Below, piece by piece: positions 1 to 55,089 of a DNA stretch of 55,089 nucleotides; the stretch's first letter is position 1; every line of letters begins with the position of its first letter. The stretch comes from Geitlerinema sp. PCC 9228 (GTDB lineage Bacteria > Cyanobacteriota > Cyanobacteriia > Cyanobacteriales > PCC-9228), in the NCBI RefSeq assembly GCF_001870905.1, contig NZ_LNDC01000136.1:1-55089 (forward strand). The letters run 5' to 3'. Both the position numbers and the translations under genes were made by a program. The notes beneath the pieces are model-generated. The model was given only the letters and a program-made list of their open reading frames with translations. It had not been told where the DNA came from and did no database searches.

Positions 1-60
1 GACGGCGGCTAAAGCCGCACGGGTCGCTTTTCATCCCTGCTTTAAAAAGTCAGGGCTTTC
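1..60. mobile_element. Putative end of an IS200/IS605-type element (remnant)
   Basis: The first 60 bases do not continue the kinase reading frame that follows; in that frame there are stops at 10-12 and 43-45. They hold two compact hairpins, GCGGC-TAAA-GCCGC (about 6-19) and CCCTG-N11-CAGGG (about 35-55), joined by the phrase CGCTTTTCATCCCTG. Subterminal hairpins of this kind are typical of the ends of IS200/IS605-family elements in cyanobacteria, which insert without target duplication. The transposase or TnpB gene would lie to the left, outside the window. Identification rests on hairpin layout and remembered similarity only, so it could instead be a generic terminator-like repeat. Confidence 0.4.
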
Positions 61-909
61 AAGCTCCCGATTCATGCCGGTAAAGCCAGCTATGCCAGCG
101 ATTTGTATGCTTTGGGCGTGACCTGCGTTCGCCTGCTAACGGATATGCCGCCTTTTGACTTGTTCGACAGCAACGAGGATACTTGGGTTTGGCAGGATTA
201 TTTGGTGGACAATCACATTAGCGAGTCTTTGGGCTACGTTCTCGATAAAATGCTGGCAAGGGCTCTTAGCCAACGCTACACCAGCGCCCAACAGATTTTA
301 GACGAGCTCAACCGTCATTCTCCCACGCGATCGTCGTCAGTGAATAGTGAGAGGAGCAATGCTTCTGCCTCAGCAGCGTCGGTATCCGACCCCATTGAAC
401 CAACCATCTTGCAACTACAACCAACGCCGCGTCTGAAAATCACTTATTTGCTCTGGGCTGTGGGGTTGATTGCTGGTAACGTAGCCAATCCCCTGCGCGG
501 TTTGCATCGTTTCTACAACGGTAAATTCGTGACGGGATTCCTGTGGATGTTGCCTTTGGTGGGAGATATTGGCACGATCTTGGATTTGTTTTTGATTCCA
601 TCGCTGGTGCAAGAATATGAAAGTCGCACCAAAGCCAAATACGGTTTGTCACCCCGAGGGGTTCCCCTAGAATCTTCTCCCGCCATCACGGAAACGATGA
701 CTTCTCCCACACACGAGGATTTAAAGCTCAAGGTATTGCAAACAGCTAGAGACAAAGGGGGTGTCGTTTCTGTTGAACAACTGGCGGTGGATACGCAAAT
801 TGCTGTCCAGGATGTGGAGATGCTCTTGCGAGAGTTGGAAATGGAAGGTTTGGCTGAGGTGAACAGCGACGAAACGGGTACGTTGGTGTATTGGTTTCAC
901 GATGTTTAG
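61..909 (+). pseudogene. Serine/threonine protein kinase with TM2 domain, 5'-truncated
   Basis: The reading frame opens inside a eukaryotic-type kinase C-lobe: the segment SDLYALGVTCVRLLTDMPPF is subdomain IX, followed by the helix ending in AQQILDELN. The catalytic loop, DFG motif, ATP-binding lobe and any start codon are missing; in frame, the sequence runs upstream only to the stop at 43-45, inside an insertion-like segment. Downstream of the kinase remnant come a serine/alanine-rich linker, a TM2 domain (two hydrophobic segments around NPLRGLHRFYNGKF and GDIGTILDLFLIP, roughly 215-270 residues before the window gene would normally end) and a C-terminal winged-helix-like segment of about 60 residues ending in VYWFHDV. 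It cannot phosphorylate anything as it stands. Whether the 5' half survives left of an insertion cannot be seen. Confidence 0.7.
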
Positions 910-915
910 AGAGTG

Positions 916-1620
916 TCAACAGTAGCCATTTTCGGCTAAAAATTCTGGGGTTAGGTCTTCTCTAGCAGCAGTATGGGGAGATGTGGAGTTGGGTTGTACG
1001 TGTTGGCGCAGGAGTTTTTCGGCGTATTTGCCGAGGAGGTCAGTTTCTAAATTAACCAAACTTCCCGGTCGGAGGTGGCATAGGTTGGTGTGGTGGTAAG
1101 TATGGGGGATGACAGCGACGCGAAACCAATTGCCCCCATCGTCGCAGTCCGATATGGTTAAACTAATGCCGTTAATCGCTATACTACCTTTGGATACGAT
1201 ATAGGGAGCGATGTGTTTTTGCCAGGTTTGTATGTGGTCGGGGGCTGGTCCAAACACTATTTCCCAAGCAGTGGCGGTTTCCACCACAGTTTCCAAACCA
1301 CCCATGCCATCGACGTGGCCGGAAACGAAATGGCCGCCGAGTTTGCTGCCGACACGCAAGGCGGATTCTAGGTTAACGGGTTGGCCGGAAGCGTTGCCCA
1401 AAGTGCTGCGGCGGAGAGTTTCTGGGGAGACGCTGGCGATAAAGCCCGATGGTAGAATTTTTTCTACGGTGAGGCAAATGCCATCTACAGCAATGCTATC
1501 GCCAATAGCTAAATCTTCGGCGATCGCGGCGGGGGCATGGACGGCTTCCCACGAAATTTCTAGGCGATCGCTGCCGATTGCATTGATGGTCCCTACAGTT
1601 TGTATAATTCCGGTAAACAC
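916..1620 (-). CDS. ribE: Riboflavin synthase, alpha subunit
   Basis: Riboflavin synthase dismutates two 6,7-dimethyl-8-ribityllumazines to riboflavin in the cytoplasm. The 234-residue product starts with the family hallmark FTGIIQ and has two tandem lumazine-binding barrels: the first contains GDSIAVDGICLTV and GGHFVSGHVDG, the second GSIAINGISLTI, and it ends with NLETDLLGKYAEKLL. I chose the GTG at 1620 because it places FTGIIQ at the N-terminus and has AAGGAG six bases upstream; an upstream in-frame codon would add 25 residues unlike the family. The C-terminus has about 25 extra residues after the last barrel helix. It stands convergent to the kinase remnant, with only 6 bases between stops. 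Confidence 0.93.
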   Translation of the reverse strand: MFTGIIQTVGTINAIGSDRLEISWEAVHAPAAIAEDLAIGDSIAVDGICLTVEKILPSGFIASVSPETLRRSTLGNASGQPVNLESALRVGSKLGGHFVSGHVDGMGGLETVVETATAWEIVFGPAPDHIQTWQKHIAPYIVSKGSIAINGISLTISDCDDGGNWFRVAVIPHTYHHTNLCHLRPGSLVNLETDLLGKYAEKLLRQHVQPNSTSPHTAAREDLTPEFLAENGYC

Positions 1621-1984
1621 AGCCAACTCCTTGTTTGCAAACACCAGCTGACAAAAATCCCCGTCAGGTAGGGGGAACCACCAAAAATCTAGCACAGCAG
1701 CGATATAGATGGACCAAGCAGCATGGCACTCGGTTGGCTATTCACTCCGATCGAGATGGCTATAAAATAAAATAGAGAATACTGTGGGGACTGTTCTAGG
1801 TTGGTTCGTTGGGTGCTGTAGCTTGACGACAGCAAAGGTTCCCGATGGAACGGTTAAAACCCGCATCCTATATAGGAAAAGCCCTATTGTATTTCCTAGA
1901 ATTAGAGGTAGCTTCCCATCGACCCTTCATGCTTTTCCTTGGAACGAAGCGTGCTTTTGCCGATGTTTTCACGAGGCTGAACCC

Positions 1985-2491
1985 ATGATTGAAATGAAAG
2001 TTGCTGGTATTGCTCTAGATGCAGCTACCAGGAGTCCCATTGTACTGCTCAAAGATAATTCCGAACGCCGCGCCTTGCCGATCTATATCGGTCAAGACCA
2101 AGCTAGAGCCATTATTGGTGCGATTGAAAACCAAAAACCACCGCGTCCGCTAACCCACGACCTCATGGCCAATTTCTTGGATGAGTGGGATATGGTACTG
2201 GAAAAGGTGGTGGTCCATGCCCTGCAGGACAATACATTTTATGCCTTGCTGATGATTCGCCAAGGGGATACCAAAAAAGAAATTGACGCCCGCCCTAGCG
2301 ATGCGATCGCGTTGGCTTTACGTACGGATAGCCCCATCTGGGTCATGGAAGAAGTGATTGCTGATGCTTCGATTCCCGTTGACCGGGATGCTGATGAGGC
2401 GGAACGCCAAGCGTTTCACGATTTTGTTTCCAATTTGCGACCGGAGGATTTTATTCAACGGGGCGGTTCCGCAGGGGCAGAAAGTCAGTAA
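1985..2491 (+). CDS. Bifunctional nuclease (DUF151) family protein
   Basis: The 168-residue protein is a bifunctional nuclease domain (DUF151/BFN) protein. Visible family features are the start MIEMKVAGIALD, the block RALPIYIGQDQARAI, the glutamate/asparagine helix AIIGAIENQ, HDLMANFLDEW and the closing ARPSDAIALALR. Family members have been reported with weak RNase/DNase activity in plants, and the domain is common in cyanobacteria and Thermotoga; the cellular role here is not known. The reading frame stays open for 67 codons upstream, but I start at the ATG at 1985 because the homologous region begins exactly there. The upstream 280 bases contain an AT-rich stretch (TATAAAATAAAATAG near 1760) that may be its promoter. 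Confidence 0.85.
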   Translation: MIEMKVAGIALDAATRSPIVLLKDNSERRALPIYIGQDQARAIIGAIENQKPPRPLTHDLMANFLDEWDMVLEKVVVHALQDNTFYALLMIRQGDTKKEIDARPSDAIALALRTDSPIWVMEEVIADASIPVDRDADEAERQAFHDFVSNLRPEDFIQRGGSAGAESQ

Positions 2492-2529
2492 CCCAGCTTC
2501 CTCCCCAGGCAAGGCGAAACTTGAAGTTC

Positions 2530-2546
2530 GTCATTGGTCATTGGTC
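2530..2546. repeat. Short heptamer tandem repeat GTCATTG
   Basis: Between the DUF151 gene and the aldo/keto reductase gene, the heptamer GTCATTG is repeated 2.4 times head to tail. Heptanucleotide tandem repeats of this kind (STRR-like) are common in intergenic DNA of filamentous cyanobacteria. No function is evident. Confidence 0.45.
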
Positions 2547-2614
2547 GCGACCTGACCTATCAAGGTTCGGGCTAATGGCTGATGGCGATTGGTGTTTTTT
2601 TAGATTGGATCAAC

Positions 2615-3748
2615 ATGCACTACAAACGCTTTGGCCGCACCAACCGTCTCATATCGGTTTTTTCGGTGGGAACGATGCGATGCCTTCGTAGCGAAGAAAT
2701 GGCAATAGCTACTGTCCGCGAGGCTGTCCGCCAAGGCATCAACCATATCGAAACGGCACGGGGGTACGGTCGCAGTGAGGTGTATCTGGGCAAGGCGTTG
2801 CAAGCTGGTTTGCCCCTACCGCGCCGGCAGTTGTTTGTCACTACCAAAATTCCGCCCCTGGAAAGCGCCGACCAAATGGAGCGCTATATTGACGAATCCC
2901 TGCAACGGCTGCAGCTTGACTTTATCGACGGACTGGCTGTTCACGGTATCAATACTTGGGACCACCTCGATAGGGTGCTGGCTGCCGATGGTTGTCGCCG
3001 CGGATGGGAACGGGCTTTGGCTGATGGTCGCGTACGCCATGTGGGTTTCTCTACCCACGCGCCTTTAGAAATTGTCCAGCAATCTATCCTATCAAATTTA
3101 TTCGATTTTGTCAATCTGCATTATTACTATTTTTACCAGCGCCTCCATAAAGCTGTGGATCTTGCCTGGGAGCAAGATATGGGGGTATTTATTATCTCCC
3201 CTGCCGATAAAGGGGGACAATTGTTTGCGCCACCGGCCAAACTCCAGCAGTTGTGCCAGCCTTTTACACCGTTGGAACTAACCTATCGATTTTTGTTAAG
3301 CGATCGCCGGGTGACTACCCTCAGCGTTGGTCCTGCCAATCCCGAACAGTTGCAAGAAGCCGTTCGACTGGGCGATCGCAGCGAACCGCTAACGGCGCAA
3401 GAAGCCGCCACCCTACAAAAACTCAAATCCACCGCCGATGCTGCCTTGGGAAGCGACAAATGCAGCCAATGCTACCAATGCCTCCCCTGTCCAGAAGAAA
3501 TTAACATTCCCGAGGTTTTGCGACTGCGCAATTTAGCCGTAGCCTACGACATGAGCGAATTTGGCAAGTATCGCTACCGTATGTTTGAAAATGCCGGTCA
3601 CTGGTTCCCTGGTCGTAAGGGCAACCGCTGTACTGAATGTGGCGATTGTCTGCCTCGCTGTCCGGAAAATCTGGATATTCCCAAACTCCTAGGAGATACC
3701 CACGAACGCCTCAAGGGTCGCGAAGGTCGCCGCCTGTGGGAATTTTAA
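2615..3748 (+). CDS. Aldo/keto reductase with C-terminal 4Fe-4S motifs
   Basis: The 377-residue protein is an aldo/keto reductase TIM barrel (about 1-290) fused to a cysteine-rich tail. The barrel starts MHYKRFGRTNRLISVFSVGT and carries the AKR elements GINHIETARGYGRSE (Asp is replaced by Glu-Thr-Ala-Arg-Gly-Tyr, keeping the tyrosine), LDFIDGLAVHGI and FVNLHYYYF. The tail has CSQCYQCLPCP and CTECGDCLPRCP, each resembling half or a whole ferredoxin-type cluster motif. Members of this family are NAD(P)H-linked oxidoreductases whose substrate is unknown. I start at the ATG at 2615, where the family N-terminus lies; an ATG 33 bases upstream is in frame but adds unrelated residues. It is the first gene of a possible pair with the short gene 13 bases downstream. 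Confidence 0.87.
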   Translation: MHYKRFGRTNRLISVFSVGTMRCLRSEEMAIATVREAVRQGINHIETARGYGRSEVYLGKALQAGLPLPRRQLFVTTKIPPLESADQMERYIDESLQRLQLDFIDGLAVHGINTWDHLDRVLAADGCRRGWERALADGRVRHVGFSTHAPLEIVQQSILSNLFDFVNLHYYYFYQRLHKAVDLAWEQDMGVFIISPADKGGQLFAPPAKLQQLCQPFTPLELTYRFLLSDRRVTTLSVGPANPEQLQEAVRLGDRSEPLTAQEAATLQKLKSTADAALGSDKCSQCYQCLPCPEEINIPEVLRLRNLAVAYDMSEFGKYRYRMFENAGHWFPGRKGNRCTECGDCLPRCPENLDIPKLLGDTHERLKGREGRRLWEF

Positions 3749-3761
3749 ATGCCGTACAAGG

Positions 3762-4328
3762 ATGCACATCATGCCTGTCTTTCGCTCCATCCACCATATC
3801 TGCCTGCTTGCTTTTCTGGGAGGGAGCTTTTGGCTGTCTCCTACCGCCATCGCACAACCCAGTGATGGGGATAATTTCCCCAAATATCCTACTCCCCTAG
3901 TAATTCCTTCCCTGGAACCGCCCAATTTTGAGCCTTTGCAAGCAGGAGAAACCAATCAAGACCGTTCCCTGCGGACGATCGACGATATTTCTCGGGAAGG
4001 ACTGACCCCTCCCAGTCTGTGGTGGTCCCGCGAACAGCTGCAGTATCAAGTTCTAGAAAATTGGATCGTCTCCCCGGAAACCCAGCAGGTGGATTTGCTG
4101 GTGAATCGCCAGGTATGGAGTTTTATGAAGTATCTGGCACGCTATCAATTTGTCAACCGTATGGGAACGGCCGCACAGGATTTTGGCTACAACATCCGTG
4201 TATTTAACCGCCAGCAAGATTTGTTGGCTGTATACAACTGCAGTACGGGGGGCGATTTTTGTCGCGTTTGGATCGATACTGCTGGCAAAGGTGGTAGTTT
4301 GCGCGGCAGCGGCGGTTTTGATTTTTAA
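3762..4328 (+). CDS. Secreted protein of unknown function
   Basis: The 188-residue product has a clear signal peptide (charged start, hydrophobic ICLLAFLGGSFWLSP, cleavage near AIAQ-PS) and should be periplasmic or attached to the outside of the inner membrane. The mature part is mainly hydrophilic, with the block SLWWSREQLQYQVLENWIV, a tyrosine-rich YLARYQFVNRMGTAAQDFGYNIRVFN and an end containing two cysteines (YNCSTGGDFCRVWID) that could form a disulfide. I recognise it only as a conserved cyanobacterial hypothetical. It follows the reductase by 13 bases and is probably cotranscribed. A second ATG nine bases in is an alternative start. Confidence 0.75.
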   Translation: MHIMPVFRSIHHICLLAFLGGSFWLSPTAIAQPSDGDNFPKYPTPLVIPSLEPPNFEPLQAGETNQDRSLRTIDDISREGLTPPSLWWSREQLQYQVLENWIVSPETQQVDLLVNRQVWSFMKYLARYQFVNRMGTAAQDFGYNIRVFNRQQDLLAVYNCSTGGDFCRVWIDTAGKGGSLRGSGGFDF

Positions 4329-4567
4329 TTGAACTCCCCACTTCAAAAAATAAAATTTTCCTGCTTAGATGTTTGAGCGAAGGAGTCTCAACCGAAACCT
4401 TCCCCTGCGCTAGGGGCTTTGAAAAATTTTCCTTTTGGGGAAACTGGGGAAAATTGGCTTCCTAGCTAAGCCAGGATTGTCTGCTTCTATAATAGAAAGA
4501 TACCAGAAAATCCAAAATTTGTCAATATTTCGATCCCAAATTCCCCTTCCTTTTCCTGTTGCCGGCA

Positions 4568-5686
4568 TCAAACTTGGCTGCGAACCTGCTGCCAAAGAGC
4601 CTGATAGTCCTTAACTAGTTCCCGAGATAGGGGTTCCAAGAATTCGCTGCTGTCGAGAATCCCTGGCGAGGGAGCTAGAACAGAACGGTATGATTCGGGA
4701 ATTTCCTTAGCATCGCTGGCAGAGAGAACGGGAGACGATCCTTTGCTCAGCAACGCCAGTTGCAAAGCAATTTCCGGTTGCAAATAAAAATCCAACCATT
4801 GGTGGAGCGTAGATGTCAGTGGGGAACTTGCCGATGGCTCTGGTAAAGCCGGACATACCCACACATCTTCCCATAAAGCCGTTCCCGAGGTTGGCATAGC
4901 GATCGCGATTTCCCGGTGGCTGGACAAAGCCGGCAAAATATCGGTGGACCACCCCACTGCCACCCAGGTATCCCCGAGAATCAATGGTTCTAGATAGGTA
5001 GTGGAATTGTAAAACTTCACCTGTTGGTGTAGCGATCGCAGTTCGGATTCTAACTGGGGAACCTCTGCCAGGGAAGTCTGATTGTAAGAAAACCCCAACT
5101 TTTTCAGGGTCAACCCAATCGTTTCCCGGGGATTGTCCAAAAGCGAGAGGCGTTGTTTGAGTTGGGGACGCCACAAATCCGACCAATCCTGGGGTAGCCA
5201 GTCTAGTTTGTCCTGGCGGTAGGCAATGACCGTACATCCCCAGCGATAGGGAACTCCCCACACTTGACCGTTTTCGTCGAGATGGCCTTGCCGGTTGCGG
5301 CGAACTGGGGTTTGCCAGCGTGGGGAAAGCTGCGACCAACGGGTAAGGTGGTCGGTTTTGACCGGATGAATGAGGTTTTGCGCGATCGCTTGGCTGAGCC
5401 AGTAATCCCCCAAAGTAACCACATGGGGACGGCGCGGGGTCCTTTCGGAAATGTCCACCCGTTGTTGCCAAGTTTTTAAAAAAGCAAACAAATCCTGCAA
5501 TTGCTGTTCCGATTCTGCATGGAAGGGAACCTCGGCGGCAGGTTGAAATTTATTTAAAATCCGCAGGGGAACGGAATTTTTCAAAAAGCGGACACGAAAT
5601 GCATTTTGGCTGCTGCCACCGCATCCGGAAAGGAGGAACCCCAGAGCCAGCAAACCAGTCCCAAAAAGAAAATCGCGGCGATACAT
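4568..5686 (-). CDS. Extracellular solute-binding lipoprotein, PotD-like, Tat type
   Basis: This 372-residue protein belongs to the periplasmic binding proteins of the spermidine/putrescine or iron type (COG0687-like). The N-terminus MYRRDFLFGTGLLALGFLLSGCG combines a twin-arginine pattern (RRDFL) with a lipobox (LSGC), so it should be folded before export and lipid-anchored. The mature part shows type II binding-protein landmarks: VVTLGDYWLSQAI, WGVPYRWGCTVIAYR, NPRETIGLTLKKLGFSYN and GWSTDILPAL. The ATG at 5686 is chosen because it gives this signal peptide; the frame extends 53 codons further upstream into the preceding gene. It follows the lyase-family gene by 37 bases on the same strand. 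No permease or ATPase gene is near, so its transporter, if any, lies elsewhere. Confidence 0.85.
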   Translation of the reverse strand: MYRRDFLFGTGLLALGFLLSGCGGSSQNAFRVRFLKNSVPLRILNKFQPAAEVPFHAESEQQLQDLFAFLKTWQQRVDISERTPRRPHVVTLGDYWLSQAIAQNLIHPVKTDHLTRWSQLSPRWQTPVRRNRQGHLDENGQVWGVPYRWGCTVIAYRQDKLDWLPQDWSDLWRPQLKQRLSLLDNPRETIGLTLKKLGFSYNQTSLAEVPQLESELRSLHQQVKFYNSTTYLEPLILGDTWVAVGWSTDILPALSSHREIAIAMPTSGTALWEDVWVCPALPEPSASSPLTSTLHQWLDFYLQPEIALQLALLSKGSSPVLSASDAKEIPESYRSVLAPSPGILDSSEFLEPLSRELVKDYQALWQQVRSQV

Positions 5687-5723
5687 AGTTTCAAGGGGTC
5701 TGTAGACGATGGATTGGTGCGAG

Positions 5724-6368
5724 CTATCCCTCAGCCTGTCGCTGTTCCAAGCCAAATCCCACCAAATTGACCGTGGTGGGAGGTTGGTTTTGGTGGGGGG
5801 GACGTTCGTAGGTAATAATGGTACGCAGGCGCTGGTCGGGAGCAATAAAACGCATGCGATCGACCGCCACGGAACGACGGTAAAATGTGGTCATTTCCAA
5901 GGCTTGGCGGGTGGGTTGGTAGGTAAACCGTCCGGCAATCGCACCTGTTTCCGAGTACCCTTGGTCGCGTAAGTAGTATCCCCGAATTACTTCCTCGTCG
6001 CGTTCGGATACTTCCGCTGCTGCTGGAACCGGGATGGGGGAAGTTTCCCACCTATCGGATGGCAGGTAGCGGTCCGGGACGAACAAGGCATTTAAACTCA
6101 TAGAGACCTGTTCGCCGGTTTCCGACACCGTATCAAAATGAATGGCAAAGCCGGGGATTTCTTTATTTTGAGGAATTTTGGGCTCTATTGCTTTGACTTG
6201 CGCCCCACCAAGGGAGGATATGATATTTTGCTTGTATGCCTCTTCGAGAGGCCGTACGGTGAACTCCGTATGGGAGCGTTCGATTTCGTTTTTGAGCGTA
6301 TAGTGATAGGTTCTTTCCGTGGTCCAGCGACCGGAACAAGCCGTAAAAAAGTCTGGAAAACTGAGCAT
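5724..6368 (-). CDS. Phycobiliprotein lyase, CpcS/CpeS family
   Basis: Lyases of this family attach phycobilin chromophores to cysteines of phycobiliproteins. The 214-residue product begins FPDFFTACSGRWTTERTYHY, the family opening (aromatic-FF, G-x-W, xRTYHY), and its second half has GYYLRDQGYSETGAIAGRFTY, then MTTFYRRSVAVDRMRFIAPDQRLRT, which matches the lipocalin-like barrel strands of CpcS/CpeS with the MEERIWFASPNLRLR-type segment. It is longer than the usual 170-190 residues because of an insertion around PSDRWETSPIPVPAAA and is a divergent member, so the target phycobiliprotein cannot be named. I start at the ATG at 6368, preceded by a purine-rich AAGAAAAAAG. It heads a two-gene unit with the solute-binding lipoprotein. 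Confidence 0.78.
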   Translation of the reverse strand: MLSFPDFFTACSGRWTTERTYHYTLKNEIERSHTEFTVRPLEEAYKQNIISSLGGAQVKAIEPKIPQNKEIPGFAIHFDTVSETGEQVSMSLNALFVPDRYLPSDRWETSPIPVPAAAEVSERDEEVIRGYYLRDQGYSETGAIAGRFTYQPTRQALEMTTFYRRSVAVDRMRFIAPDQRLRTIITYERPPHQNQPPTTVNLVGFGLEQRQAEG

Positions 6369-6457
6369 TCTTTTTTCTTGAGTTCTAAAATTTTTACTTT
6401 TTCCAAAGACAAAAGTAGGTAAACCTTTTGATATGGCATACCAGGAGTGAACGGAAT

Positions 6458-7726
6458 ATGCGATCGCTAAAAAACCATTCTCCCACAATTTTTACCATTG
6501 TCCTAGCCAGCAGCACATCCCTATTGGCTGCCCCCAGCTACGGACAAACGCCACCTAGTTCCCATCCTACCCCAACCAGCGAGTCCCTGGCCCCACCAAC
6601 CAATCCGGCTCTGCGGGAAAATGCCAGCCATTTGCTGCAACCGGAGGATACGGGGACCTTGGCTGCTCCCATTGCTCAAGAACCGCCAGGCAACGACGAT
6701 GGTGGTGGATTTTCCATTTTTGCTTTTCCCAGCAACAGTTCTGCCAAAGGCTGGTTCGGACAAATTGAGGCCAGTCTGGGAAATATAGAAGCCAGTTTTG
6801 AAGCTGGCGAACAGACTTTCGGCTACGAGTTGGCATACGACAAAGACCCCACCATGGAGGAGGTGGGATATCGCCTGTCGTTTTTTAACAGCCGTTCCCC
6901 CGAAGGCGTTTTTATCCACGGCGGTCAAGATGTGGAACTGGTCCACGAACATACTCCCTGGGTGCACCGGTTGGGAGGGGAAGTGGAAGTTTCCCAAAAG
7001 GTCCATCCCGATGTTACCCTCAGCGCCGGCATTGGCTACCAACGGGTGTCTGTCCGCAACCGCGCTTTTACCGATGAAGTTCAGGAACGGGATGAGTTTG
7101 GCAATCGCCTTACCTTCGGGGAAGACGGTCAAGACGACTTGGTAACCCTCAATTTTGGGTTGGTGGGAGAAAGTCTCAATCGAGAAGTGTTTCCCACCAG
7201 TGGTTCCAAACTCAAGGTAGGGGTGGAACAATCCCTTCCCATTGGCTTTGGCGATATTGCTTTCAATCGCATTACCGCCGGCTACAGCCAGTATGTTCCC
7301 TTGGCGGAAGAACAAACCCTACTGTTGAATTTGCAGGGGGGTCATACGATTGGCGATTTGCCTCCTTACGAAGGGTTTAGCTTGGGAGGTAGGAAGTCTG
7401 TACGCGGTTATAGCGCCGGCGAACTGGGAACTGGACGTACATTTTTGCAGGCGACGGCGGAGTATCGTTTTCCTTTGTTTGGTGAAGTAGATTTGCCGCT
7501 GTTGCGGACAATTAATGGCGCTGCTTTTGTGGATTTTGGTACGGATTTCGATACGGCGGAAACGGTGAAAGGCGAACCGGCAGACGAACGGGATAAAGCC
7601 GGAACGGGTTTTGGTGTCGGTGTTGGTTTGCGGGTAGATTCGGAGTTTGGTCCGTTACTGCTGGATTTGGGTGTTGCCGACCAAGGAGACGTTAGCCTCC
7701 ACTTTAGTTTTGGAGAACGATTCTAA
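6458..7726 (+). CDS. Omp85/BamA-type outer-membrane barrel lacking POTRA domains
   Basis: The 422-residue protein has a signal peptide (FTIVLASSTSLLAAPSYGQ), a proline/serine-rich stretch of about 80 residues, and then the C-terminal 16-strand barrel of the Omp85 surface-antigen family. The diagnostic block is GFSLGGRKSVRGYSAGELG followed by YRFPLFGEVDLPLL, FVDFGTDF, GTGFGVGVGLRVDS and a final phenylalanine in HFSFGERF, the usual barrel-assembly signal. The lid-loop VRGY motif is intact. No POTRA repeats are present, unlike BamA or TamA (700-900 residues). Short cyanobacterial and plastid Omp85 relatives of this kind are known, but their role is unclear. The ATG at 6458 follows AGGAG by ten bases. 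It is divergent from the lyase gene with 89 bases between starts. Confidence 0.85.
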   Translation: MRSLKNHSPTIFTIVLASSTSLLAAPSYGQTPPSSHPTPTSESLAPPTNPALRENASHLLQPEDTGTLAAPIAQEPPGNDDGGGFSIFAFPSNSSAKGWFGQIEASLGNIEASFEAGEQTFGYELAYDKDPTMEEVGYRLSFFNSRSPEGVFIHGGQDVELVHEHTPWVHRLGGEVEVSQKVHPDVTLSAGIGYQRVSVRNRAFTDEVQERDEFGNRLTFGEDGQDDLVTLNFGLVGESLNREVFPTSGSKLKVGVEQSLPIGFGDIAFNRITAGYSQYVPLAEEQTLLLNLQGGHTIGDLPPYEGFSLGGRKSVRGYSAGELGTGRTFLQATAEYRFPLFGEVDLPLLRTINGAAFVDFGTDFDTAETVKGEPADERDKAGTGFGVGVGLRVDSEFGPLLLDLGVADQGDVSLHFSFGERF

Positions 7727-8073
7727 GAGCATTTCTGAAAAAGAACGATTGTCTAAGATTTTCTTATTGCTCTGGTAGGGGTGCTTTGCGAAGTGCCCCT
7801 ACAAAAAGGAATTAGATGATACGATTTCTGAGGTGGAATTTGGTGTTGCTATAGGGTAAAAGGGGCAACTACGGGGGATTTCCCTACAAAAAATGGTGAT
7901 TCTTGCGGAGCGAATCTGGTATAAAATATCAGGGGGACTGGCGCGTTGGATTTCTTGCAAGATTTAACAAATGAGCGGCGATTTTTATTTTGCTAAAATT
8001 TCTAGAAATGTTATAATTTAAGGTTAGGGAATTTTCCTTCGATCGGACTCCCCATCTTCTCTTTGTTTTCCCT
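7727..8073. other. Intergenic region with hairpin repeats, no gene seen
   Basis: The 347 bases between the convergent Omp85 and S4-domain genes hold no plausible coding frame. They contain the hairpin described at 7775-7802, a second imperfect G/C-rich pair (GGGGGATTTCCC near 7873) and a phrase GAATCTGGTATAAAAT near 7912 that resembles the ends of the repeat at 30448-30566. This looks like decayed repeat DNA. Confidence 0.5.
7775..7802. repeat. Dispersed hairpin repeat, copy 1
   Basis: GTAGGGG and CCCCTAC form a 7-bp stem, continued across a small internal loop by CTT/AAG with a TGCG loop. The core TTTGCGAAGT and the flanking stem recur at 30778-30805, so this is a dispersed repeat and not a gene-specific terminator. 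It could still fold in RNA and block read-through. Confidence 0.55.
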
Positions 8074-8853
8074 TCAAACATACCGTGTCAACTGCACCCG
8101 ATATCGATTCTTCTTAGTGGTACTGACGTCACCGACTTCTACCCTACCTTTGCTGCGTACGGAAATTAAATCACCGGGGGAGATGCTGTGGCTGGCGGTG
8201 GTAACGAGTTTCCAGTTGACGCGAACGTCGCCGGCGGCGATGAGGTCTGACATTTTGTTGCGAGACATGCCAAATCCGGCAGATGCGATCGCATCCAGTC
8301 GCATGGAAGGTTCTACGGTGGTCATTTCTTTTTTCTTGGGAGGACGAACTTTGAGTTCTTTCCAGTCAATTTGGCGGGTTTTTACCGGAACCGATCGCAC
8401 TTGGGTCAAACTAAGTTCTAAAAATTCAGCAATTTCGGGAACTACAATAACTTGAGCGCCGCGTTCTCCCAAAATAATAATATCGCCGACTTTTTCCCGA
8501 ACTATCCCCGTCCCTAAAATAGCGCCGAGAAAATCGCGGTGGGTGGCGGTATCGAAGAGAAAATTGCCGCTAATGTCGAGAGGCGTGAGGGGAACCATGG
8601 AAGCATCCAAAGGAAGTTCGCAACGCGCGATCGCCATGCGTTGGCGTTCGGCTTGGGGATATCCTCCGGCAGCTAGCAGGTGAACTTCGCTCAACTGACC
8701 CAATACTTCCTGGATTTCCACCACTTCTGGTGGCGAGAGAAAATCCGTATAGGAAACTTCCCAGGTACGCAGTGCGTTTTCCGCTAAATCGATCGCTCTT
8801 GCTAGAGTTTCCCGATGTTCGACGCCTTTGAGTAGGTCCTCTCTTGGTAGCAT
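8074..8853 (-). CDS. Photosystem II S4 domain protein
   Basis: The 259-residue protein belongs to the cyanobacterial/plastid PSII S4-domain family (the sll1252 type of Synechocystis), related to bacterial YlmH. It has an N-terminal RNA-binding-like YlmH fold (EVHLLAAGGYPQAERQRMAIA, HRDFLGAILGTGIVREKVGDI) and a C-terminal S4 RNA-binding domain starting MRLDAIASAGFGMSRNKMSDLIAAGDVRVNWK and ending GRVEVGDVSTTKKNRYRVQLTRYV. Reports link the family to photosystem II or electron-transport function; the RNA target is not known. Its start lies 11 bases after the stop of the membrane-protein gene on the same strand, so the two are probably an operon. Confidence 0.88.
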   Translation of the reverse strand: MLPREDLLKGVEHRETLARAIDLAENALRTWEVSYTDFLSPPEVVEIQEVLGQLSEVHLLAAGGYPQAERQRMAIARCELPLDASMVPLTPLDISGNFLFDTATHRDFLGAILGTGIVREKVGDIIILGERGAQVIVVPEIAEFLELSLTQVRSVPVKTRQIDWKELKVRPPKKKEMTTVEPSMRLDAIASAGFGMSRNKMSDLIAAGDVRVNWKLVTTASHSISPGDLISVRSKGRVEVGDVSTTKKNRYRVQLTRYV

Positions 8854-8864
8854 GATGGCAAAAA

Positions 8865-9377
8865 TTAGGATTCGGGTGCTTGATAGCCTTGCAAGTTTTC
8901 TGGTTCGTAGGAACGCAGCAAATTGGTGGCGCGACGGGTTTGGGTGTCAGATCCTTGAACGACAATGATATATTTTCCGGCATTAAGACGGTTGCGGTAG
9001 GTGAGTGCATCGCCACCGCCAATGGCTACTCCCACAGCTCCTCCGACGAAGGCACTTCCCATACCACCACCAATCGCGCCTAAAAAGCCACCAACGACGT
9101 GGTTACCAATTTCGCCGGCCCAGGCAAAGGTGTTCAAGCCGGTGATATAACTGAAGGTAAACCCGGCCACGAAGCCAAAGGGAATCAACCAGGTAGCCAA
9201 AAATTTGCTTTGATTTAAGGCTTGTTCGTTGGGGTCAATTAACCCAAATTCATCGGCGGTTTTGTATCCTTTTCCCAGAATGGTGACTTTCTCCATGGGA
9301 AAGCCTTCTTGCTCTAAAGCTGAGTAAGCGGCTTCCGCCTGAATGCGATCGGCGAGTACGGCTACTAAATAGTTCAT
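8865..9377 (-). CDS. General-stress-type membrane protein with glycine zipper
   Basis: The 170-residue product starts MNYLVAVLADRIQAEAAYSALEQEGF, a ferredoxin-like alpha/beta segment seen in general stress protein 17M relatives, and then has two hydrophobic segments: WLIPFGFVAGFTFSYITG and a glycine-zipper stretch VVGGFLGAIGGGMGSAFVGGAVGVAIGGG. The C-terminal half of the soluble domain follows (AGKYIIVVQGSDTQTRRATNLLRS). This looks like a soluble domain split by an inserted membrane hairpin. The ATG at 9377 is preferred over a TTG five codons upstream. It leads an operon with the PSII S4 gene. Confidence 0.75.
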   Translation of the reverse strand: MNYLVAVLADRIQAEAAYSALEQEGFPMEKVTILGKGYKTADEFGLIDPNEQALNQSKFLATWLIPFGFVAGFTFSYITGLNTFAWAGEIGNHVVGGFLGAIGGGMGSAFVGGAVGVAIGGGDALTYRNRLNAGKYIIVVQGSDTQTRRATNLLRSYEPENLQGYQAPES

Positions 9378-9490
9378 GGGAAATTTTTTCAATGGGCTTT
9401 GGTTTCTATTTTTAAAATAGCAAAGATGGGGAAGATGGGATAGGAATAGATGGGGGAATAGCCAAGTGTAGGTTCGTTGGTGTTTTGGTT

Positions 9491-10252
9491 ATGAGCAGAA
9501 AAAATTGGGTAGCGATCGCGATCGGTACTATCCTAGTAGCGTTGATGGTTGTGGGATGCTGGCCGGGGAATAGAATGTCCAACCAGGTTTTAGAAAACAA
9601 TGGTCATGCGATCGCGGTGATGCCGTTGGGAGATTCAATTACCAAAGGACCGTATACTCCTGGTGGCTATCGCCTGCCTTTGTGGCAAATGCTGGTAGAG
9701 GAGGATGGGTATGCCATTGATTTGGTGGGGTCTTTGCAAGATGGACCGCCGGAACTGCCGGATCGAGACCACGAAGGTCACTCGGGATGGCGGATCGACC
9801 AAATTCGCAAACGGATTGCTGGCTGGCTGCGGCGATCGCAACCGGAGGTGGTTGTGCTGCTGATTGGTACCAACGATATGGCCCAAGGATACCAGTTGGA
9901 TACGGCGGCGCAACGTTGGTTGGCTTTGATACGGGATATTCACCAGCAACAACCGCAAACGAGTATTTTGGTGGGGTCGCTGCCACCGCTGGAAGATCCT
10001 ACCCTCAACGAACGAGTGGAAGCTTTTAATGTAGCGATCGCGGATTTGGCGGCGCGGGAACGTTCTAACAATGTTCCCCTAACCTTTGTAGATATTTACG
10101 ATTACGTTAGCGTTGACCAACTGGCGGATGGCATTCATCCCAATCGGGAAGGCTACCGGCAAATTGCCACTGCTTGGCGATCGCCACTGGCAGAAATTCT
10201 GGATCGGCGGCCAAACACTCCGGAAGAAAATGCTGCCAGATTTTTTCAATAA
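9491..10252 (+). CDS. SGNH/GDSL-type hydrolase, lipoprotein
   Basis: The 253-residue protein is an SGNH-fold esterase or acetylhydrolase. Block I is MPLGDSITKG (nucleophile Ser in GDSIT), block III is LLIGTNDMAQG, and block V is DGIHPNREGY with the catalytic Asp and His. The N-terminus has a hydrophobic segment ending MVVGC, a lipobox, so the enzyme is probably anchored on the periplasmic side. Substrates of this family include acetylated polysaccharides and lipids; the glycosyltransferase gene 12 bases downstream makes a cell-surface or exopolysaccharide role plausible but unproven. I chose the ATG at 9491 instead of a TTG two codons earlier. Confidence 0.87.
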   Translation: MSRKNWVAIAIGTILVALMVVGCWPGNRMSNQVLENNGHAIAVMPLGDSITKGPYTPGGYRLPLWQMLVEEDGYAIDLVGSLQDGPPELPDRDHEGHSGWRIDQIRKRIAGWLRRSQPEVVVLLIGTNDMAQGYQLDTAAQRWLALIRDIHQQQPQTSILVGSLPPLEDPTLNERVEAFNVAIADLAARERSNNVPLTFVDIYDYVSVDQLADGIHPNREGYRQIATAWRSPLAEILDRRPNTPEENAARFFQ

Positions 10253-10264
10253 CACCAATCGAGG

Positions 10265-11428
10265 ATGGCTTCCGTGAAACCAGCAGCCAATCATATTTTT
10301 CTCTTTCTAGAAATTTTCTCCATTGAGGGTGGCATTCAATCCTACGTTAAGGATATCCTCCACGCCTACAAACTGGCCGTTAGGGATTTGGCGTCACCTC
10401 CGCTTCCCCAAGCTGCTAAGGCAGAGGTTTTGCTGTTGCGGGATTCCCCAGACGGCGACAATCCTTTTGCCAGGGATACCGATGTATTTGCTTTTCACTA
10501 TTTAAAAACGCTTTCCCCTTGGCTGGGAAGGGTACGACTGGCGAGTTGGTTGCTGTTTTTATTACTTTGGCGGCGTCCGCAGCGGGTATTTTGCGGCCAT
10601 GTGAATTTGGCACCGATGACCCAGTTGTTGTGTCGGTCTTTGGGAATTCCCTATACCGTGCTTACCTACGGCAAGGAAGTTTGGGAACCGCTTTCTCCTG
10701 CTTACGTACGCGCCTTGCAAAAAGCACACAGCATTTGGACCATCAGTCGCCACAGCCGCGATCGCGCTTGCGAGGCCAACCATCTCGACCCGCGCCAGTT
10801 TCGTATGGTTTCCTGCGTGGTGGATGGGAAACGGTTTACCCCTGGAAAAAAACCCCAGAGGTTGGTAGAACGGTACGGATTGTACGATGCGAAGGTGTTG
10901 ATGACCGTGGCGCGTTTGTGGTCGGGGGATATTTACAAGGGGGTAGATGTGACCATTCGCGCGTTGGGGAAAATTGCGGCGGTTTTCCCCGAGGTGAAGT
11001 ATTTGGTCATCGGTCGCGGCGACGACCAACCGCGTTTGGCGCAATTGGCGGAAGATTTGGGAGTGCGCGATCGGGTGGTGTTTGCTGGTTTTGTAGCTAC
11101 AGAAGAACTCCCGGACCACTACCGGGTGGCGGATGGGTACGTCATGCCATCGCGGGAAGGATTTGGTATTGTGTATTTAGAAGCAATGGCCTGTGGGGTG
11201 CCGGTGGTTTCTGGGGATGCCGATGGTTCTGCCGATCCCCTGCAAGACGGTCGGGTAGGCTGGCAAGTTCCCTATCGCGACCCAGAAGCTGTGGCGGCGG
11301 CTTGTGTCGAACTGCTGCGCGGCGAGGACCAACGCTGTCAGGGGGATTGGCTGCGATCGCAAGCTTTGGCCAAGTTTGGTAAAGATGCTTTAACGGAAAA
11401 AATCCAAAGGCTCTTGCAAGAAAGCTAG
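10265..11428 (+). CDS. Glycosyltransferase family 4 protein
   Basis: The 387-residue protein has a two-domain GT-B fold. The N-terminal domain opens IFLFLEIFSIEGGIQSYVKDIL, where GGI(Q) is the acceptor-side loop; the C-terminal domain has LMTVARLW, KYLVIGRGDDQPRL and the retaining EX7E motif (EGFGIVYLE) followed by AMACGVPVV. It transfers a sugar from a nucleotide donor to a lipid or glycan, acting at the cytoplasmic face of the membrane. The donor and acceptor cannot be deduced. It follows the SGNH hydrolase by 12 bases and is surely cotranscribed. The start ATG at 10265 overlaps a GAGG sequence. Confidence 0.92.
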   Translation: MASVKPAANHIFLFLEIFSIEGGIQSYVKDILHAYKLAVRDLASPPLPQAAKAEVLLLRDSPDGDNPFARDTDVFAFHYLKTLSPWLGRVRLASWLLFLLLWRRPQRVFCGHVNLAPMTQLLCRSLGIPYTVLTYGKEVWEPLSPAYVRALQKAHSIWTISRHSRDRACEANHLDPRQFRMVSCVVDGKRFTPGKKPQRLVERYGLYDAKVLMTVARLWSGDIYKGVDVTIRALGKIAAVFPEVKYLVIGRGDDQPRLAQLAEDLGVRDRVVFAGFVATEELPDHYRVADGYVMPSREGFGIVYLEAMACGVPVVSGDADGSADPLQDGRVGWQVPYRDPEAVAAACVELLRGEDQRCQGDWLRSQALAKFGKDALTEKIQRLLQES

Positions 11429-11461
11429 GATAGGAATAAAACACCCTGCCGATTTTTTTAG

Positions 11462-11869
11462 GTGACCACCGTGAATCGCGACAACATGAAAAGCATACGT
11501 GTGAACTTTTCGGGAATTGGTTTCTGGCTAGCCATTATCGTCGGAATTATCTTTTTGAGTTCCATCGGTCTTGGCTGGCTGGTAAAAGGCACGTTTCAGT
11601 TTTTGCTGATTTTACTTCTGTTCGTTTTTATTGCCCCTAGTTTAATTCTTTTGGGGGTGCGTTGGTGGTTCAGCCGCCAGTTGGTTCAAGATAGCTGTCC
11701 GGTTTGCGAGTACGAATTTACTGGTTTTCGCAAATATGAGTTTAAATGTCCCAGCTGCGGCGAACCCCTGAAGGTACAAGATGGGAAGTTTCAGCGCCTA
11801 ACCCCACCAGGAACCATTGATGTGGATGCGGTGGAAGTATCCGCGCGTCAGATTGACAGCAATTCCTAA
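11462..11869 (+). CDS. Small membrane protein with zinc ribbon
   Basis: The 135-residue product has two transmembrane helices (FWLAIIVGIIFLSSIGLGWLV and FLLILLLFVFIAPSLILLGV) followed by a cytoplasmic zinc-ribbon, CPVCEYEFTGFRKYEFKCPSC, with two CPxC knuckles 15 residues apart, and a short acidic tail. I recognise it only as a conserved cyanobacterial hypothetical. The frame opens at a GTG (11462); a second GTG at 11471 and an ATG at 11486 are also possible starts, and no ribosome-binding site decides between them. It lies 33 bases after the glycosyltransferase and may belong to that unit. Confidence 0.75.
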   Translation: MTTVNRDNMKSIRVNFSGIGFWLAIIVGIIFLSSIGLGWLVKGTFQFLLILLLFVFIAPSLILLGVRWWFSRQLVQDSCPVCEYEFTGFRKYEFKCPSCGEPLKVQDGKFQRLTPPGTIDVDAVEVSARQIDSNS

Positions 11870-11954
11870 ACTGTTTGCTGCCGGTTATGGGGAAAGGCAC
11901 AGTTGGGTTTTGGCTGGTGACAGGACCATGCGATCGCATCTGGGATCAAAGAAT

Positions 11955-13145
11955 ATGCCACAGAAAACCTATGACTGGCTGGTGGTGGGTGGCGGCCTCA
12001 CTGGCGCTATGTTGGGGTACGAATTGGCACGCGCTGGGTTTGCTGTTGCCTTACTAGAGCAACAAATTTCCCCGCACAATGCGACGCGCTACAGTTATGG
12101 TGGCATTGCGTTTTGGTCGGGAACCGATCGCAGGGTGGGAGGCGTTTCTATGCGGCAGTTGTGTTGGGAAGGTCGCGATCGCTATAACCAGCTTTGTGAG
12201 GAATTGCCGGGGGAAATTGCGTTTCGGGAGTTGAATCTGCTGCTGACCATTACACCGAACAGCGATCCGCAGCAGGTGGCACAATCCTATACCAAGTTTG
12301 CCATACCGCCGCAGTTGCTGGATGTCCAACAGGCTTGCGAGTTGGAACCGCTTTTAAATCCTAACGCGATCGCGGGTGCTTTAACGGTACGCCATGGTCA
12401 CGTCCATCCAGAAAAGTTGGTGTTGGCGCTGTACGAGGGAATCAAGCAGTTGGGTGGTGAACTCATCTGCGATCGCGCTGTAGACCTGCAACGAGAAAGC
12501 GATCGAATTCGGGGAGTGCGGGGAGTTAAAACTACCTACACAGCCAAACAAACTGCCATTTGCGTAGGTGGCATAGCGCGTGCCTTTTTAGCCAAAGTCG
12601 GCATTCACGTTCCGATTTACTTTACCCACGCCGAAGCGATCGAAACGCCACCAGCGAATGTACAATTGCGAACTTTGGTGATGCCAGCCGAGTTGCAGCG
12701 GATACAATTAGAAGCCAAAGCCACGCAGCCACAAGCCGAACCCTTATGGAAACAACCGGGAAACGAACCCGTACCAGCCATTTTGGATACCGGTGCCGTC
12801 CAGTTTTTCGATGGCAGCTTTCGCCTCGGTCAAATTTCGCGAGTTCTCACCGACCCGCAAGCAAAAGTCAATTTAAAGCAAAGCGAAGCAGAGATTCGTG
12901 CCAGTATTAGCCAGATTTTACCCTCATTGGCAACTTTACCAGGAGAGTGCCATCGGTGCCTGGTGGCATTTAGCAGGGATGGGTTGCCGTTGGTTGGCGA
13001 ACTTGATGGCTTTGAGGGAATTTCGCTGTTTGCTGGCTTTAGCAATCCCTTTGTTTTGGTACCAGCGTTGGCACAGCGGTTTGCACGGCATGCGGCAGGA
13101 GAAACAGATGAGATAATTTCTCAATTGTCGCCAAATCGTTTGTAG
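11955..13145 (+). CDS. FAD-dependent amino-acid-oxidase-type oxidoreductase
   Basis: The 396-residue protein belongs to the DAO (DadA/glycine oxidase/ThiO-like) family. The dinucleotide-binding motif is at the N-terminus (DWLVVGGGLTGAMLGYELARAG, with GGGLTG and the following LLEQ acidic position). Other family blocks are HVHPEKLVLALYEGIKQLGG, KQTAICVGGIARAFLAKVG and, at the end, GLPLVGELDGFEGISLFAGFS, which contacts the flavin. It would oxidise an amine or amino acid substrate that cannot be named. I start at ATG 11955, directly before the FAD motif; an ATG nine codons upstream is an alternative, and the frame also runs on into the previous gene. Confidence 0.85.
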   Translation: MPQKTYDWLVVGGGLTGAMLGYELARAGFAVALLEQQISPHNATRYSYGGIAFWSGTDRRVGGVSMRQLCWEGRDRYNQLCEELPGEIAFRELNLLLTITPNSDPQQVAQSYTKFAIPPQLLDVQQACELEPLLNPNAIAGALTVRHGHVHPEKLVLALYEGIKQLGGELICDRAVDLQRESDRIRGVRGVKTTYTAKQTAICVGGIARAFLAKVGIHVPIYFTHAEAIETPPANVQLRTLVMPAELQRIQLEAKATQPQAEPLWKQPGNEPVPAILDTGAVQFFDGSFRLGQISRVLTDPQAKVNLKQSEAEIRASISQILPSLATLPGECHRCLVAFSRDGLPLVGELDGFEGISLFAGFSNPFVLVPALAQRFARHAAGETDEIISQLSPNRL

Positions 13146-13165
13146 CGTGGATAGGAAAAGAAAAA

Positions 13166-16100
13166 CTAAGATGGGCATCCATCATTTCTAACCGTACCAT
13201 CTGGCATGGTCGTATTGCAAAAAATTGCCCCTTCTAAATTGGCATTTGTTAGATCGGCATCTGTTAAATCGGCATTTGTTAAATTAGCCTCCGTCAAGTT
13301 GGCACCTGCGATACCGTTATTATCATTTATCATCTTAGAATCTGTTAAAATGGCATCTGTTAAATTGGCACCTGTTAAATCAGAATCCGTTAAATCGGCA
13401 TCTGCTAAATTCGTATTTTCTAAATCAGAATTTATTAAAATGGCATCTGTTAAATTGGCACCTACTAAATTAGCATCTTTTAAATTGGCATTTTTAAAAT
13501 TAGCACTTGTCAAATTGGCAAATGCTAAGGTGGCATCTTTTAAATCGGCATCGCTTAAATTGGCGTTCTGTAACTCGGCATTCTGCAAGTTTGTTTCATT
13601 ACCAACTAACTTGGTACTACGTAAATTGGCATTGTTTAAAATTGCACGTTCTAGATTGGCATTGTTTAAGTTAGCCCCTTCCAGATCGGCCTTTTCTAGG
13701 TTAGCACCCTTTTTAAGATGCTCTGGTAGTGGTAGTAAGAACAACTGCTCGTCCAAGGCTTCATTACCCAATGTAAAACCTAATTGTGCTCCTTCTAAAT
13801 CAGCTCCTGCTAAATTGGCATCAAACAACGTAGCTTGACTGAAATCAGCTGCTGTCAATGTAGCATTTTGAAAATTGGCACCCGTTAAGTCAGCACCACG
13901 GAGGTTTATTCCCTCTAAATTCATTCCTTCAGCGTGAATTCCCACCAAGCTTCCTTGTTTTTGGCGTAACTGTTCCAAAGCCAATCGTTGAACGCCAGGA
14001 ATTCGTTCGGAATCGGGATGTACGTTTTCCCCAGCCCTATATAGTTGTTCTGGATTGAAATTTGGCTTGAGAATATTGTTCGCAAAAGTAACGACAGCTA
14101 CTAAAATTGACAATCTTCCTAAATTTTCCAGCAAAGGAAAAATATCTAGCTCTTGCGTCCATTGATTGGCTTTTTCTATGCCAGGTTCAATTTTAAACCA
14201 AAGGATGTATTGCCACCAATACTGCTGCCGTTCCATCTGTCGTCTTTCGTGTTTGTAATGCTCAAACATTTGTCGATAAAGGTCGGCATCGATTTGATAT
14301 TTTTCAGCAGCTTCATTGGCAAACCGATTGAGTCTATATTCTCGATTGACCCGGTTTCTAATCGAATCGATTGTGGCAAATTCATTTTTTATACTGGCAA
14401 TATTATTGCGGATATCTGCAATTTCCGCAACGTCCTGAGCTCCCATAAAAAGTCCTTCAAAAACCCAGTTATCCAGTGCTTTCCCTTTTAGCGATACAGA
14501 AACTGGTTCTGTGGAAATGGTTTGGGGTTTTTCTAGATAAAGCCATTCACAAAAAGCACCTTCTAAACGGGTTTTTGAAGAGAGTTGTACATCCTGAATG
14601 TAAATTCCTGTTAAGTTGGCATCTCGAAGATCGGTTCCATGGAGTTTGCTCCCCACCAAGTTAACATTGGTTAGATTGGCTCCTCGTAAATCGGCGTGAC
14701 AAAGGTTGCTTCCTGCAAAACTCGTGTTGGCTAGGTTATAGGTAAGAGAACTGCGCCAAAACTCTAGGGGATACAGCCAAGCTGCCAACCCATTGGTAGG
14801 GAAGCAAATCCAAAATTGTAGGGAACTGCGATGGAAGTGCAATCCCTTTGGCAAGGCTCTCAGACCATCTGCCAAATTGTCGGGAATGTTCCAATGACTC
14901 AGGCGAATCCCTTGCAAATCGAGATAGTCAAAGTTTTTTAGCTTGGGATCGAATATGACTGCACGAATAAATTTTTTAATAGATTTGGGTAGTCGGTGAT
15001 ACCGTTGTATGACTCGCCTGGCTCTGCGCGATTTTGGTCGTTGCAATCCTGTTGGTGTCGGTTTGGCTAGCAATTTGCGAATGCTAGGATAGCGCAGGTA
15101 GCTTTTACCAAAACGACAAGTTTCTAGTTTGGTTGCTCCGTACCAGCAGGCATGAGTTAAATCTGCTGTTTGAAAATTGGCATTTTGCAGTCTGGCAAAG
15201 GAAAAGTTTGCTGCTATTAAATTGGCTCCTTGAAATTCAGTAATGAAGGGTTTAAACAAATGGCAAAAGAAAACGCCGCGATCGCGAAGTAGGCGATAAT
15301 TTTCACGATCTTGTATAGCTTGCCATCCCAAGTAAAGTCCTAGAAACGTTGCCAAAATAAGTGCCAACCACTCTATTAAAAAAGTTAGCCATTCAAATTC
15401 TGCATATGCAGCAAAATATAACACATACCCGGAGTTTAAAAAAATCAGTGTTATATTGGCAGAAGAAATACAATAAAATACTACCCTATTGGATAGAAAA
15501 GATTTTAATTCAAAAACCAAAGTTGCTGTCCAAGTAGACCACAAAATAAAGAGTATAATAGATGCGACTGAAATTGGTATTATATCAGCATCAACCAAAT
15601 TCAAGTTATCGATATTTTGATAATTAAAGAATACAACCAATCCTAGAAACAGAATTGCTAGTTTGATAAACACTGTCATTAATAAATTTAAATTTGCCAA
15701 AATTTTAAAAATTCGTAATATAGCAAAAATAGCAATCGTCCAGACAACACCACTTATAACTGGCTGCTCGAAAGTAACGAGTAAAATCGCAAATCCTGTT
15801 ATGAAAACTCCCAAAATAGATTCACTAATATTTTTAAGCAAACTTGTTGTCAAAAAATGAGCGCAACCAAGAACTGTTAAAATAATACAAGTCATAAAAG
15901 TTGCCTTTTGTTCTACTTGAGTAGAGTTTAAACTATTTAGTATAAAGTATGTAAATACTGTGGCCAAATAAATAGCACAAATACTAAATAAAGTAAGCAA
16001 AAAATATAAGTAAGCGATGACAAACCATCTAGCCCATTTGTAGTGAATTCCAGTTTGAATGTTGCGAAAATTTGTTTTCTGGCAGTTTGCTTGGTTAAAG

Positions 16101-16981
16101 TTTGTACTTTCAAGCCTGGCACCACAAAAATCTATATTTTCGATTTTTACTTTATAAAAACTTGTTTTAGATCTTGTAAAAACTAAAATAAAAATTGGTA
16201 GAAACACTAAACTAATTATTAAAACTACTTTTAGCAATCTGTCTCGAAAATAAGGGGCATAGAACATAAAATCCCAAAACTTTAAAGATATAAATAATAA
16301 AGATATTAATATTATTGTATAGATCGTAGTTAAGGGAATTTTTTGAAAAGCAAAACCTGTACCTATTTTACTGCCTGCAAAAGTGGAATCTCGCAAAACC
16401 GATTCTCGAAAATTGGTACCATAAATGCTGGTATCGCTAAAATTGCAATTTTGAAGAACAGATTCCCGAAAAATAGCTCGCTTGAGCGTGGCATTGCTCC
16501 AATCAATATTTTGTAGGTTTTTACATTCTGAAAAGGAGACACCATAGATTTTCGATTCGCAAAAATTGGTATCGTACAGCGATGCGTTATTGAATCGAAC
16601 TCCTTTGCCTTTTAAAGTTGTTTGGTTGAAATTGGATGAGGTAATAGAGGCTTTTATAAAATCGGTTTCTTGAAAACGACTCCCTGTAAACGTCACTCGG
16701 TTGAGCGTCGCTTGCTGAAAAGTGGTGCCTTTTACCTTGGCTTGCTGAAAATTGATATCTTCTAAATTGGTTCCTCGAAACTTAACCCCGTTTAGGTTGG
16801 CTCCTTGGAAATTGACATTTTGGGACTGGCTGCCGCTAAAGTCAGCGTTTTGTAGGTTGCATCCTTCTAAGGACTGACTGACAACACGTATATTGCGAAA
16901 ATCGCGATCGCCTTTACCATAGGCTGAAAGAATTTCCTGGGTATCGACCTCTCTAAGGTCTCTAGATGCAGACTCTGCCAT
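13166..16981 (-). CDS. Giant pentapeptide-repeat membrane protein
   Basis: The 1271-residue protein alternates pentapeptide-repeat blocks (A-D/N-L-x-x) with membrane helices. The order is: repeats about 40-210, two helices at about 217-270, a short repeat block about 279-312, a hydrophobic region with several helices about 318-570, repeats about 580-640 and 750-795, a charged helical region about 850-935 (SIRNRVNREYRLNRF, ADLYRQMFEHYKHERRQMERQQ), one hydrophobic stretch near 945-965 and a long run of regular A-N-L repeats from about 1015 to the end. Pentapeptide repeats fold into a square right-handed beta-helix. The ATG at 16981 has AAAGGA seven bases upstream. The hydrophobic core (about 15300-16400) is notably AT-rich. 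No enzymatic domain is visible; function unknown. Confidence 0.85.
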   Translation of the reverse strand: MAESASRDLREVDTQEILSAYGKGDRDFRNIRVVSQSLEGCNLQNADFSGSQSQNVNFQGANLNGVKFRGTNLEDINFQQAKVKGTTFQQATLNRVTFTGSRFQETDFIKASITSSNFNQTTLKGKGVRFNNASLYDTNFCESKIYGVSFSECKNLQNIDWSNATLKRAIFRESVLQNCNFSDTSIYGTNFRESVLRDSTFAGSKIGTGFAFQKIPLTTIYTIILISLLFISLKFWDFMFYAPYFRDRLLKVVLIISLVFLPIFILVFTRSKTSFYKVKIENIDFCGARLESTNFNQANCQKTNFRNIQTGIHYKWARWFVIAYLYFLLTLFSICAIYLATVFTYFILNSLNSTQVEQKATFMTCIILTVLGCAHFLTTSLLKNISESILGVFITGFAILLVTFEQPVISGVVWTIAIFAILRIFKILANLNLLMTVFIKLAILFLGLVVFFNYQNIDNLNLVDADIIPISVASIILFILWSTWTATLVFELKSFLSNRVVFYCISSANITLIFLNSGYVLYFAAYAEFEWLTFLIEWLALILATFLGLYLGWQAIQDRENYRLLRDRGVFFCHLFKPFITEFQGANLIAANFSFARLQNANFQTADLTHACWYGATKLETCRFGKSYLRYPSIRKLLAKPTPTGLQRPKSRRARRVIQRYHRLPKSIKKFIRAVIFDPKLKNFDYLDLQGIRLSHWNIPDNLADGLRALPKGLHFHRSSLQFWICFPTNGLAAWLYPLEFWRSSLTYNLANTSFAGSNLCHADLRGANLTNVNLVGSKLHGTDLRDANLTGIYIQDVQLSSKTRLEGAFCEWLYLEKPQTISTEPVSVSLKGKALDNWVFEGLFMGAQDVAEIADIRNNIASIKNEFATIDSIRNRVNREYRLNRFANEAAEKYQIDADLYRQMFEHYKHERRQMERQQYWWQYILWFKIEPGIEKANQWTQELDIFPLLENLGRLSILVAVVTFANNILKPNFNPEQLYRAGENVHPDSERIPGVQRLALEQLRQKQGSLVGIHAEGMNLEGINLRGADLTGANFQNATLTAADFSQATLFDANLAGADLEGAQLGFTLGNEALDEQLFLLPLPEHLKKGANLEKADLEGANLNNANLERAILNNANLRSTKLVGNETNLQNAELQNANLSDADLKDATLAFANLTSANFKNANLKDANLVGANLTDAILINSDLENTNLADADLTDSDLTGANLTDAILTDSKMINDNNGIAGANLTEANLTNADLTDADLTNANLEGAIFCNTTMPDGTVRNDGCPS

Positions 16982-17113
16982 CAATTTTCCTTTTATACAG
17001 AAAATGAACTGGTATGTTTGTTGTCTCTCAAGAACCAATCTCACGAAATAGTAGCTAGGATTATACCCGAAAAGCGATCGCTACGCCTGAAAACGATACA
17101 AATCGTTACAATA

Positions 17114-17145
17114 AAAACCGAGCAACAATGACGTTCCTCGGTTTT
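17114..17145 (-). terminator. Intrinsic terminator
   Basis: AAAACCGAG and CTCGGTTTT form a perfect 9-bp inverted repeat with a 14-base loop. Read on the minus strand, the stem is followed by a T-rich run (TTTTTATTG), so it can end transcripts of the small secreted protein gene before the pentapeptide gene. Its near symmetry would let it act in both directions. Confidence 0.55.
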
Positions 17146-17273
17146 CAGTAGCATTGAGGCGAAAAAGCTACTTGGGGATAAAAGGAAAAAAAGAAAAAAG
17201 ATTTCAACCAAGCGATCGATCGCCAAGGGAACATCCAGCTACAATAATCTAGCCATGCCAAGCGAAAAAAATA

Positions 17274-17714
17274 TTAAGGACGTTCTTGCGTAATCTTAAG
17301 TTCGTAGGGATTTTGAAGGCTGCTTTCCACTTCACCCACATATACTTCGTATCGACCAGCCGACCAATACCCGGAATGTTCTGCATTTTCACCAGAAACC
17401 GGATCGGTTTGCGAACAATACCTAGCTTTGTTATCTGTATTGAGGGGACCTACCATCAACAGCGTTGGTTTGCCTTCTCCTTCCACATAGAAACGTAGGT
17501 AGGTAAAATCCTGCTGCAGGTTAATAATAAAATCTGGCTCTTCTCCATGGTATCCGCAATCTTGGCGATCGCCACCAGAAGTTTCCGTTAAGGTGAGGGG
17601 GTCAGAAAAATTAGCCGAAACATCTATCACTTCCTGAGCGCGTGCCGCCGCGCCTACGGTTAGCATAGCACCAACCAGGGTAGATGCAAGCAAACGGCGA
17701 GGTTGAAGTTTCAC
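17274..17714 (-). CDS. Small secreted protein of unknown function
   Basis: The 146-residue product has a signal peptide (MKLQPRRLLASTLVGAMLTVGAAARAQ) and a mature domain of about 120 residues rich in beta-type sequence: FSDPLTLTETSGGDRQDCGYHGEEPDFIINL, YLRFYVEGEGKPTLLMVGP and GYWSAGRYEVYVGEV. Two cysteines (DCGY and RYCSQ) may form a disulfide. The pattern of a sensed G-R-Y-x-V-Y-V-G strand pair resembles small periplasmic pre-peptidase-like beta domains, but I cannot assign a family. The start is GTG at 17714, with GGAGG eight bases upstream. A terminator follows at 17114-17145. Confidence 0.75.
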   Translation of the reverse strand: MKLQPRRLLASTLVGAMLTVGAAARAQEVIDVSANFSDPLTLTETSGGDRQDCGYHGEEPDFIINLQQDFTYLRFYVEGEGKPTLLMVGPLNTDNKARYCSQTDPVSGENAEHSGYWSAGRYEVYVGEVESSLQNPYELKITQERP

Positions 17715-18115
17715 GATCGCATCCTCCGTACAATTTGATTACCAATCGTCTATTCTAGAGATCTATGACGGCTTTTCCCTACATAGGTTCCAATCACCAC
17801 CGGTAGCCATCACCTCCAAGGTTCCGTTTGGCACCATATACTTAGTACATCTTCTCTAGGTATTATTATTTTATCTTGATATAATCGAAAGTATTATCTG
17901 GTATCAGCTGGGTCTATTATTCATCAAAATAAGCAAAAACAGCGATCGCCTTGCAATTTGGTTGTTTATTCCTGCAAAAGCAGCCATTAAAGTTGTTTTC
18001 GTTCCCTTCGAGTTTCTAGAGATTTTAACTATTGATACGAACAATATATTTTTACTTTCGCAATTCATTTTGGAAATAATTTTAACCAAAGGACTTATTT
18101 TCCGGGAAACCAACC
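17715..18115. other. Divergent intergenic region, no gene seen
   Basis: These 401 AT-rich bases separate the divergent secreted-protein gene and the first AAA/WD40 gene. The only promoter-like phrase I see is TTGATATAAT near 17875. No convincing small gene, hairpin or repeat is visible apart from a HIP1-type octamer. Confidence 0.4.
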
Positions 18116-21100
18116 ATGCAAAACCTTTATCAAGTTGGCGGTAGTTTAGATAGCAACGCAGCCAGTTATGTCAAACGGCAAGCTGACGAGGACTTATACC
18201 AAGCCTTACAACGGGGAGAATTTTGCTATGTTTTAAACTGCCGCCAAATGGGAAAATCCTCCCTGCTAGTGCAAACGCGATCGCGCTTGGAAAAAGATGG
18301 CTTTCGCTGTGCCACCATAGACATGAGCCGTATCGGCAGCGAACGCATCGAACCCGAACAGTGGTACAAAAGCATTATCGCCGAACTGTGGCGAAGTTTC
18401 AACTTACTAGGAAAAATTTCCTTAAAAACCTGGTGGTCGGAAAACGAACATGCCTTCGCCATCGAACGCCTCAGCTACTTTATCGAAGATATCATTTTAC
18501 CACAATTTCCCCAGGAAAACATAATTATTTTTATCGATGAAATCGATAGCATCCTGGGATTACCTTTTTCCGTAGATGATTTCTTTGCCTTTATCCGTTT
18601 TTGCTACAACCAACGCGCCAACAATCCCGAATACAAACGACTGACATTTGCCATTTTTGGGGTAGCTACCCCATCCGATTTAATTCGCGACAAACAACGG
18701 ACTCCCTTCAACATTGGAACAGCCATTCAACTGGAAGGATTTACCTTTAACCATCAATTGCAAAAAGCTTTGCTACCGGGGTTAGTAGCGAAAAACAACA
18801 ATCCAGAAACCCTCCTCAAAGAAATTTTAGCGTGGACCAGCGGTCAGCCATTTTTGACCCAAAAACTATGCCAACTGCTCGTCCAAACAACAGAAATAGA
18901 ATACGAAGGCCAATTCAATATTTTACCAAAATCCAAATCTTTGGTCGTAGAACTGCTGGTTAAAACCCGCATTCTCAACAATTGGGAAGCGCAAGACGAA
19001 CCAGAACATTTACGAACCATTCGCGATCGCTTGTTGTCCAAAGAAAACTATCAAGCAAGATTGCTATCTACCTACCAACAAATATTACAAGGCATTCCCA
19101 TTCCCGCTGACGACTCCCAGGAACAAATGGAATTGCTTTTATCGGGATTAGTAGTCAAAAAACAGAGATACTTACAAGTCAAAAACCGCATCTACCAAGA
19201 AATTTTCAACTTAGAATGGGTAAAACGGCAGCTAGCGAACCTGCGTCCTTACTCGCAAAACTTACAAGCTTGGCTGGACTCGAACAAAACCGACCAATCG
19301 CGTTTGTTGCGGGGAAAAGCCTTGCGAGACGCACAAATCTGGTCCCAAGGCAAAAGTTTGAGCGATGTTGACTATCAATTTTTAGCCGCCAGCGAAGAAT
19401 GCGATCGCGCCGAAGTCCAACAAGCCTTAGAAGCCGAAAAACTCTCCGAAGTTGAAGCCAGACTGGAACAAGAACGAAAAACCGCCAAATTGCAGCGTTG
19501 GTTGCTCTCCAGCGTCACCCTTGCCTTTGTCGCCGCATTAGGATTTGGTGGTTTTGCTTATTCGCAGTACAAACAAGCACAAGAAAACGAACGCAAAGCC
19601 AGAGTCCGGGAAATCGAAGCATTAGCCTCTTCAGCCACAGGCAACTTTGCTTCCGACCAACGCTTGCATGCTTTAATTCAAGCCATCAAAGCCAAGCATA
19701 ACCTCCAGCAATTGGAAACCATCGACCCGCAAATTGCCGAAAAAGTTAACGTTGCCTTGCGAAAAACCGCTTACGGTGCCACAGAATACAATCGTTTGAG
19801 TGGCAACACCACCCGCGTTTGGGATATTGCCTTCAGTCCCAACAACCAGTTAATCGCCGCAGTCAGCCAAGACAACATCATTCGCATTTGGAACCGGAAA
19901 GGAGAACTGCGCCATACCATTACCAAAGCCGGCAACGAGTTACGCGCGATCGCCTTTCATCCCCATTCCCAAAAAATCGCGATCGGCAATAGCAGCGGTT
20001 GGGTGAGATTATCCAACCTCAAAGGCGAAGTTATCAAAGAATTTCAAGCCCATTCCCAAGAAATTTGGGACATTGACTTTCATCCCAAGGGGCATCTTTT
20101 GGTCACAGGCAGCAGCGACAACAAAGTAAAACTGTGGCAACTAGACGGAACCCACCAAAAAACCTTCTCCGGACACCAAAAACAAGTGAGGAAAATTACC
20201 TTCAGTCCCAACGGCAACCTCCTAGCCTCCGCCAGCAACGACAAAACAGTCAAACTTTGGTCCCTGCAAGAGGGTTTGCAAAAAACCTTTTCCTACCACG
20301 ACGCCGAAGTCATCGCTTTAGCCTTTCATCCCAACGGTCAAAAACTGCTTAGCGGCGATAACGAGGGAGTCCTGAAACTGTACGACATTCACAGCCGGCA
20401 AGTCAAAACCATTGGCAAACACGACTCCAGTATTTTTGCCGTTGCTTTTGGCACCGATGGCGAGTTAATTGCCTCTGGCAGTTGGGACAAAACCGTACGT
20501 TTGTGGCGTCCCGACGGTCGTTTGTTGAGAACCTTTCGCGGACACGAAGCCGCCGTTAGCGACCTAACTTTCAGTCCCGACGGCAACACCTTGGTATCTG
20601 GTGCTTTCAACGGCGAAGTCAAACTTTGGCAATACAGCGCACCTTTTTTAAAATTGTTGCAAGGACACAGCAAGGAAGTTCGCAATACAGTTTTTCACCC
20701 CGACGGTCAAATGTTGGCATCGAGTAGTTGGACGGGAGAAGTGAATTTATGGGGAATTGATGGTTCTCTGTTGGCAACGCTACCCAAACAGAAAGCAGGG
20801 GTCATTGGTCTGGACTTCCATCCCCAAAAAGAGATTTTGGCAACGGGAAGTTGGGATGAAACCATTACCTTGTGGGATGTGGCAGATAGAACCAAGATAA
20901 GACAATTTCAAGCACATGCTTTGGGGGTGAATCAAATTGCTTTTCATCCCAATGGAAATCTACTGGTTTCTGTTGGCAACGATAATCAAGTCAAACTTTG
21001 GAATTTGGACGGTACCCTGCGGCGAACTGTGGCGAAGTTGCCAGAGTCAATCACAGCGGTTGCATTTCATCCGGATGGCGATTTCATTGCCGCTGGCAGT

Positions 21101-21610
21101 GAAGACCAAAAAGTGAGGGTATGGCGGCTGGATGGAACCTTGGTGAAGGTATTTTCCGGTCACGAAGGCGCTATTTGGGGGGTTGATTTTCATCCCAATG
21201 GTAAGAAAATAGTATCCGCCAGTACCGATGGAACGGCAAAAATTTGGGAAATCAACGGCGATGGGGTTACCACGCTAACAGGACATGACGGCATTGTAGA
21301 CCAAGTTGCCTTTCACCCCAACGGCGAAATGGTTGCCTCTGCCAGTTGGGATGGCACCCTTAAATTATGGCAAACCGACGGCAGGGAAATCAAAACCCTG
21401 GACAGACACACCGAATCCGTCCGAACTCTAGCATTTAGTCCCGAGGGTCGTTGGTTGGCTTCCGGCGGTGACAACAGCAGGGTGTTCCTTTGGGATATGA
21501 ATCGGGTGTTAAAATTAAATGAGTTTGCTTATGCTTGTCAATTGGCGCGGGATTACTTGCAAACCAATCCCCAGGTGAAACCGCGCGATCGCAACTTGTG
21601 CAATTCTTAA
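18116..21610 (+). CDS. AAA-like ATPase with 14 WD40 repeats (copy 1)
   Basis: The 1164-residue protein starts with a cyanobacterial AAA-like (AAA_35-type, STAND-like) NTPase domain: YQVGGSLDSNAASYVKRQAD, a shortened Walker A at residues 43-49 (RQMGKSS) and a Walker B IIIFIDEIDSIL near 137-148. A helical region with EPEHLRTIRDRLL follows, then a short coiled segment, one membrane helix at about 462-484 (WLLSSVTLAFVAALGFGGFAY) and 14 WD40 repeats from about 560 to 1125, enough for two seven-bladed propellers. The tail RDYLQTN...DRNLC recurs in its neighbour. Such proteins are thought to be ligand-sensing switches. No nuclease, protease or other effector domain is visible. The protein is probably anchored in the inner membrane, with the ATPase and propellers on opposite sides. 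Confidence 0.88.
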   Translation: MQNLYQVGGSLDSNAASYVKRQADEDLYQALQRGEFCYVLNCRQMGKSSLLVQTRSRLEKDGFRCATIDMSRIGSERIEPEQWYKSIIAELWRSFNLLGKISLKTWWSENEHAFAIERLSYFIEDIILPQFPQENIIIFIDEIDSILGLPFSVDDFFAFIRFCYNQRANNPEYKRLTFAIFGVATPSDLIRDKQRTPFNIGTAIQLEGFTFNHQLQKALLPGLVAKNNNPETLLKEILAWTSGQPFLTQKLCQLLVQTTEIEYEGQFNILPKSKSLVVELLVKTRILNNWEAQDEPEHLRTIRDRLLSKENYQARLLSTYQQILQGIPIPADDSQEQMELLLSGLVVKKQRYLQVKNRIYQEIFNLEWVKRQLANLRPYSQNLQAWLDSNKTDQSRLLRGKALRDAQIWSQGKSLSDVDYQFLAASEECDRAEVQQALEAEKLSEVEARLEQERKTAKLQRWLLSSVTLAFVAALGFGGFAYSQYKQAQENERKARVREIEALASSATGNFASDQRLHALIQAIKAKHNLQQLETIDPQIAEKVNVALRKTAYGATEYNRLSGNTTRVWDIAFSPNNQLIAAVSQDNIIRIWNRKGELRHTITKAGNELRAIAFHPHSQKIAIGNSSGWVRLSNLKGEVIKEFQAHSQEIWDIDFHPKGHLLVTGSSDNKVKLWQLDGTHQKTFSGHQKQVRKITFSPNGNLLASASNDKTVKLWSLQEGLQKTFSYHDAEVIALAFHPNGQKLLSGDNEGVLKLYDIHSRQVKTIGKHDSSIFAVAFGTDGELIASGSWDKTVRLWRPDGRLLRTFRGHEAAVSDLTFSPDGNTLVSGAFNGEVKLWQYSAPFLKLLQGHSKEVRNTVFHPDGQMLASSSWTGEVNLWGIDGSLLATLPKQKAGVIGLDFHPQKEILATGSWDETITLWDVADRTKIRQFQAHALGVNQIAFHPNGNLLVSVGNDNQVKLWNLDGTLRRTVAKLPESITAVAFHPDGDFIAAGSEDQKVRVWRLDGTLVKVFSGHEGAIWGVDFHPNGKKIVSASTDGTAKIWEINGDGVTTLTGHDGIVDQVAFHPNGEMVASASWDGTLKLWQTDGREIKTLDRHTESVRTLAFSPEGRWLASGGDNSRVFLWDMNRVLKLNEFAYACQLARDYLQTNPQVKPRDRNLCNS

Positions 21611-21767
21611 TCTATCGAAACAACTGGTAAAGTTGCCGTTGCCAGTTGGGGAAATGCATACAAAAAATTCATTTTTTGGTTGAAAATTGGGAAATTTGTG
21701 CATTTATAACTCAGTAACGACCTATGGCCAATTGAGATACATCTAGAGAATCTCCCTTTCTAAATTT

Positions 21768-24700
21768 ATGACTGTTTATCAAGTTGGCGGTAGCCTGGCT
21801 AGTAATGCTCCTAGTTACGTAGAAAGACATGCAGATACTTACTTGTACGAAGGTCTCAAACAAGGCCAATTTTGCTATGTCTTTAACTCCCGTCAGATGG
21901 GAAAATCATCCCTGTTGGTTAGAACTTACCATCGCTTGCAAGAATCGGGATTTCGATGCAGTACCATAGACATGACTCGTTTGGGAAACGAAAATATCAC
22001 CCCTTCCCAGTGGTACAAAGGAATTGCAGCAGAACTGTGGCGTGGATTTGACCTGCTAGGAACCATCAATTTAAAAACTTGGTGGCAGCAGTTGGAAGAC
22101 ATGTCTCTGGTCCATCGACTGAGTGCTTTTGTGGAAGAAATTCTACAGCAGTATCCCCAGGAAAATATTTGTATTTTTATCGATGAAATTGATAGTATTC
22201 TGAGCTTACCTTTTTCTATTGATGATTTTTTTGCTTTTATTCGTTTTTGTTACAACCAACGTGCCAATTCGGCTGAATATCAGCGGTTAACCTTTGCTTT
22301 GTTTGGTGTCGCCACCCCTTCCGATTTGATTCAAGACAAGCAAAGAACGCCTTTTAACATCGGTACGGCAATTGAGTTGGGAGGATTTCACCTTGACGAA
22401 GCGCAACCTTTGTGTTGTGGATTTCTAGAAACAGCCGAACGTCCTCAAGTGGTGTTACAAGAGATTTTACATTGGACTGGGGGACAACCTTTTCTAACTC
22501 AAAAATTATGCTATTTGGTGCTGCAAGCGTTGCAGGCTTCTCCCAGTCAAGAATCCTATATTACTAAAAATCGAGAATCGTTTTGGGTGGGATTGGTAGC
22601 AAGAACCAAAATTATCCATCGTTGGGAATCGCAAGACGAACCGGAACATCTGAGAACCATACGAGACCGGTTGCTTTACAACGAAAAATATGCCGCTAGA
22701 CTGCTGGGAATTTATCAAAGAATTTTGCAAGGGGAAACGGTGGTGGCGGACGATTCTCAGGAACAAACCGAACTGATGCTATCGGGTTTGGTGGTTCGAG
22801 ATGGCGGCATTTTGCAAGTGAAAAATCGTATTTATGCTGAAGTGTTTAATGTAGATTGGGTAAAACAGCAGCTATCCCAACTACGTCCTTACTCGCAAGC
22901 GTTGAAAGCCTGGGTTGCCTCTAACTTTACAGATACGTCGCGCTTGCTGCAGGGAAAAGCCTTGCGAGATGCTCAAAGATGGGCGCATGGCAAGAGTCTC
23001 AGCGATTTGGACTATCAGTTTTTGGCTGCTAGCCAGCAGCACGATCGCGCCACGGTACAGCAGGCTCTGGAAGCGGCACGCGCTCAAGAGGTAGAAGCGA
23101 GACTGACGCAAGAAAAAAGAAGTGCTCGTTTGCAACGACTGTTATTGATTGCCGTTAGTTTTGCGTTAGTTATCTCTTCTAGTTTGGGAGCTTTCGCGTT
23201 TCACATGTATCGCAACGCTCGTCAAGAAACGCGGAGGGCGAAAATTAACGAGATTAAAGCGATCGCGACTTCTGCCGAATCCTTATTTGCATCCCAATAC
23301 AATCTCCAAGCTCTGAAAGAAGCTATTAAAGCGACCAGACGTGTACGACAAATGGATAATATTGAAAAGTTCAATCCCGAGTTGCAGAGGCAAGTGCGAC
23401 AGGTACTACGGAAAACGGCTTATCAAGTACGTGCCTACAATACCTTGACCGGTCATGATGGGACGGTCTACGAAGTATTGTTTTCTCCAGACGGCGATGC
23501 GATCGCTTCTGCCAGTTGGGATGGTACCATCAAGCTATGGAAACCGGATGGCACCCTCATTACTACCCTGCGAGGACACGAAAAAGGGATTTTTGGCATT
23601 GAATTTAGTCGCGACGGTCGGTACCTAGCCTCTGCCAGCGATGACAACACTGTCAAGCTCTGGAAAATGAACCGTTCGGATGGTGACATTCAATCGGCAA
23701 CTTTGGTGAGAACGTTTCGAGGACATGAAGACAGCGTTCACGAAGTGACCTTTAGTCCCGATGGCAACATTATCGTTTCCGGTAGCAACGACCATACCAT
23801 CAAAATTTGGAAACGGGATGGTAAGCTTATAAAAACCATTCCCGCACATGAAAAATCAATATTTGGTTTGGATTTTCATCCCAACGGCAAAATATTTGCC
23901 TCTGGCAGTTGGGACAATACCATTAAAATTTGGAGACGCGATGGCACGCTTTTACAAACCATTGACCAACATCAAACTGATGTGAATGAAATTGCTTTTC
24001 ATCCCAGTGGCAAGTTTTTAGCTTCCGCCAGCGACGATAAAACGATTAAATTTTGGACTCTGAATGGCAGGGAGATCGCAACTCTTCGCGGCCATCAAAA
24101 CGATGTGAATCGATTGGCTTTTGACAAACAAGGACAGATTTTAGCAAGTTCTTCCGATGACGGTACGGTGAAAATCTGGGATCTGACAAAAATTCAAAAT
24201 TTCGATCGTTTCCCATATAAAGATAACTGGGATATTACTCCGGTCAATACATTTCGGGGACCGAAAAGTGCCGTATGGGGAATTGATATTAGTCCCAACA
24301 ATCGCTTGATTGTATCTACTGGAGCTGATTTTACGGTGAATTTGTGGCGTCGCGAAGAAAATTTGCTCACTCGGCTTTCAGAACATCAAGACCAAGTAAC
24401 AGCGGTGGCTTTGAGTTCGGTGCGTTCTAACTTAATCGTAACCGGAACCCAAAATGGTGTCATCAAATTTTGGCATCGCGATGGGAAGTTATTACGTACG
24501 ATTGATGCCCATGAAGAATTGATTTTGGGAATTACGTTCGGTCCCGACGGTCAATCCCTCGCTTCCACGAGTTGGGATGGAACGGCGACTTTGTGGAATT
24601 TGGATGGTAGCAAACAATTGACACTCAAAGACCATGATGGTGGTATCAATCAATTATCGTTTTCGACTGATGGAAAGCTGATGGCAACCGGTAGCGATGA

Positions 24701-25361
24701 CGATACTATCAAGTTGTGGCGGCGAGATGGTACGCTGTTGAAAACGCTCACCAGACATGAAGAGGATGTGAATAGTGTGGTGTTTTCTCCCGATGGGGAA
24801 TTTATAGCTTCTGCTAGTCGCGATCGCACTATCAAGCTGTGGACGCGAAAAGGGAAGTTTTTAAGAAGGTTGGGTACCCATGAAGATACCATTTATGCGG
24901 TGGCGTTCGGTCCCGATGGGGAATTGTTGGCTTCTGCTGGTCGCGATCGCGTGGTAAAAATCTGGAAACCCAATGGTAAATTGGTAGCAACTTTAAAAGG
25001 ACACACCGACCGAGTGCGAGATGTGGCTTTTACTCCCGACGGTCGGTTTATTATATCGGCTAGTTGGGACAATTCCTTGCGAATTTGGCGGCGAAATGGT
25101 TCTTTTGTTACGGCTTTGCGAGGGCATCGCGATGGCGTTAGTCAGCTGGCAATCTCCCAAGATGGCAAAACGCTGGTTTCGGCTGGAGGTGGCGACCAAG
25201 TAGCGATTGTCTGGCAGTTGGATCGAGTGTTGGATTTCGATCGCTTGTTAAACTATAGCTGCGATTGGATACGCAATTATTTGAAAACCAATGCGGAAGT
25301 TCCCGAAAGCGACAGGAATTTGTGTGAGGGGTTGGGGGCTCATCCCACATCCGATACGTAA
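21768..25361 (+). CDS. AAA-like ATPase with 14 WD40 repeats (copy 2)
   Basis: This 1197-residue protein is a tandem paralogue of the preceding gene with the same order: AAA-like domain (RQMGKSS Walker A near residues 43-49, ICIFIDEIDSIL Walker B), helical region (QDEPEHLRTIRDRLL identical to copy 1), membrane helix at about 458-480 and 14 WD40 repeats from about 559 to 1155. Repeats 2 and 6 carry short insertions (KMNRSDGDIQSATL, FDRFPYKDNWDITPV). The AAA halves are much more alike than the propellers, as expected if the sensor diverges while the switch is kept. The tail CDWIRNYLKTN...SDRNLC matches copy 1. It starts 157 bases after copy 1 and could be transcribed alone or with it. Confidence 0.88.
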   Translation: MTVYQVGGSLASNAPSYVERHADTYLYEGLKQGQFCYVFNSRQMGKSSLLVRTYHRLQESGFRCSTIDMTRLGNENITPSQWYKGIAAELWRGFDLLGTINLKTWWQQLEDMSLVHRLSAFVEEILQQYPQENICIFIDEIDSILSLPFSIDDFFAFIRFCYNQRANSAEYQRLTFALFGVATPSDLIQDKQRTPFNIGTAIELGGFHLDEAQPLCCGFLETAERPQVVLQEILHWTGGQPFLTQKLCYLVLQALQASPSQESYITKNRESFWVGLVARTKIIHRWESQDEPEHLRTIRDRLLYNEKYAARLLGIYQRILQGETVVADDSQEQTELMLSGLVVRDGGILQVKNRIYAEVFNVDWVKQQLSQLRPYSQALKAWVASNFTDTSRLLQGKALRDAQRWAHGKSLSDLDYQFLAASQQHDRATVQQALEAARAQEVEARLTQEKRSARLQRLLLIAVSFALVISSSLGAFAFHMYRNARQETRRAKINEIKAIATSAESLFASQYNLQALKEAIKATRRVRQMDNIEKFNPELQRQVRQVLRKTAYQVRAYNTLTGHDGTVYEVLFSPDGDAIASASWDGTIKLWKPDGTLITTLRGHEKGIFGIEFSRDGRYLASASDDNTVKLWKMNRSDGDIQSATLVRTFRGHEDSVHEVTFSPDGNIIVSGSNDHTIKIWKRDGKLIKTIPAHEKSIFGLDFHPNGKIFASGSWDNTIKIWRRDGTLLQTIDQHQTDVNEIAFHPSGKFLASASDDKTIKFWTLNGREIATLRGHQNDVNRLAFDKQGQILASSSDDGTVKIWDLTKIQNFDRFPYKDNWDITPVNTFRGPKSAVWGIDISPNNRLIVSTGADFTVNLWRREENLLTRLSEHQDQVTAVALSSVRSNLIVTGTQNGVIKFWHRDGKLLRTIDAHEELILGITFGPDGQSLASTSWDGTATLWNLDGSKQLTLKDHDGGINQLSFSTDGKLMATGSDDDTIKLWRRDGTLLKTLTRHEEDVNSVVFSPDGEFIASASRDRTIKLWTRKGKFLRRLGTHEDTIYAVAFGPDGELLASAGRDRVVKIWKPNGKLVATLKGHTDRVRDVAFTPDGRFIISASWDNSLRIWRRNGSFVTALRGHRDGVSQLAISQDGKTLVSAGGGDQVAIVWQLDRVLDFDRLLNYSCDWIRNYLKTNAEVPESDRNLCEGLGAHPTSDT

Positions 25362-25380
25362 AAACCACATTTTAAGGGGG

Positions 25381-25452
25381 AGGAGTGGGAGGAGTGGGAG
25401 GAGTGGGAGGAGTGGGAGGAGTGGGAGGAGTGGGAGGAGTGGGAGGAGGGGG
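25381..25452. repeat. 9-bp G-rich tandem repeat (AGGAGTGGG)
   Basis: Seven perfect head-to-tail copies of AGGAGTGGG run from 25381 to 25443, followed by one imperfect copy (AGGAGGGGG) to 25452. It lies 20 bases after the stop of the second WD40 gene. On the plus strand it offers GGG tracts every nine bases, with six-base loops, so it could form a G-quadruplex. Copy number is likely to vary between strains by slippage. Confidence 0.9.
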
Positions 25453-25539
25453 AGGAAGACGATAGGAAGTATTCCTTGGGGGATTTTTCGGGTCTTTACA
25501 GTGCGGATTTGGGATGAAAAGTGCCTGTGACTTTTTCCT

Positions 25540-26184
25540 CTAATCTCGCTGAATTCTCACCGCACGCATTCCTACTGCCTTGGCACCTTCGATGTCTTCC
25601 GACCAGCTATCTCCCACATGCCAAGCGGCTGCCGGGTCGCACTCGTGCTTTTTTAGGGCTTTTTGGAAAATGGTAGCCTCTGGTTTGGCAGCACCAACTT
25701 CTGAGGAAATGGTGACCGATTGGAAAAAATCTCCTAACTTTAATTCTTGCAATACATTGTGCAGGCGAGAATCAAAATTACTAATCACACCCAATTCAAT
25801 TTCCATATCTTGCCAGCGTTGGAGCGATCGCGGTACATCATCGTATACCACCCAGGGTTCGCCACTAGCAAAATGGGCGTATAACTCCGCAAAAAACGTC
25901 GAAAAATCGCTAAAACGTTCCAACCCCCCCGCCTGTTGAAACGTTTGTGCCACAATGGCTCGCCACCATTCATATTCGCGCCTGCGAATTTCCCGGGTAC
26001 TGGCCCCAGGAAACGCCAGGGGGTCAGCCGCCTTAAAACTCTTGTAAAACGCTTGATTGATAACACTGGGACTCAAATCAACCCCATAATCCCGTGCCAA
26101 ACGCGCGTAAACGTCTCCCACGCTTGGCTGTACGCCAAACAGCGTACCCACCGCATCCAGGAAAATAGCTTTTGGTTTTTCCAT
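25540..26184 (-). CDS. HAD-superfamily hydrolase, subfamily IA (REG-2-like)
   Basis: The 214-residue protein has the HAD fold. Motif I is FLDAVGTLF with nucleophile Asp10; the usual second Asp (two residues on) is Val12, as in REG-2/HDHD3-like members. Motif II is GVISNFDSR, motif III the lysine in GAAKPEATIF, and motif IV WHVGDSWSEDIEGAKAVGMRAV. The cap domain lies between about 15 and 90. It probably hydrolyses a small phosphorylated metabolite in the cytoplasm; the substrate is unknown. The ATG at 26184 is chosen over a TTG two codons earlier. It is convergent with the WD40 gene and divergent from metH. Confidence 0.87.
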   Translation of the reverse strand: MEKPKAIFLDAVGTLFGVQPSVGDVYARLARDYGVDLSPSVINQAFYKSFKAADPLAFPGASTREIRRREYEWWRAIVAQTFQQAGGLERFSDFSTFFAELYAHFASGEPWVVYDDVPRSLQRWQDMEIELGVISNFDSRLHNVLQELKLGDFFQSVTISSEVGAAKPEATIFQKALKKHECDPAAAWHVGDSWSEDIEGAKAVGMRAVRIQRD

Positions 26185-26676
26185 AAGCAACCACGCAAGA
26201 ATTTAAATTTCTTTTAAGTATCTGAGAACAAGTGGGGAGCTCGGGAGTATGGAAAACCGGCACGGTCCGCTCTTTTCCAATTTACCCAATACGGCCAAAT
26301 CCTGCTAGTATGCGATCGCAACTGGCCAGCAATCGGATTTTCCAAAAATCGCAATCTTTTGTAATCTATACAATAAATATAATGTAACAATTATAACCAG
26401 TCGTTGGCTAAATTCATTCACAAAGTGCAGGTATGGCGTCCCTAGCCAGACAAAGCAAACATATCTGCCATATTTGCGACCAAACAACAGAAATATCTTC
26501 TAGGGGGAGCCATCCTTAGAATTCCCCACCACCAGTAACCCCCGGTTGGGGAAGCAACCATGGCTATACTGTAGGAACGAATTCCTACCTTTGGCAGCAT
26601 CCCCAAAAACCAGGAACAGCCCTCGCGGCGATTCCCAGGGAACTTGCCAAAACATTGCAGAATTTTGGAAGGCTAT
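26185..26676 (+). promoter_or_regulatory. Promoter and long 5' leader of metH
   Basis: The 492 bases upstream of metH hold a good -10 hexamer TATAAT at 26378-26383 within AT-rich DNA, which would give an RNA leader of roughly 285 bases. The leader contains hairpins: CCCC-GGTT-GGGG near 26541-26552 and GTAGGAA-CGAA-TTCCTAC at 26571-26588. This length and structure suggest post-transcriptional control, but I cannot match it to a known riboswitch. No coding frame of note is present. Confidence 0.45.
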
Positions 26677-29600
26677 ATGAACAGTCCTTTTCTCGAAAGA
26701 CTCCACAGTCCCGAACGTCCCGTCATCGTCTTCGACGGTGGCATGGGAACTAGCTTGCAAGCACAAGAACTTACCGCGGAAGACTTTGGAGAACCAAAAT
26801 ACGAAGGGTGCAACGAATATCTCGTTCGTAGCAACCCCAAACCCGTCGAAAACGTCCACCGTTCCTTCCTAGAAGCCGGTGCCGACGTCATCGAAACCGA
26901 CTCCTTCGGCAGCAGCTACATCGTTCTCGCCGAATACGACCTATCGGACCAATCCTACGAACTCAGCAAAGAATCCGCCGAACTAGCCAAACGCATCGCT
27001 GACGAATATTCCACCCCGGAAAAACCCCGTTTTGTCGCGGGTTCCATGGGACCGGGAACCAAACTCGCCACCCTAGGACACATCGACTACGACACCATCG
27101 AAGACGCCTTCACCATTCAAGCGAGGGGTCTGTTCGACGGCGGTGCCGACCTGTTCTTGCTGGAAACCTGCCAAGACGTACTGCAGGTCAAAGCCGCCCT
27201 CAACGCCATTGAAACCGTCTTCAAAGAAAAAGGCGAACGGCGACCCATCATGGTATCGGTCACCATGGAAACCACCGGCACCATGCTGGTCGGCAGCGAC
27301 ATTAGCGCCGTGGTCTCCATCCTGGAACCCTATCCCATCGACATCTTGGGACTGAACTGCGCCACCGGACCCGACCTGATGAAAGACCACATCCGCTACC
27401 TGTCGGAAACCTCGCCCTTCGTCATCTCCTGTATTCCCAACGCCGGTTTGCCAGAAAACGTTGGCGGTCAGGCTCATTACAAACTGACCCCCACGGAACT
27501 GCGGATGGCATTAATGCACTTTATCGAAGACCTCGGCGTTCAGGTAATCGGCGGGTGTTGCGGAACCCGTCCCGATCACATCGAACAGCTAGCCGACATT
27601 GCCAAAACCCTCAAACCCAAAGAACGTCCGGTGCGGGTCCGTACCAGTACCGAGGAATATCCCCCTCGGGAAATTTTCAACTACGAACCTTCCGCCGCCT
27701 CCATTTACACCAGCGAACCCTACAAACAGGACAACTCCTTCCTGATTATCGGCGAACGTCTCAACGCCAGCGGTTCCAAAAAATGCCGGGACATGCTGGA
27801 CGCCGAAGACTGGGATGGTCTAGTCTCCCTCGCCAAATCCCAGGTAAAAGAAGGGGCCCACGTACTGGACGTGAACGTAGACTACGTGGGTCGCGATGGG
27901 GTCCGCGACATGCACGAGGTGGTCTCTCGCTTGGTGAACAACGTCACCTTGCCCCTGATGCTAGACTCCACCGACTGGCAGAAAATGGAAGCTGGCTTAA
28001 AAGTGGCCGGCGGTAAATCCCTGCTGAACTCCACCAACTACGAAGACGGGGAAGAACGCTTCCTACAAATTCTGGATCTAGCGAAAAAATACGGCGCTGG
28101 CATTATTATCGGTACCATCGACGAAGATGGCATGGCCCGTACCGCCGAGAAAAAATTTGAAATTGCCCAGCGAGCTTACCGTCAAGCGGTAGAATACGGC
28201 GTTCCTGCCCACGAAATCTTCTTCGACCCGTTAGCGTTGCCCATTTCCACCGGTATTTCCGAAGACCGGAGCAACGGGAAAGCTACCATCGAAGCCATTC
28301 GTCTCATTCGGGAAAATCTCCCTGGCTGTCACATTACCCTGGGGGTTTCCAACATCTCCTTTGGTTTAAATCCGGCAGCACGTCAGGTACTTAACTCTGT
28401 CATGCTGCACGAAGCCATGAGCGTGGGATTGGACAGTGCTATTGTCAGTGCCAGCAAGATCCTACCTCTGGCTAAAATTGAGGAAGAACATCAAGAAGTC
28501 TGCCGCGATCTAATTTACGACCGGCGGCAGTTTGACGGGGATATTTGTACCTACGACCCCCTCACCAAACTGACAGAACTCTTCCAAGGCAAAACTGCCG
28601 CGAAGAAAACCAGCAACGATGAAAATCTTCCCATCGAAGAGCGTCTCAAACGCCACATCATCGATGGGGAACGCCTGGGGTTGGAAGATGTGCTGACAAA
28701 AGCCATGGAAACCTATCCACCCCTAGACATTGTCAACAACTTCCTGCTCGATGGCATGAAAGTCGTCGGCGAACTGTTTGGTTCCGGACAGATGCAGTTG
28801 CCTTTTGTGCTGCAGTCGGCGGAAACCATGAAGGCTGCCGTGGCGTTTTTGGAACCCTACATGGAGAAAAACGAAGCCGGCGACAATGCCAAAGGTACGT
28901 TTGTCATTGCCACAGTGAAAGGGGACGTTCACGATATTGGCAAAAATTTGGTGGATATTATCCTTTCCAACAATGGCTATCGGGTGGTGAACTTGGGCAT
29001 CAAACAGCCAGTGGAAAATATTATCCAAGCTTATCGGGAACACAACGCCGACTGCATCGCCATGAGCGGTCTGTTGGTAAAATCCACGGCGTTTATGAAA
29101 GAAAACCTGGAAATTTTCAACCAGGAAGGTATTACCGTTCCCGTGATTTTGGGGGGTGCGGCTTTGACGCCGAAGTTTGTCCACGGTGACTGTCAGGAGA
29201 CTTATAAAGGAAAAGTCATCTATGGTAAAGATGCGTTTGCTGATTTGCACTTTATGGACAAGCTGATGCCGGCGAAGGCTGCCGACCAATGGGACGATTT
29301 TCAAGGCTTCCTGGGTGAGTTCAGCGAAGGTGACAGCAGTAATGGTGATGGTGCCGCTGCTGCCACGAAAGAAAAATCGGCAGAAACTGCCGAGACGGGA
29401 GATAGCAACAACGGCAAATCTAAATCCAAGTCCAAGCAGCAGGAAACTACCCCAGCACAACCGCAAGAGGTGGATACCCGCCGTTCGGAAGCGGTGGATC
29501 CAGATATCGAACGACCCACACCGCCTTTCTGGGGAACGAAGTTGCTGCAGCCGGAGGATATGCCGCTGGATGAGGTGTTCTGGTATTTGGATTTGCAGGC

Positions 29601-30321
29601 TTTGTTTGTGGGACAGTGGCAGTTCCGCAAAGCGAAGGGACAATCTCGGGAAGAATACGACCAGTTCCTCGAAGAGACGGTGCATCCAATTTTAGAGCAC
29701 TGGAAAAAGCGGATTGTGGAGGAAAATCTGCTGCACCCGCAAGCGATTTACGGCTATTTCCCCTGTCAGTCGGAGGGCAATACGCTGTATCTTTACGACC
29801 CGCAGGACCCCCAAGCGAAGAAAGAAATTGCTAAGTTTGAGTTTCCCCGACAAAAATCTATGCGGCGTCTGTGTATTGCGGATTTCTTCGCTTCTAAGGA
29901 TTCTGGCATTATCGATGTGTTCCCTATGCAGGCGGTAACGGTTGGGGAAGTAGCGACGGAATTTGCTCAGAAGCTGTTTGAAAGCGACTGCTATACGGAT
30001 TATCTATATTTCCACGGTATGGCGGTGCAAACGGCGGAAGCGATGTCGGAATGGGTCCACGCGAAAATCCGCCAGGAACTTGGTTTCGCGGATGAGGAAC
30101 CCCAGACGGTTCGCGATGTGTTGCAGCAACGCTATCGCGGTTCCCGTTACAGCTTTGGCTACCCTGCCTGTCCGAATATGCAGGACCAGTACACGCAACT
30201 GGAGTTGTTACAAAGCGATCGCATTGGAATGTATATGGATGAAAGCGAACAGCTTTATCCAGAACAGTCTACAACAGCGATCGTAACTTACCACCCGGTG
30301 GCGAAATACTTTAGTGCCTAG
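26677..30321 (+). CDS. metH: Cobalamin-dependent methionine synthase
   Basis: MetH moves a methyl group from 5-methyltetrahydrofolate to homocysteine through bound cobalamin. The 1214-residue protein has all modules in order: the homocysteine domain (1 to about 325; zinc ligands Cys228 in LNCATGP and Cys294/Cys295 in GGCCGT), the folate domain (about 355-600; [12 protein letters not shown]), the cobalamin cap (about 640-735), the B12 domain (about 740-875; [10 protein letters not shown] with axial ligand His752) and the AdoMet reactivation domain (about 955-1180; [11 protein letters not shown]). Between the last two is a low-complexity Ser/Gly/Lys/Ala linker (about 880-950). The ATG at 26677 follows GGAAGG and places the family N-terminus correctly. 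A terminator follows 29 bases after the stop. Confidence 0.96.
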
Positions 30322-30349
30322 AAAAATAATTGGGCTTTGAGTTGGCTTT

Positions 30350-30376
30350 CCCCCAGTTTGGCTGGGGGATTTTTTT
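30350..30376 (+). terminator. Intrinsic terminator of metH
   Basis: CCCCCAG and CTGGGGG form a 7-bp GC-rich stem with a five-base loop, followed after one A by a run of seven T. This is a textbook rho-independent terminator, 29 bases after the metH stop codon. Confidence 0.88.
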
Positions 30377-30382
30377 GGTAGA

Positions 30383-30424
30383 CGCTCCCATTTCCTGAAT
30401 AGTCTGCAAGAGATAATGGGAGCG
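30383..30424. repeat. 10-bp inverted repeat after the metH terminator
   Basis: CGCTCCCATT and AATGGGAGCG are perfect inverted repeats separated by 22 bases and followed by TTTTTG. It may be a second, weaker terminator, or the remnant of a small inverted-repeat element, because other repeats follow directly. Confidence 0.5.
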
Positions 30425-30447
30425 TTTTTGTAGGGGTGCCAGGCGTG

Positions 30448-30566
30448 ATACCAAATCCGATTCTCTCAACCACAAACGTAACCCGAACCATCCCCCTTTA
30501 CAAGTGGGACTACAGGGGATTCTAACCCGGTTTTCTTATCGGGTCTTGCCAGGACGGATTTGGTAT
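30448..30566. repeat. MITE-like element with 12-bp terminal inverted repeats
   Basis: A 119-bp unit begins ATACCAAATCCG and ends CGGATTTGGTAT, perfect 12-bp inverted repeats. It has no coding capacity. Related phrases occur nearby: CTACCAAATCCGAC (about 30632), GACTTGGTATAAG (about 30746), CATACCAAGTCC (about 30946), and GAATCTGGTATAAA in the region after the Omp85 gene. This indicates a dispersed family of non-autonomous elements or their decayed ends. Confidence 0.55.
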
Positions 30567-30777
30567 GAGAACCCCTACCAGAGAAATCGGGGAATCCTAA
30601 AAAATCATTGTTTTTCAGAAATGGGATTCTACCAAATCCGACATGGAAAAACCACAATTTTTTGGTAGTGGGGGGAGGCACGGGGGCGCTACCCCTATGC
30701 TTCGGCAGGCTCAGCACAAGCATTTTTGTGGGTTTATGTACATCAGACTTGGTATAAGAGATAATCGGGGTGCTTTT

Positions 30778-30805
30778 GTAGGGATGATTTGCGAAGTAAC
30801 CCTAC
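30778..30805. repeat. Dispersed hairpin repeat, copy 2
   Basis: GTAGGG and CCCTAC flank the core ATTTGCGAAGTA. The stem and the TTTGCGAAGT core match the copy at 7775-7802, 23 kb away, with compensating stem differences (GGGG versus GGGA). A partial relative, TGTAGGGGTGCC, lies near 30430. Confidence 0.55.
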
Positions 30806-31028
30806 TTCCCTTCCCACCGGCCCAAAAAGTCACGCAAGTTGCTATCTTTTTTTTGATGGCAAAGCGATCGCGATGGCTAATATAGAGGAAAATAAAAATT
30901 TGGAAGCGCCAAAGGGAATAAAAATAAACCCTCAAACCTCAAAACTCATACCAAGTCCACCTCAAACAGACGCGCTGTTCCATCCATGGAACGTTCTTTT
31001 TCTTACATAAAACTGCATTTATTCCAGG

Positions 31029-31856
31029 TTAAAGCTTACAAGCATCTGTGCGAGAAAAGAGAACAAACAACCACAACAGAACCCAACACAAACAAATTCT
31101 TCCTACCCCCGGCAAATGCCCTGCAGGCTGGAAATTCCCATCCAAACACAGTTCTTCATACGACTTCCACTTGCCATTTTCTCGCCAACCGACAATATCC
31201 GCAAACTTTTTCACGGTCTCGTAATCCTCCTCTCCTCCCAAACTTTGATAAATTTTCTTTTGAACGCTAAAGCCAAATTTGCCGTTGCTATACTTGACCC
31301 ACAAACGGTCGATGGTTTGCAAATCTTCACAGGGGAAATCCTCTATATCCTCTGCACGCAAACAACCTTCCTTTTCTCTGCCAGCAACTTTTAGCATAGC
31401 CTTTGCCGTTTCTTCATCGGCTTGTCGCCACTTTTGCTTCGCCAGCAAATCTCGCAATTGGGTATAATCGTATCCCACTGCACTTTCAGGGGAAACATCT
31501 TCTTGCTGTTGGGGTTGACTTTGAGAGTCTAACTTTTTGTGAAGCCCAGCCACTTCTTGTCGTACGTTGGTGATTTCTTGTTGCAACAAACCAACTTGTT
31601 GTTGTAGCTGTTGCTTTTTGTCAAGTTCTTGCTGTAATAGGTGATATTTATAAAAAAGTACGATATACTGCCGTTGTAATTGTTCGTATTTTTGTAGAAT
31701 CTTTTGTTCCCAACGTTCTCTTTGCGAGAGAACTTCTTGGAAGGCTTGAAAAAAACCCTCCCAAGTCGGCGAAAACGTCACTAAGGGGTAGCCACAGTTG
31801 CTACAAAACTGTTGGTCTTGGGCACCTTCTTGTTCGCAAATTCGACAGGTTCCCAT
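31029..31856 (-). CDS. GUN4-domain protein with N-terminal zinc ribbon and coiled coil
   Basis: The 275-residue protein has three parts. Residues 4-21 form a zinc ribbon (CRIC, CSNC). About 45-135 is a glutamine-rich coiled coil (KYEQLQRQYIVLFYKYHLLQQEL, LQQEITNVRQEVAGLHKKL). About 150-255 is a GUN4 domain with the hallmarks LRDLLAKQKWRQADEETAKAML, DFPCEDLQTIDRLWVKYSNG, KFGFSVQKKIYQSLGG and GHLPGVG. GUN4 domains bind porphyrins; the classical Gun4 activates magnesium chelatase, but multi-domain GUN4 proteins such as this one often act elsewhere and are uncharacterised. The end is hydrophobic (ICLCWVLLWLFVLFSR), possibly membrane-associated. I start at the ATG at 31856, three codons after a TTG. 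Confidence 0.87.
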   Translation of the reverse strand: MGTCRICEQEGAQDQQFCSNCGYPLVTFSPTWEGFFQAFQEVLSQRERWEQKILQKYEQLQRQYIVLFYKYHLLQQELDKKQQLQQQVGLLQQEITNVRQEVAGLHKKLDSQSQPQQQEDVSPESAVGYDYTQLRDLLAKQKWRQADEETAKAMLKVAGREKEGCLRAEDIEDFPCEDLQTIDRLWVKYSNGKFGFSVQKKIYQSLGGEEDYETVKKFADIVGWRENGKWKSYEELCLDGNFQPAGHLPGVGRICLCWVLLWLFVLFSRTDACKL

Positions 31857-32096
31857 GAGAGACAACGCTACTTCACCCTATTTTTTAGTATAACATAGCT
31901 GGGATCGCAGACAAAGAAAAGGCATCGCGGTCAAATGACTGTACGCAATGCTGTCCCCCTTAAATGTTACAGTTTGTGAATTTCTGGATGATGGAACGTA
32001 GTAGGACTGCCCCTACCGATTAATTGTCTCAATTGTCTCATATACACGCCAAGTGAAAACGCTATATATCGTAAATGAACTCGATCTTGGTTTTCT

Positions 32097-32408
32097 TTAC
32101 CAAGCGATCGCTCCATCGAAAATATGTTCTGGAATATACTCAGATAGTGCTTTTTCAGTTACAATATAAACTTTTCGTCCTAATACACTTTCCCAGTCGC
32201 ATAGCCAACCACCTGGAAACCAAGGCGTAATTTGATCCAAATCGGAATCTACCAAAAAATCGATATCGCTGTGTTCGTGAGCTTCTCCCCGCGCCATCAA
32301 CCCAAAAACCCGAATGTTGAACGCACCGTATTTGGCAGCGATCGCAATTATATCCTCTCGTTGATCCAGCAATAAATCTTCAATTCCCAATCCCGTTTTG
32401 GCTGCCAT
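32097..32408 (-). CDS. MNT-type nucleotidyltransferase domain protein
   Basis: The 103-residue protein is a minimal nucleotidyltransferase. The fold is shown by IRVFGLMARGEAHEHSDIDFLVD: the helix-turn glycine, ARGEA and the metal-binding aspartates of SDIDFLVD (Asp48, Asp50). The normal GS dipeptide is GL here (Ser replaced by Leu37), which may weaken catalysis. Such proteins usually pair with a HEPN toxin (MntA/HepT systems, AMPylation of the toxin), but no HEPN gene is adjacent: 31857-32096 and 32409-32602 hold nothing that looks coding. The ATG at 32408 has GGAG six bases upstream; two upstream in-frame ATG/ATG-like starts are less likely. Confidence 0.75.
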   Translation of the reverse strand: MAAKTGLGIEDLLLDQREDIIAIAAKYGAFNIRVFGLMARGEAHEHSDIDFLVDSDLDQITPWFPGGWLCDWESVLGRKVYIVTEKALSEYIPEHIFDGAIAW

Positions 32409-32602
32409 GAAATACTCCACAGAAACTCCCATTCTACAAACAAATTTCCCACCAATAATGTCAACCCCGGCACCACATTTTCGCCAGCTAACGTATCTGC
32501 TACACACTGCTAGTAGCCAACAGTTGCTTCCTATAGTAAAATCTTAGTTGTTCCGGCGGATTTGAACGGGAATTTCCCTTGGTTCAACGTTTGCACCGAA
32601 TT

Positions 32603-33568
32603 ATGCCTTTTTTCCAAACCGACGAACAACTGCAAGACCAAAAGCATCGCATTTTGCAAGCCACCTGGGAACAGTTTCCCCAACTGGCTAAAAATCAAAT
32701 TGCCTTTAGCTGGGTAGTTTACGACCCTCCCATTCCCGTCAATACCGGAGGCGCGCTGAATCCAGAAACGTTTTGGAACCAGCCAGTCAGGGGAGTTCAC
32801 TATCGCGGCGAAGAACGCATCTATCCCGCTAGCGTGGTCAAAATTTTCTATATGGTGGCTGTTTACGAATGGTTGCAAAACGGCATGATTCAATCTTCGC
32901 CGGAATTAGAACGCGCCGTTCGCGATGCCATTGTTGACTCTAGTAACGATGCCACGGGGTTGATGGTGGATATGCTCACGGGAACCACCAGCGGACCGGA
33001 GTTACCCCCCGGACCGTTTGAGACTTGGAAGCAACAACGCAATTTGGTGAACAACTATTTCCAATCGTTTCAATGGGAAGAGTTTGAAACTATTAATATC
33101 AATCAAAAAACTTGGGGAGACGGTCCTTACGGTCGGGAACGTCAGTTTGTGGGAGAACTGATGGAAAACCGCAATATGCTCACTACTAATGCCACAACGC
33201 GCTTGTTGCATGCAATTATCGGCGGTGTGGCGGTTTCTTCCCAAGCGTCGCAAGAGATGATGCGTCTGATGCGGCGTAGTCTCAACCCAGCGGATTTGGA
33301 TGCGAATCCAGAAAACCAAGTCCGTGGTTTTTTGGGGGGTGGTTTGACGGAGAATATTGCGGGAATCAAACTTTGGTCGAAGGCTGGGTTAACCAGTAGC
33401 GTTCGCCACGATGCTGCTTATATTGAAATTCCGGGATATCGTCCTTATTTGTTGGTGGTGTTTACGGAAGGGAAGAAAAACAGTCAAAGTGAGGAGATTT
33501 TGCCTTTTGTTTCCCAGCAGTTTGTGGAAGCGACGAAGTCTCTGGGAGAAATTACAACCAGTCATTGA
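32603..33568 (+). CDS. Class A beta-lactamase-like serine hydrolase
   Basis: The 321-residue protein has the penicillin-binding/beta-lactamase fold. The SxxK motif is ASVVK (Ser77, Lys80), the SDN-loop position reads SSNDAT near residue 113, and the third motif is SKAG near 260 in place of KTG. There is no signal peptide at this start, so it may be cytoplasmic or exported by another route. The altered motifs argue against a true beta-lactamase; related cyanobacterial proteins are annotated only as serine hydrolases. I use the ATG at 32603; a TTG eight codons upstream is in frame. It ends one base before the stop of the convergent TPR gene. Confidence 0.8.
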   Translation: MPFFQTDEQLQDQKHRILQATWEQFPQLAKNQIAFSWVVYDPPIPVNTGGALNPETFWNQPVRGVHYRGEERIYPASVVKIFYMVAVYEWLQNGMIQSSPELERAVRDAIVDSSNDATGLMVDMLTGTTSGPELPPGPFETWKQQRNLVNNYFQSFQWEEFETININQKTWGDGPYGRERQFVGELMENRNMLTTNATTRLLHAIIGGVAVSSQASQEMMRLMRRSLNPADLDANPENQVRGFLGGGLTENIAGIKLWSKAGLTSSVRHDAAYIEIPGYRPYLLVVFTEGKKNSQSEEILPFVSQQFVEATKSLGEITTSH

Positions 33569-33569
33569 A

Positions 33570-34397
33570 TCAATTTCCATCCAGTAGTTTTTCGGGAACA
33601 TCCCAGCCGAGTTCCTTGGCTTTGCGAAAATATTGCTGTGCCATTTCGGGGTCGTTAATGGTTTCCGATTTGTGGTAGCACATTCCCAGGTAAAAATTTA
33701 GTTGGGGGTCATCTCCCAACTGCTGGTATACTAGTTCAAAAGCATCCCTTGCCTGTTGCCATCGTTGCTGTTTGTAGTAAGCCATTCCCAAATAGTAACG
33801 CGCATCCACAATCCAGGGAGAATCGTTTTCTTGGTACAGGGTAATGGCTGCTTGTAAAGGCTCGATCGCTTGTTCTGGTTGTTCTGTATTTAAATAAACC
33901 AGACCTAAACCATAGTATCCTTCTGGATTGTCCGGTTCGATCGCTTTTAAACGTCGATAAGCAAATTCGGCTTGCTGGTAATTTCCCCGCATTTGGTAGA
34001 CAACGCCAAGATTTTGATAGGCTGTACCGTTGGCTGGAGATGCGCCAAGCGATCGCTGGTACCATTCTATAGCTTTTTCCAACTCTCCTTGCGATCGCAA
34101 CAGATGACCCAAATTATCCATGGCATCGCAAAACTGTTCGTCTTGCGCGATCGCTTCCTGGTACAAAACCTTGGCTTCTTCTAATTTTCCTTCTGCAGTT
34201 AGTTCGATGGCGCGATTGTAAAAAACCCGCGCCTGTTCGCTATCAGTAGGACAGGCAACCGCTTGCGATGTTGATTTGATGGGAATTTCTACTTGCTCTG
34301 TTTCCTCAGCAGCCGCAACACCTGCATATCCCCAAACTGACATCGTGGCGCAGGCAAAAAATACCGCCGCCTGCCGTGCCAACGGCCGAATCCTCAT
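33570..34397 (-). CDS. Secreted TPR-repeat protein
   Basis: The 275-residue product has a signal peptide (RQAAVFFACATMSVWGYAGVAAA) and about six tetratricopeptide repeats, for example ARVFYNRAIELTAEGKLEEAKVLYQEAI, AMDNLGHLLRSQGELEKAIEWYQRSL, AYQNLGVVYQMRGNYQQAEFAYRRL and GYYGLGLVYLNTEQPEQAIEPLQAAI. It should act as a periplasmic protein-binding scaffold; the partner is unknown. The ATG at 34397 follows AGGAGAAG. It is convergent with the serine hydrolase, with a single base between the stops, and lies just downstream of tRNA-Ser on the same strand. Confidence 0.87.
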   Translation of the reverse strand: MRIRPLARQAAVFFACATMSVWGYAGVAAAEETEQVEIPIKSTSQAVACPTDSEQARVFYNRAIELTAEGKLEEAKVLYQEAIAQDEQFCDAMDNLGHLLRSQGELEKAIEWYQRSLGASPANGTAYQNLGVVYQMRGNYQQAEFAYRRLKAIEPDNPEGYYGLGLVYLNTEQPEQAIEPLQAAITLYQENDSPWIVDARYYLGMAYYKQQRWQQARDAFELVYQQLGDDPQLNFYLGMCYHKSETINDPEMAQQYFRKAKELGWDVPEKLLDGN

Positions 34398-34474
34398 TTC
34401 TTGCTTCTCCTAGGAAGTGGGGATAATTCTGCGATCGCTGCGGGGAACAAAACCGAAACTGGCAAACTTGGCAA

Positions 34475-34563
34475 CGGAGAGGGAGGGATTCGAACCCTCG
34501 GTACGGTATTCACCGTACAACAGATTAGCAATCTGCCGCTTTCGACCACTCAGCCACCTCTCC
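34475..34563 (-). tRNA. tRNA-Ser (anticodon GCU)
   Basis: On the minus strand the sequence folds as a class II tRNA. The acceptor stem is GGAGAGG with CCTCTCC. The D-arm contains GGCTGAGTGGTCGAAAG. The anticodon stem-loop CAGATTGCTAATCTG shows anticodon GCT, reading AGC/AGU serine codons. A long variable arm follows (GTACGGTGAATACCGTAC). The T-arm is GAGGGTTCGAATCCCTC, with discriminator G. The long variable arm is the serine identity feature. CCA is not encoded. Confidence 0.97.
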
Positions 34564-34850
34564 AAGGTGTTCACCATTATTATATTACTATACCATAACT
34601 AGCTATGTACACCCCCTAGGGGGAAAAATTTCGTTTGATAGCATCTGGGAAAGTTTTAGTAAGAAGTAGCCATCGGGAATCTTGAATCTAGGTTCTCTAG
34701 CGATCGCCAAAAAATTTTTCCACTTGGGGGGTTGACTGGGAGATTTTTTTGATATAAGTGGGCTCAGGTCGCGTATATTAACTTTTGAGAAGTTGGGGTG
34801 TGTCTTGCCAGCTTGACCAAAGCTACTACTTGTCGTGAGGAGTGTATTTT

Positions 34851-36038
34851 ATGAGTTCTATTCCCTGCCAGGTTCGCGCCACCCAACCGCAGAAACGTTG
34901 GCTTCGTCCTGGCAAACCCAAATTTTGGTGGTTTACTTTTCTGTTTTGGTTGCTAGTCACAACACCAGCCAACGCCGCTGTTTTTTTGCGCGTGGCGATT
35001 GAAACCGGTGCCAAACAGGTACAAATAGGTACTTCGACTGCGGCAACTGTAGAAGACAGTCGTGGCAATACATTGGGAGAAATTGAGGGGATGACTTCCT
35101 TAGCTGCCATCAAGGATCGTTCTGGCATCTCCCTGCAACGCTGGCGATCCGGACAGTTGCGCATCGATCCCCAGGCAAATGGGTACGTTTATATTGGCGA
35201 TCGCTGGTACCGCGGCGAAGCCATTTTGGTCCCCACAGGCAACGGCGTCACGGCAATCAATTACGTAGAATTGGAAGACTATCTCGCCAGCGTCGTGGGA
35301 GGTGAAGTTCCCACCAACTGGCCGGTAGAAGCACTCAAAGCACAGGCAGTGGCAGCGCGTTCCTATGCTTTGTACAAACGCCGCCACCAAAGCAATGCCT
35401 TGTACGACCTGGAAGACACCACCGCTTCCCAAGTTTACAAAGGTCTCGAAAGTGAAACCAACACCACCCGCCACGCGGTGACTGCCACGGAAGGTCAGGT
35501 ACTAACCTACAACCACCGCATCATCGAAGCTGTATTTCACTCTTCTTCCGGCGGTCACACCGAAAATGTAGAAGACGTATGGAGTTCGCCGCGACCCTAT
35601 CTGGTAGGAGTGCAAGACTTCGACCGCGGCGCGCCAGTTTTCCAATGGACGGAAGTGCTTTCGCAGTCGGATATTAACCGCAAAATTTCTGGAATTGGCC
35701 AAATTTTATCCATGACGCCAGAAGCAACCACCCCCCAAGGTCGGGTTAGTACCATGCGTATCGAAGGTTCTCAGGGAAGCAAAGTTGTCGATGGGGATGA
35801 ATTGCGCCGTATTCTAGATTTGCGCAGTAGTTTATTTACAGTGGTTCCCCAGTACGGTAGCAGCAAAAGTGCCGGTTCGGTTCCGGTTGCTTTTCAAATC
35901 AACGGACGCGGCTTCGGTCACGGCGTGGGATTGAGTCAGTGGGGGTCGTATTTTCTGGCTTTGCAAGGATACAACTACCGCCAGATTTTGGGTCACTACT
36001 ACCGCAACACCACCTTGGCAAGAATTCAACCTCGCTAG
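34851..36038 (+). CDS. SpoIID/LytB-domain protein
   Basis: The 395-residue protein has one N-terminal membrane anchor or signal (WWFTFLFWLLVTTPANAA) and a SpoIID/LytB domain. The family core is YVELEDYLASVVGGEVPTNWPVEALKAQAVAARSYAL, where the Glu of GEVP is the catalytic residue in SpoIID lytic transglycosylases, followed by VFHSSSGGHTENVEDVW and, near the end, GRGFGHGVGLSQWG. In spore formers SpoIID cuts denuded peptidoglycan; cyanobacteria keep homologues that are probably involved in cell-wall remodelling or septal cleavage. The ATG at 34851 is preceded by GAGGAG; a GTG three codons earlier is possible. Confidence 0.9.
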   Translation: MSSIPCQVRATQPQKRWLRPGKPKFWWFTFLFWLLVTTPANAAVFLRVAIETGAKQVQIGTSTAATVEDSRGNTLGEIEGMTSLAAIKDRSGISLQRWRSGQLRIDPQANGYVYIGDRWYRGEAILVPTGNGVTAINYVELEDYLASVVGGEVPTNWPVEALKAQAVAARSYALYKRRHQSNALYDLEDTTASQVYKGLESETNTTRHAVTATEGQVLTYNHRIIEAVFHSSSGGHTENVEDVWSSPRPYLVGVQDFDRGAPVFQWTEVLSQSDINRKISGIGQILSMTPEATTPQGRVSTMRIEGSQGSKVVDGDELRRILDLRSSLFTVVPQYGSSKSAGSVPVAFQINGRGFGHGVGLSQWGSYFLALQGYNYRQILGHYYRNTTLARIQPR

Positions 36039-36127
36039 GGACGTTCGTGGGAACTTTTCTGGAAATTTGCTACTGTGAATTCTATGAGTTATTGTTTTCC
36101 ATCGACCCACGTTCGCGAGGTGCGGCC

Positions 36128-36745
36128 ATGAGAAGAGCCACCATGCCAACGCTGTTTTTGGCTTTGGCTTCCATAGCAACGTTTTTCTTTCTCCACCACC
36201 GCTATCAAAAGCCGGCCGTGGAAAGCGAAATCGAAGCCATTTTAGCAGGAACCACAGAAGAACTGGCCAATTTGGAAACGGCGCGGCTGAAGACGGTTAC
36301 TGTGGTTTCGGTTTCCAAACCCAATAAGTTGAAAACTTGGATGGGAACTGTCCATGTGGGGTCTTTGGAAATGGCTTACAAAGCCTTTGGTTCGGTTCGC
36401 GCTGGCATCGATTTGCAAGAAGGCTACAGCATTTCGCAGGTAGGGAAGACGACTTGGGTACATCTCCCAGCGCCTAAGGTTCTTTCTACTTCCATTGATG
36501 TACGCCAAAGCCAGCCTATTCTTATCGACCGCCGTTGGTTGGCACCACCGGCAGAGGCGGAGTTGGTCACCGAGGCCCAGGAAAAAGCGGTGAGTGAGTT
36601 GGAGGCGGCAGCCTGCAATGGGTTGTTGGACCAAGCCGGCGATCGCGCCGAACAGCTGATGGAACAGTTGTTAAGCCAAGCAAAAATGGAAAACGTACAA
36701 GTTAAAGTAGCGGCACCCAGTTGTTCTTTGCAGGCAAGAAAATGA
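36128..36745 (+). CDS. DUF4230-like membrane-anchored protein
   Basis: The 205-residue product has one N-terminal membrane helix (TMPTLFLALASIATFFFLHH) and a periplasmic domain that reads like DUF4230: LKTVTVVSVSKPNK, MAYKAFGSVRAGIDL, TWVHLPAPKVLSTSIDVRQ and a helical tail with two cysteines. The function of DUF4230 is unknown. The frame extends 63 codons upstream into the SpoIID gene, but ATG 36128 preceded by GAGGTG gives a proper membrane anchor. It lies 89 bases after the SpoIID gene and may be cotranscribed. Confidence 0.72.
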   Translation: MRRATMPTLFLALASIATFFFLHHRYQKPAVESEIEAILAGTTEELANLETARLKTVTVVSVSKPNKLKTWMGTVHVGSLEMAYKAFGSVRAGIDLQEGYSISQVGKTTWVHLPAPKVLSTSIDVRQSQPILIDRRWLAPPAEAELVTEAQEKAVSELEAAACNGLLDQAGDRAEQLMEQLLSQAKMENVQVKVAAPSCSLQARK

Positions 36746-36853
36746 ATTATGTTTTGTTGGGAAAAGGATAAATCCAGGAGATTGCCGCTATAGAGAAAAT
36801 CAAATTCGATCGAACAAGGTAGAAATTCCCAAAAAACCAGCTAATAACATCGA

Positions 36854-38278
36854 TTAGTCTTTATTTTTGGATTTTTTGTTGGGGTCAAGCAAGCCAGAAG
36901 GCGATCGCACGCTTTTGGGAATTTGCGATCGCAGGATACCGTTTTGGTACCAGCCACACCCCAATTCAAATTCTCCGTAGCGTACGTGAACGTACCCGGG
37001 AGTCACATCGGCGTTCAGAGGTTGGGACTCTCCCGCCAAAAAGCGCCAAACCACCGCTTCCTCAGTAAGTTCGATAACATGGCGTTGCAGAAAACCACCA
37101 AATCGCTGCAAGGCAAAGGTGGTGGGTTTGTATTCGCCGCGTACCACCCGCAACAGGGAAATACCGATATTTTGAGTTTCCGGTCGTTGCAGGGGTTGGC
37201 AGTTGGCTGTCGAGAGCCAGACTTTTTCCTTACTTTTCACCCAAGCTTGTTGGTTTTGAAAAATTGCTTCCTGACAGCCAAAGCGATCGCAAAACCAACG
37301 TATCCCCTCGCGATCGGGAACAGCGCCTCCCAAAATCACTGGGGATGGGGTAGGCGGAGAACTCAATTGCGCTGCCGTCCGCCGGATTGCTGCCACGAAA
37401 AAGCCACCTGTATTGTTAAAATGGGGAAAATAACGCTGAGCATTGGCAATATCTTCGCGAAAAGTTTGTCCCTGCCACTGGCGCAACCCAGGCATGGCTG
37501 TGAGTTCGGGAATGGGAACTGGTTCCACATAGCCGCGATCGCCCAACACCCGCTCCAAAACCGTCTCATTTTCTTCCGGAGCAAAGGTACAAGTACTATA
37601 AACAATGCGTCCCCCTGGCTTAACCAACTGCAAAGCGCGCTCCAACAACTGGCACTGTACGGAGGCCACATATTGACTGTAACCAGCTCGCCATTCTCCC
37701 CTAGCTTGAGGCTTTCTTTTGCGCAGCGTCCCTTCACCAGAGCAAGGCGCATCCAACAAAACGCGATCGAAAGAATGGGGGAGAAATTCAAGAAAACGTC
37801 CGTCTTGATTGGTCGAAACCACATTCAGCAATCCCAAACGTTCGATGGTCGTGCGCAAACTCGCCAGGCGGGGAACTTGTACCTCATTAGCAACCACCAC
37901 ACCATCTTCTCCCATTTGCAAGGCAATTTGCGCCATTTTGCCCCCCGGTGCCGCACATAAATCTAAAATGCGATCGCCTGGTTGGGGATCGAGCAATCGT
38001 ACCGCCGTGAGGGCAATTTCTTCTTGGACCTGAAACCAGCCAGCAATAGAAGGCAACGTAGTTCCCGGTTTTTCCCAATTGTAGGTACGAAACGCCCAGG
38101 GATACCAACCCAACGGTTCAAAATCAATATCGCGGTCCTGCAAATATGCCGCCACCGCCTCCGGAGTGGTTTTGTGCGGGTTCACCCAAATACAAATAGG
38201 CAGCGGTTGCTGTAGCGATCGGCGAAAAGCTTCCGGATCGTCCAGAATGGCAGCATAGCGCTCCACCAGTTTTTCCAT
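36854..38278 (-). CDS. RsmB/NOP-family RNA m5C methyltransferase
   Basis: The 474-residue protein is an S-adenosylmethionine-dependent RNA cytosine-C5 methyltransferase of the RsmF/YebU type. Motif I is RILDLCAAPGGKMAQIALQMG; motif IV is LLDAPCSGEGTLRK, with one catalytic Cys; motif VI is IVYSTCTFAPEENE, with the nucleophile Cys. After about residue 310 is a C-terminal region (VVWRFLAGESQPLNADVTPGYVHVRYGEFELGCGWYQNG) of the PUA-like type used to bind RNA. The target is probably a 16S rRNA cytosine but cannot be fixed from sequence. The ATG at 38278 is chosen, since the family begins with this helix; 27 upstream residues are hydrophobic and unlike it. Confidence 0.9.
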   Translation of the reverse strand: MEKLVERYAAILDDPEAFRRSLQQPLPICIWVNPHKTTPEAVAAYLQDRDIDFEPLGWYPWAFRTYNWEKPGTTLPSIAGWFQVQEEIALTAVRLLDPQPGDRILDLCAAPGGKMAQIALQMGEDGVVVANEVQVPRLASLRTTIERLGLLNVVSTNQDGRFLEFLPHSFDRVLLDAPCSGEGTLRKRKPQARGEWRAGYSQYVASVQCQLLERALQLVKPGGRIVYSTCTFAPEENETVLERVLGDRGYVEPVPIPELTAMPGLRQWQGQTFREDIANAQRYFPHFNNTGGFFVAAIRRTAAQLSSPPTPSPVILGGAVPDREGIRWFCDRFGCQEAIFQNQQAWVKSKEKVWLSTANCQPLQRPETQNIGISLLRVVRGEYKPTTFALQRFGGFLQRHVIELTEEAVVWRFLAGESQPLNADVTPGYVHVRYGEFELGCGWYQNGILRSQIPKSVRSPSGLLDPNKKSKNKD

Positions 38279-38405
38279 ACCTGATGTAATTTCCGATTTT
38301 GGCAATATGAGTTCTCCGAAATCTCCCAAAAACAAGTAGAAAAAAGGGAACCAGAACAAAATATTTCCCGATTCCCGAGATACCTACTGGCACCATCTCA
38401 ACCCT

Positions 38406-38717
38406 CTAGTAGCGGACTTCAAAGCCGCTGAGTCCTTGCGGTTCTTCATTTTCCACATTCACTTCGCGTACGCGCGCCGCCGAACTGCCTTGGTGGCACC
38501 ATTGAATCATTTCCTCCACCAACGTAGGTTCGCCTTCAAAAACAGCTTCTACCCGTCCGTCGGGTAAATTGCGCACCCAGCCGCTGACACCGGTACTGGT
38601 GGCTTTATGCCAAGCAGCGGCCCGGAAGCCGACCCCTTGTACCCGTCCGGAAATGTAAACATGAGCGCGCGTGAGTTTGGTTTGGGGTTCCGATGGAGAC
38701 ATATTGGGTAAAGTCAT
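38406..38717 (-). CDS. acyP: Acylphosphatase
   Basis: Acylphosphatase hydrolyses carboxyl-phosphate anhydrides. The 103-residue protein has the signature AHVYISGRVQGVGFRAA, with catalytic Arg32, and GWVRNLPDGRVEAVFEG, with catalytic Asn50, and ends GLSGFEVRY. The core is the normal length of about 90 residues plus a short N-terminal tail. ATG 38717 is one of three in-frame starts (38747, 38717, 38702); the last would remove the tail. It follows the GH57 gene, whose stop lies upstream at 38754 on the same strand, so both are likely in one transcript. Confidence 0.9.
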   Translation of the reverse strand: MTLPNMSPSEPQTKLTRAHVYISGRVQGVGFRAAAWHKATSTGVSGWVRNLPDGRVEAVFEGEPTLVEEMIQWCHQGSSAARVREVNVENEEPQGLSGFEVRY

Positions 38718-38753
38718 TGCTAAATTCGCCTTAGAGGAACGCTGCAAAACACG

Positions 38754-40343
38754 TTAGAGAGGACGGTAGACGCGGTAATCAATTTTGGGAAAGATGTTGT
38801 CCAAGGTTTCTACCTTTTCCAACCAACCAGCATCAATTTTGCCAGATTTAATCTCCTCATAGAGTTTGTTAAACCGCATCAAATGCGATCGCGTGCGGCG
38901 GACCGCATAAGGTACCATAGTTCCCGTACGCATAATAAACGCCCAGTCAGAAGATTGTGCCAGCAACAGTTCCCTGGCCGCTTGATTTAAAGCACGCCAC
39001 TGGAGTTCATCTTGGGGTTCGTAGGTAGATAGTTCGATCGCACGTTCGGCAGCCTTGTGCAAGTGGGGATAAATCCAAGAATTGGTTTCGTTCAGCCAAT
39101 ATTCGTGGAACCCTTTAAACCCCCAACTCGATTGGGAAGGACGGCAAACCTGCTGGGTAGGGTGAGCTTGCAAATAATCCGACAAATGGGTCATCTGATA
39201 GGTATCCTGGTCGTGCCAGCTTTTGCGGAATAGAAAATCCAAAAACCACGGTCCCTCGTACCACCAGTGACCGAATAACTCCGCATCGTAGGGAGAAACC
39301 ACAATCGGCGGACGTTGCATCACCCCGTACAGGTACTCTACCTGCCGTTCGCGGTTAAACTGAAAATTCCCCGCATGTTCTGCCGCCTTTTCCCGGGCCC
39401 AATACGGGTCGTACAGCTGTTTGTCGCCCAAATCGCAACCGCGACCGGTAATTTTATGGTACTTGATACCGGTATTTTTGCGCTGCCCGTTGGGCATAAT
39501 ATAGGGTTTGATGTAGTCGTATTCCGCTTCCCAGCCCAAATCTTTGAAAAATTCGCGGTAAACCGGGTCGCCGGGATACCCTACTTCCGAGGACCAAACC
39601 TGCTGGGAAGACTCGTGGTCGCGGCCAAAAGCCGCCACCCCAGTTTCGGTAAAAATCGGCGCATAGGTACCAAAACGCGGCCGAGGACGGGCGTATAGAA
39701 TACCGTGACCGTCAGTGATAAAATAGCGCAAACCGGCATCCGCCAGTATCCGTTCCAGACCTTCATAGTAGGCACACTCGGGAATCCAAATGCCTCTGGG
39801 TTTTTGCCCAAAAGTCTGTTCGTAATGTTCCACTGCGACCTTAATTTGCGCCCACACCGCCTGGGGATACATTTTCATCAAAGGCAGGTAGCCGTGGGTA
39901 GCACCGCAGGTAATAATATCCAGATGGTTGCTGTCGAGATACTCGGCAAACGCCGTTACCAAGTTTCCGTTATAGCGTTCCCAATAGGCACGAGCTTTGC
40001 TCAGTTCGTCAGCGTAATGCTGCGCCAAATAGCGGATATGACCATTATAGGTATTGTGTTCGATTTCTTTGGCAACAAGTTCTTCCAGTTGAGCTAAATG
40101 CTCGTCGTAGCGTTTTTGCAGTAAGGGGTCTTGCAGCATGGAAATGAGCGTTGGCGTCAAACTCATGGTGAGCTTGAAATCAATGCCATCTTGCTTTAAC
40201 CCCTCAAAAACCCGCAGCAGGGGAATATAGGTTTCTGTAATCGCCTCAAACAGCCATTCTTCTTCCAGAACGTAATCGCTTTCTGGATGGCGGACAAAAG
40301 GCAGGTGAGCGTGTAAAACGAGAGCAACGTAGCCAATAGCCAT
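38754..40343 (-). CDS. GH57 1,4-alpha-glucan branching-enzyme-like protein
   Basis: The 529-residue protein is a glycoside hydrolase family 57 enzyme. Motif 1 is HAHLPF (residues 11-16), motif 3 is GIWIPECAYY with the nucleophile Glu189, and motif 4 is SPYDAELFGHWWYEG with the acid/base Asp353. A DUF1957-type C-terminal helical domain follows (SDWAFIMRTGTMVPYAVRRTRSHLMRF). Proteins with this arrangement are alpha-1,4-glucan branching enzymes in glycogen metabolism, although some members show little activity. Its neighbour acylphosphatase is probably only a transcription partner. The ATG at 40343 matches the family N-terminus. Confidence 0.9.
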   Translation of the reverse strand: MAIGYVALVLHAHLPFVRHPESDYVLEEEWLFEAITETYIPLLRVFEGLKQDGIDFKLTMSLTPTLISMLQDPLLQKRYDEHLAQLEELVAKEIEHNTYNGHIRYLAQHYADELSKARAYWERYNGNLVTAFAEYLDSNHLDIITCGATHGYLPLMKMYPQAVWAQIKVAVEHYEQTFGQKPRGIWIPECAYYEGLERILADAGLRYFITDGHGILYARPRPRFGTYAPIFTETGVAAFGRDHESSQQVWSSEVGYPGDPVYREFFKDLGWEAEYDYIKPYIMPNGQRKNTGIKYHKITGRGCDLGDKQLYDPYWAREKAAEHAGNFQFNRERQVEYLYGVMQRPPIVVSPYDAELFGHWWYEGPWFLDFLFRKSWHDQDTYQMTHLSDYLQAHPTQQVCRPSQSSWGFKGFHEYWLNETNSWIYPHLHKAAERAIELSTYEPQDELQWRALNQAARELLLAQSSDWAFIMRTGTMVPYAVRRTRSHLMRFNKLYEEIKSGKIDAGWLEKVETLDNIFPKIDYRVYRPL

Positions 40344-40528
40344 AGGATTTCAACTGGTTAACGAAATCGGAATCGCGATTTATGAAAATACTACGATTCC
40401 CTTTGATTTTATGATTTAAGCGCCACATCAGCTGAAATCAGTTTTGCCACCCAACTACCACTTTCCCCTTGCTTTGGTTTACCATATTTCATAAGTAGAA
40501 CTGCGCCTAGAGGGGAGTTTGAGAGATT

Positions 40529-41113
40529 ATGGCACTTACAGCCTCTACCATGCTGGATTTGGGAACGCAAGCACCCGATTTTCAGCTTCCGGATACCGTT
40601 TCTGGTGGCACGATTTCGCTGGATAGCTTCACCCACCAAAAAGCCTTGTTGGTGATGTTTGTTTGTCGCCACTGTCCGTACGTGCAGCATATTAAAGAGG
40701 AACTGGCGAAAATCGGTCAGGATTACGCCGGTAAAGGATTGGGAATTGTTGCCATTAGTTCCAATAATATCGAAACCCATCCCGACGATGCTCCGGAGAA
40801 ACTCAAGGAAATGGCGCAACAGCTGAATTTTACCTTTCCCTTTTGCTACGATGAAACTCAGGAAGTAGCCCAAGCCTATACCGCTGCTTGCACCCCTGAT
40901 TTTTTCCTATTTGACAGCAACCGAAAACTGGTATATCGCGGACAGTTGGATGACAGTCGCCCCGGCAACGACGAACCGGTGACTGGAAAGGATTTGCGTG
41001 CTGCCATTGATGCGGTTCTGTTTGACCGAGAAGTGCCATCCACCCAAAAACCCAGTATGGGCTGTAATATCAAATGGAAACCGGGGAACGAACCCGCTTA
41101 TTTTGGTGCTTAG
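40529..41113 (+). CDS. Thioredoxin-like (AhpC/TSA-Redoxin) protein
   Basis: The 194-residue cytoplasmic protein has the peroxiredoxin/thioredoxin fold: LGTQAPDFQLPDTVSGGTISLD, then a CxxC active site VMFVCRHCPYV (Cys46, Cys49), the IVAISSNNIETHPDDAPEKL segment and the cis-proline region AACTPDFFLFDSNRKLVYRGQLDD. The CxxC site favours a thiol-disulfide role, as in the cyanobacterial redoxin family with RHCPYVQHI, which is widespread but little studied. A purine-rich AGGGGAG lies about 13 bases before the ATG. It precedes the rhodanese gene by 66 bases. Confidence 0.88.
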   Translation: MALTASTMLDLGTQAPDFQLPDTVSGGTISLDSFTHQKALLVMFVCRHCPYVQHIKEELAKIGQDYAGKGLGIVAISSNNIETHPDDAPEKLKEMAQQLNFTFPFCYDETQEVAQAYTAACTPDFFLFDSNRKLVYRGQLDDSRPGNDEPVTGKDLRAAIDAVLFDREVPSTQKPSMGCNIKWKPGNEPAYFGA

Positions 41114-41179
41114 GGCGAAAATAAGTTAAAATACTTACCACTCTGTTTCGTTTCGTTGTTTCCTACCTACCTGTGGCCT

Positions 41180-41542
41180 ATGGTTGCTTTATTTGATAAT
41201 CAGTCCATTCCAGAAATTTCTCCCCAAGAATTACAGCAACGCCTCAATTCACCCGATCGCGATTGGGTGCAATTGCTCGATGTACGCGAACCCCAAGAAG
41301 TTTCTCTAGCTAGTTTGGAAGGATTCCGCGTGATTCCGTTGAGTCAGTTCCGCCAGCTGGCAGAGCAACTTTTGCAGGAACTCGATCCCCACGCAGAAAC
41401 CATTGCTATGTGCCACCACGGCATGCGTTCGGCACAGCTTTGTCAGTGGTTGCAAATGCAGGGATTCACCAACGTGAAAAATGTAGCGGGTGGGATTGAT
41501 GCCTACGCTCGCATGGCGGATCCTTCCATTCCTCGCTACTAG
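41180..41542 (+). CDS. Rhodanese-domain sulfurtransferase
   Basis: The 120-residue protein is a single rhodanese domain: ISPQELQQRLNSPDRDWVQLLDVREPQEV, a CH2A-like segment, and the active loop MCHHGMRS with Cys78 that would carry the persulfide, ending VKNVAGGIDAYARMADPSIPRY. It moves sulfane sulfur to an acceptor not identifiable here. The ATG at 41180 is used instead of an upstream TTG-like start, since it sits before the family start. Together with the thioredoxin-like gene just upstream it may form a thiol-related pair. Confidence 0.9.
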   Translation: MVALFDNQSIPEISPQELQQRLNSPDRDWVQLLDVREPQEVSLASLEGFRVIPLSQFRQLAEQLLQELDPHAETIAMCHHGMRSAQLCQWLQMQGFTNVKNVAGGIDAYARMADPSIPRY

Positions 41543-41544
41543 GA

Positions 41545-41575
41545 TAAAAAAGGGGGGCGATTTGCCATTGCCCCC
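41545..41575 (-). terminator. Intrinsic terminator of the ABC permease gene
   Basis: On the minus strand GGGGGC-AATGGCAAATC-GCCCCC is followed directly by a run of six T. It lies 35 bases after the stop of the permease gene at 41610. On the plus strand it would also fold after the rhodanese stop, but the T-run there is poor. Confidence 0.8.
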
Positions 41576-41609
41576 TCCTTGACAAAAAATATTTTTTATG
41601 ATATGAACA

Positions 41610-42428
41610 TCAATCTTGTTGGTGGGAAAATTGATAGGCACCGATAAAAGAAAGGGCGATCGCGAACAAAAGTAACATGGGAATCGTATACCAGGGAAAC
41701 TGCGAGATTTCGTAGGCGGCAGCTCTCATGCCGACGCTGGTATGGGTTAAAGGCAGGACAAATACGACGGTTTGTAGCAAAGATGGCAAATCGGCGGGTT
41801 CAAAGAAAGTGCCTCCCAAAAACGACATGGGAACGATGAGAAAATTGTTAAACAATCCCACGGTTTCCAGAGATTGCACTTTCAATCCTACAATAACGCC
41901 CAATCCCGAAAACACAGCACAATTGAGTACCAAAAGACCCAAAAACAAGGGATTGAGAAAGCTCCAAATCTTGCCAGTAAATAGAATGGCCACCACCAAC
42001 ACCGAACCGGAAGTAAGCAATCCCCGTACCACGCCAGCCATCATTTTCCCCAGATGCATGGCGAGGGGATGGATGGGTAGCAGCAGCATCTCTTCAAAGG
42101 TTTTGGTATACAAGCGATCGCCACAAATAGAAAATACCGTACCGGTAAAACTAATGGTCATGGAAGAGAGAGCCACCATCCCCGGTAGAATAAATTCTAA
42201 ATAGCTCTCGCCAATTCCCGGTCGAATGGAACTTCCCAACCCCAAACCAAACGCCAAAATATAAATCAACGGTGCCACCAAACCAGATGCGGCGACCTGG
42301 AGAACCCGCACTCGCAAATCCAGCCAGTCTCCCCAAAATATGGTCAGGCTATCTTGCCATAGAGTATCTATCTGCCAGTTGCGAAAATTTCCCCATTTGC
42401 CAAGGGAAAGCGTTTTTTGCAAAGCCAC
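41610..42428 (-). CDS. ABC-2 type transporter permease
   Basis: The 272-residue integral membrane protein has six predicted helices, including LVAPLIYILAFGLGLG, FILPGMVALSSMTISFTG, LLTSGSVLVVAILFTG, LNCAVFSGLGVIVGL and FIVPMSFLGGTFF. It has the ABC-2 signature region GGTFFEPADLPSLLQTVVFVLPLTH. Such permeases export drugs or polysaccharides with a separate ATPase. No ATP-binding gene is adjacent on either side, so the partner must be elsewhere. The start is GTG at 42428, with no clear ribosome-binding site, so the N-terminus is uncertain. A terminator follows. Confidence 0.82.
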   Translation of the reverse strand: MALQKTLSLGKWGNFRNWQIDTLWQDSLTIFWGDWLDLRVRVLQVAASGLVAPLIYILAFGLGLGSSIRPGIGESYLEFILPGMVALSSMTISFTGTVFSICGDRLYTKTFEEMLLLPIHPLAMHLGKMMAGVVRGLLTSGSVLVVAILFTGKIWSFLNPLFLGLLVLNCAVFSGLGVIVGLKVQSLETVGLFNNFLIVPMSFLGGTFFEPADLPSLLQTVVFVLPLTHTSVGMRAAAYEISQFPWYTIPMLLLFAIALSFIGAYQFSHQQD

Positions 42429-42484
42429 GAATCTAAAATTTCAATAACGTCAATTCTCTATTTTTAGCGTTTTTTTTACAATTC

Positions 42485-42802
42485 TCAACAAATTGGTGTA
42501 TTTTTTGTATCTTGAGACGGTTTGCTTTCCCCGTGGGAACCATGCTGGCAGGTATGGGAAGCTTCTGGAACTGGGTCGTACCCACCAGGATGGAAAGGAT
42601 GGCAGCGAACCACTCGTCGAACCGCCAGCCAACTACCGTAAACAATGCCAAACCGTTCGATGGCTGTGAGAGTGTATTCGGAACAGGTGGGATAAAACCG
42701 ACACCGTGGACCCAACAGGGGAGAAACCAACAGTTGGTACGCCTGAATCAACCACATCAAGAGAATTTTGAGGGTTTTTCCCAGAAAACGAAATAATGGC
42801 AT
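42485..42802 (-). CDS. yidD: Membrane protein insertion efficiency factor YidD
   Basis: The 105-residue protein has the YidD core: [37 protein letters not shown] and [17 protein letters not shown], with the conserved cysteines. YidD is a small, membrane-peripheral helper of YidC-dependent insertion. The C-terminal 20 residues ([20 protein letters not shown]) are polar and unconserved. I start at ATG 42802 with MPLFRF; an ATG seven codons upstream is also possible. It is divergent from the phytol-kinase-like gene. Confidence 0.92.
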
Positions 42803-42885
42803 AGAATTTAGCAAGAACCCCATAAGCCGTTAAAAAATCCGTAAGCTAATTCTATGGTACATTGCAAAAGGAAGAATTAGGCATT

Positions 42886-43572
42886 TTGCGAATTTTGGAA
42901 GGTACGCCTGGTTTTGGGATTCAAATTACGGCTGTTGGTTTGTGGCTGGCACTGGTGTTTGCGGCTGCCGCGATCGCCAAACAGATAGCATCCAACCCAG
43001 AATTGGTCCGCAAAGTAGTTCACATCGGCACCGGCAACGTGATTTTGCTGGCATGGTGGCTGCAAGTACCGGCGGAATTAGGCATTGCCGCAGCGATCGC
43101 GGCTAGCATCGTCACCCTGTTATCCTACTGGTTCCCCATTTTACCGGCCATTGACAGCGTCGGACGCAAAAGTTTGGGAACATTTTTTTATGCCGTCAGC
43201 ATCGGCATTTTGGTAGCGGCTTTCTGGCATCTAGAACAACCCCAATACGCTGCCATTGGTATTTTAACCATGGCGTGGGGAGACGGTTTGGCGGCATTGG
43301 TAGGACAAAATTTCGGTCGCCACAAATATAAAATTCTGGGAAATAAAAAAAGTTGGGAAGGTACCACGACCATGGTAGCGGTGTCTTTTGTGGTGTGCAG
43401 TTCTTTGCTACTAGCCACCCAAGGTAACTGTTGGCAAACCTGGGTCAGTGCTACCCTGGTGGCGATCGCGGCAGCAAGTTTGGAAACCATTTCCCAACTA
43501 GGCATCGACAATCTCACCGTTCCCCTCGCCAGTGCCAGCTTAGCATTCTGGTTCGGTCTGCTATCCCTGTGA
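42886..43572 (+). CDS. Phytol kinase-like CDP-diglyceride synthase superfamily protein
   Basis: The membrane protein (about 228 residues from the TTG at 42886) resembles plant VTE5 and cyanobacterial slr1652-type phytol kinases: LVRKVVHIGTGNVILLAWWL, a run of helices, the conserved AWGDGLAALVGQNFGRHKY and NKKSWEGTTTMVAVSF, where D-x-x-A-x-x-x-G and KSxEG are catalytic-type motifs. It would phosphorylate phytol released from chlorophyll so that it can enter tocopherol synthesis. The start is unclear: no ATG is present; TTG 42886 has AAAGGAAG upstream with acceptable spacing, and the frame remains open from TTG 42862. Confidence 0.82.
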   Translation: MRILEGTPGFGIQITAVGLWLALVFAAAAIAKQIASNPELVRKVVHIGTGNVILLAWWLQVPAELGIAAAIAASIVTLLSYWFPILPAIDSVGRKSLGTFFYAVSIGILVAAFWHLEQPQYAAIGILTMAWGDGLAALVGQNFGRHKYKILGNKKSWEGTTTMVAVSFVVCSSLLLATQGNCWQTWVSATLVAIAAASLETISQLGIDNLTVPLASASLAFWFGLLSL

Positions 43573-43577
43573 GACAC

Positions 43578-44555
43578 TTAACGAAACGATTCGTACTCGC
43601 CACCCAAATTTTCCGTAATGGTTTTGGTATTTTGAACCATCATTTTGATATAACTATCGGCAGAACTCCCTTGCGGTCCAATGGAATCAGAATATAACGC
43701 CGGTTCTGCCAACTTTACCCCAGCTTCGGTCGCTACAGTCTGAATCAGTTGGGGATTGATGGTGGTTTCGGCAAAAATCGCCGGTGCATCGGTTCGCTTC
43801 ACCGCTTCCACCAATTGTTGCACGGTTTTGGCACTGGGTTGTTCTTCCGTACTGATACCGATAAGCGTTCCCGTTACTTCCAACCCATAGGCATTGGCAT
43901 AATATTCAAAAGCATCGTGGGTGGTAATCAATTGCCGATTTTCTTCGGGAATGGTGGCAATTTGCTGTTGGATCCAATTGTGCAGCCGTTCCAGTTCGGT
44001 AACCAGTTCGTCAGTATTTTCGACAAACGCCTCTCGGTCTTCCGGGGAAAGTTCTACCAACTCATCGCGAATGGTTTCCACCATGACGATAGCATTTTTG
44101 GCACTTCCCCAAATGTGGGGGTCAGGTTCTAGGTTTTCTCCTTCCTCGGATTTTACTTGTAGCGGCGATACGGTTTCGGCAACGGCAACTTTTCTAGCGT
44201 TGATGCCAGCGGCGTTGATGAGTTTGATTAAGTTCGGTTCCAAGTTGTAGCCGTTGTACAAGATTAAATCCGCTTGTTCAAAGGCAATGCTGTCTTGGGG
44301 AACAGGTTCGTAGATATGCGGGTCGGTACCGGGTTCTAAAATTCCCGACAGTTGGATGTCGTCGCCGCCAACGGTTTCTGCCAGGTCGGTCAAAATGGTG
44401 CTGGTGGTAACAACGTTGGGGAGGTCGTTATGGCTGTTGGCAGGGTTGTTGCTGTCGGATTGGGTACAGCCACCCAGCAACACTGGCAGCAAGCACAGTC
44501 CTACGGTTAGTTTTTGCGGCAGAGAGGTTGCAAGATAGCGTATGAATGAATTCAT
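43578..44555 (-). CDS. Metal ABC transporter substrate-binding lipoprotein (Mn/Zn, TroA/MntC-like)
   Basis: The 325-residue lipoprotein (lipobox LLGGC) is a cluster A-I metal-binding protein. Putative ligands are His80 (DPHIYE), His147 (DPHIWG), His213 (TTHDAF) and Asp290 (YSDSIG). Other family sites are GISTEEQPSAKTVQQL and FAETTINPQL. The classic cyanobacterial MntC has Glu in the third position; the HHHD set here is like TroA, which binds zinc or manganese. There is no His-rich loop like that of ZnuA, so manganese remains possible, but the metal is not settled. It is divergent from the ATPase/permease pair and shares the control region at 44556-44648. Confidence 0.87.
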   Translation of the reverse strand: MNSFIRYLATSLPQKLTVGLCLLPVLLGGCTQSDSNNPANSHNDLPNVVTTSTILTDLAETVGGDDIQLSGILEPGTDPHIYEPVPQDSIAFEQADLILYNGYNLEPNLIKLINAAGINARKVAVAETVSPLQVKSEEGENLEPDPHIWGSAKNAIVMVETIRDELVELSPEDREAFVENTDELVTELERLHNWIQQQIATIPEENRQLITTHDAFEYYANAYGLEVTGTLIGISTEEQPSAKTVQQLVEAVKRTDAPAIFAETTINPQLIQTVATEAGVKLAEPALYSDSIGPQGSSADSYIKMMVQNTKTITENLGGEYESFR

Positions 44556-44567
44556 TTTTGCTTGGTG

Positions 44568-44607
44568 TTTTCATAATCTTTTCATTCTTCTATCATATTT
44601 TTTTCAT
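44568..44607. promoter_or_regulatory. Candidate operator: four 7-bp direct repeats at 11-bp spacing
   Basis: TTTTCAT occurs at 44568, 44579 and 44601, and CTATCAT at 44590, so four repeats start exactly 11 bp apart. PhoB/OmpR-type response regulators bind 7-bp direct repeats with 4-bp spacers, the same period. The array starts 13 bases upstream of the binding-protein start codon and ends just before TATATT (44615-44620), a likely -10 of the ATPase gene whose ATG is at 44649. It therefore covers the -35 position. A ManR-like regulator is a reasonable guess, not shown. Confidence 0.55.
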
Positions 44608-44648
44608 TTTTTGGTATATTGAGAGAAGTGGATAAGCTGAGAGGTTTC

Positions 44649-45401
44649 ATGAAGACGTTGACAAACAGGGAAGGGATTGCCATCGACCGGCTGTGGGTCC
44701 ACTACCGCCATGTAGAGGCTTTGCGGAATATTAACTGCCAGGTGGAAGCCGGTAAGGTGACGGGGATTATTGGTCCTAATGGTGCTGGCAAAAGTACGCT
44801 GTTGCAGGCGATGCTGGGGTTGATTCCGGCAAGTCAGGGAAAGGTGATGTACCAGGGACAGCCTTTGCAGGTGCAGTTGAAACGGGTTGCTTACGTTCCT
44901 CAGCGATCGCAAATTGATTGGACGTTTCCGGCGACGGTTTGGGATGTGGTGATGATGGGTCGCGTGAAGCATACGGGTTGGTTTCGTCGTTTTTCTAGTG
45001 TGAGTCGCCGAATTGCTTTGCAGGCTTTGGAGAGAGTGGGGATGGAAGGCTACCGCAATCGCCGAATTGGCGAACTTTCTGGCGGACAGCAGCAGCGGGT
45101 GTTTTTGGCGCGATCGCTGGCGCAACAAGCAAAAATCTTTTTCTTGGACGAACCGTTTGTGGGGGTGGATAAGAAAACAGAGGGGATTTTGTTTGATATA
45201 TTTCGGGAGTTAGCCGATGAAGGGAAAATTGTGTTAGTGGTCAATCACGATTTGGGCGAAAGTATTACCAATTTTGATAATTTAATTTTATTGAACCAAG
45301 ATTTGATTGCTAGTGGCGATCGCGCTTTGGTGTTGCAGCCGGAAAACATGCACCGTGCTTACGGCGGTCAAGTAAGCTTTTTCTCCGAACAGGTAGCATA
45401 G
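44649..45401 (+). CDS. Metal ABC transporter ATP-binding protein
   Basis: The 250-residue ATPase has Walker A GPNGAGKST, Q-loop VPQRSQIDWTFP, signature LSGGQQQR, Walker B KIFFLDEPF and the switch His in VVNHDLGES. The Q-loop block DWTFPATVWDVVMMGR is typical of zinc/manganese importers. It drives the permease encoded 18 bases downstream and pairs with the divergent binding protein, so this is an mntABC/troABC-type importer split into divergent units. ATG 44649 has GAGAGG just upstream; an earlier TTG is unlikely. Confidence 0.92.
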   Translation: MKTLTNREGIAIDRLWVHYRHVEALRNINCQVEAGKVTGIIGPNGAGKSTLLQAMLGLIPASQGKVMYQGQPLQVQLKRVAYVPQRSQIDWTFPATVWDVVMMGRVKHTGWFRRFSSVSRRIALQALERVGMEGYRNRRIGELSGGQQQRVFLARSLAQQAKIFFLDEPFVGVDKKTEGILFDIFRELADEGKIVLVVNHDLGESITNFDNLILLNQDLIASGDRALVLQPENMHRAYGGQVSFFSEQVA

Positions 45402-45419
45402 CGGAGTTTCAATCTGGTT

Positions 45420-46307
45420 ATGTTCGAGATTTTCTTAGAACCTTTGCAGTACAGTTTCATGCAGCGATCGCTAATTGTGGCGGTGACGGTGGGATTGATT
45501 TGTGCTGTGGTGGGTAGCTATTTGATGGTACAGCGGTTGGCTTTGCTGGGAGATGCCATCAGCCACTCGTTGCTGCCGGGATTGGCGATCGCTTTTTTGT
45601 TGGGGGGCAATATTTTTGTGGGTGCTTTTATTGCCGGGATTGTGAGTACCATTTTGATTACTTGGATCCATACGCGATCGCCCATCAAAGAAGACGCCGC
45701 CATGGGAATTGTATTTTCCGCCTTCTTTGCCCTAGGGATTACCCTAATTACCATTATCCAGAAAAAAAATAAAATCGACTTAAACCACTTTCTATTTGGT
45801 AATATTTTAGGCGTAACAGCAGAAGATGCCCGCAACACAGCCATTATTGGGTTTATCGTCATTGCTGCCGTGGTTCTTCTCTACAAAGAACTTTTATTTT
45901 ATAGCTTCGATCGCTTGGGAGCACAAGCCGCCGGTCTGCCTGTCAATTTGCTAAACTTTGGTTTAACCATTCTCATTGCCCTAACCGTGGTTGCCAGCAT
46001 GAAATCCGTCGGCGTGATTTTGGTGCTGGCTATGCTGATTATTCCTAGTTCTACCGCTTATCTGCTAGTTCCCCGCCTCCATCAAGTCATGGTATTGGGA
46101 GCGATTTTAGGCGTTTTGTCTAGCATCAGCGGCATGTATTTAAGCTACTACTACAACTTGCCTTCGGGTCCAGCGATTGTTTTGGTGGCTTTTGGTTTAT
46201 TTTCCCTGACCTTTCTGTTCGGTCCCAGCCACGGCGTCTTGACCAATCGGCGGGGTAGCAACAAGCGAACCTCCATTATCCAAGAAATCAAAAAACTTTT
46301 GCAATAA
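45420..46307 (+). CDS. Metal ABC transporter permease
   Basis: The 295-residue membrane protein of the ABC-3 family has eight or so helices. Family blocks are MQRSLIVAVTVGLICAVVGSYLMVQRLALLGDAISHSLLPG, NHFLFGNILGVT, LGAQAAGLPVN and LVLAMLIIPSSTAYLL. It forms the channel for the Mn/Zn importer with the preceding ATPase and the divergent lipoprotein. The last 20 residues are basic and cytoplasmic. No clear terminator follows closely; one lies about 310 bases downstream. Confidence 0.93.
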   Translation: MFEIFLEPLQYSFMQRSLIVAVTVGLICAVVGSYLMVQRLALLGDAISHSLLPGLAIAFLLGGNIFVGAFIAGIVSTILITWIHTRSPIKEDAAMGIVFSAFFALGITLITIIQKKNKIDLNHFLFGNILGVTAEDARNTAIIGFIVIAAVVLLYKELLFYSFDRLGAQAAGLPVNLLNFGLTILIALTVVASMKSVGVILVLAMLIIPSSTAYLLVPRLHQVMVLGAILGVLSSISGMYLSYYYNLPSGPAIVLVAFGLFSLTFLFGPSHGVLTNRRGSNKRTSIIQEIKKLLQ

Positions 46308-46616
46308 GTTTTGTGAAGCTAGTCCTCTCTTAGCCAAACTTTAACCTTTTCTAAAAAAAAGCTTAATTTTCACCGGATACTTTGATTGAGGAACTGGGAA
46401 TCGGAACAAACTGCCGAATTCTATAAATTCCAGGCATTTTGCTCTATCGCACTGGTTCTACTGGCGTTCTCAAGGGGTCTTCGTTTTTCCAATCGCCTGC
46501 TTCAGGAACCCTCCACTTCTTGAAACATTTGATATCCGTTCATCCAGCAGCCTATCGGCATATTCATTCACCATCTAGCTTGCTCTTACCAAAACACGGG
46601 TTCACCATTTCTGGAG

Positions 46617-46646
46617 GTGGGGGGAACGTTACCCCGCTTTTTTTTT
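46617..46646 (+). terminator. Intrinsic terminator or attenuator upstream of the giant nuclease gene
   Basis: GTGGGG and CCCCGC pair (one G-T wobble) around a nine-base loop and are followed by nine T. It may end read-through from the metal transporter operon, or attenuate a leader of the giant nuclease gene 110 bases further on. Confidence 0.55.
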
Positions 46647-46650
46647 GGTC

Positions 46651-46684
46651 GTTTTCAGTATATGGGTCCGAATCTACTGAAAAC
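46651..46684. promoter_or_regulatory. Perfect 10-bp inverted repeat, candidate operator
   Basis: GTTTTCAGTA and TACTGAAAAC are exact inverted repeats with a 14-base spacer, starting four bases after the T-run of the terminator and 73 bases before the ATG of the nuclease gene. It could be a repressor or activator dyad for that gene, or a second hairpin. Confidence 0.45.
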
Positions 46685-46757
46685 AAATTCCCAAACTTGA
46701 CATCTGTTGGCTCAGAAAACCACACCACACTCACTCATAGATTGAGGAGAAGCATAC

Positions 46758-49700
46758 ATGGCTACCAGTATTTTTGATATTCAAAATACCAACAATTCCG
46801 ATGGCAATTCTCCAGAGGTCGGGAATACAGTCACCACAAACGGCATCGTTACAGGGATTTATGATGGTGGCAATCGCGTCTTTATCCAAGACGGAACCGG
46901 ACCTTGGAATGGTCTGTTTTTGTTTCAACCAAATACTGATTCAAATACTGATTTAGAAGTTGGCGATGAAATTAAAGTCGAAGGAGAAGTAAAGGAGTCC
47001 TTTGGCTTAACGCAAATTGCCAAAGGAACGGTCACGGTTCTCAGCCAAGGCAACGAATTGCCGGAACCAGAAGTTCTGTCTACAGGGAATGTCGGTCAGG
47101 AAAAGTGGGAATCGGTTTTCGTTCGTACCGAAGACGTGGAAGTCACCGACGCCAACCCCGATGATCCCAATAATGACTTTGGCGAGTTTGCCATCGATGA
47201 TGGTTCTGGATCCGTTCGAGTGGATGACTTGGGGTCCATTACCTTCAACCCCAACGGCGGCGAAACTTTAGAATTCTTGCAGGGACCGCTAAACTATTCT
47301 TTTAGCAATTTTAAAATCGAACCCCGCAACAACGACGATTTGGGGGATATTACCGTACCCGTTTACGCAATTCAAGGAAAAGGTCACCAATCTCCCTTTA
47401 AAGACGAATCCGTCACGACTTCGGGAATTGTTACGGCTGTAGATGATAACGGATTTTATTTACAAGACCCTAACGGTGATAATGATGTAGCCACATCTGA
47501 TGGTATTTTCGTGTTTACCAATTCTTCTCCCAGCGTTAGTGCTGGTGATGAAGTAAAAGTAGAAGGAGAGGTAAGCGAATTTTTTCCTGGCGGCGAAGAT
47601 ACGGGAAATCTATCCACTACGCAAATTACCGCCGATAATTCCAACATTACGGAAATTTCCACAGGCAACAACCTTCCCGAAGCAACAGTCATTGGCGAAT
47701 CGGGTCGTACCCCTCCCACCGAAAACATCGAAGACGACAACTTTAGCGAATTCCAACCAGATGCCGATGGCATCGATTTCTTTGAATCCCTGGAAGGGAT
47801 GCGAGTAACAGCAGCAGATGCAGTTGCTGTGGGTCCGACCAATCGTTTTGATGAGATTTTCACAGTAGTTGACGGTGGTAACAATGCCACTGGAATTAGC
47901 GATCGCGGTACGCTGAATATCAGTCCCAACGATTTCAATCCCGAAAAAGTCCAAATCGACTTTAACGAAAATTTGCTACCGGATGGTTTCGAGTTTCCCC
48001 AAATCAACATCGGTTCGCAGTTGGGGGATGTTACCGGCGTCATCAGCTACGACTTTGGCAACTTCCAAATTCATCCCACCCAAGCATTCAATGCCACCAA
48101 CTCGGATATCGAACCAGAAACCACCAACATCGAAGCCACCGGGGAACAAATCACCATTGCCAGTTACAACGTCCTCAATCTAGACCCAAAAAAAGAAGAC
48201 GTAACCTTGGTTGACGAACAAGACCCCGACGAAGTAGATGACGATGTAGAGGATGGTCGATTTGAAGCGATCGCGCAGCAAATTACCGACAATCTTAACA
48301 CCCCAGACATCATCGCCTTACAAGAAATCCAAGACAACGACGGTGCCGAAATCACCCAAGAGAGTGCTGCCAACCAAACCCTGCAAACCCTCACCAATGC
48401 CATTGATAACGCTGGCGGTCCCAACTACGAATTTATCGACACTCCCGGTATCGTCCCTGCTTTTGAAAACGAAGACGGCGAAATCGTCCGTCCCACCGGC
48501 GGTCAGCCAGGCGGCAACATTCGCAACGCCTTCCTGTACAATCCAGACCGAGTAAATTTGGTAGAAGATTCGGTGGAACCCCTCACCGACCCCAAAGACC
48601 AAGCCGAAAACGAAAACAACCCCTTCTTCGGCAGCCGCATTCCCCTATCTGCTACCTTTGAATTCAACGGAGAACAGATAACTCTGGTAAACAACCACTT
48701 CTCCTCCAAAGGAGGTAGCAGTCCCATTCTCGGCGTCGAACAACCCTTTGAAGAAAGGCAAGAAGAGGTAGAAGTTAACGGTTCCCTCGACGAACGGACC
48801 AAACAAGCCAACGCCGTCAAAGACTACGTAGACGAAATTCTAAACGGAAACCCCAACGCCAATGTCGTCGCATTGGGAGATTTGAACGAATTTGAATTCG
48901 TTTCCCCTGTTGATGAAATCTTGGGTTCCAGCTTAAACAACCTCACCAAAAACTTCCCAGAAAACGAACGCTACAGCTTTATCTTCCAAGGCAACTCCCA
49001 AAGTCTGGACCACATTCTCGTTAGCGACAACCTCAAAAACGCTGTCAGCGAAGATATTGTCCATACCAACAGCGAATTTGCCGATGCCGCCAGCGACCAC
49101 GACCCCTTGGTAGCCGGATTCAACCTACCACCAACAGCCACCGAAGACTTGGTCTTAACCGAAATGGGTCGTTTCACAACTGGCGTTTTCGACGAAGGAG
49201 CTGCAGAAATTGCGGCTTTCGACCCAGAAACCGACCGTTTGTTCGTAGTCAACGGCAACGACGACACCATCGACATTCTCGATGCCAGCGACCCCACCAA
49301 TCCCACCAAAGAATTTGCCATCGACGTGACCTCATTTGGCAAAGGAGCCAATAGCGTTGATGTAAAAAATGGTACCTTAGCGATCGCGGTAGAAGCCGAA
49401 GATGGAACCGCCAACGGTCAAGCCGTCTTCTTCAACACCTCCCTAACAGAAAGTGACAATCCCCTGGCTCAGGTAGAGGTAGGTGTGCTGCCAGACATGC
49501 TTACCTTTACCGAAGATGGTAGCAAAGTGCTGGTTGCCAACGAAGCCGAACCCACCGATACCGCCGATCCAGAAGGCTCCATCAGCATTATCGATATACC
49601 AGAAAATCTTGGTAACCTCAGCCAAGACAACGTCACCGCAGCTGGTTTTACCGACTTCAACACTCAGAAAGAAGATTTGGTCAATGATGGCGTTCGTATT

Positions 49701-52700
49701 TTTAAAGGAAAATCCGTCTCCGAAGACCTAGAACCAGAATACATCAGCGTCTCTGGCGACACCGCTTGGGTAACCCTGCAAGAAAACAACGCACTTGCCA
49801 AAGTAGACCTCAACAGCAACTCCGTCTCCGACATTCTTCCCCTAGGAACCAAAGACCATAGCAAGCCTGGCAACAGTCTGGATGTCAGCGATAAAGACGA
49901 CATCGATATTGACACCTTCCCCGTATTGGGAATGTACCAGCCAGACAGCATTGCTTCCTTTACCGTCGACGGCGAAACGTATTTGGTTACCGCCAACGAA
50001 GGCGACTCCCGAGACGAAGAAGAACGAGTGGAAGACTTAACCCTCGACAGCGAAGCCTTCCCCAACGCCGACCAGCTGCAACAGGAAACCAACCTAGGTC
50101 GCTTGGACGTATCCACCATTGACGGCGATACCGATGGCGATGGAGAATTTGAGCAACTATATTCCTACGGTGCCAGGTCATTCAGCATTTGGGATAGCGA
50201 CGGCAACCAAGTTTACGATAGCGGCAACGACTTCGAACAAATTACCGCACAGCAGTTCCCCGACGACTTCAATACCGACAACGACGAAAACGACTTCGAC
50301 AGCCGCAGCGACGCCAAAGGTCCGGAACCAGAAGGCGTAACCACCGGCGTCATTGGCGACAATACCTATGCCTTCGTCGGCTTGGAACGCATCGGCGGCA
50401 TCATGGTCTACGATGTCACCGACCCAGAAAATCCCACCTTCACCAACTACATCAACAACCGCGACTTCAGCGAATCGCCAGAATCCGGCAATGCTGGCGA
50501 CTTGGGTCCAGAAGGATTGGAATTTATTGCCGCCGAAGACAGTCCCATTAATCAACCTATGCTGGCTGTCACCAACGAAGTCAGTGGTTCGACAACCTTC
50601 TATCACGTGGGAACTGGTGGTAATATTCCGCCACTGCTTACCAAACTCGACAGTACCAGCGTGGCGGAAAATCAAGAAGGAATTATCACCGTCGGGAATT
50701 TGACCACCAAAGACCTTGACGACGAAAACCACACCTATAGCCTGGTAGAGGGAGAAGGAGACACCGATAACAATTTGTTCCAGATTTTCGGGAACGAGTT
50801 GGTAACCGCAGAAACCTTTGACTTTGAAGAAAAATCCTCTCTCAACGTTCGCATACGTACCGAAGATGACAGTGGCGGTACCAGCGAACAAAGTTTCGCC
50901 ATTGAGGTTACTGATGTCAACGAAGCTCCTACCTTAGCCAAGGAGTTTGACGATATCAGTGCCACCGCTAACGACAACCAAAGCATCAACGTCTTCTCAT
51001 TTTTCACCGATGCCGAACAGGCAAGCAACACACTTTCCTACACGGTGGAAAGTAGCAATTCGGATGTGGTTGCATCCGATTTCAACCCACAGACAGGAAA
51101 GCTTTCCTTAAACTTCCAAAACGCTGGCGTTGCTGATATCACCGTTAAAGCGGAAGATGAGGCAGGTTTGGAAGTTGCCGATACTTTCAGTGTAGAGGTA
51201 GAACCAGAACCGCAAACCGAACCCAGTAACGAACCTCCTAGTATCGACCACATTGACATCGAACAGAATATTTCTGTTGAAAATACCATCGAACTCAATT
51301 TCAATATCTTCTCGCAGGTGTTCCAGGATTCGGAAGAGTCGGAATTGGAAGCTATTCGCATCGACAGCCTGCCGGAGAATGCTACTTTGCTTCTAGGTGG
51401 TGAAGAGGTTACATCCAAGCAAATTATTGGTGCAGAAGACATTGACCGGTTGGTGGTAAAACCCGGAGAAGGATTTACGGGAAATGTAAATTTCCGTTGG
51501 AGTGCTTCTGATGGGGAACGGTTTAGCCTGTTTGGCAAAACCATCGACATTGAGGTAACGGGAGTTAGTATTCAGCGGAATGTTTCGGTTCAGAATATCG
51601 AACTCAATGTCAACACCTTTGAACGGGTCTTTGAACTCTTCAGCAACGTTTCTGGGTCGCAACTACAGTCCATTCGCATCGACAGCCTGCCGGAGAATGC
51701 AACGTTACTCCTAGGTGAAGAAACGGTTTCTGTCGGACAGGTGATTACCGTCGAACAGATTAACCAGCTAATTGTTGAACGCAGCGAAGGGTTTACCGGA
51801 ACTGTTGATTTCCGTTGGAGTGGTTCTGACGGCGAATCTTTCCTCGTCTCCAACAAAACTGTCAGCGTGGAACTGACTGATGACGTTGAAGATGAAGACG
51901 GGGAAGAAGACGACGGAGAAGACCCCGATATGGAGATGGGTGATGGCGACACTGACGGTGATGTTGGTGAAGATGCCGATGACGATGACGACGACGATGA
52001 CGATGATGATGATGATGATGACGACGATACCTTCGTACCGGATAATGAGGTAACCGGCAGCGACGAAGAAGAAACCTTGGAAGGTTCTGAAGGGGACGAC
52101 GACATCACAGCAGCAGCCGGCAATGATATTATTGTTGCTAGTTTTGGTAGCGATCGCGCCAGTGGTGGCGAAGACAGCGATTTAATCTTTGGCAATGCTG
52201 GTAACGATTCCCTAGATGGCGGTATCGGCAACGATGTCTTGTTCGGCGGTATGGATGACGACGAACTCTCCGGCGGTGCAGGCAACGACGTTGTCAGCGG
52301 CGATTTAGGCAACGACCTGGTTTCCGGTGGCGATGGCGGCGATATCCTCATCGGTTCTCAAGGTAACGACACGGTCAACGGCGAAGCTGGTGGTGACCTG
52401 CTCTTCGGCAACCAGGGGAACGACGAACTCTCCGGTGGTGATGGTAATGACTCCCTCTTTGGTGGTCAAAACGAAGATATCATTACCGGCGGTGCAGGCG
52501 ACGACTTGCTGAGTGGCGATTTAGGGTTCGACACGCTTATCGGCGGCGAAGGCAGTGACAGGTTCCTGTTGCGACCTGGTGTTGGTAGCAATACGGTAGA
52601 AGACTTTGAAGATGGCGTGGATTCCCTACGCTTGGTTGGTGGGTTGAGTTTCTCACAACTTACGATTGCTTCCACCGATGTGGGTGTTTCTATTTCTCTT

Positions 52701-52784
52701 GGGGAGCAAACCCTAGCCAGTCTCGTAGGGGTGCAGGCAGACGAGATAACGGAGGAGGATTTCCAACAAATGAATGCTCTGTAG
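46758..52784 (+). CDS. Giant ExeM/NucH-type extracellular nuclease with RTX C-terminus
   Basis: The 2008-residue protein has no Sec signal. The order is: OB-fold-like lead domains (about 1-450; VTTNGIVTGIYDGGNRVFIQDG and a second copy VTTSGIVTAVDDNGFYLQD), an endonuclease/exonuclease/phosphatase domain (about 463-790; ASYNVLNLD, IIALQEIQDN, NNHFSSKGG, ALGDLNEFEF, ASDHDPLVAGF with the metal and catalytic residues), a choice-of-anchor I propeller domain (about 795-1287), cadherin-like segments, two duplicated modules of about 100 residues (about 1500-1705), an acidic linker with 17 consecutive Asp, and RTX calcium-binding repeats (GGAGNDVVSGDLGND type, about 1775-1935). RTX plus no signal peptide indicates type I secretion. 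It should digest extracellular DNA. GAGGAG precedes the ATG. Confidence 0.9.
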   Translation: MATSIFDIQNTNNSDGNSPEVGNTVTTNGIVTGIYDGGNRVFIQDGTGPWNGLFLFQPNTDSNTDLEVGDEIKVEGEVKESFGLTQIAKGTVTVLSQGNELPEPEVLSTGNVGQEKWESVFVRTEDVEVTDANPDDPNNDFGEFAIDDGSGSVRVDDLGSITFNPNGGETLEFLQGPLNYSFSNFKIEPRNNDDLGDITVPVYAIQGKGHQSPFKDESVTTSGIVTAVDDNGFYLQDPNGDNDVATSDGIFVFTNSSPSVSAGDEVKVEGEVSEFFPGGEDTGNLSTTQITADNSNITEISTGNNLPEATVIGESGRTPPTENIEDDNFSEFQPDADGIDFFESLEGMRVTAADAVAVGPTNRFDEIFTVVDGGNNATGISDRGTLNISPNDFNPEKVQIDFNENLLPDGFEFPQINIGSQLGDVTGVISYDFGNFQIHPTQAFNATNSDIEPETTNIEATGEQITIASYNVLNLDPKKEDVTLVDEQDPDEVDDDVEDGRFEAIAQQITDNLNTPDIIALQEIQDNDGAEITQESAANQTLQTLTNAIDNAGGPNYEFIDTPGIVPAFENEDGEIVRPTGGQPGGNIRNAFLYNPDRVNLVEDSVEPLTDPKDQAENENNPFFGSRIPLSATFEFNGEQITLVNNHFSSKGGSSPILGVEQPFEERQEEVEVNGSLDERTKQANAVKDYVDEILNGNPNANVVALGDLNEFEFVSPVDEILGSSLNNLTKNFPENERYSFIFQGNSQSLDHILVSDNLKNAVSEDIVHTNSEFADAASDHDPLVAGFNLPPTATEDLVLTEMGRFTTGVFDEGAAEIAAFDPETDRLFVVNGNDDTIDILDASDPTNPTKEFAIDVTSFGKGANSVDVKNGTLAIAVEAEDGTANGQAVFFNTSLTESDNPLAQVEVGVLPDMLTFTEDGSKVLVANEAEPTDTADPEGSISIIDIPENLGNLSQDNVTAAGFTDFNTQKEDLVNDGVRIFKGKSVSEDLEPEYISVSGDTAWVTLQENNALAKVDLNSNSVSDILPLGTKDHSKPGNSLDVSDKDDIDIDTFPVLGMYQPDSIASFTVDGETYLVTANEGDSRDEEERVEDLTLDSEAFPNADQLQQETNLGRLDVSTIDGDTDGDGEFEQLYSYGARSFSIWDSDGNQVYDSGNDFEQITAQQFPDDFNTDNDENDFDSRSDAKGPEPEGVTTGVIGDNTYAFVGLERIGGIMVYDVTDPENPTFTNYINNRDFSESPESGNAGDLGPEGLEFIAAEDSPINQPMLAVTNEVSGSTTFYHVGTGGNIPPLLTKLDSTSVAENQEGIITVGNLTTKDLDDENHTYSLVEGEGDTDNNLFQIFGNELVTAETFDFEEKSSLNVRIRTEDDSGGTSEQSFAIEVTDVNEAPTLAKEFDDISATANDNQSINVFSFFTDAEQASNTLSYTVESSNSDVVASDFNPQTGKLSLNFQNAGVADITVKAEDEAGLEVADTFSVEVEPEPQTEPSNEPPSIDHIDIEQNISVENTIELNFNIFSQVFQDSEESELEAIRIDSLPENATLLLGGEEVTSKQIIGAEDIDRLVVKPGEGFTGNVNFRWSASDGERFSLFGKTIDIEVTGVSIQRNVSVQNIELNVNTFERVFELFSNVSGSQLQSIRIDSLPENATLLLGEETVSVGQVITVEQINQLIVERSEGFTGTVDFRWSGSDGESFLVSNKTVSVELTDDVEDEDGEEDDGEDPDMEMGDGDTDGDVGEDADDDDDDDDDDDDDDDDDTFVPDNEVTGSDEEETLEGSEGDDDITAAAGNDIIVASFGSDRASGGEDSDLIFGNAGNDSLDGGIGNDVLFGGMDDDELSGGAGNDVVSGDLGNDLVSGGDGGDILIGSQGNDTVNGEAGGDLLFGNQGNDELSGGDGNDSLFGGQNEDIITGGAGDDLLSGDLGFDTLIGGEGSDRFLLRPGVGSNTVEDFEDGVDSLRLVGGLSFSQLTIASTDVGVSISLGEQTLASLVGVQADEITEEDFQQMNAL
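51262..51879 (+). repeat. Tandemly duplicated module within the nuclease gene
   Basis: Two adjacent modules of about 100 residues share IRIDSLPENATLLLG and GFTGxVxFRWSxSDGExF. At DNA level the 29 bases at 51354-51382 and 51672-51700 are identical. This shows a recent duplication or gene conversion of the stretch just before the acidic linker. Confidence 0.8.
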
Positions 52785-53215
52785 AGCGTTTTTAGAGCGT
52801 TTTAGGTATTTTTGCTTGAAAATCTCTTTTTTAAGGTGGAAGATTGGCCAATGGTACTGAAATCCTATGAGATCTCTTGCGATCGCACCATAGGTTTCGT
52901 CACGGCCGCTTCCACTTTTTTTGTGTTTGGGGACACCTAGAGTTGGCGAAGGTTTCATCAATTCTTTATCGGAATTTGTACGGGATAGGGAGAAATCTTT
53001 ATATTGTATTGTTCTTCCGCTCGGGTTGGCGATCTATACTGGAAATGCAATTGGGTACGCAAAAGGCTAGGCTACTGTTTTTAGGAGGCAGTTCACAAAA
53101 AGTTACAATTCTGCGAAAAATTTTCAGAATTGAGCGGAAAAATAGCTCCAACCGTAGGTAGCGATCGGTAAAATTTGGAGCATAGGGTTGTAGCAAATCA
53201 GATCCTTTAAGAATT
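52785..53215. other. Intergenic region between the two giant genes, no gene seen
   Basis: These 431 bases hold no recognisable gene. A weak hairpin (AATGCTC/GAGCGTT, 52773-52790) followed by a T-run overlaps the nuclease stop codon and may terminate it. The phrase AGAGCGTTTT is repeated twice near 52783-52803. The leader of the next gene is AT-rich. Confidence 0.45.
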
Positions 53216-55089
53216 ATGGAATTCACCGCTGTTATAACCGACCAAGCAACGGAAATCCCTCGAAGTCAAGGCTTGTTCTCCAAAAGGGAAATTGCTTTTA
53301 TCGATTCGGGGGTAGAAGATTACCAATATTTAGCAGCAGGTGTTATAACTGGCATTGAGCCGATTGTCTTAGATCGCGATCGCGATGGCATCGAGCAAAT
53401 CACGGAAGTTCTGCAGGCAAAAGCTTCCGAGGATGTACCAACTCGCTACCAAGCCATCCACCTGGTTTCCCACGGTTCTCCCGGTTGTTTGTACTTAGGG
53501 AACAGTCGGTTAAGCTTGGAAACATTACCGAAATACTACCAGCAACTGCAACAATGGCGTCAGGTTCTAGCGGAAAATGCCGAGTTGTTGGTTTATGGGT
53601 GTCAGGTAGCTGCCACTCCAGCAGGAAATTGGTTTATTCAGCTTTTAGAACAACTTTCCGGGATGCAAGTGGCTGCTTCTGCCAAGCCAGTTGGGAATAC
53701 AGATACCGGCAAAAACTGGGAACTAGAATTTGGTACTGGGAAAATTTCTACTTCTATAGCTTTTTCAAGAGATATTCAGGAAACTTATACTGGTAGCCTC
53801 GTTTCTGTTGATATAACCAGTGATGAGTACGATACTTCTAATAGTGATACATCTTTACGAGAAGCTATTGTAACCTCCCCTGATGGAAGCACGATTAATC
53901 TTGGAGCATACAACTACGAACTTACGATTACTGGAAACGAGAATGATGGAGAAAAAGGCGATTTAGATATCAATGGTAAAGAATTAACGATAATTGGAGA
54001 TTCTGCTAACACAACTACGATCGATGCAAGCGGATTGGGCGATCGCGTCTTTCATGTACTAAATGGAGGAACTTTAACTTTAGAAAATGTAAAAGTTACT
54101 GGAGGCAATGTAAGTGGTGGTGATGATGGAGGTGGCATATTTAACTACGATAGTACAGTCACTATCAAAAATAGTACGGTAACCAGAAATACTGCCGATG
54201 GCGATTATAGCGATGGTGGAGGGATTGCCAATAAGCAAGGTACTCTTAATATTTACAATAGTACTATTTCTAATAATTATGCAAGCGATACAGATGATGC
54301 GAATGATGCGATATCAACTGGAGGAGGAATCAACAATTATGATGGTACGGTAACTATCGTTAACAGTACTATTTCTAATAATACTGCTTTTTCAGACACA
54401 AATGGAAATGAAGAAGGTGTAGGAGGTGGCTTATATGTCGAACAGAAGGATGGCGATCCGGTTCTAAAACTTACACACGTTACTATCGCTGGGAATAGTA
54501 CCTATGAGTCTGGTGGTGGCGTTTATATCAAAAATAAACTTAAGAATAGTGGTAACCCCACCGATCTTACCATTACCAATTCAATTATAGCTGATAATTC
54601 TATAGATTCTGGTTCCGGATATGCTGACTTTGATGAAGATGGCCAAAGCACAATAACTATCGAAGGAAAAAATATTATTGAAAGCTACGACATTCCATCT
54701 CCACAAGGAAGTGGAACTATTGACAGTAGCGATCCAAGTTTAGGAAATCTTACAGATAATGGCGGTTCAACAAAAACTCATCTATTACCAGCTAATAGCA
54801 TAGCTGTTAATGCAGGAGAGGACAGTGCAATTCCAGAAGACAATGCGGATTTAAATGACAATAGCGATACTAGCGAAACTTTACCACTCGATCAACGAGG
54901 AGAAACAAGAAAAGTTGGCACAGTTGACATTGGAGCTGTAGAAAATCAAAAACCCACTACCCCAACAGATAGCGACAGCAGCTACAATCAAATAGCGGAA
55001 AATGCCAGCAACGGCACCAGTGTGGGGATTACTGCCAGTTCCAGCGACCCCGATATCAGCGATACAGTTACCTACAGCCTCAGCGATGA
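53216..55089 (+). CDS. DUF4347 surface protein with beta-helix domain, 3'-truncated by the window edge
   Basis: The open frame runs from ATG 53216 to the end of the window (624 codons, no stop). Residues about 25-195 are a DUF4347 domain: AFIDSGVEDYQYLAAGV, HLVSHGSPGCLYLG and LLVYGCQVAATPAG, ending SRDIQETYTGSL. A CSLREA-type segment follows (SLREAI, 213-218), then a right-handed parallel beta-helix of about 300 residues with GGGIxNxxGTVTIxNSTISNN coils, an end motif LDQRGETRKVGTVDIGAVE and the beginning of a cadherin-like repeat (SVGITASSSDPDISDTVTYSL). There is no Sec signal. Cyanobacterial proteins of this plan are usually several thousand residues long, carry C-terminal calcium-binding repeats, and are thought to be type I secreted adhesins. 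ATG 53216 has only a weak AAGAA upstream. Confidence 0.88.
   Translation, partial: MEFTAVITDQATEIPRSQGLFSKREIAFIDSGVEDYQYLAAGVITGIEPIVLDRDRDGIEQITEVLQAKASEDVPTRYQAIHLVSHGSPGCLYLGNSRLSLETLPKYYQQLQQWRQVLAENAELLVYGCQVAATPAGNWFIQLLEQLSGMQVAASAKPVGNTDTGKNWELEFGTGKISTSIAFSRDIQETYTGSLVSVDITSDEYDTSNSDTSLREAIVTSPDGSTINLGAYNYELTITGNENDGEKGDLDINGKELTIIGDSANTTTIDASGLGDRVFHVLNGGTLTLENVKVTGGNVSGGDDGGGIFNYDSTVTIKNSTVTRNTADGDYSDGGGIANKQGTLNIYNSTISNNYASDTDDANDAISTGGGINNYDGTVTIVNSTISNNTAFSDTNGNEEGVGGGLYVEQKDGDPVLKLTHVTIAGNSTYESGGGVYIKNKLKNSGNPTDLTITNSIIADNSIDSGSGYADFDEDGQSTITIEGKNIIESYDIPSPQGSGTIDSSDPSLGNLTDNGGSTKTHLLPANSIAVNAGEDSAIPEDNADLNDNSDTSETLPLDQRGETRKVGTVDIGAVENQKPTTPTDSDSSYNQIAENASNGTSVGITASSSDPDISDTVTYSLSD

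Follow-up and report, generated by a model that had tools for sequence, protein, structure and literature searches.

The spacer between two divergent metal-transporter genes of Geitlerinema sp. PCC 9228 carries four tandem TTTCAT-type half-sites, and we judge it probable, at roughly four chances in five, that this array is the operator through which the response regulator ManR would control a divergent manganese importer by repression. This reading draws on the conservation of the repeats and of their spacing among relatives, on the occurrence of the same box almost exclusively at manganese-transport genes, and on its presence at the mntCAB genes of the genus Synechocystis. The window referred to below is the whole stretch of DNA that was analysed, 55,089 nucleotides in length.

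The repeat array and its setting

The genes for a substrate-binding lipoprotein (SBP) and for the ATPase of a metal ABC transporter diverge in the window from a 93-bp spacer (44556-44648), with a permease gene following that of the ATPase (Table 1). Direct reading of this spacer bore out the preliminary description in its main observation, four 7-mers that recur every 11 bp exactly (44568-44607), and corrected it in one detail: the gap between the last repeat and TATATT is seven bases (44608-44614) rather than eight.

Table 1. Coordinates of the half-sites, candidate promoter elements and transporter genes in the window.
Feature	Position	Strand	Basis
Half-site 1, TTTTCAT	44568..44574	+	direct sequence reading; conserved half-site class
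Half-site 2, TTTTCAT	44579..44585	+	11 bp from site 1; direct reading, conservation
Half-site 3, CTATCAT	44590..44596	+	direct reading; A favoured here in four-site arrays
Half-site 4, TTTTCAT	44601..44607	+	direct reading, spacing analysis
TATATT, proposed -10 of the ATPase-permease transcript	44615..44620	+	read; position conserved
TATGAT, candidate -10 for SBP transcription, sharing bases with half-site 3	44592..44597	-	inferred from sequence and from the A favoured at the third site
Metal ABC transporter substrate-binding lipoprotein (SBP; 'mntC'-like, His at third ligand)	43578..44555	-	
ABC transporter ATPase (MntA-like), ATG at 44649	44649..45401	+	
ABC transporter permease (MntB-like)	45420..46307	+	

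The array stands out from its surroundings. A scoring matrix derived from 62 spacers of relatives, the window spacer among them, gave 29.8, 26.8 and 21.3 on the array, the next-best place in the 55-kb window reaching 2.4; and the pattern formed by the first three sites has a single match in the 4.8-Mb genome. With one mismatch allowed, the same genome yields 10 matches, two of which are the mnt array itself and one of which lies upstream of a GDT1 gene, while the remaining seven, in or beside unrelated genes, look like chance. Rfam returned no match in the window spacer. Downstream of the permease gene, the window encodes a predicted secreted protein of 2008 amino acids (46758-52784, plus strand), with endonuclease/exonuclease/phosphatase and choice-of-anchor I domains and RTX calcium-binding repeats.

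Conservation of the repeats and their basic unit

Loci for comparison were gathered by protein homology and not by motif, with the SBP as query in 149 genomes belonging to the order and the ATPase in named genomes; a search for genomes at the family level returned the window's own genome alone. From these loci 107 spacers were extracted, of which 101 were distinct and 62 were left once similar ones had been removed, and the divergent SBP/ATPase layout is retained in nearly all the loci collected. The 62 non-redundant spacers gave the following results. First, at least one TTTCAT-N5-TTTCAT pair is present in 60 of them. Second, pairs at a lag of 11 bp number 91, where 100 shuffled sets gave 0.22 on average and never more than 2. 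Third, the half-sites lie overwhelmingly on the ATPase strand (202, against 30 on the opposite one), and those on the reverse strand form no lag-11 pair. The array is thus of the tandem type used by OmpR/PhoB-type regulators, with at least two direct repeats separated by about one helical turn. The preliminary description had staked its proposal on such conservation in close relatives, and on this point the proposal holds, both the repeats and their 11-bp spacing having been kept. In Laspinema-type spacers (L013, L023, L061, L066, L071 and L082) the strict pair is absent and TTTCATATTTNATTCACAATGGNTTCATATTT is present, apparently a decayed or variant array.

These data bear directly on the view that the repeats are a chance pattern in an AT-rich promoter, without any regulatory role. 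The spacer is T-rich, and such DNA often holds six-mers of this class. However, when the 93-bp spacer was shuffled 40,000 times with its dinucleotides preserved and the half-site taken as [TC][TAC]TCAT, a lag-11 pair arose in 218 of the shuffles, a triple in 1 and four sites in 0. Because this half-site class was picked after the sequence had been seen, it is conservation that provides the independent test, and the fixed spacing and strand across the spacers refute chance, to which we accord next to no probability.

The number of half-sites varies more than their spacing does. Only a single pair is found in 32 of the 62 spacers; four sites spaced 11-12-11 occur in 14, and spaced 11-11-11 in three, namely, the window, Oscillatoriales M59_W2019_021 (L040) and Baaleninema simplex (L043); and six spacers have two pairs 22-24 bp apart. 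Since the spacing is fixed at 11 bp within pairs but variable between them, where it is mostly 11, 12 or 22-24 bp, the basic unit is the pair, as expected if one dimer occupies two half-sites, and the four-site array is a local version of it. Of the earlier suggestion that the four half-sites serve two dimers, the dimer units therefore fit the pair spacing, whereas the number four is not required, half of the spacers having one pair.

Target genes, candidate regulator and metal

The distribution of the box was surveyed by scanning 100 whole genomes with TTTCATANTNNTTTCATNTTT, which gave 42 matches in 36 genomes, against 1 for the reversed control pattern. All but one of these exact matches (41 of 42) are at manganese-transport genes: 39 upstream of an SBP gene, comprising 33 of the divergent type and six at Synechocystis-type mntC, one upstream of a UPF0016/GDT1 gene (L237) and one upstream of an MntP gene (L236). 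The matches at SBP genes were confirmed by tblastn in 28 of the 30 loci fetched, and the others were assigned by their coordinates against the SBP homology listing. The one match away from any recognised manganese gene (L226, on G049:C171) is an exact box which, together with a second, inverted pair, lies upstream of a gene that contains repeated segments and has a gene for a rubredoxin-like flavoprotein close by (L226/L238, G049:C171:4271).

Genes for MntH, the Nramp-type transporter, extend this pattern. The box lies close upstream, in the same orientation, at all eight full-scoring MntH/Nramp genes, with scores of 17.5-31.1, the best of 25 unrelated 3-kb loci scoring 14.7; and in none of these eight genomes was an SBP of the window's clade listed by the SBP homology search of 149 genomes. 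Such restriction to manganese-transport genes is what would be expected of a ManR operator. Huang and Wu reportedly found in 2004 that ManR binds the promoter of the Nramp gene mntH in Anabaena sp. PCC 7120 via a novel regulatory DNA motif, and the ManR motif may already have been described in that report.

At GDT1 genes the picture is more varied. The genome's own GDT1/UPF0016 gene (L239, G000:C133:14355-14969) has a box-like array about 230-290 bp upstream, in the same orientation, whose scores of 17.7 and 16.8 make it the second-best array in this genome, and some UPF0016/GDT1 genes have boxes upstream, at a distance of about 110-330 bp. Box-like repeats exceed the null in only about a third of GDT1 homologues, with a slightly different middle (TTTTTG), and for this reason we treat GDT1 as a possible target. 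A riboswitch of the yybP-ykoY leader type, considered as an explanation for the distance to GDT1, found no support, the Rfam matches in 19 loci being to tRNA only.

What links the box to a particular regulator is mntCAB. In Synechocystis, ManS phosphorylates ManR when manganese is sufficient, and ManR then binds the mntCAB promoter and represses it (PMC7020235, PMC4361706, PMC13421787), making this operon an established direct target (PMC7020235, PMC13421787). The portions of the two reviews considered here (PMC7020235, PMC13421787) state no binding motif for ManR, and text searches of the literature gave nothing relevant. We found the box at the mntCAB loci of the genus Synechocystis (L160 and L162), with scores of 25-27, and at related mntCAB loci, with scores of 21-31; the SBP encoded at the former is near-identical to the MntC of PDB entries 4irm and 1xvl, so that in Synechocystis-genus genomes the box is present at a promoter with published ManR control. 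ManR itself was identified in a Synechocystis-genus genome by the gene order psaA-psaB / RR / pdhB / ccmK3 / ccmK4, slr1837, the gene for Synechocystis ManR, being a neighbour of ccmK3/ccmK4, and by its cysteine pattern (Cys64/152/228 in the candidate versus Cys64/154/230 in the published ManR).

The genome under study encodes a ManR orthologue as well (G000:C73:25320-26009), a reciprocal best hit at 59% identity with receiver and winged-helix domains (PF00072 and PF00486), and strong homologues (E < 1e-68, one match each) are found in 95 of the 100 genomes. In one genome (G003:C62, L236/L319) the ManR orthologue adjoins mntP, a manganese efflux gene with the box upstream; no MntP gene is near manR at the 29 other manR loci. 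The box is absent from 29 of 30 manR loci, and autoregulation of ManR thus lends no support to the assignment.

ManR is not the sole candidate, and another OmpR-family regulator, such as RpaB, SphR or an RppA-like protein, could read the array: the genome encodes 11 proteins with this DNA-binding domain, and direct repeats are bound by several members of the family. Three observations make this improbable in our view. First, published examples of HLR1, the element read by RpaB, are of the TTACA type and have a period of 10 bp (PMC6331805), as opposed to TTTCAT at 11 bp, and the window array does not conform to it. Second, the exact matches are nearly all at manganese genes, and not at light or phosphate genes. 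Third, the only published regulator of the shared target, mntCAB, is ManR. The earlier attribution to an OmpR/PhoB-family regulator of ManR type is accordingly supported and, since the same box stands at Synechocystis-type mntCAB, a published ManR target (PMC7020235), ManR is, within the OmpR family, the best-supported putative reader of the array.

A different class of regulator, a metal sensor of the Fur, Zur, MntR or DtxR type acting through a palindrome, comes into consideration through the SBP itself, whose best NCBIfam model is the zinc protein AztC (below cut-off) and whose paralogues, about 45% identical to it, are at Zur-type loci. However, the palindrome of the Zur/Fur type, GATAATGATTATC, is absent from the window spacer; it is found at most of the paralogous SBP loci and ZnuA-like loci, among them the genome's own ZnuA-like locus (L003), and the loci with the palindrome lack the TTTCAT box. 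We therefore regard a palindrome-reading sensor as exceedingly unlikely, and the second test set by the preliminary description, a Zur/Fur-type palindrome in the region, left its proposal standing. The paralogous SBP genes (L003 and L134-L153) are mostly divergent from their own ATPase gene too, with the Zur-type palindrome in the spacer; theirs is the same layout with a different regulator.

The metal is uncertain from the protein alone, given the zinc model and the third metal ligand. The window SBP is 31.7% identical to Synechocystis-type MntC and has His (TTHDAF) where the latter has Glu, thereby departing from the His-His-Glu-Asp ligand set of Synechocystis MntC, and this His is kept in 107 of 110 loci of its clade. 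The manganese reading and the 'mntC' label used previously hence lean mainly on the box: its occurrence at manganese loci speaks for the name, and the protein is no close orthologue of Synechocystis MntC. Mn(II) is accordingly a putative substrate.

Promoter geometry, proposed mechanism and known systems

How the box sits on promoters bears on the sense of the regulation. In the 32 single-pair spacers, a -10-like TANNCT begins 8 bp past the pair, the box covers the -35 region, no consensus -35 is present, and TATAGAT, -10-like on the opposite strand, lies just ahead of the pair. Over all 62 spacers, TANNNT is found 6-10 nt past the last pair in 45. Many single-pair relatives also conserve a further stretch, roughly ATCTNNNATATTAYTTCC, which is found 12-30 bp ahead of the pair, towards the SBP gene. 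Four-site arrays differ at the third site, which reads TATCAT in 12 of 17 of them, versus 4 of 51 other sites (Fisher p = 1e-6, kinship ignored); on the other strand this is TATGAT, which may also serve the SBP gene as its -10. In the four-site spacers L015, L034, L035, L037, L049 and L050 the array overlays a TTGACA-17/18-CATAAT promoter; since two of these are Okeania-like, we count at least five of the 17 four-site spacers as independent cases. At mntH, a -10-like element precedes the box and the ATG follows it.

With the same box and the same regulator, ManR (or a relative) might instead act as a PhoB-like activator, the repeats replacing the -35 element. The single-pair geometry, taken alone, would allow this, for it is also used by PhoB-type activators, and the short gap ahead of TATATT in the window is in keeping with it. 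The mntH genes and the TTGACA-containing spacers, in contrast, favour repression: beside the ATG and downstream of the -10-like element, there is hardly a position from which an activator of the OmpR family could act, and in five four-site spacers a complete promoter lies under the array. In both settings the box sits on core promoter or start-site DNA, in keeping with a repressor. Furthermore, the regulation of mntCAB by ManS/ManR in Synechocystis is negative (PMC7020235). We thus consider activation unlikely, if the least improbable of the alternatives weighed.

In the repression model that we favour, a dimer of ManR, an OmpR/PhoB-family response regulator, would read two tandem TTTCAT half-sites 11 bp, or one helical turn, apart, and the window array would represent two such dimer units end to end. 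The array overlaps the -35/spacer region of the putative ATPase-permease promoter, as well as any DNA that could plausibly serve the SBP gene as a promoter. Phosphorylated ManR, occupying this array while manganese is sufficient, would bar RNA polymerase from both divergent genes. Under manganese shortage, dephosphorylated ManR would leave and the whole importer could be made. We infer the involvement of ManR from the shared box and the published target; phosphorylation dependence and repression in two directions are predicted on similar grounds.

It is tempting to speculate further, although here the odds seem to us to be against the full proposal, that a single box marks out a manganese regulon that spans the cyanobacteria and has outputs of opposite sign. 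The divergent importer, mntCAB and MntH would be repressed over their core promoter or start, the phosphorylated regulator could activate export at some GDT1 genes and, in one genome, at mntP, and the His-ligand SBP clade would be a manganese, and not a zinc, importer. What seems new is that mntCAB, MntH and the divergent importer, and possibly MntP and GDT1 as well, share a single box, together with the spacing rules of that box. A box readable from sequence would allow the ManR regulon to be called in any cyanobacterium, and would place MntH under the same control, possibly along with the transporters MntP and GDT1. It further predicts that a widespread SBP clade whose best model is that of a zinc protein carries the metal of the water-splitting centre, manganese, and it opens the model of repression at two promoters to direct test.

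Among known systems, the pho box of PhoB/SphR consists of tandem direct repeats that recur every 11 bp ahead of a -10, with each two repeats taking up one dimer. The window array shares the tandem 11-bp repeats before a -10, and differs in its half-site sequence, in the box being directed at manganese and not phosphate genes, and in the repressor-like geometry at mntH. HLR1 of RpaB, unlike the array in sequence and period as noted above, is likewise an OmpR-family direct repeat, and has been reported to repress from within core promoters (PMC6331805). Closer is ManS/ManR-mntCAB of Synechocystis sp. PCC 6803, where an OmpR-family regulator also has a manganese ABC importer as its target, and Synechocystis-genus mntC has TTTCAT-N5-TTTCAT upstream in the same orientation relative to mntC. 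However, mntCAB is a single operon, whereas the SBP of the window, with its low identity to MntC and different third ligand, is divergent from the ATPase and permease genes, with one array between the promoters. Finally, the ManR-Nramp (mntH) system of Anabaena sp. PCC 7120 probably involves the same regulator and possibly the same motif, in line with the box at every full-scoring MntH gene found here.
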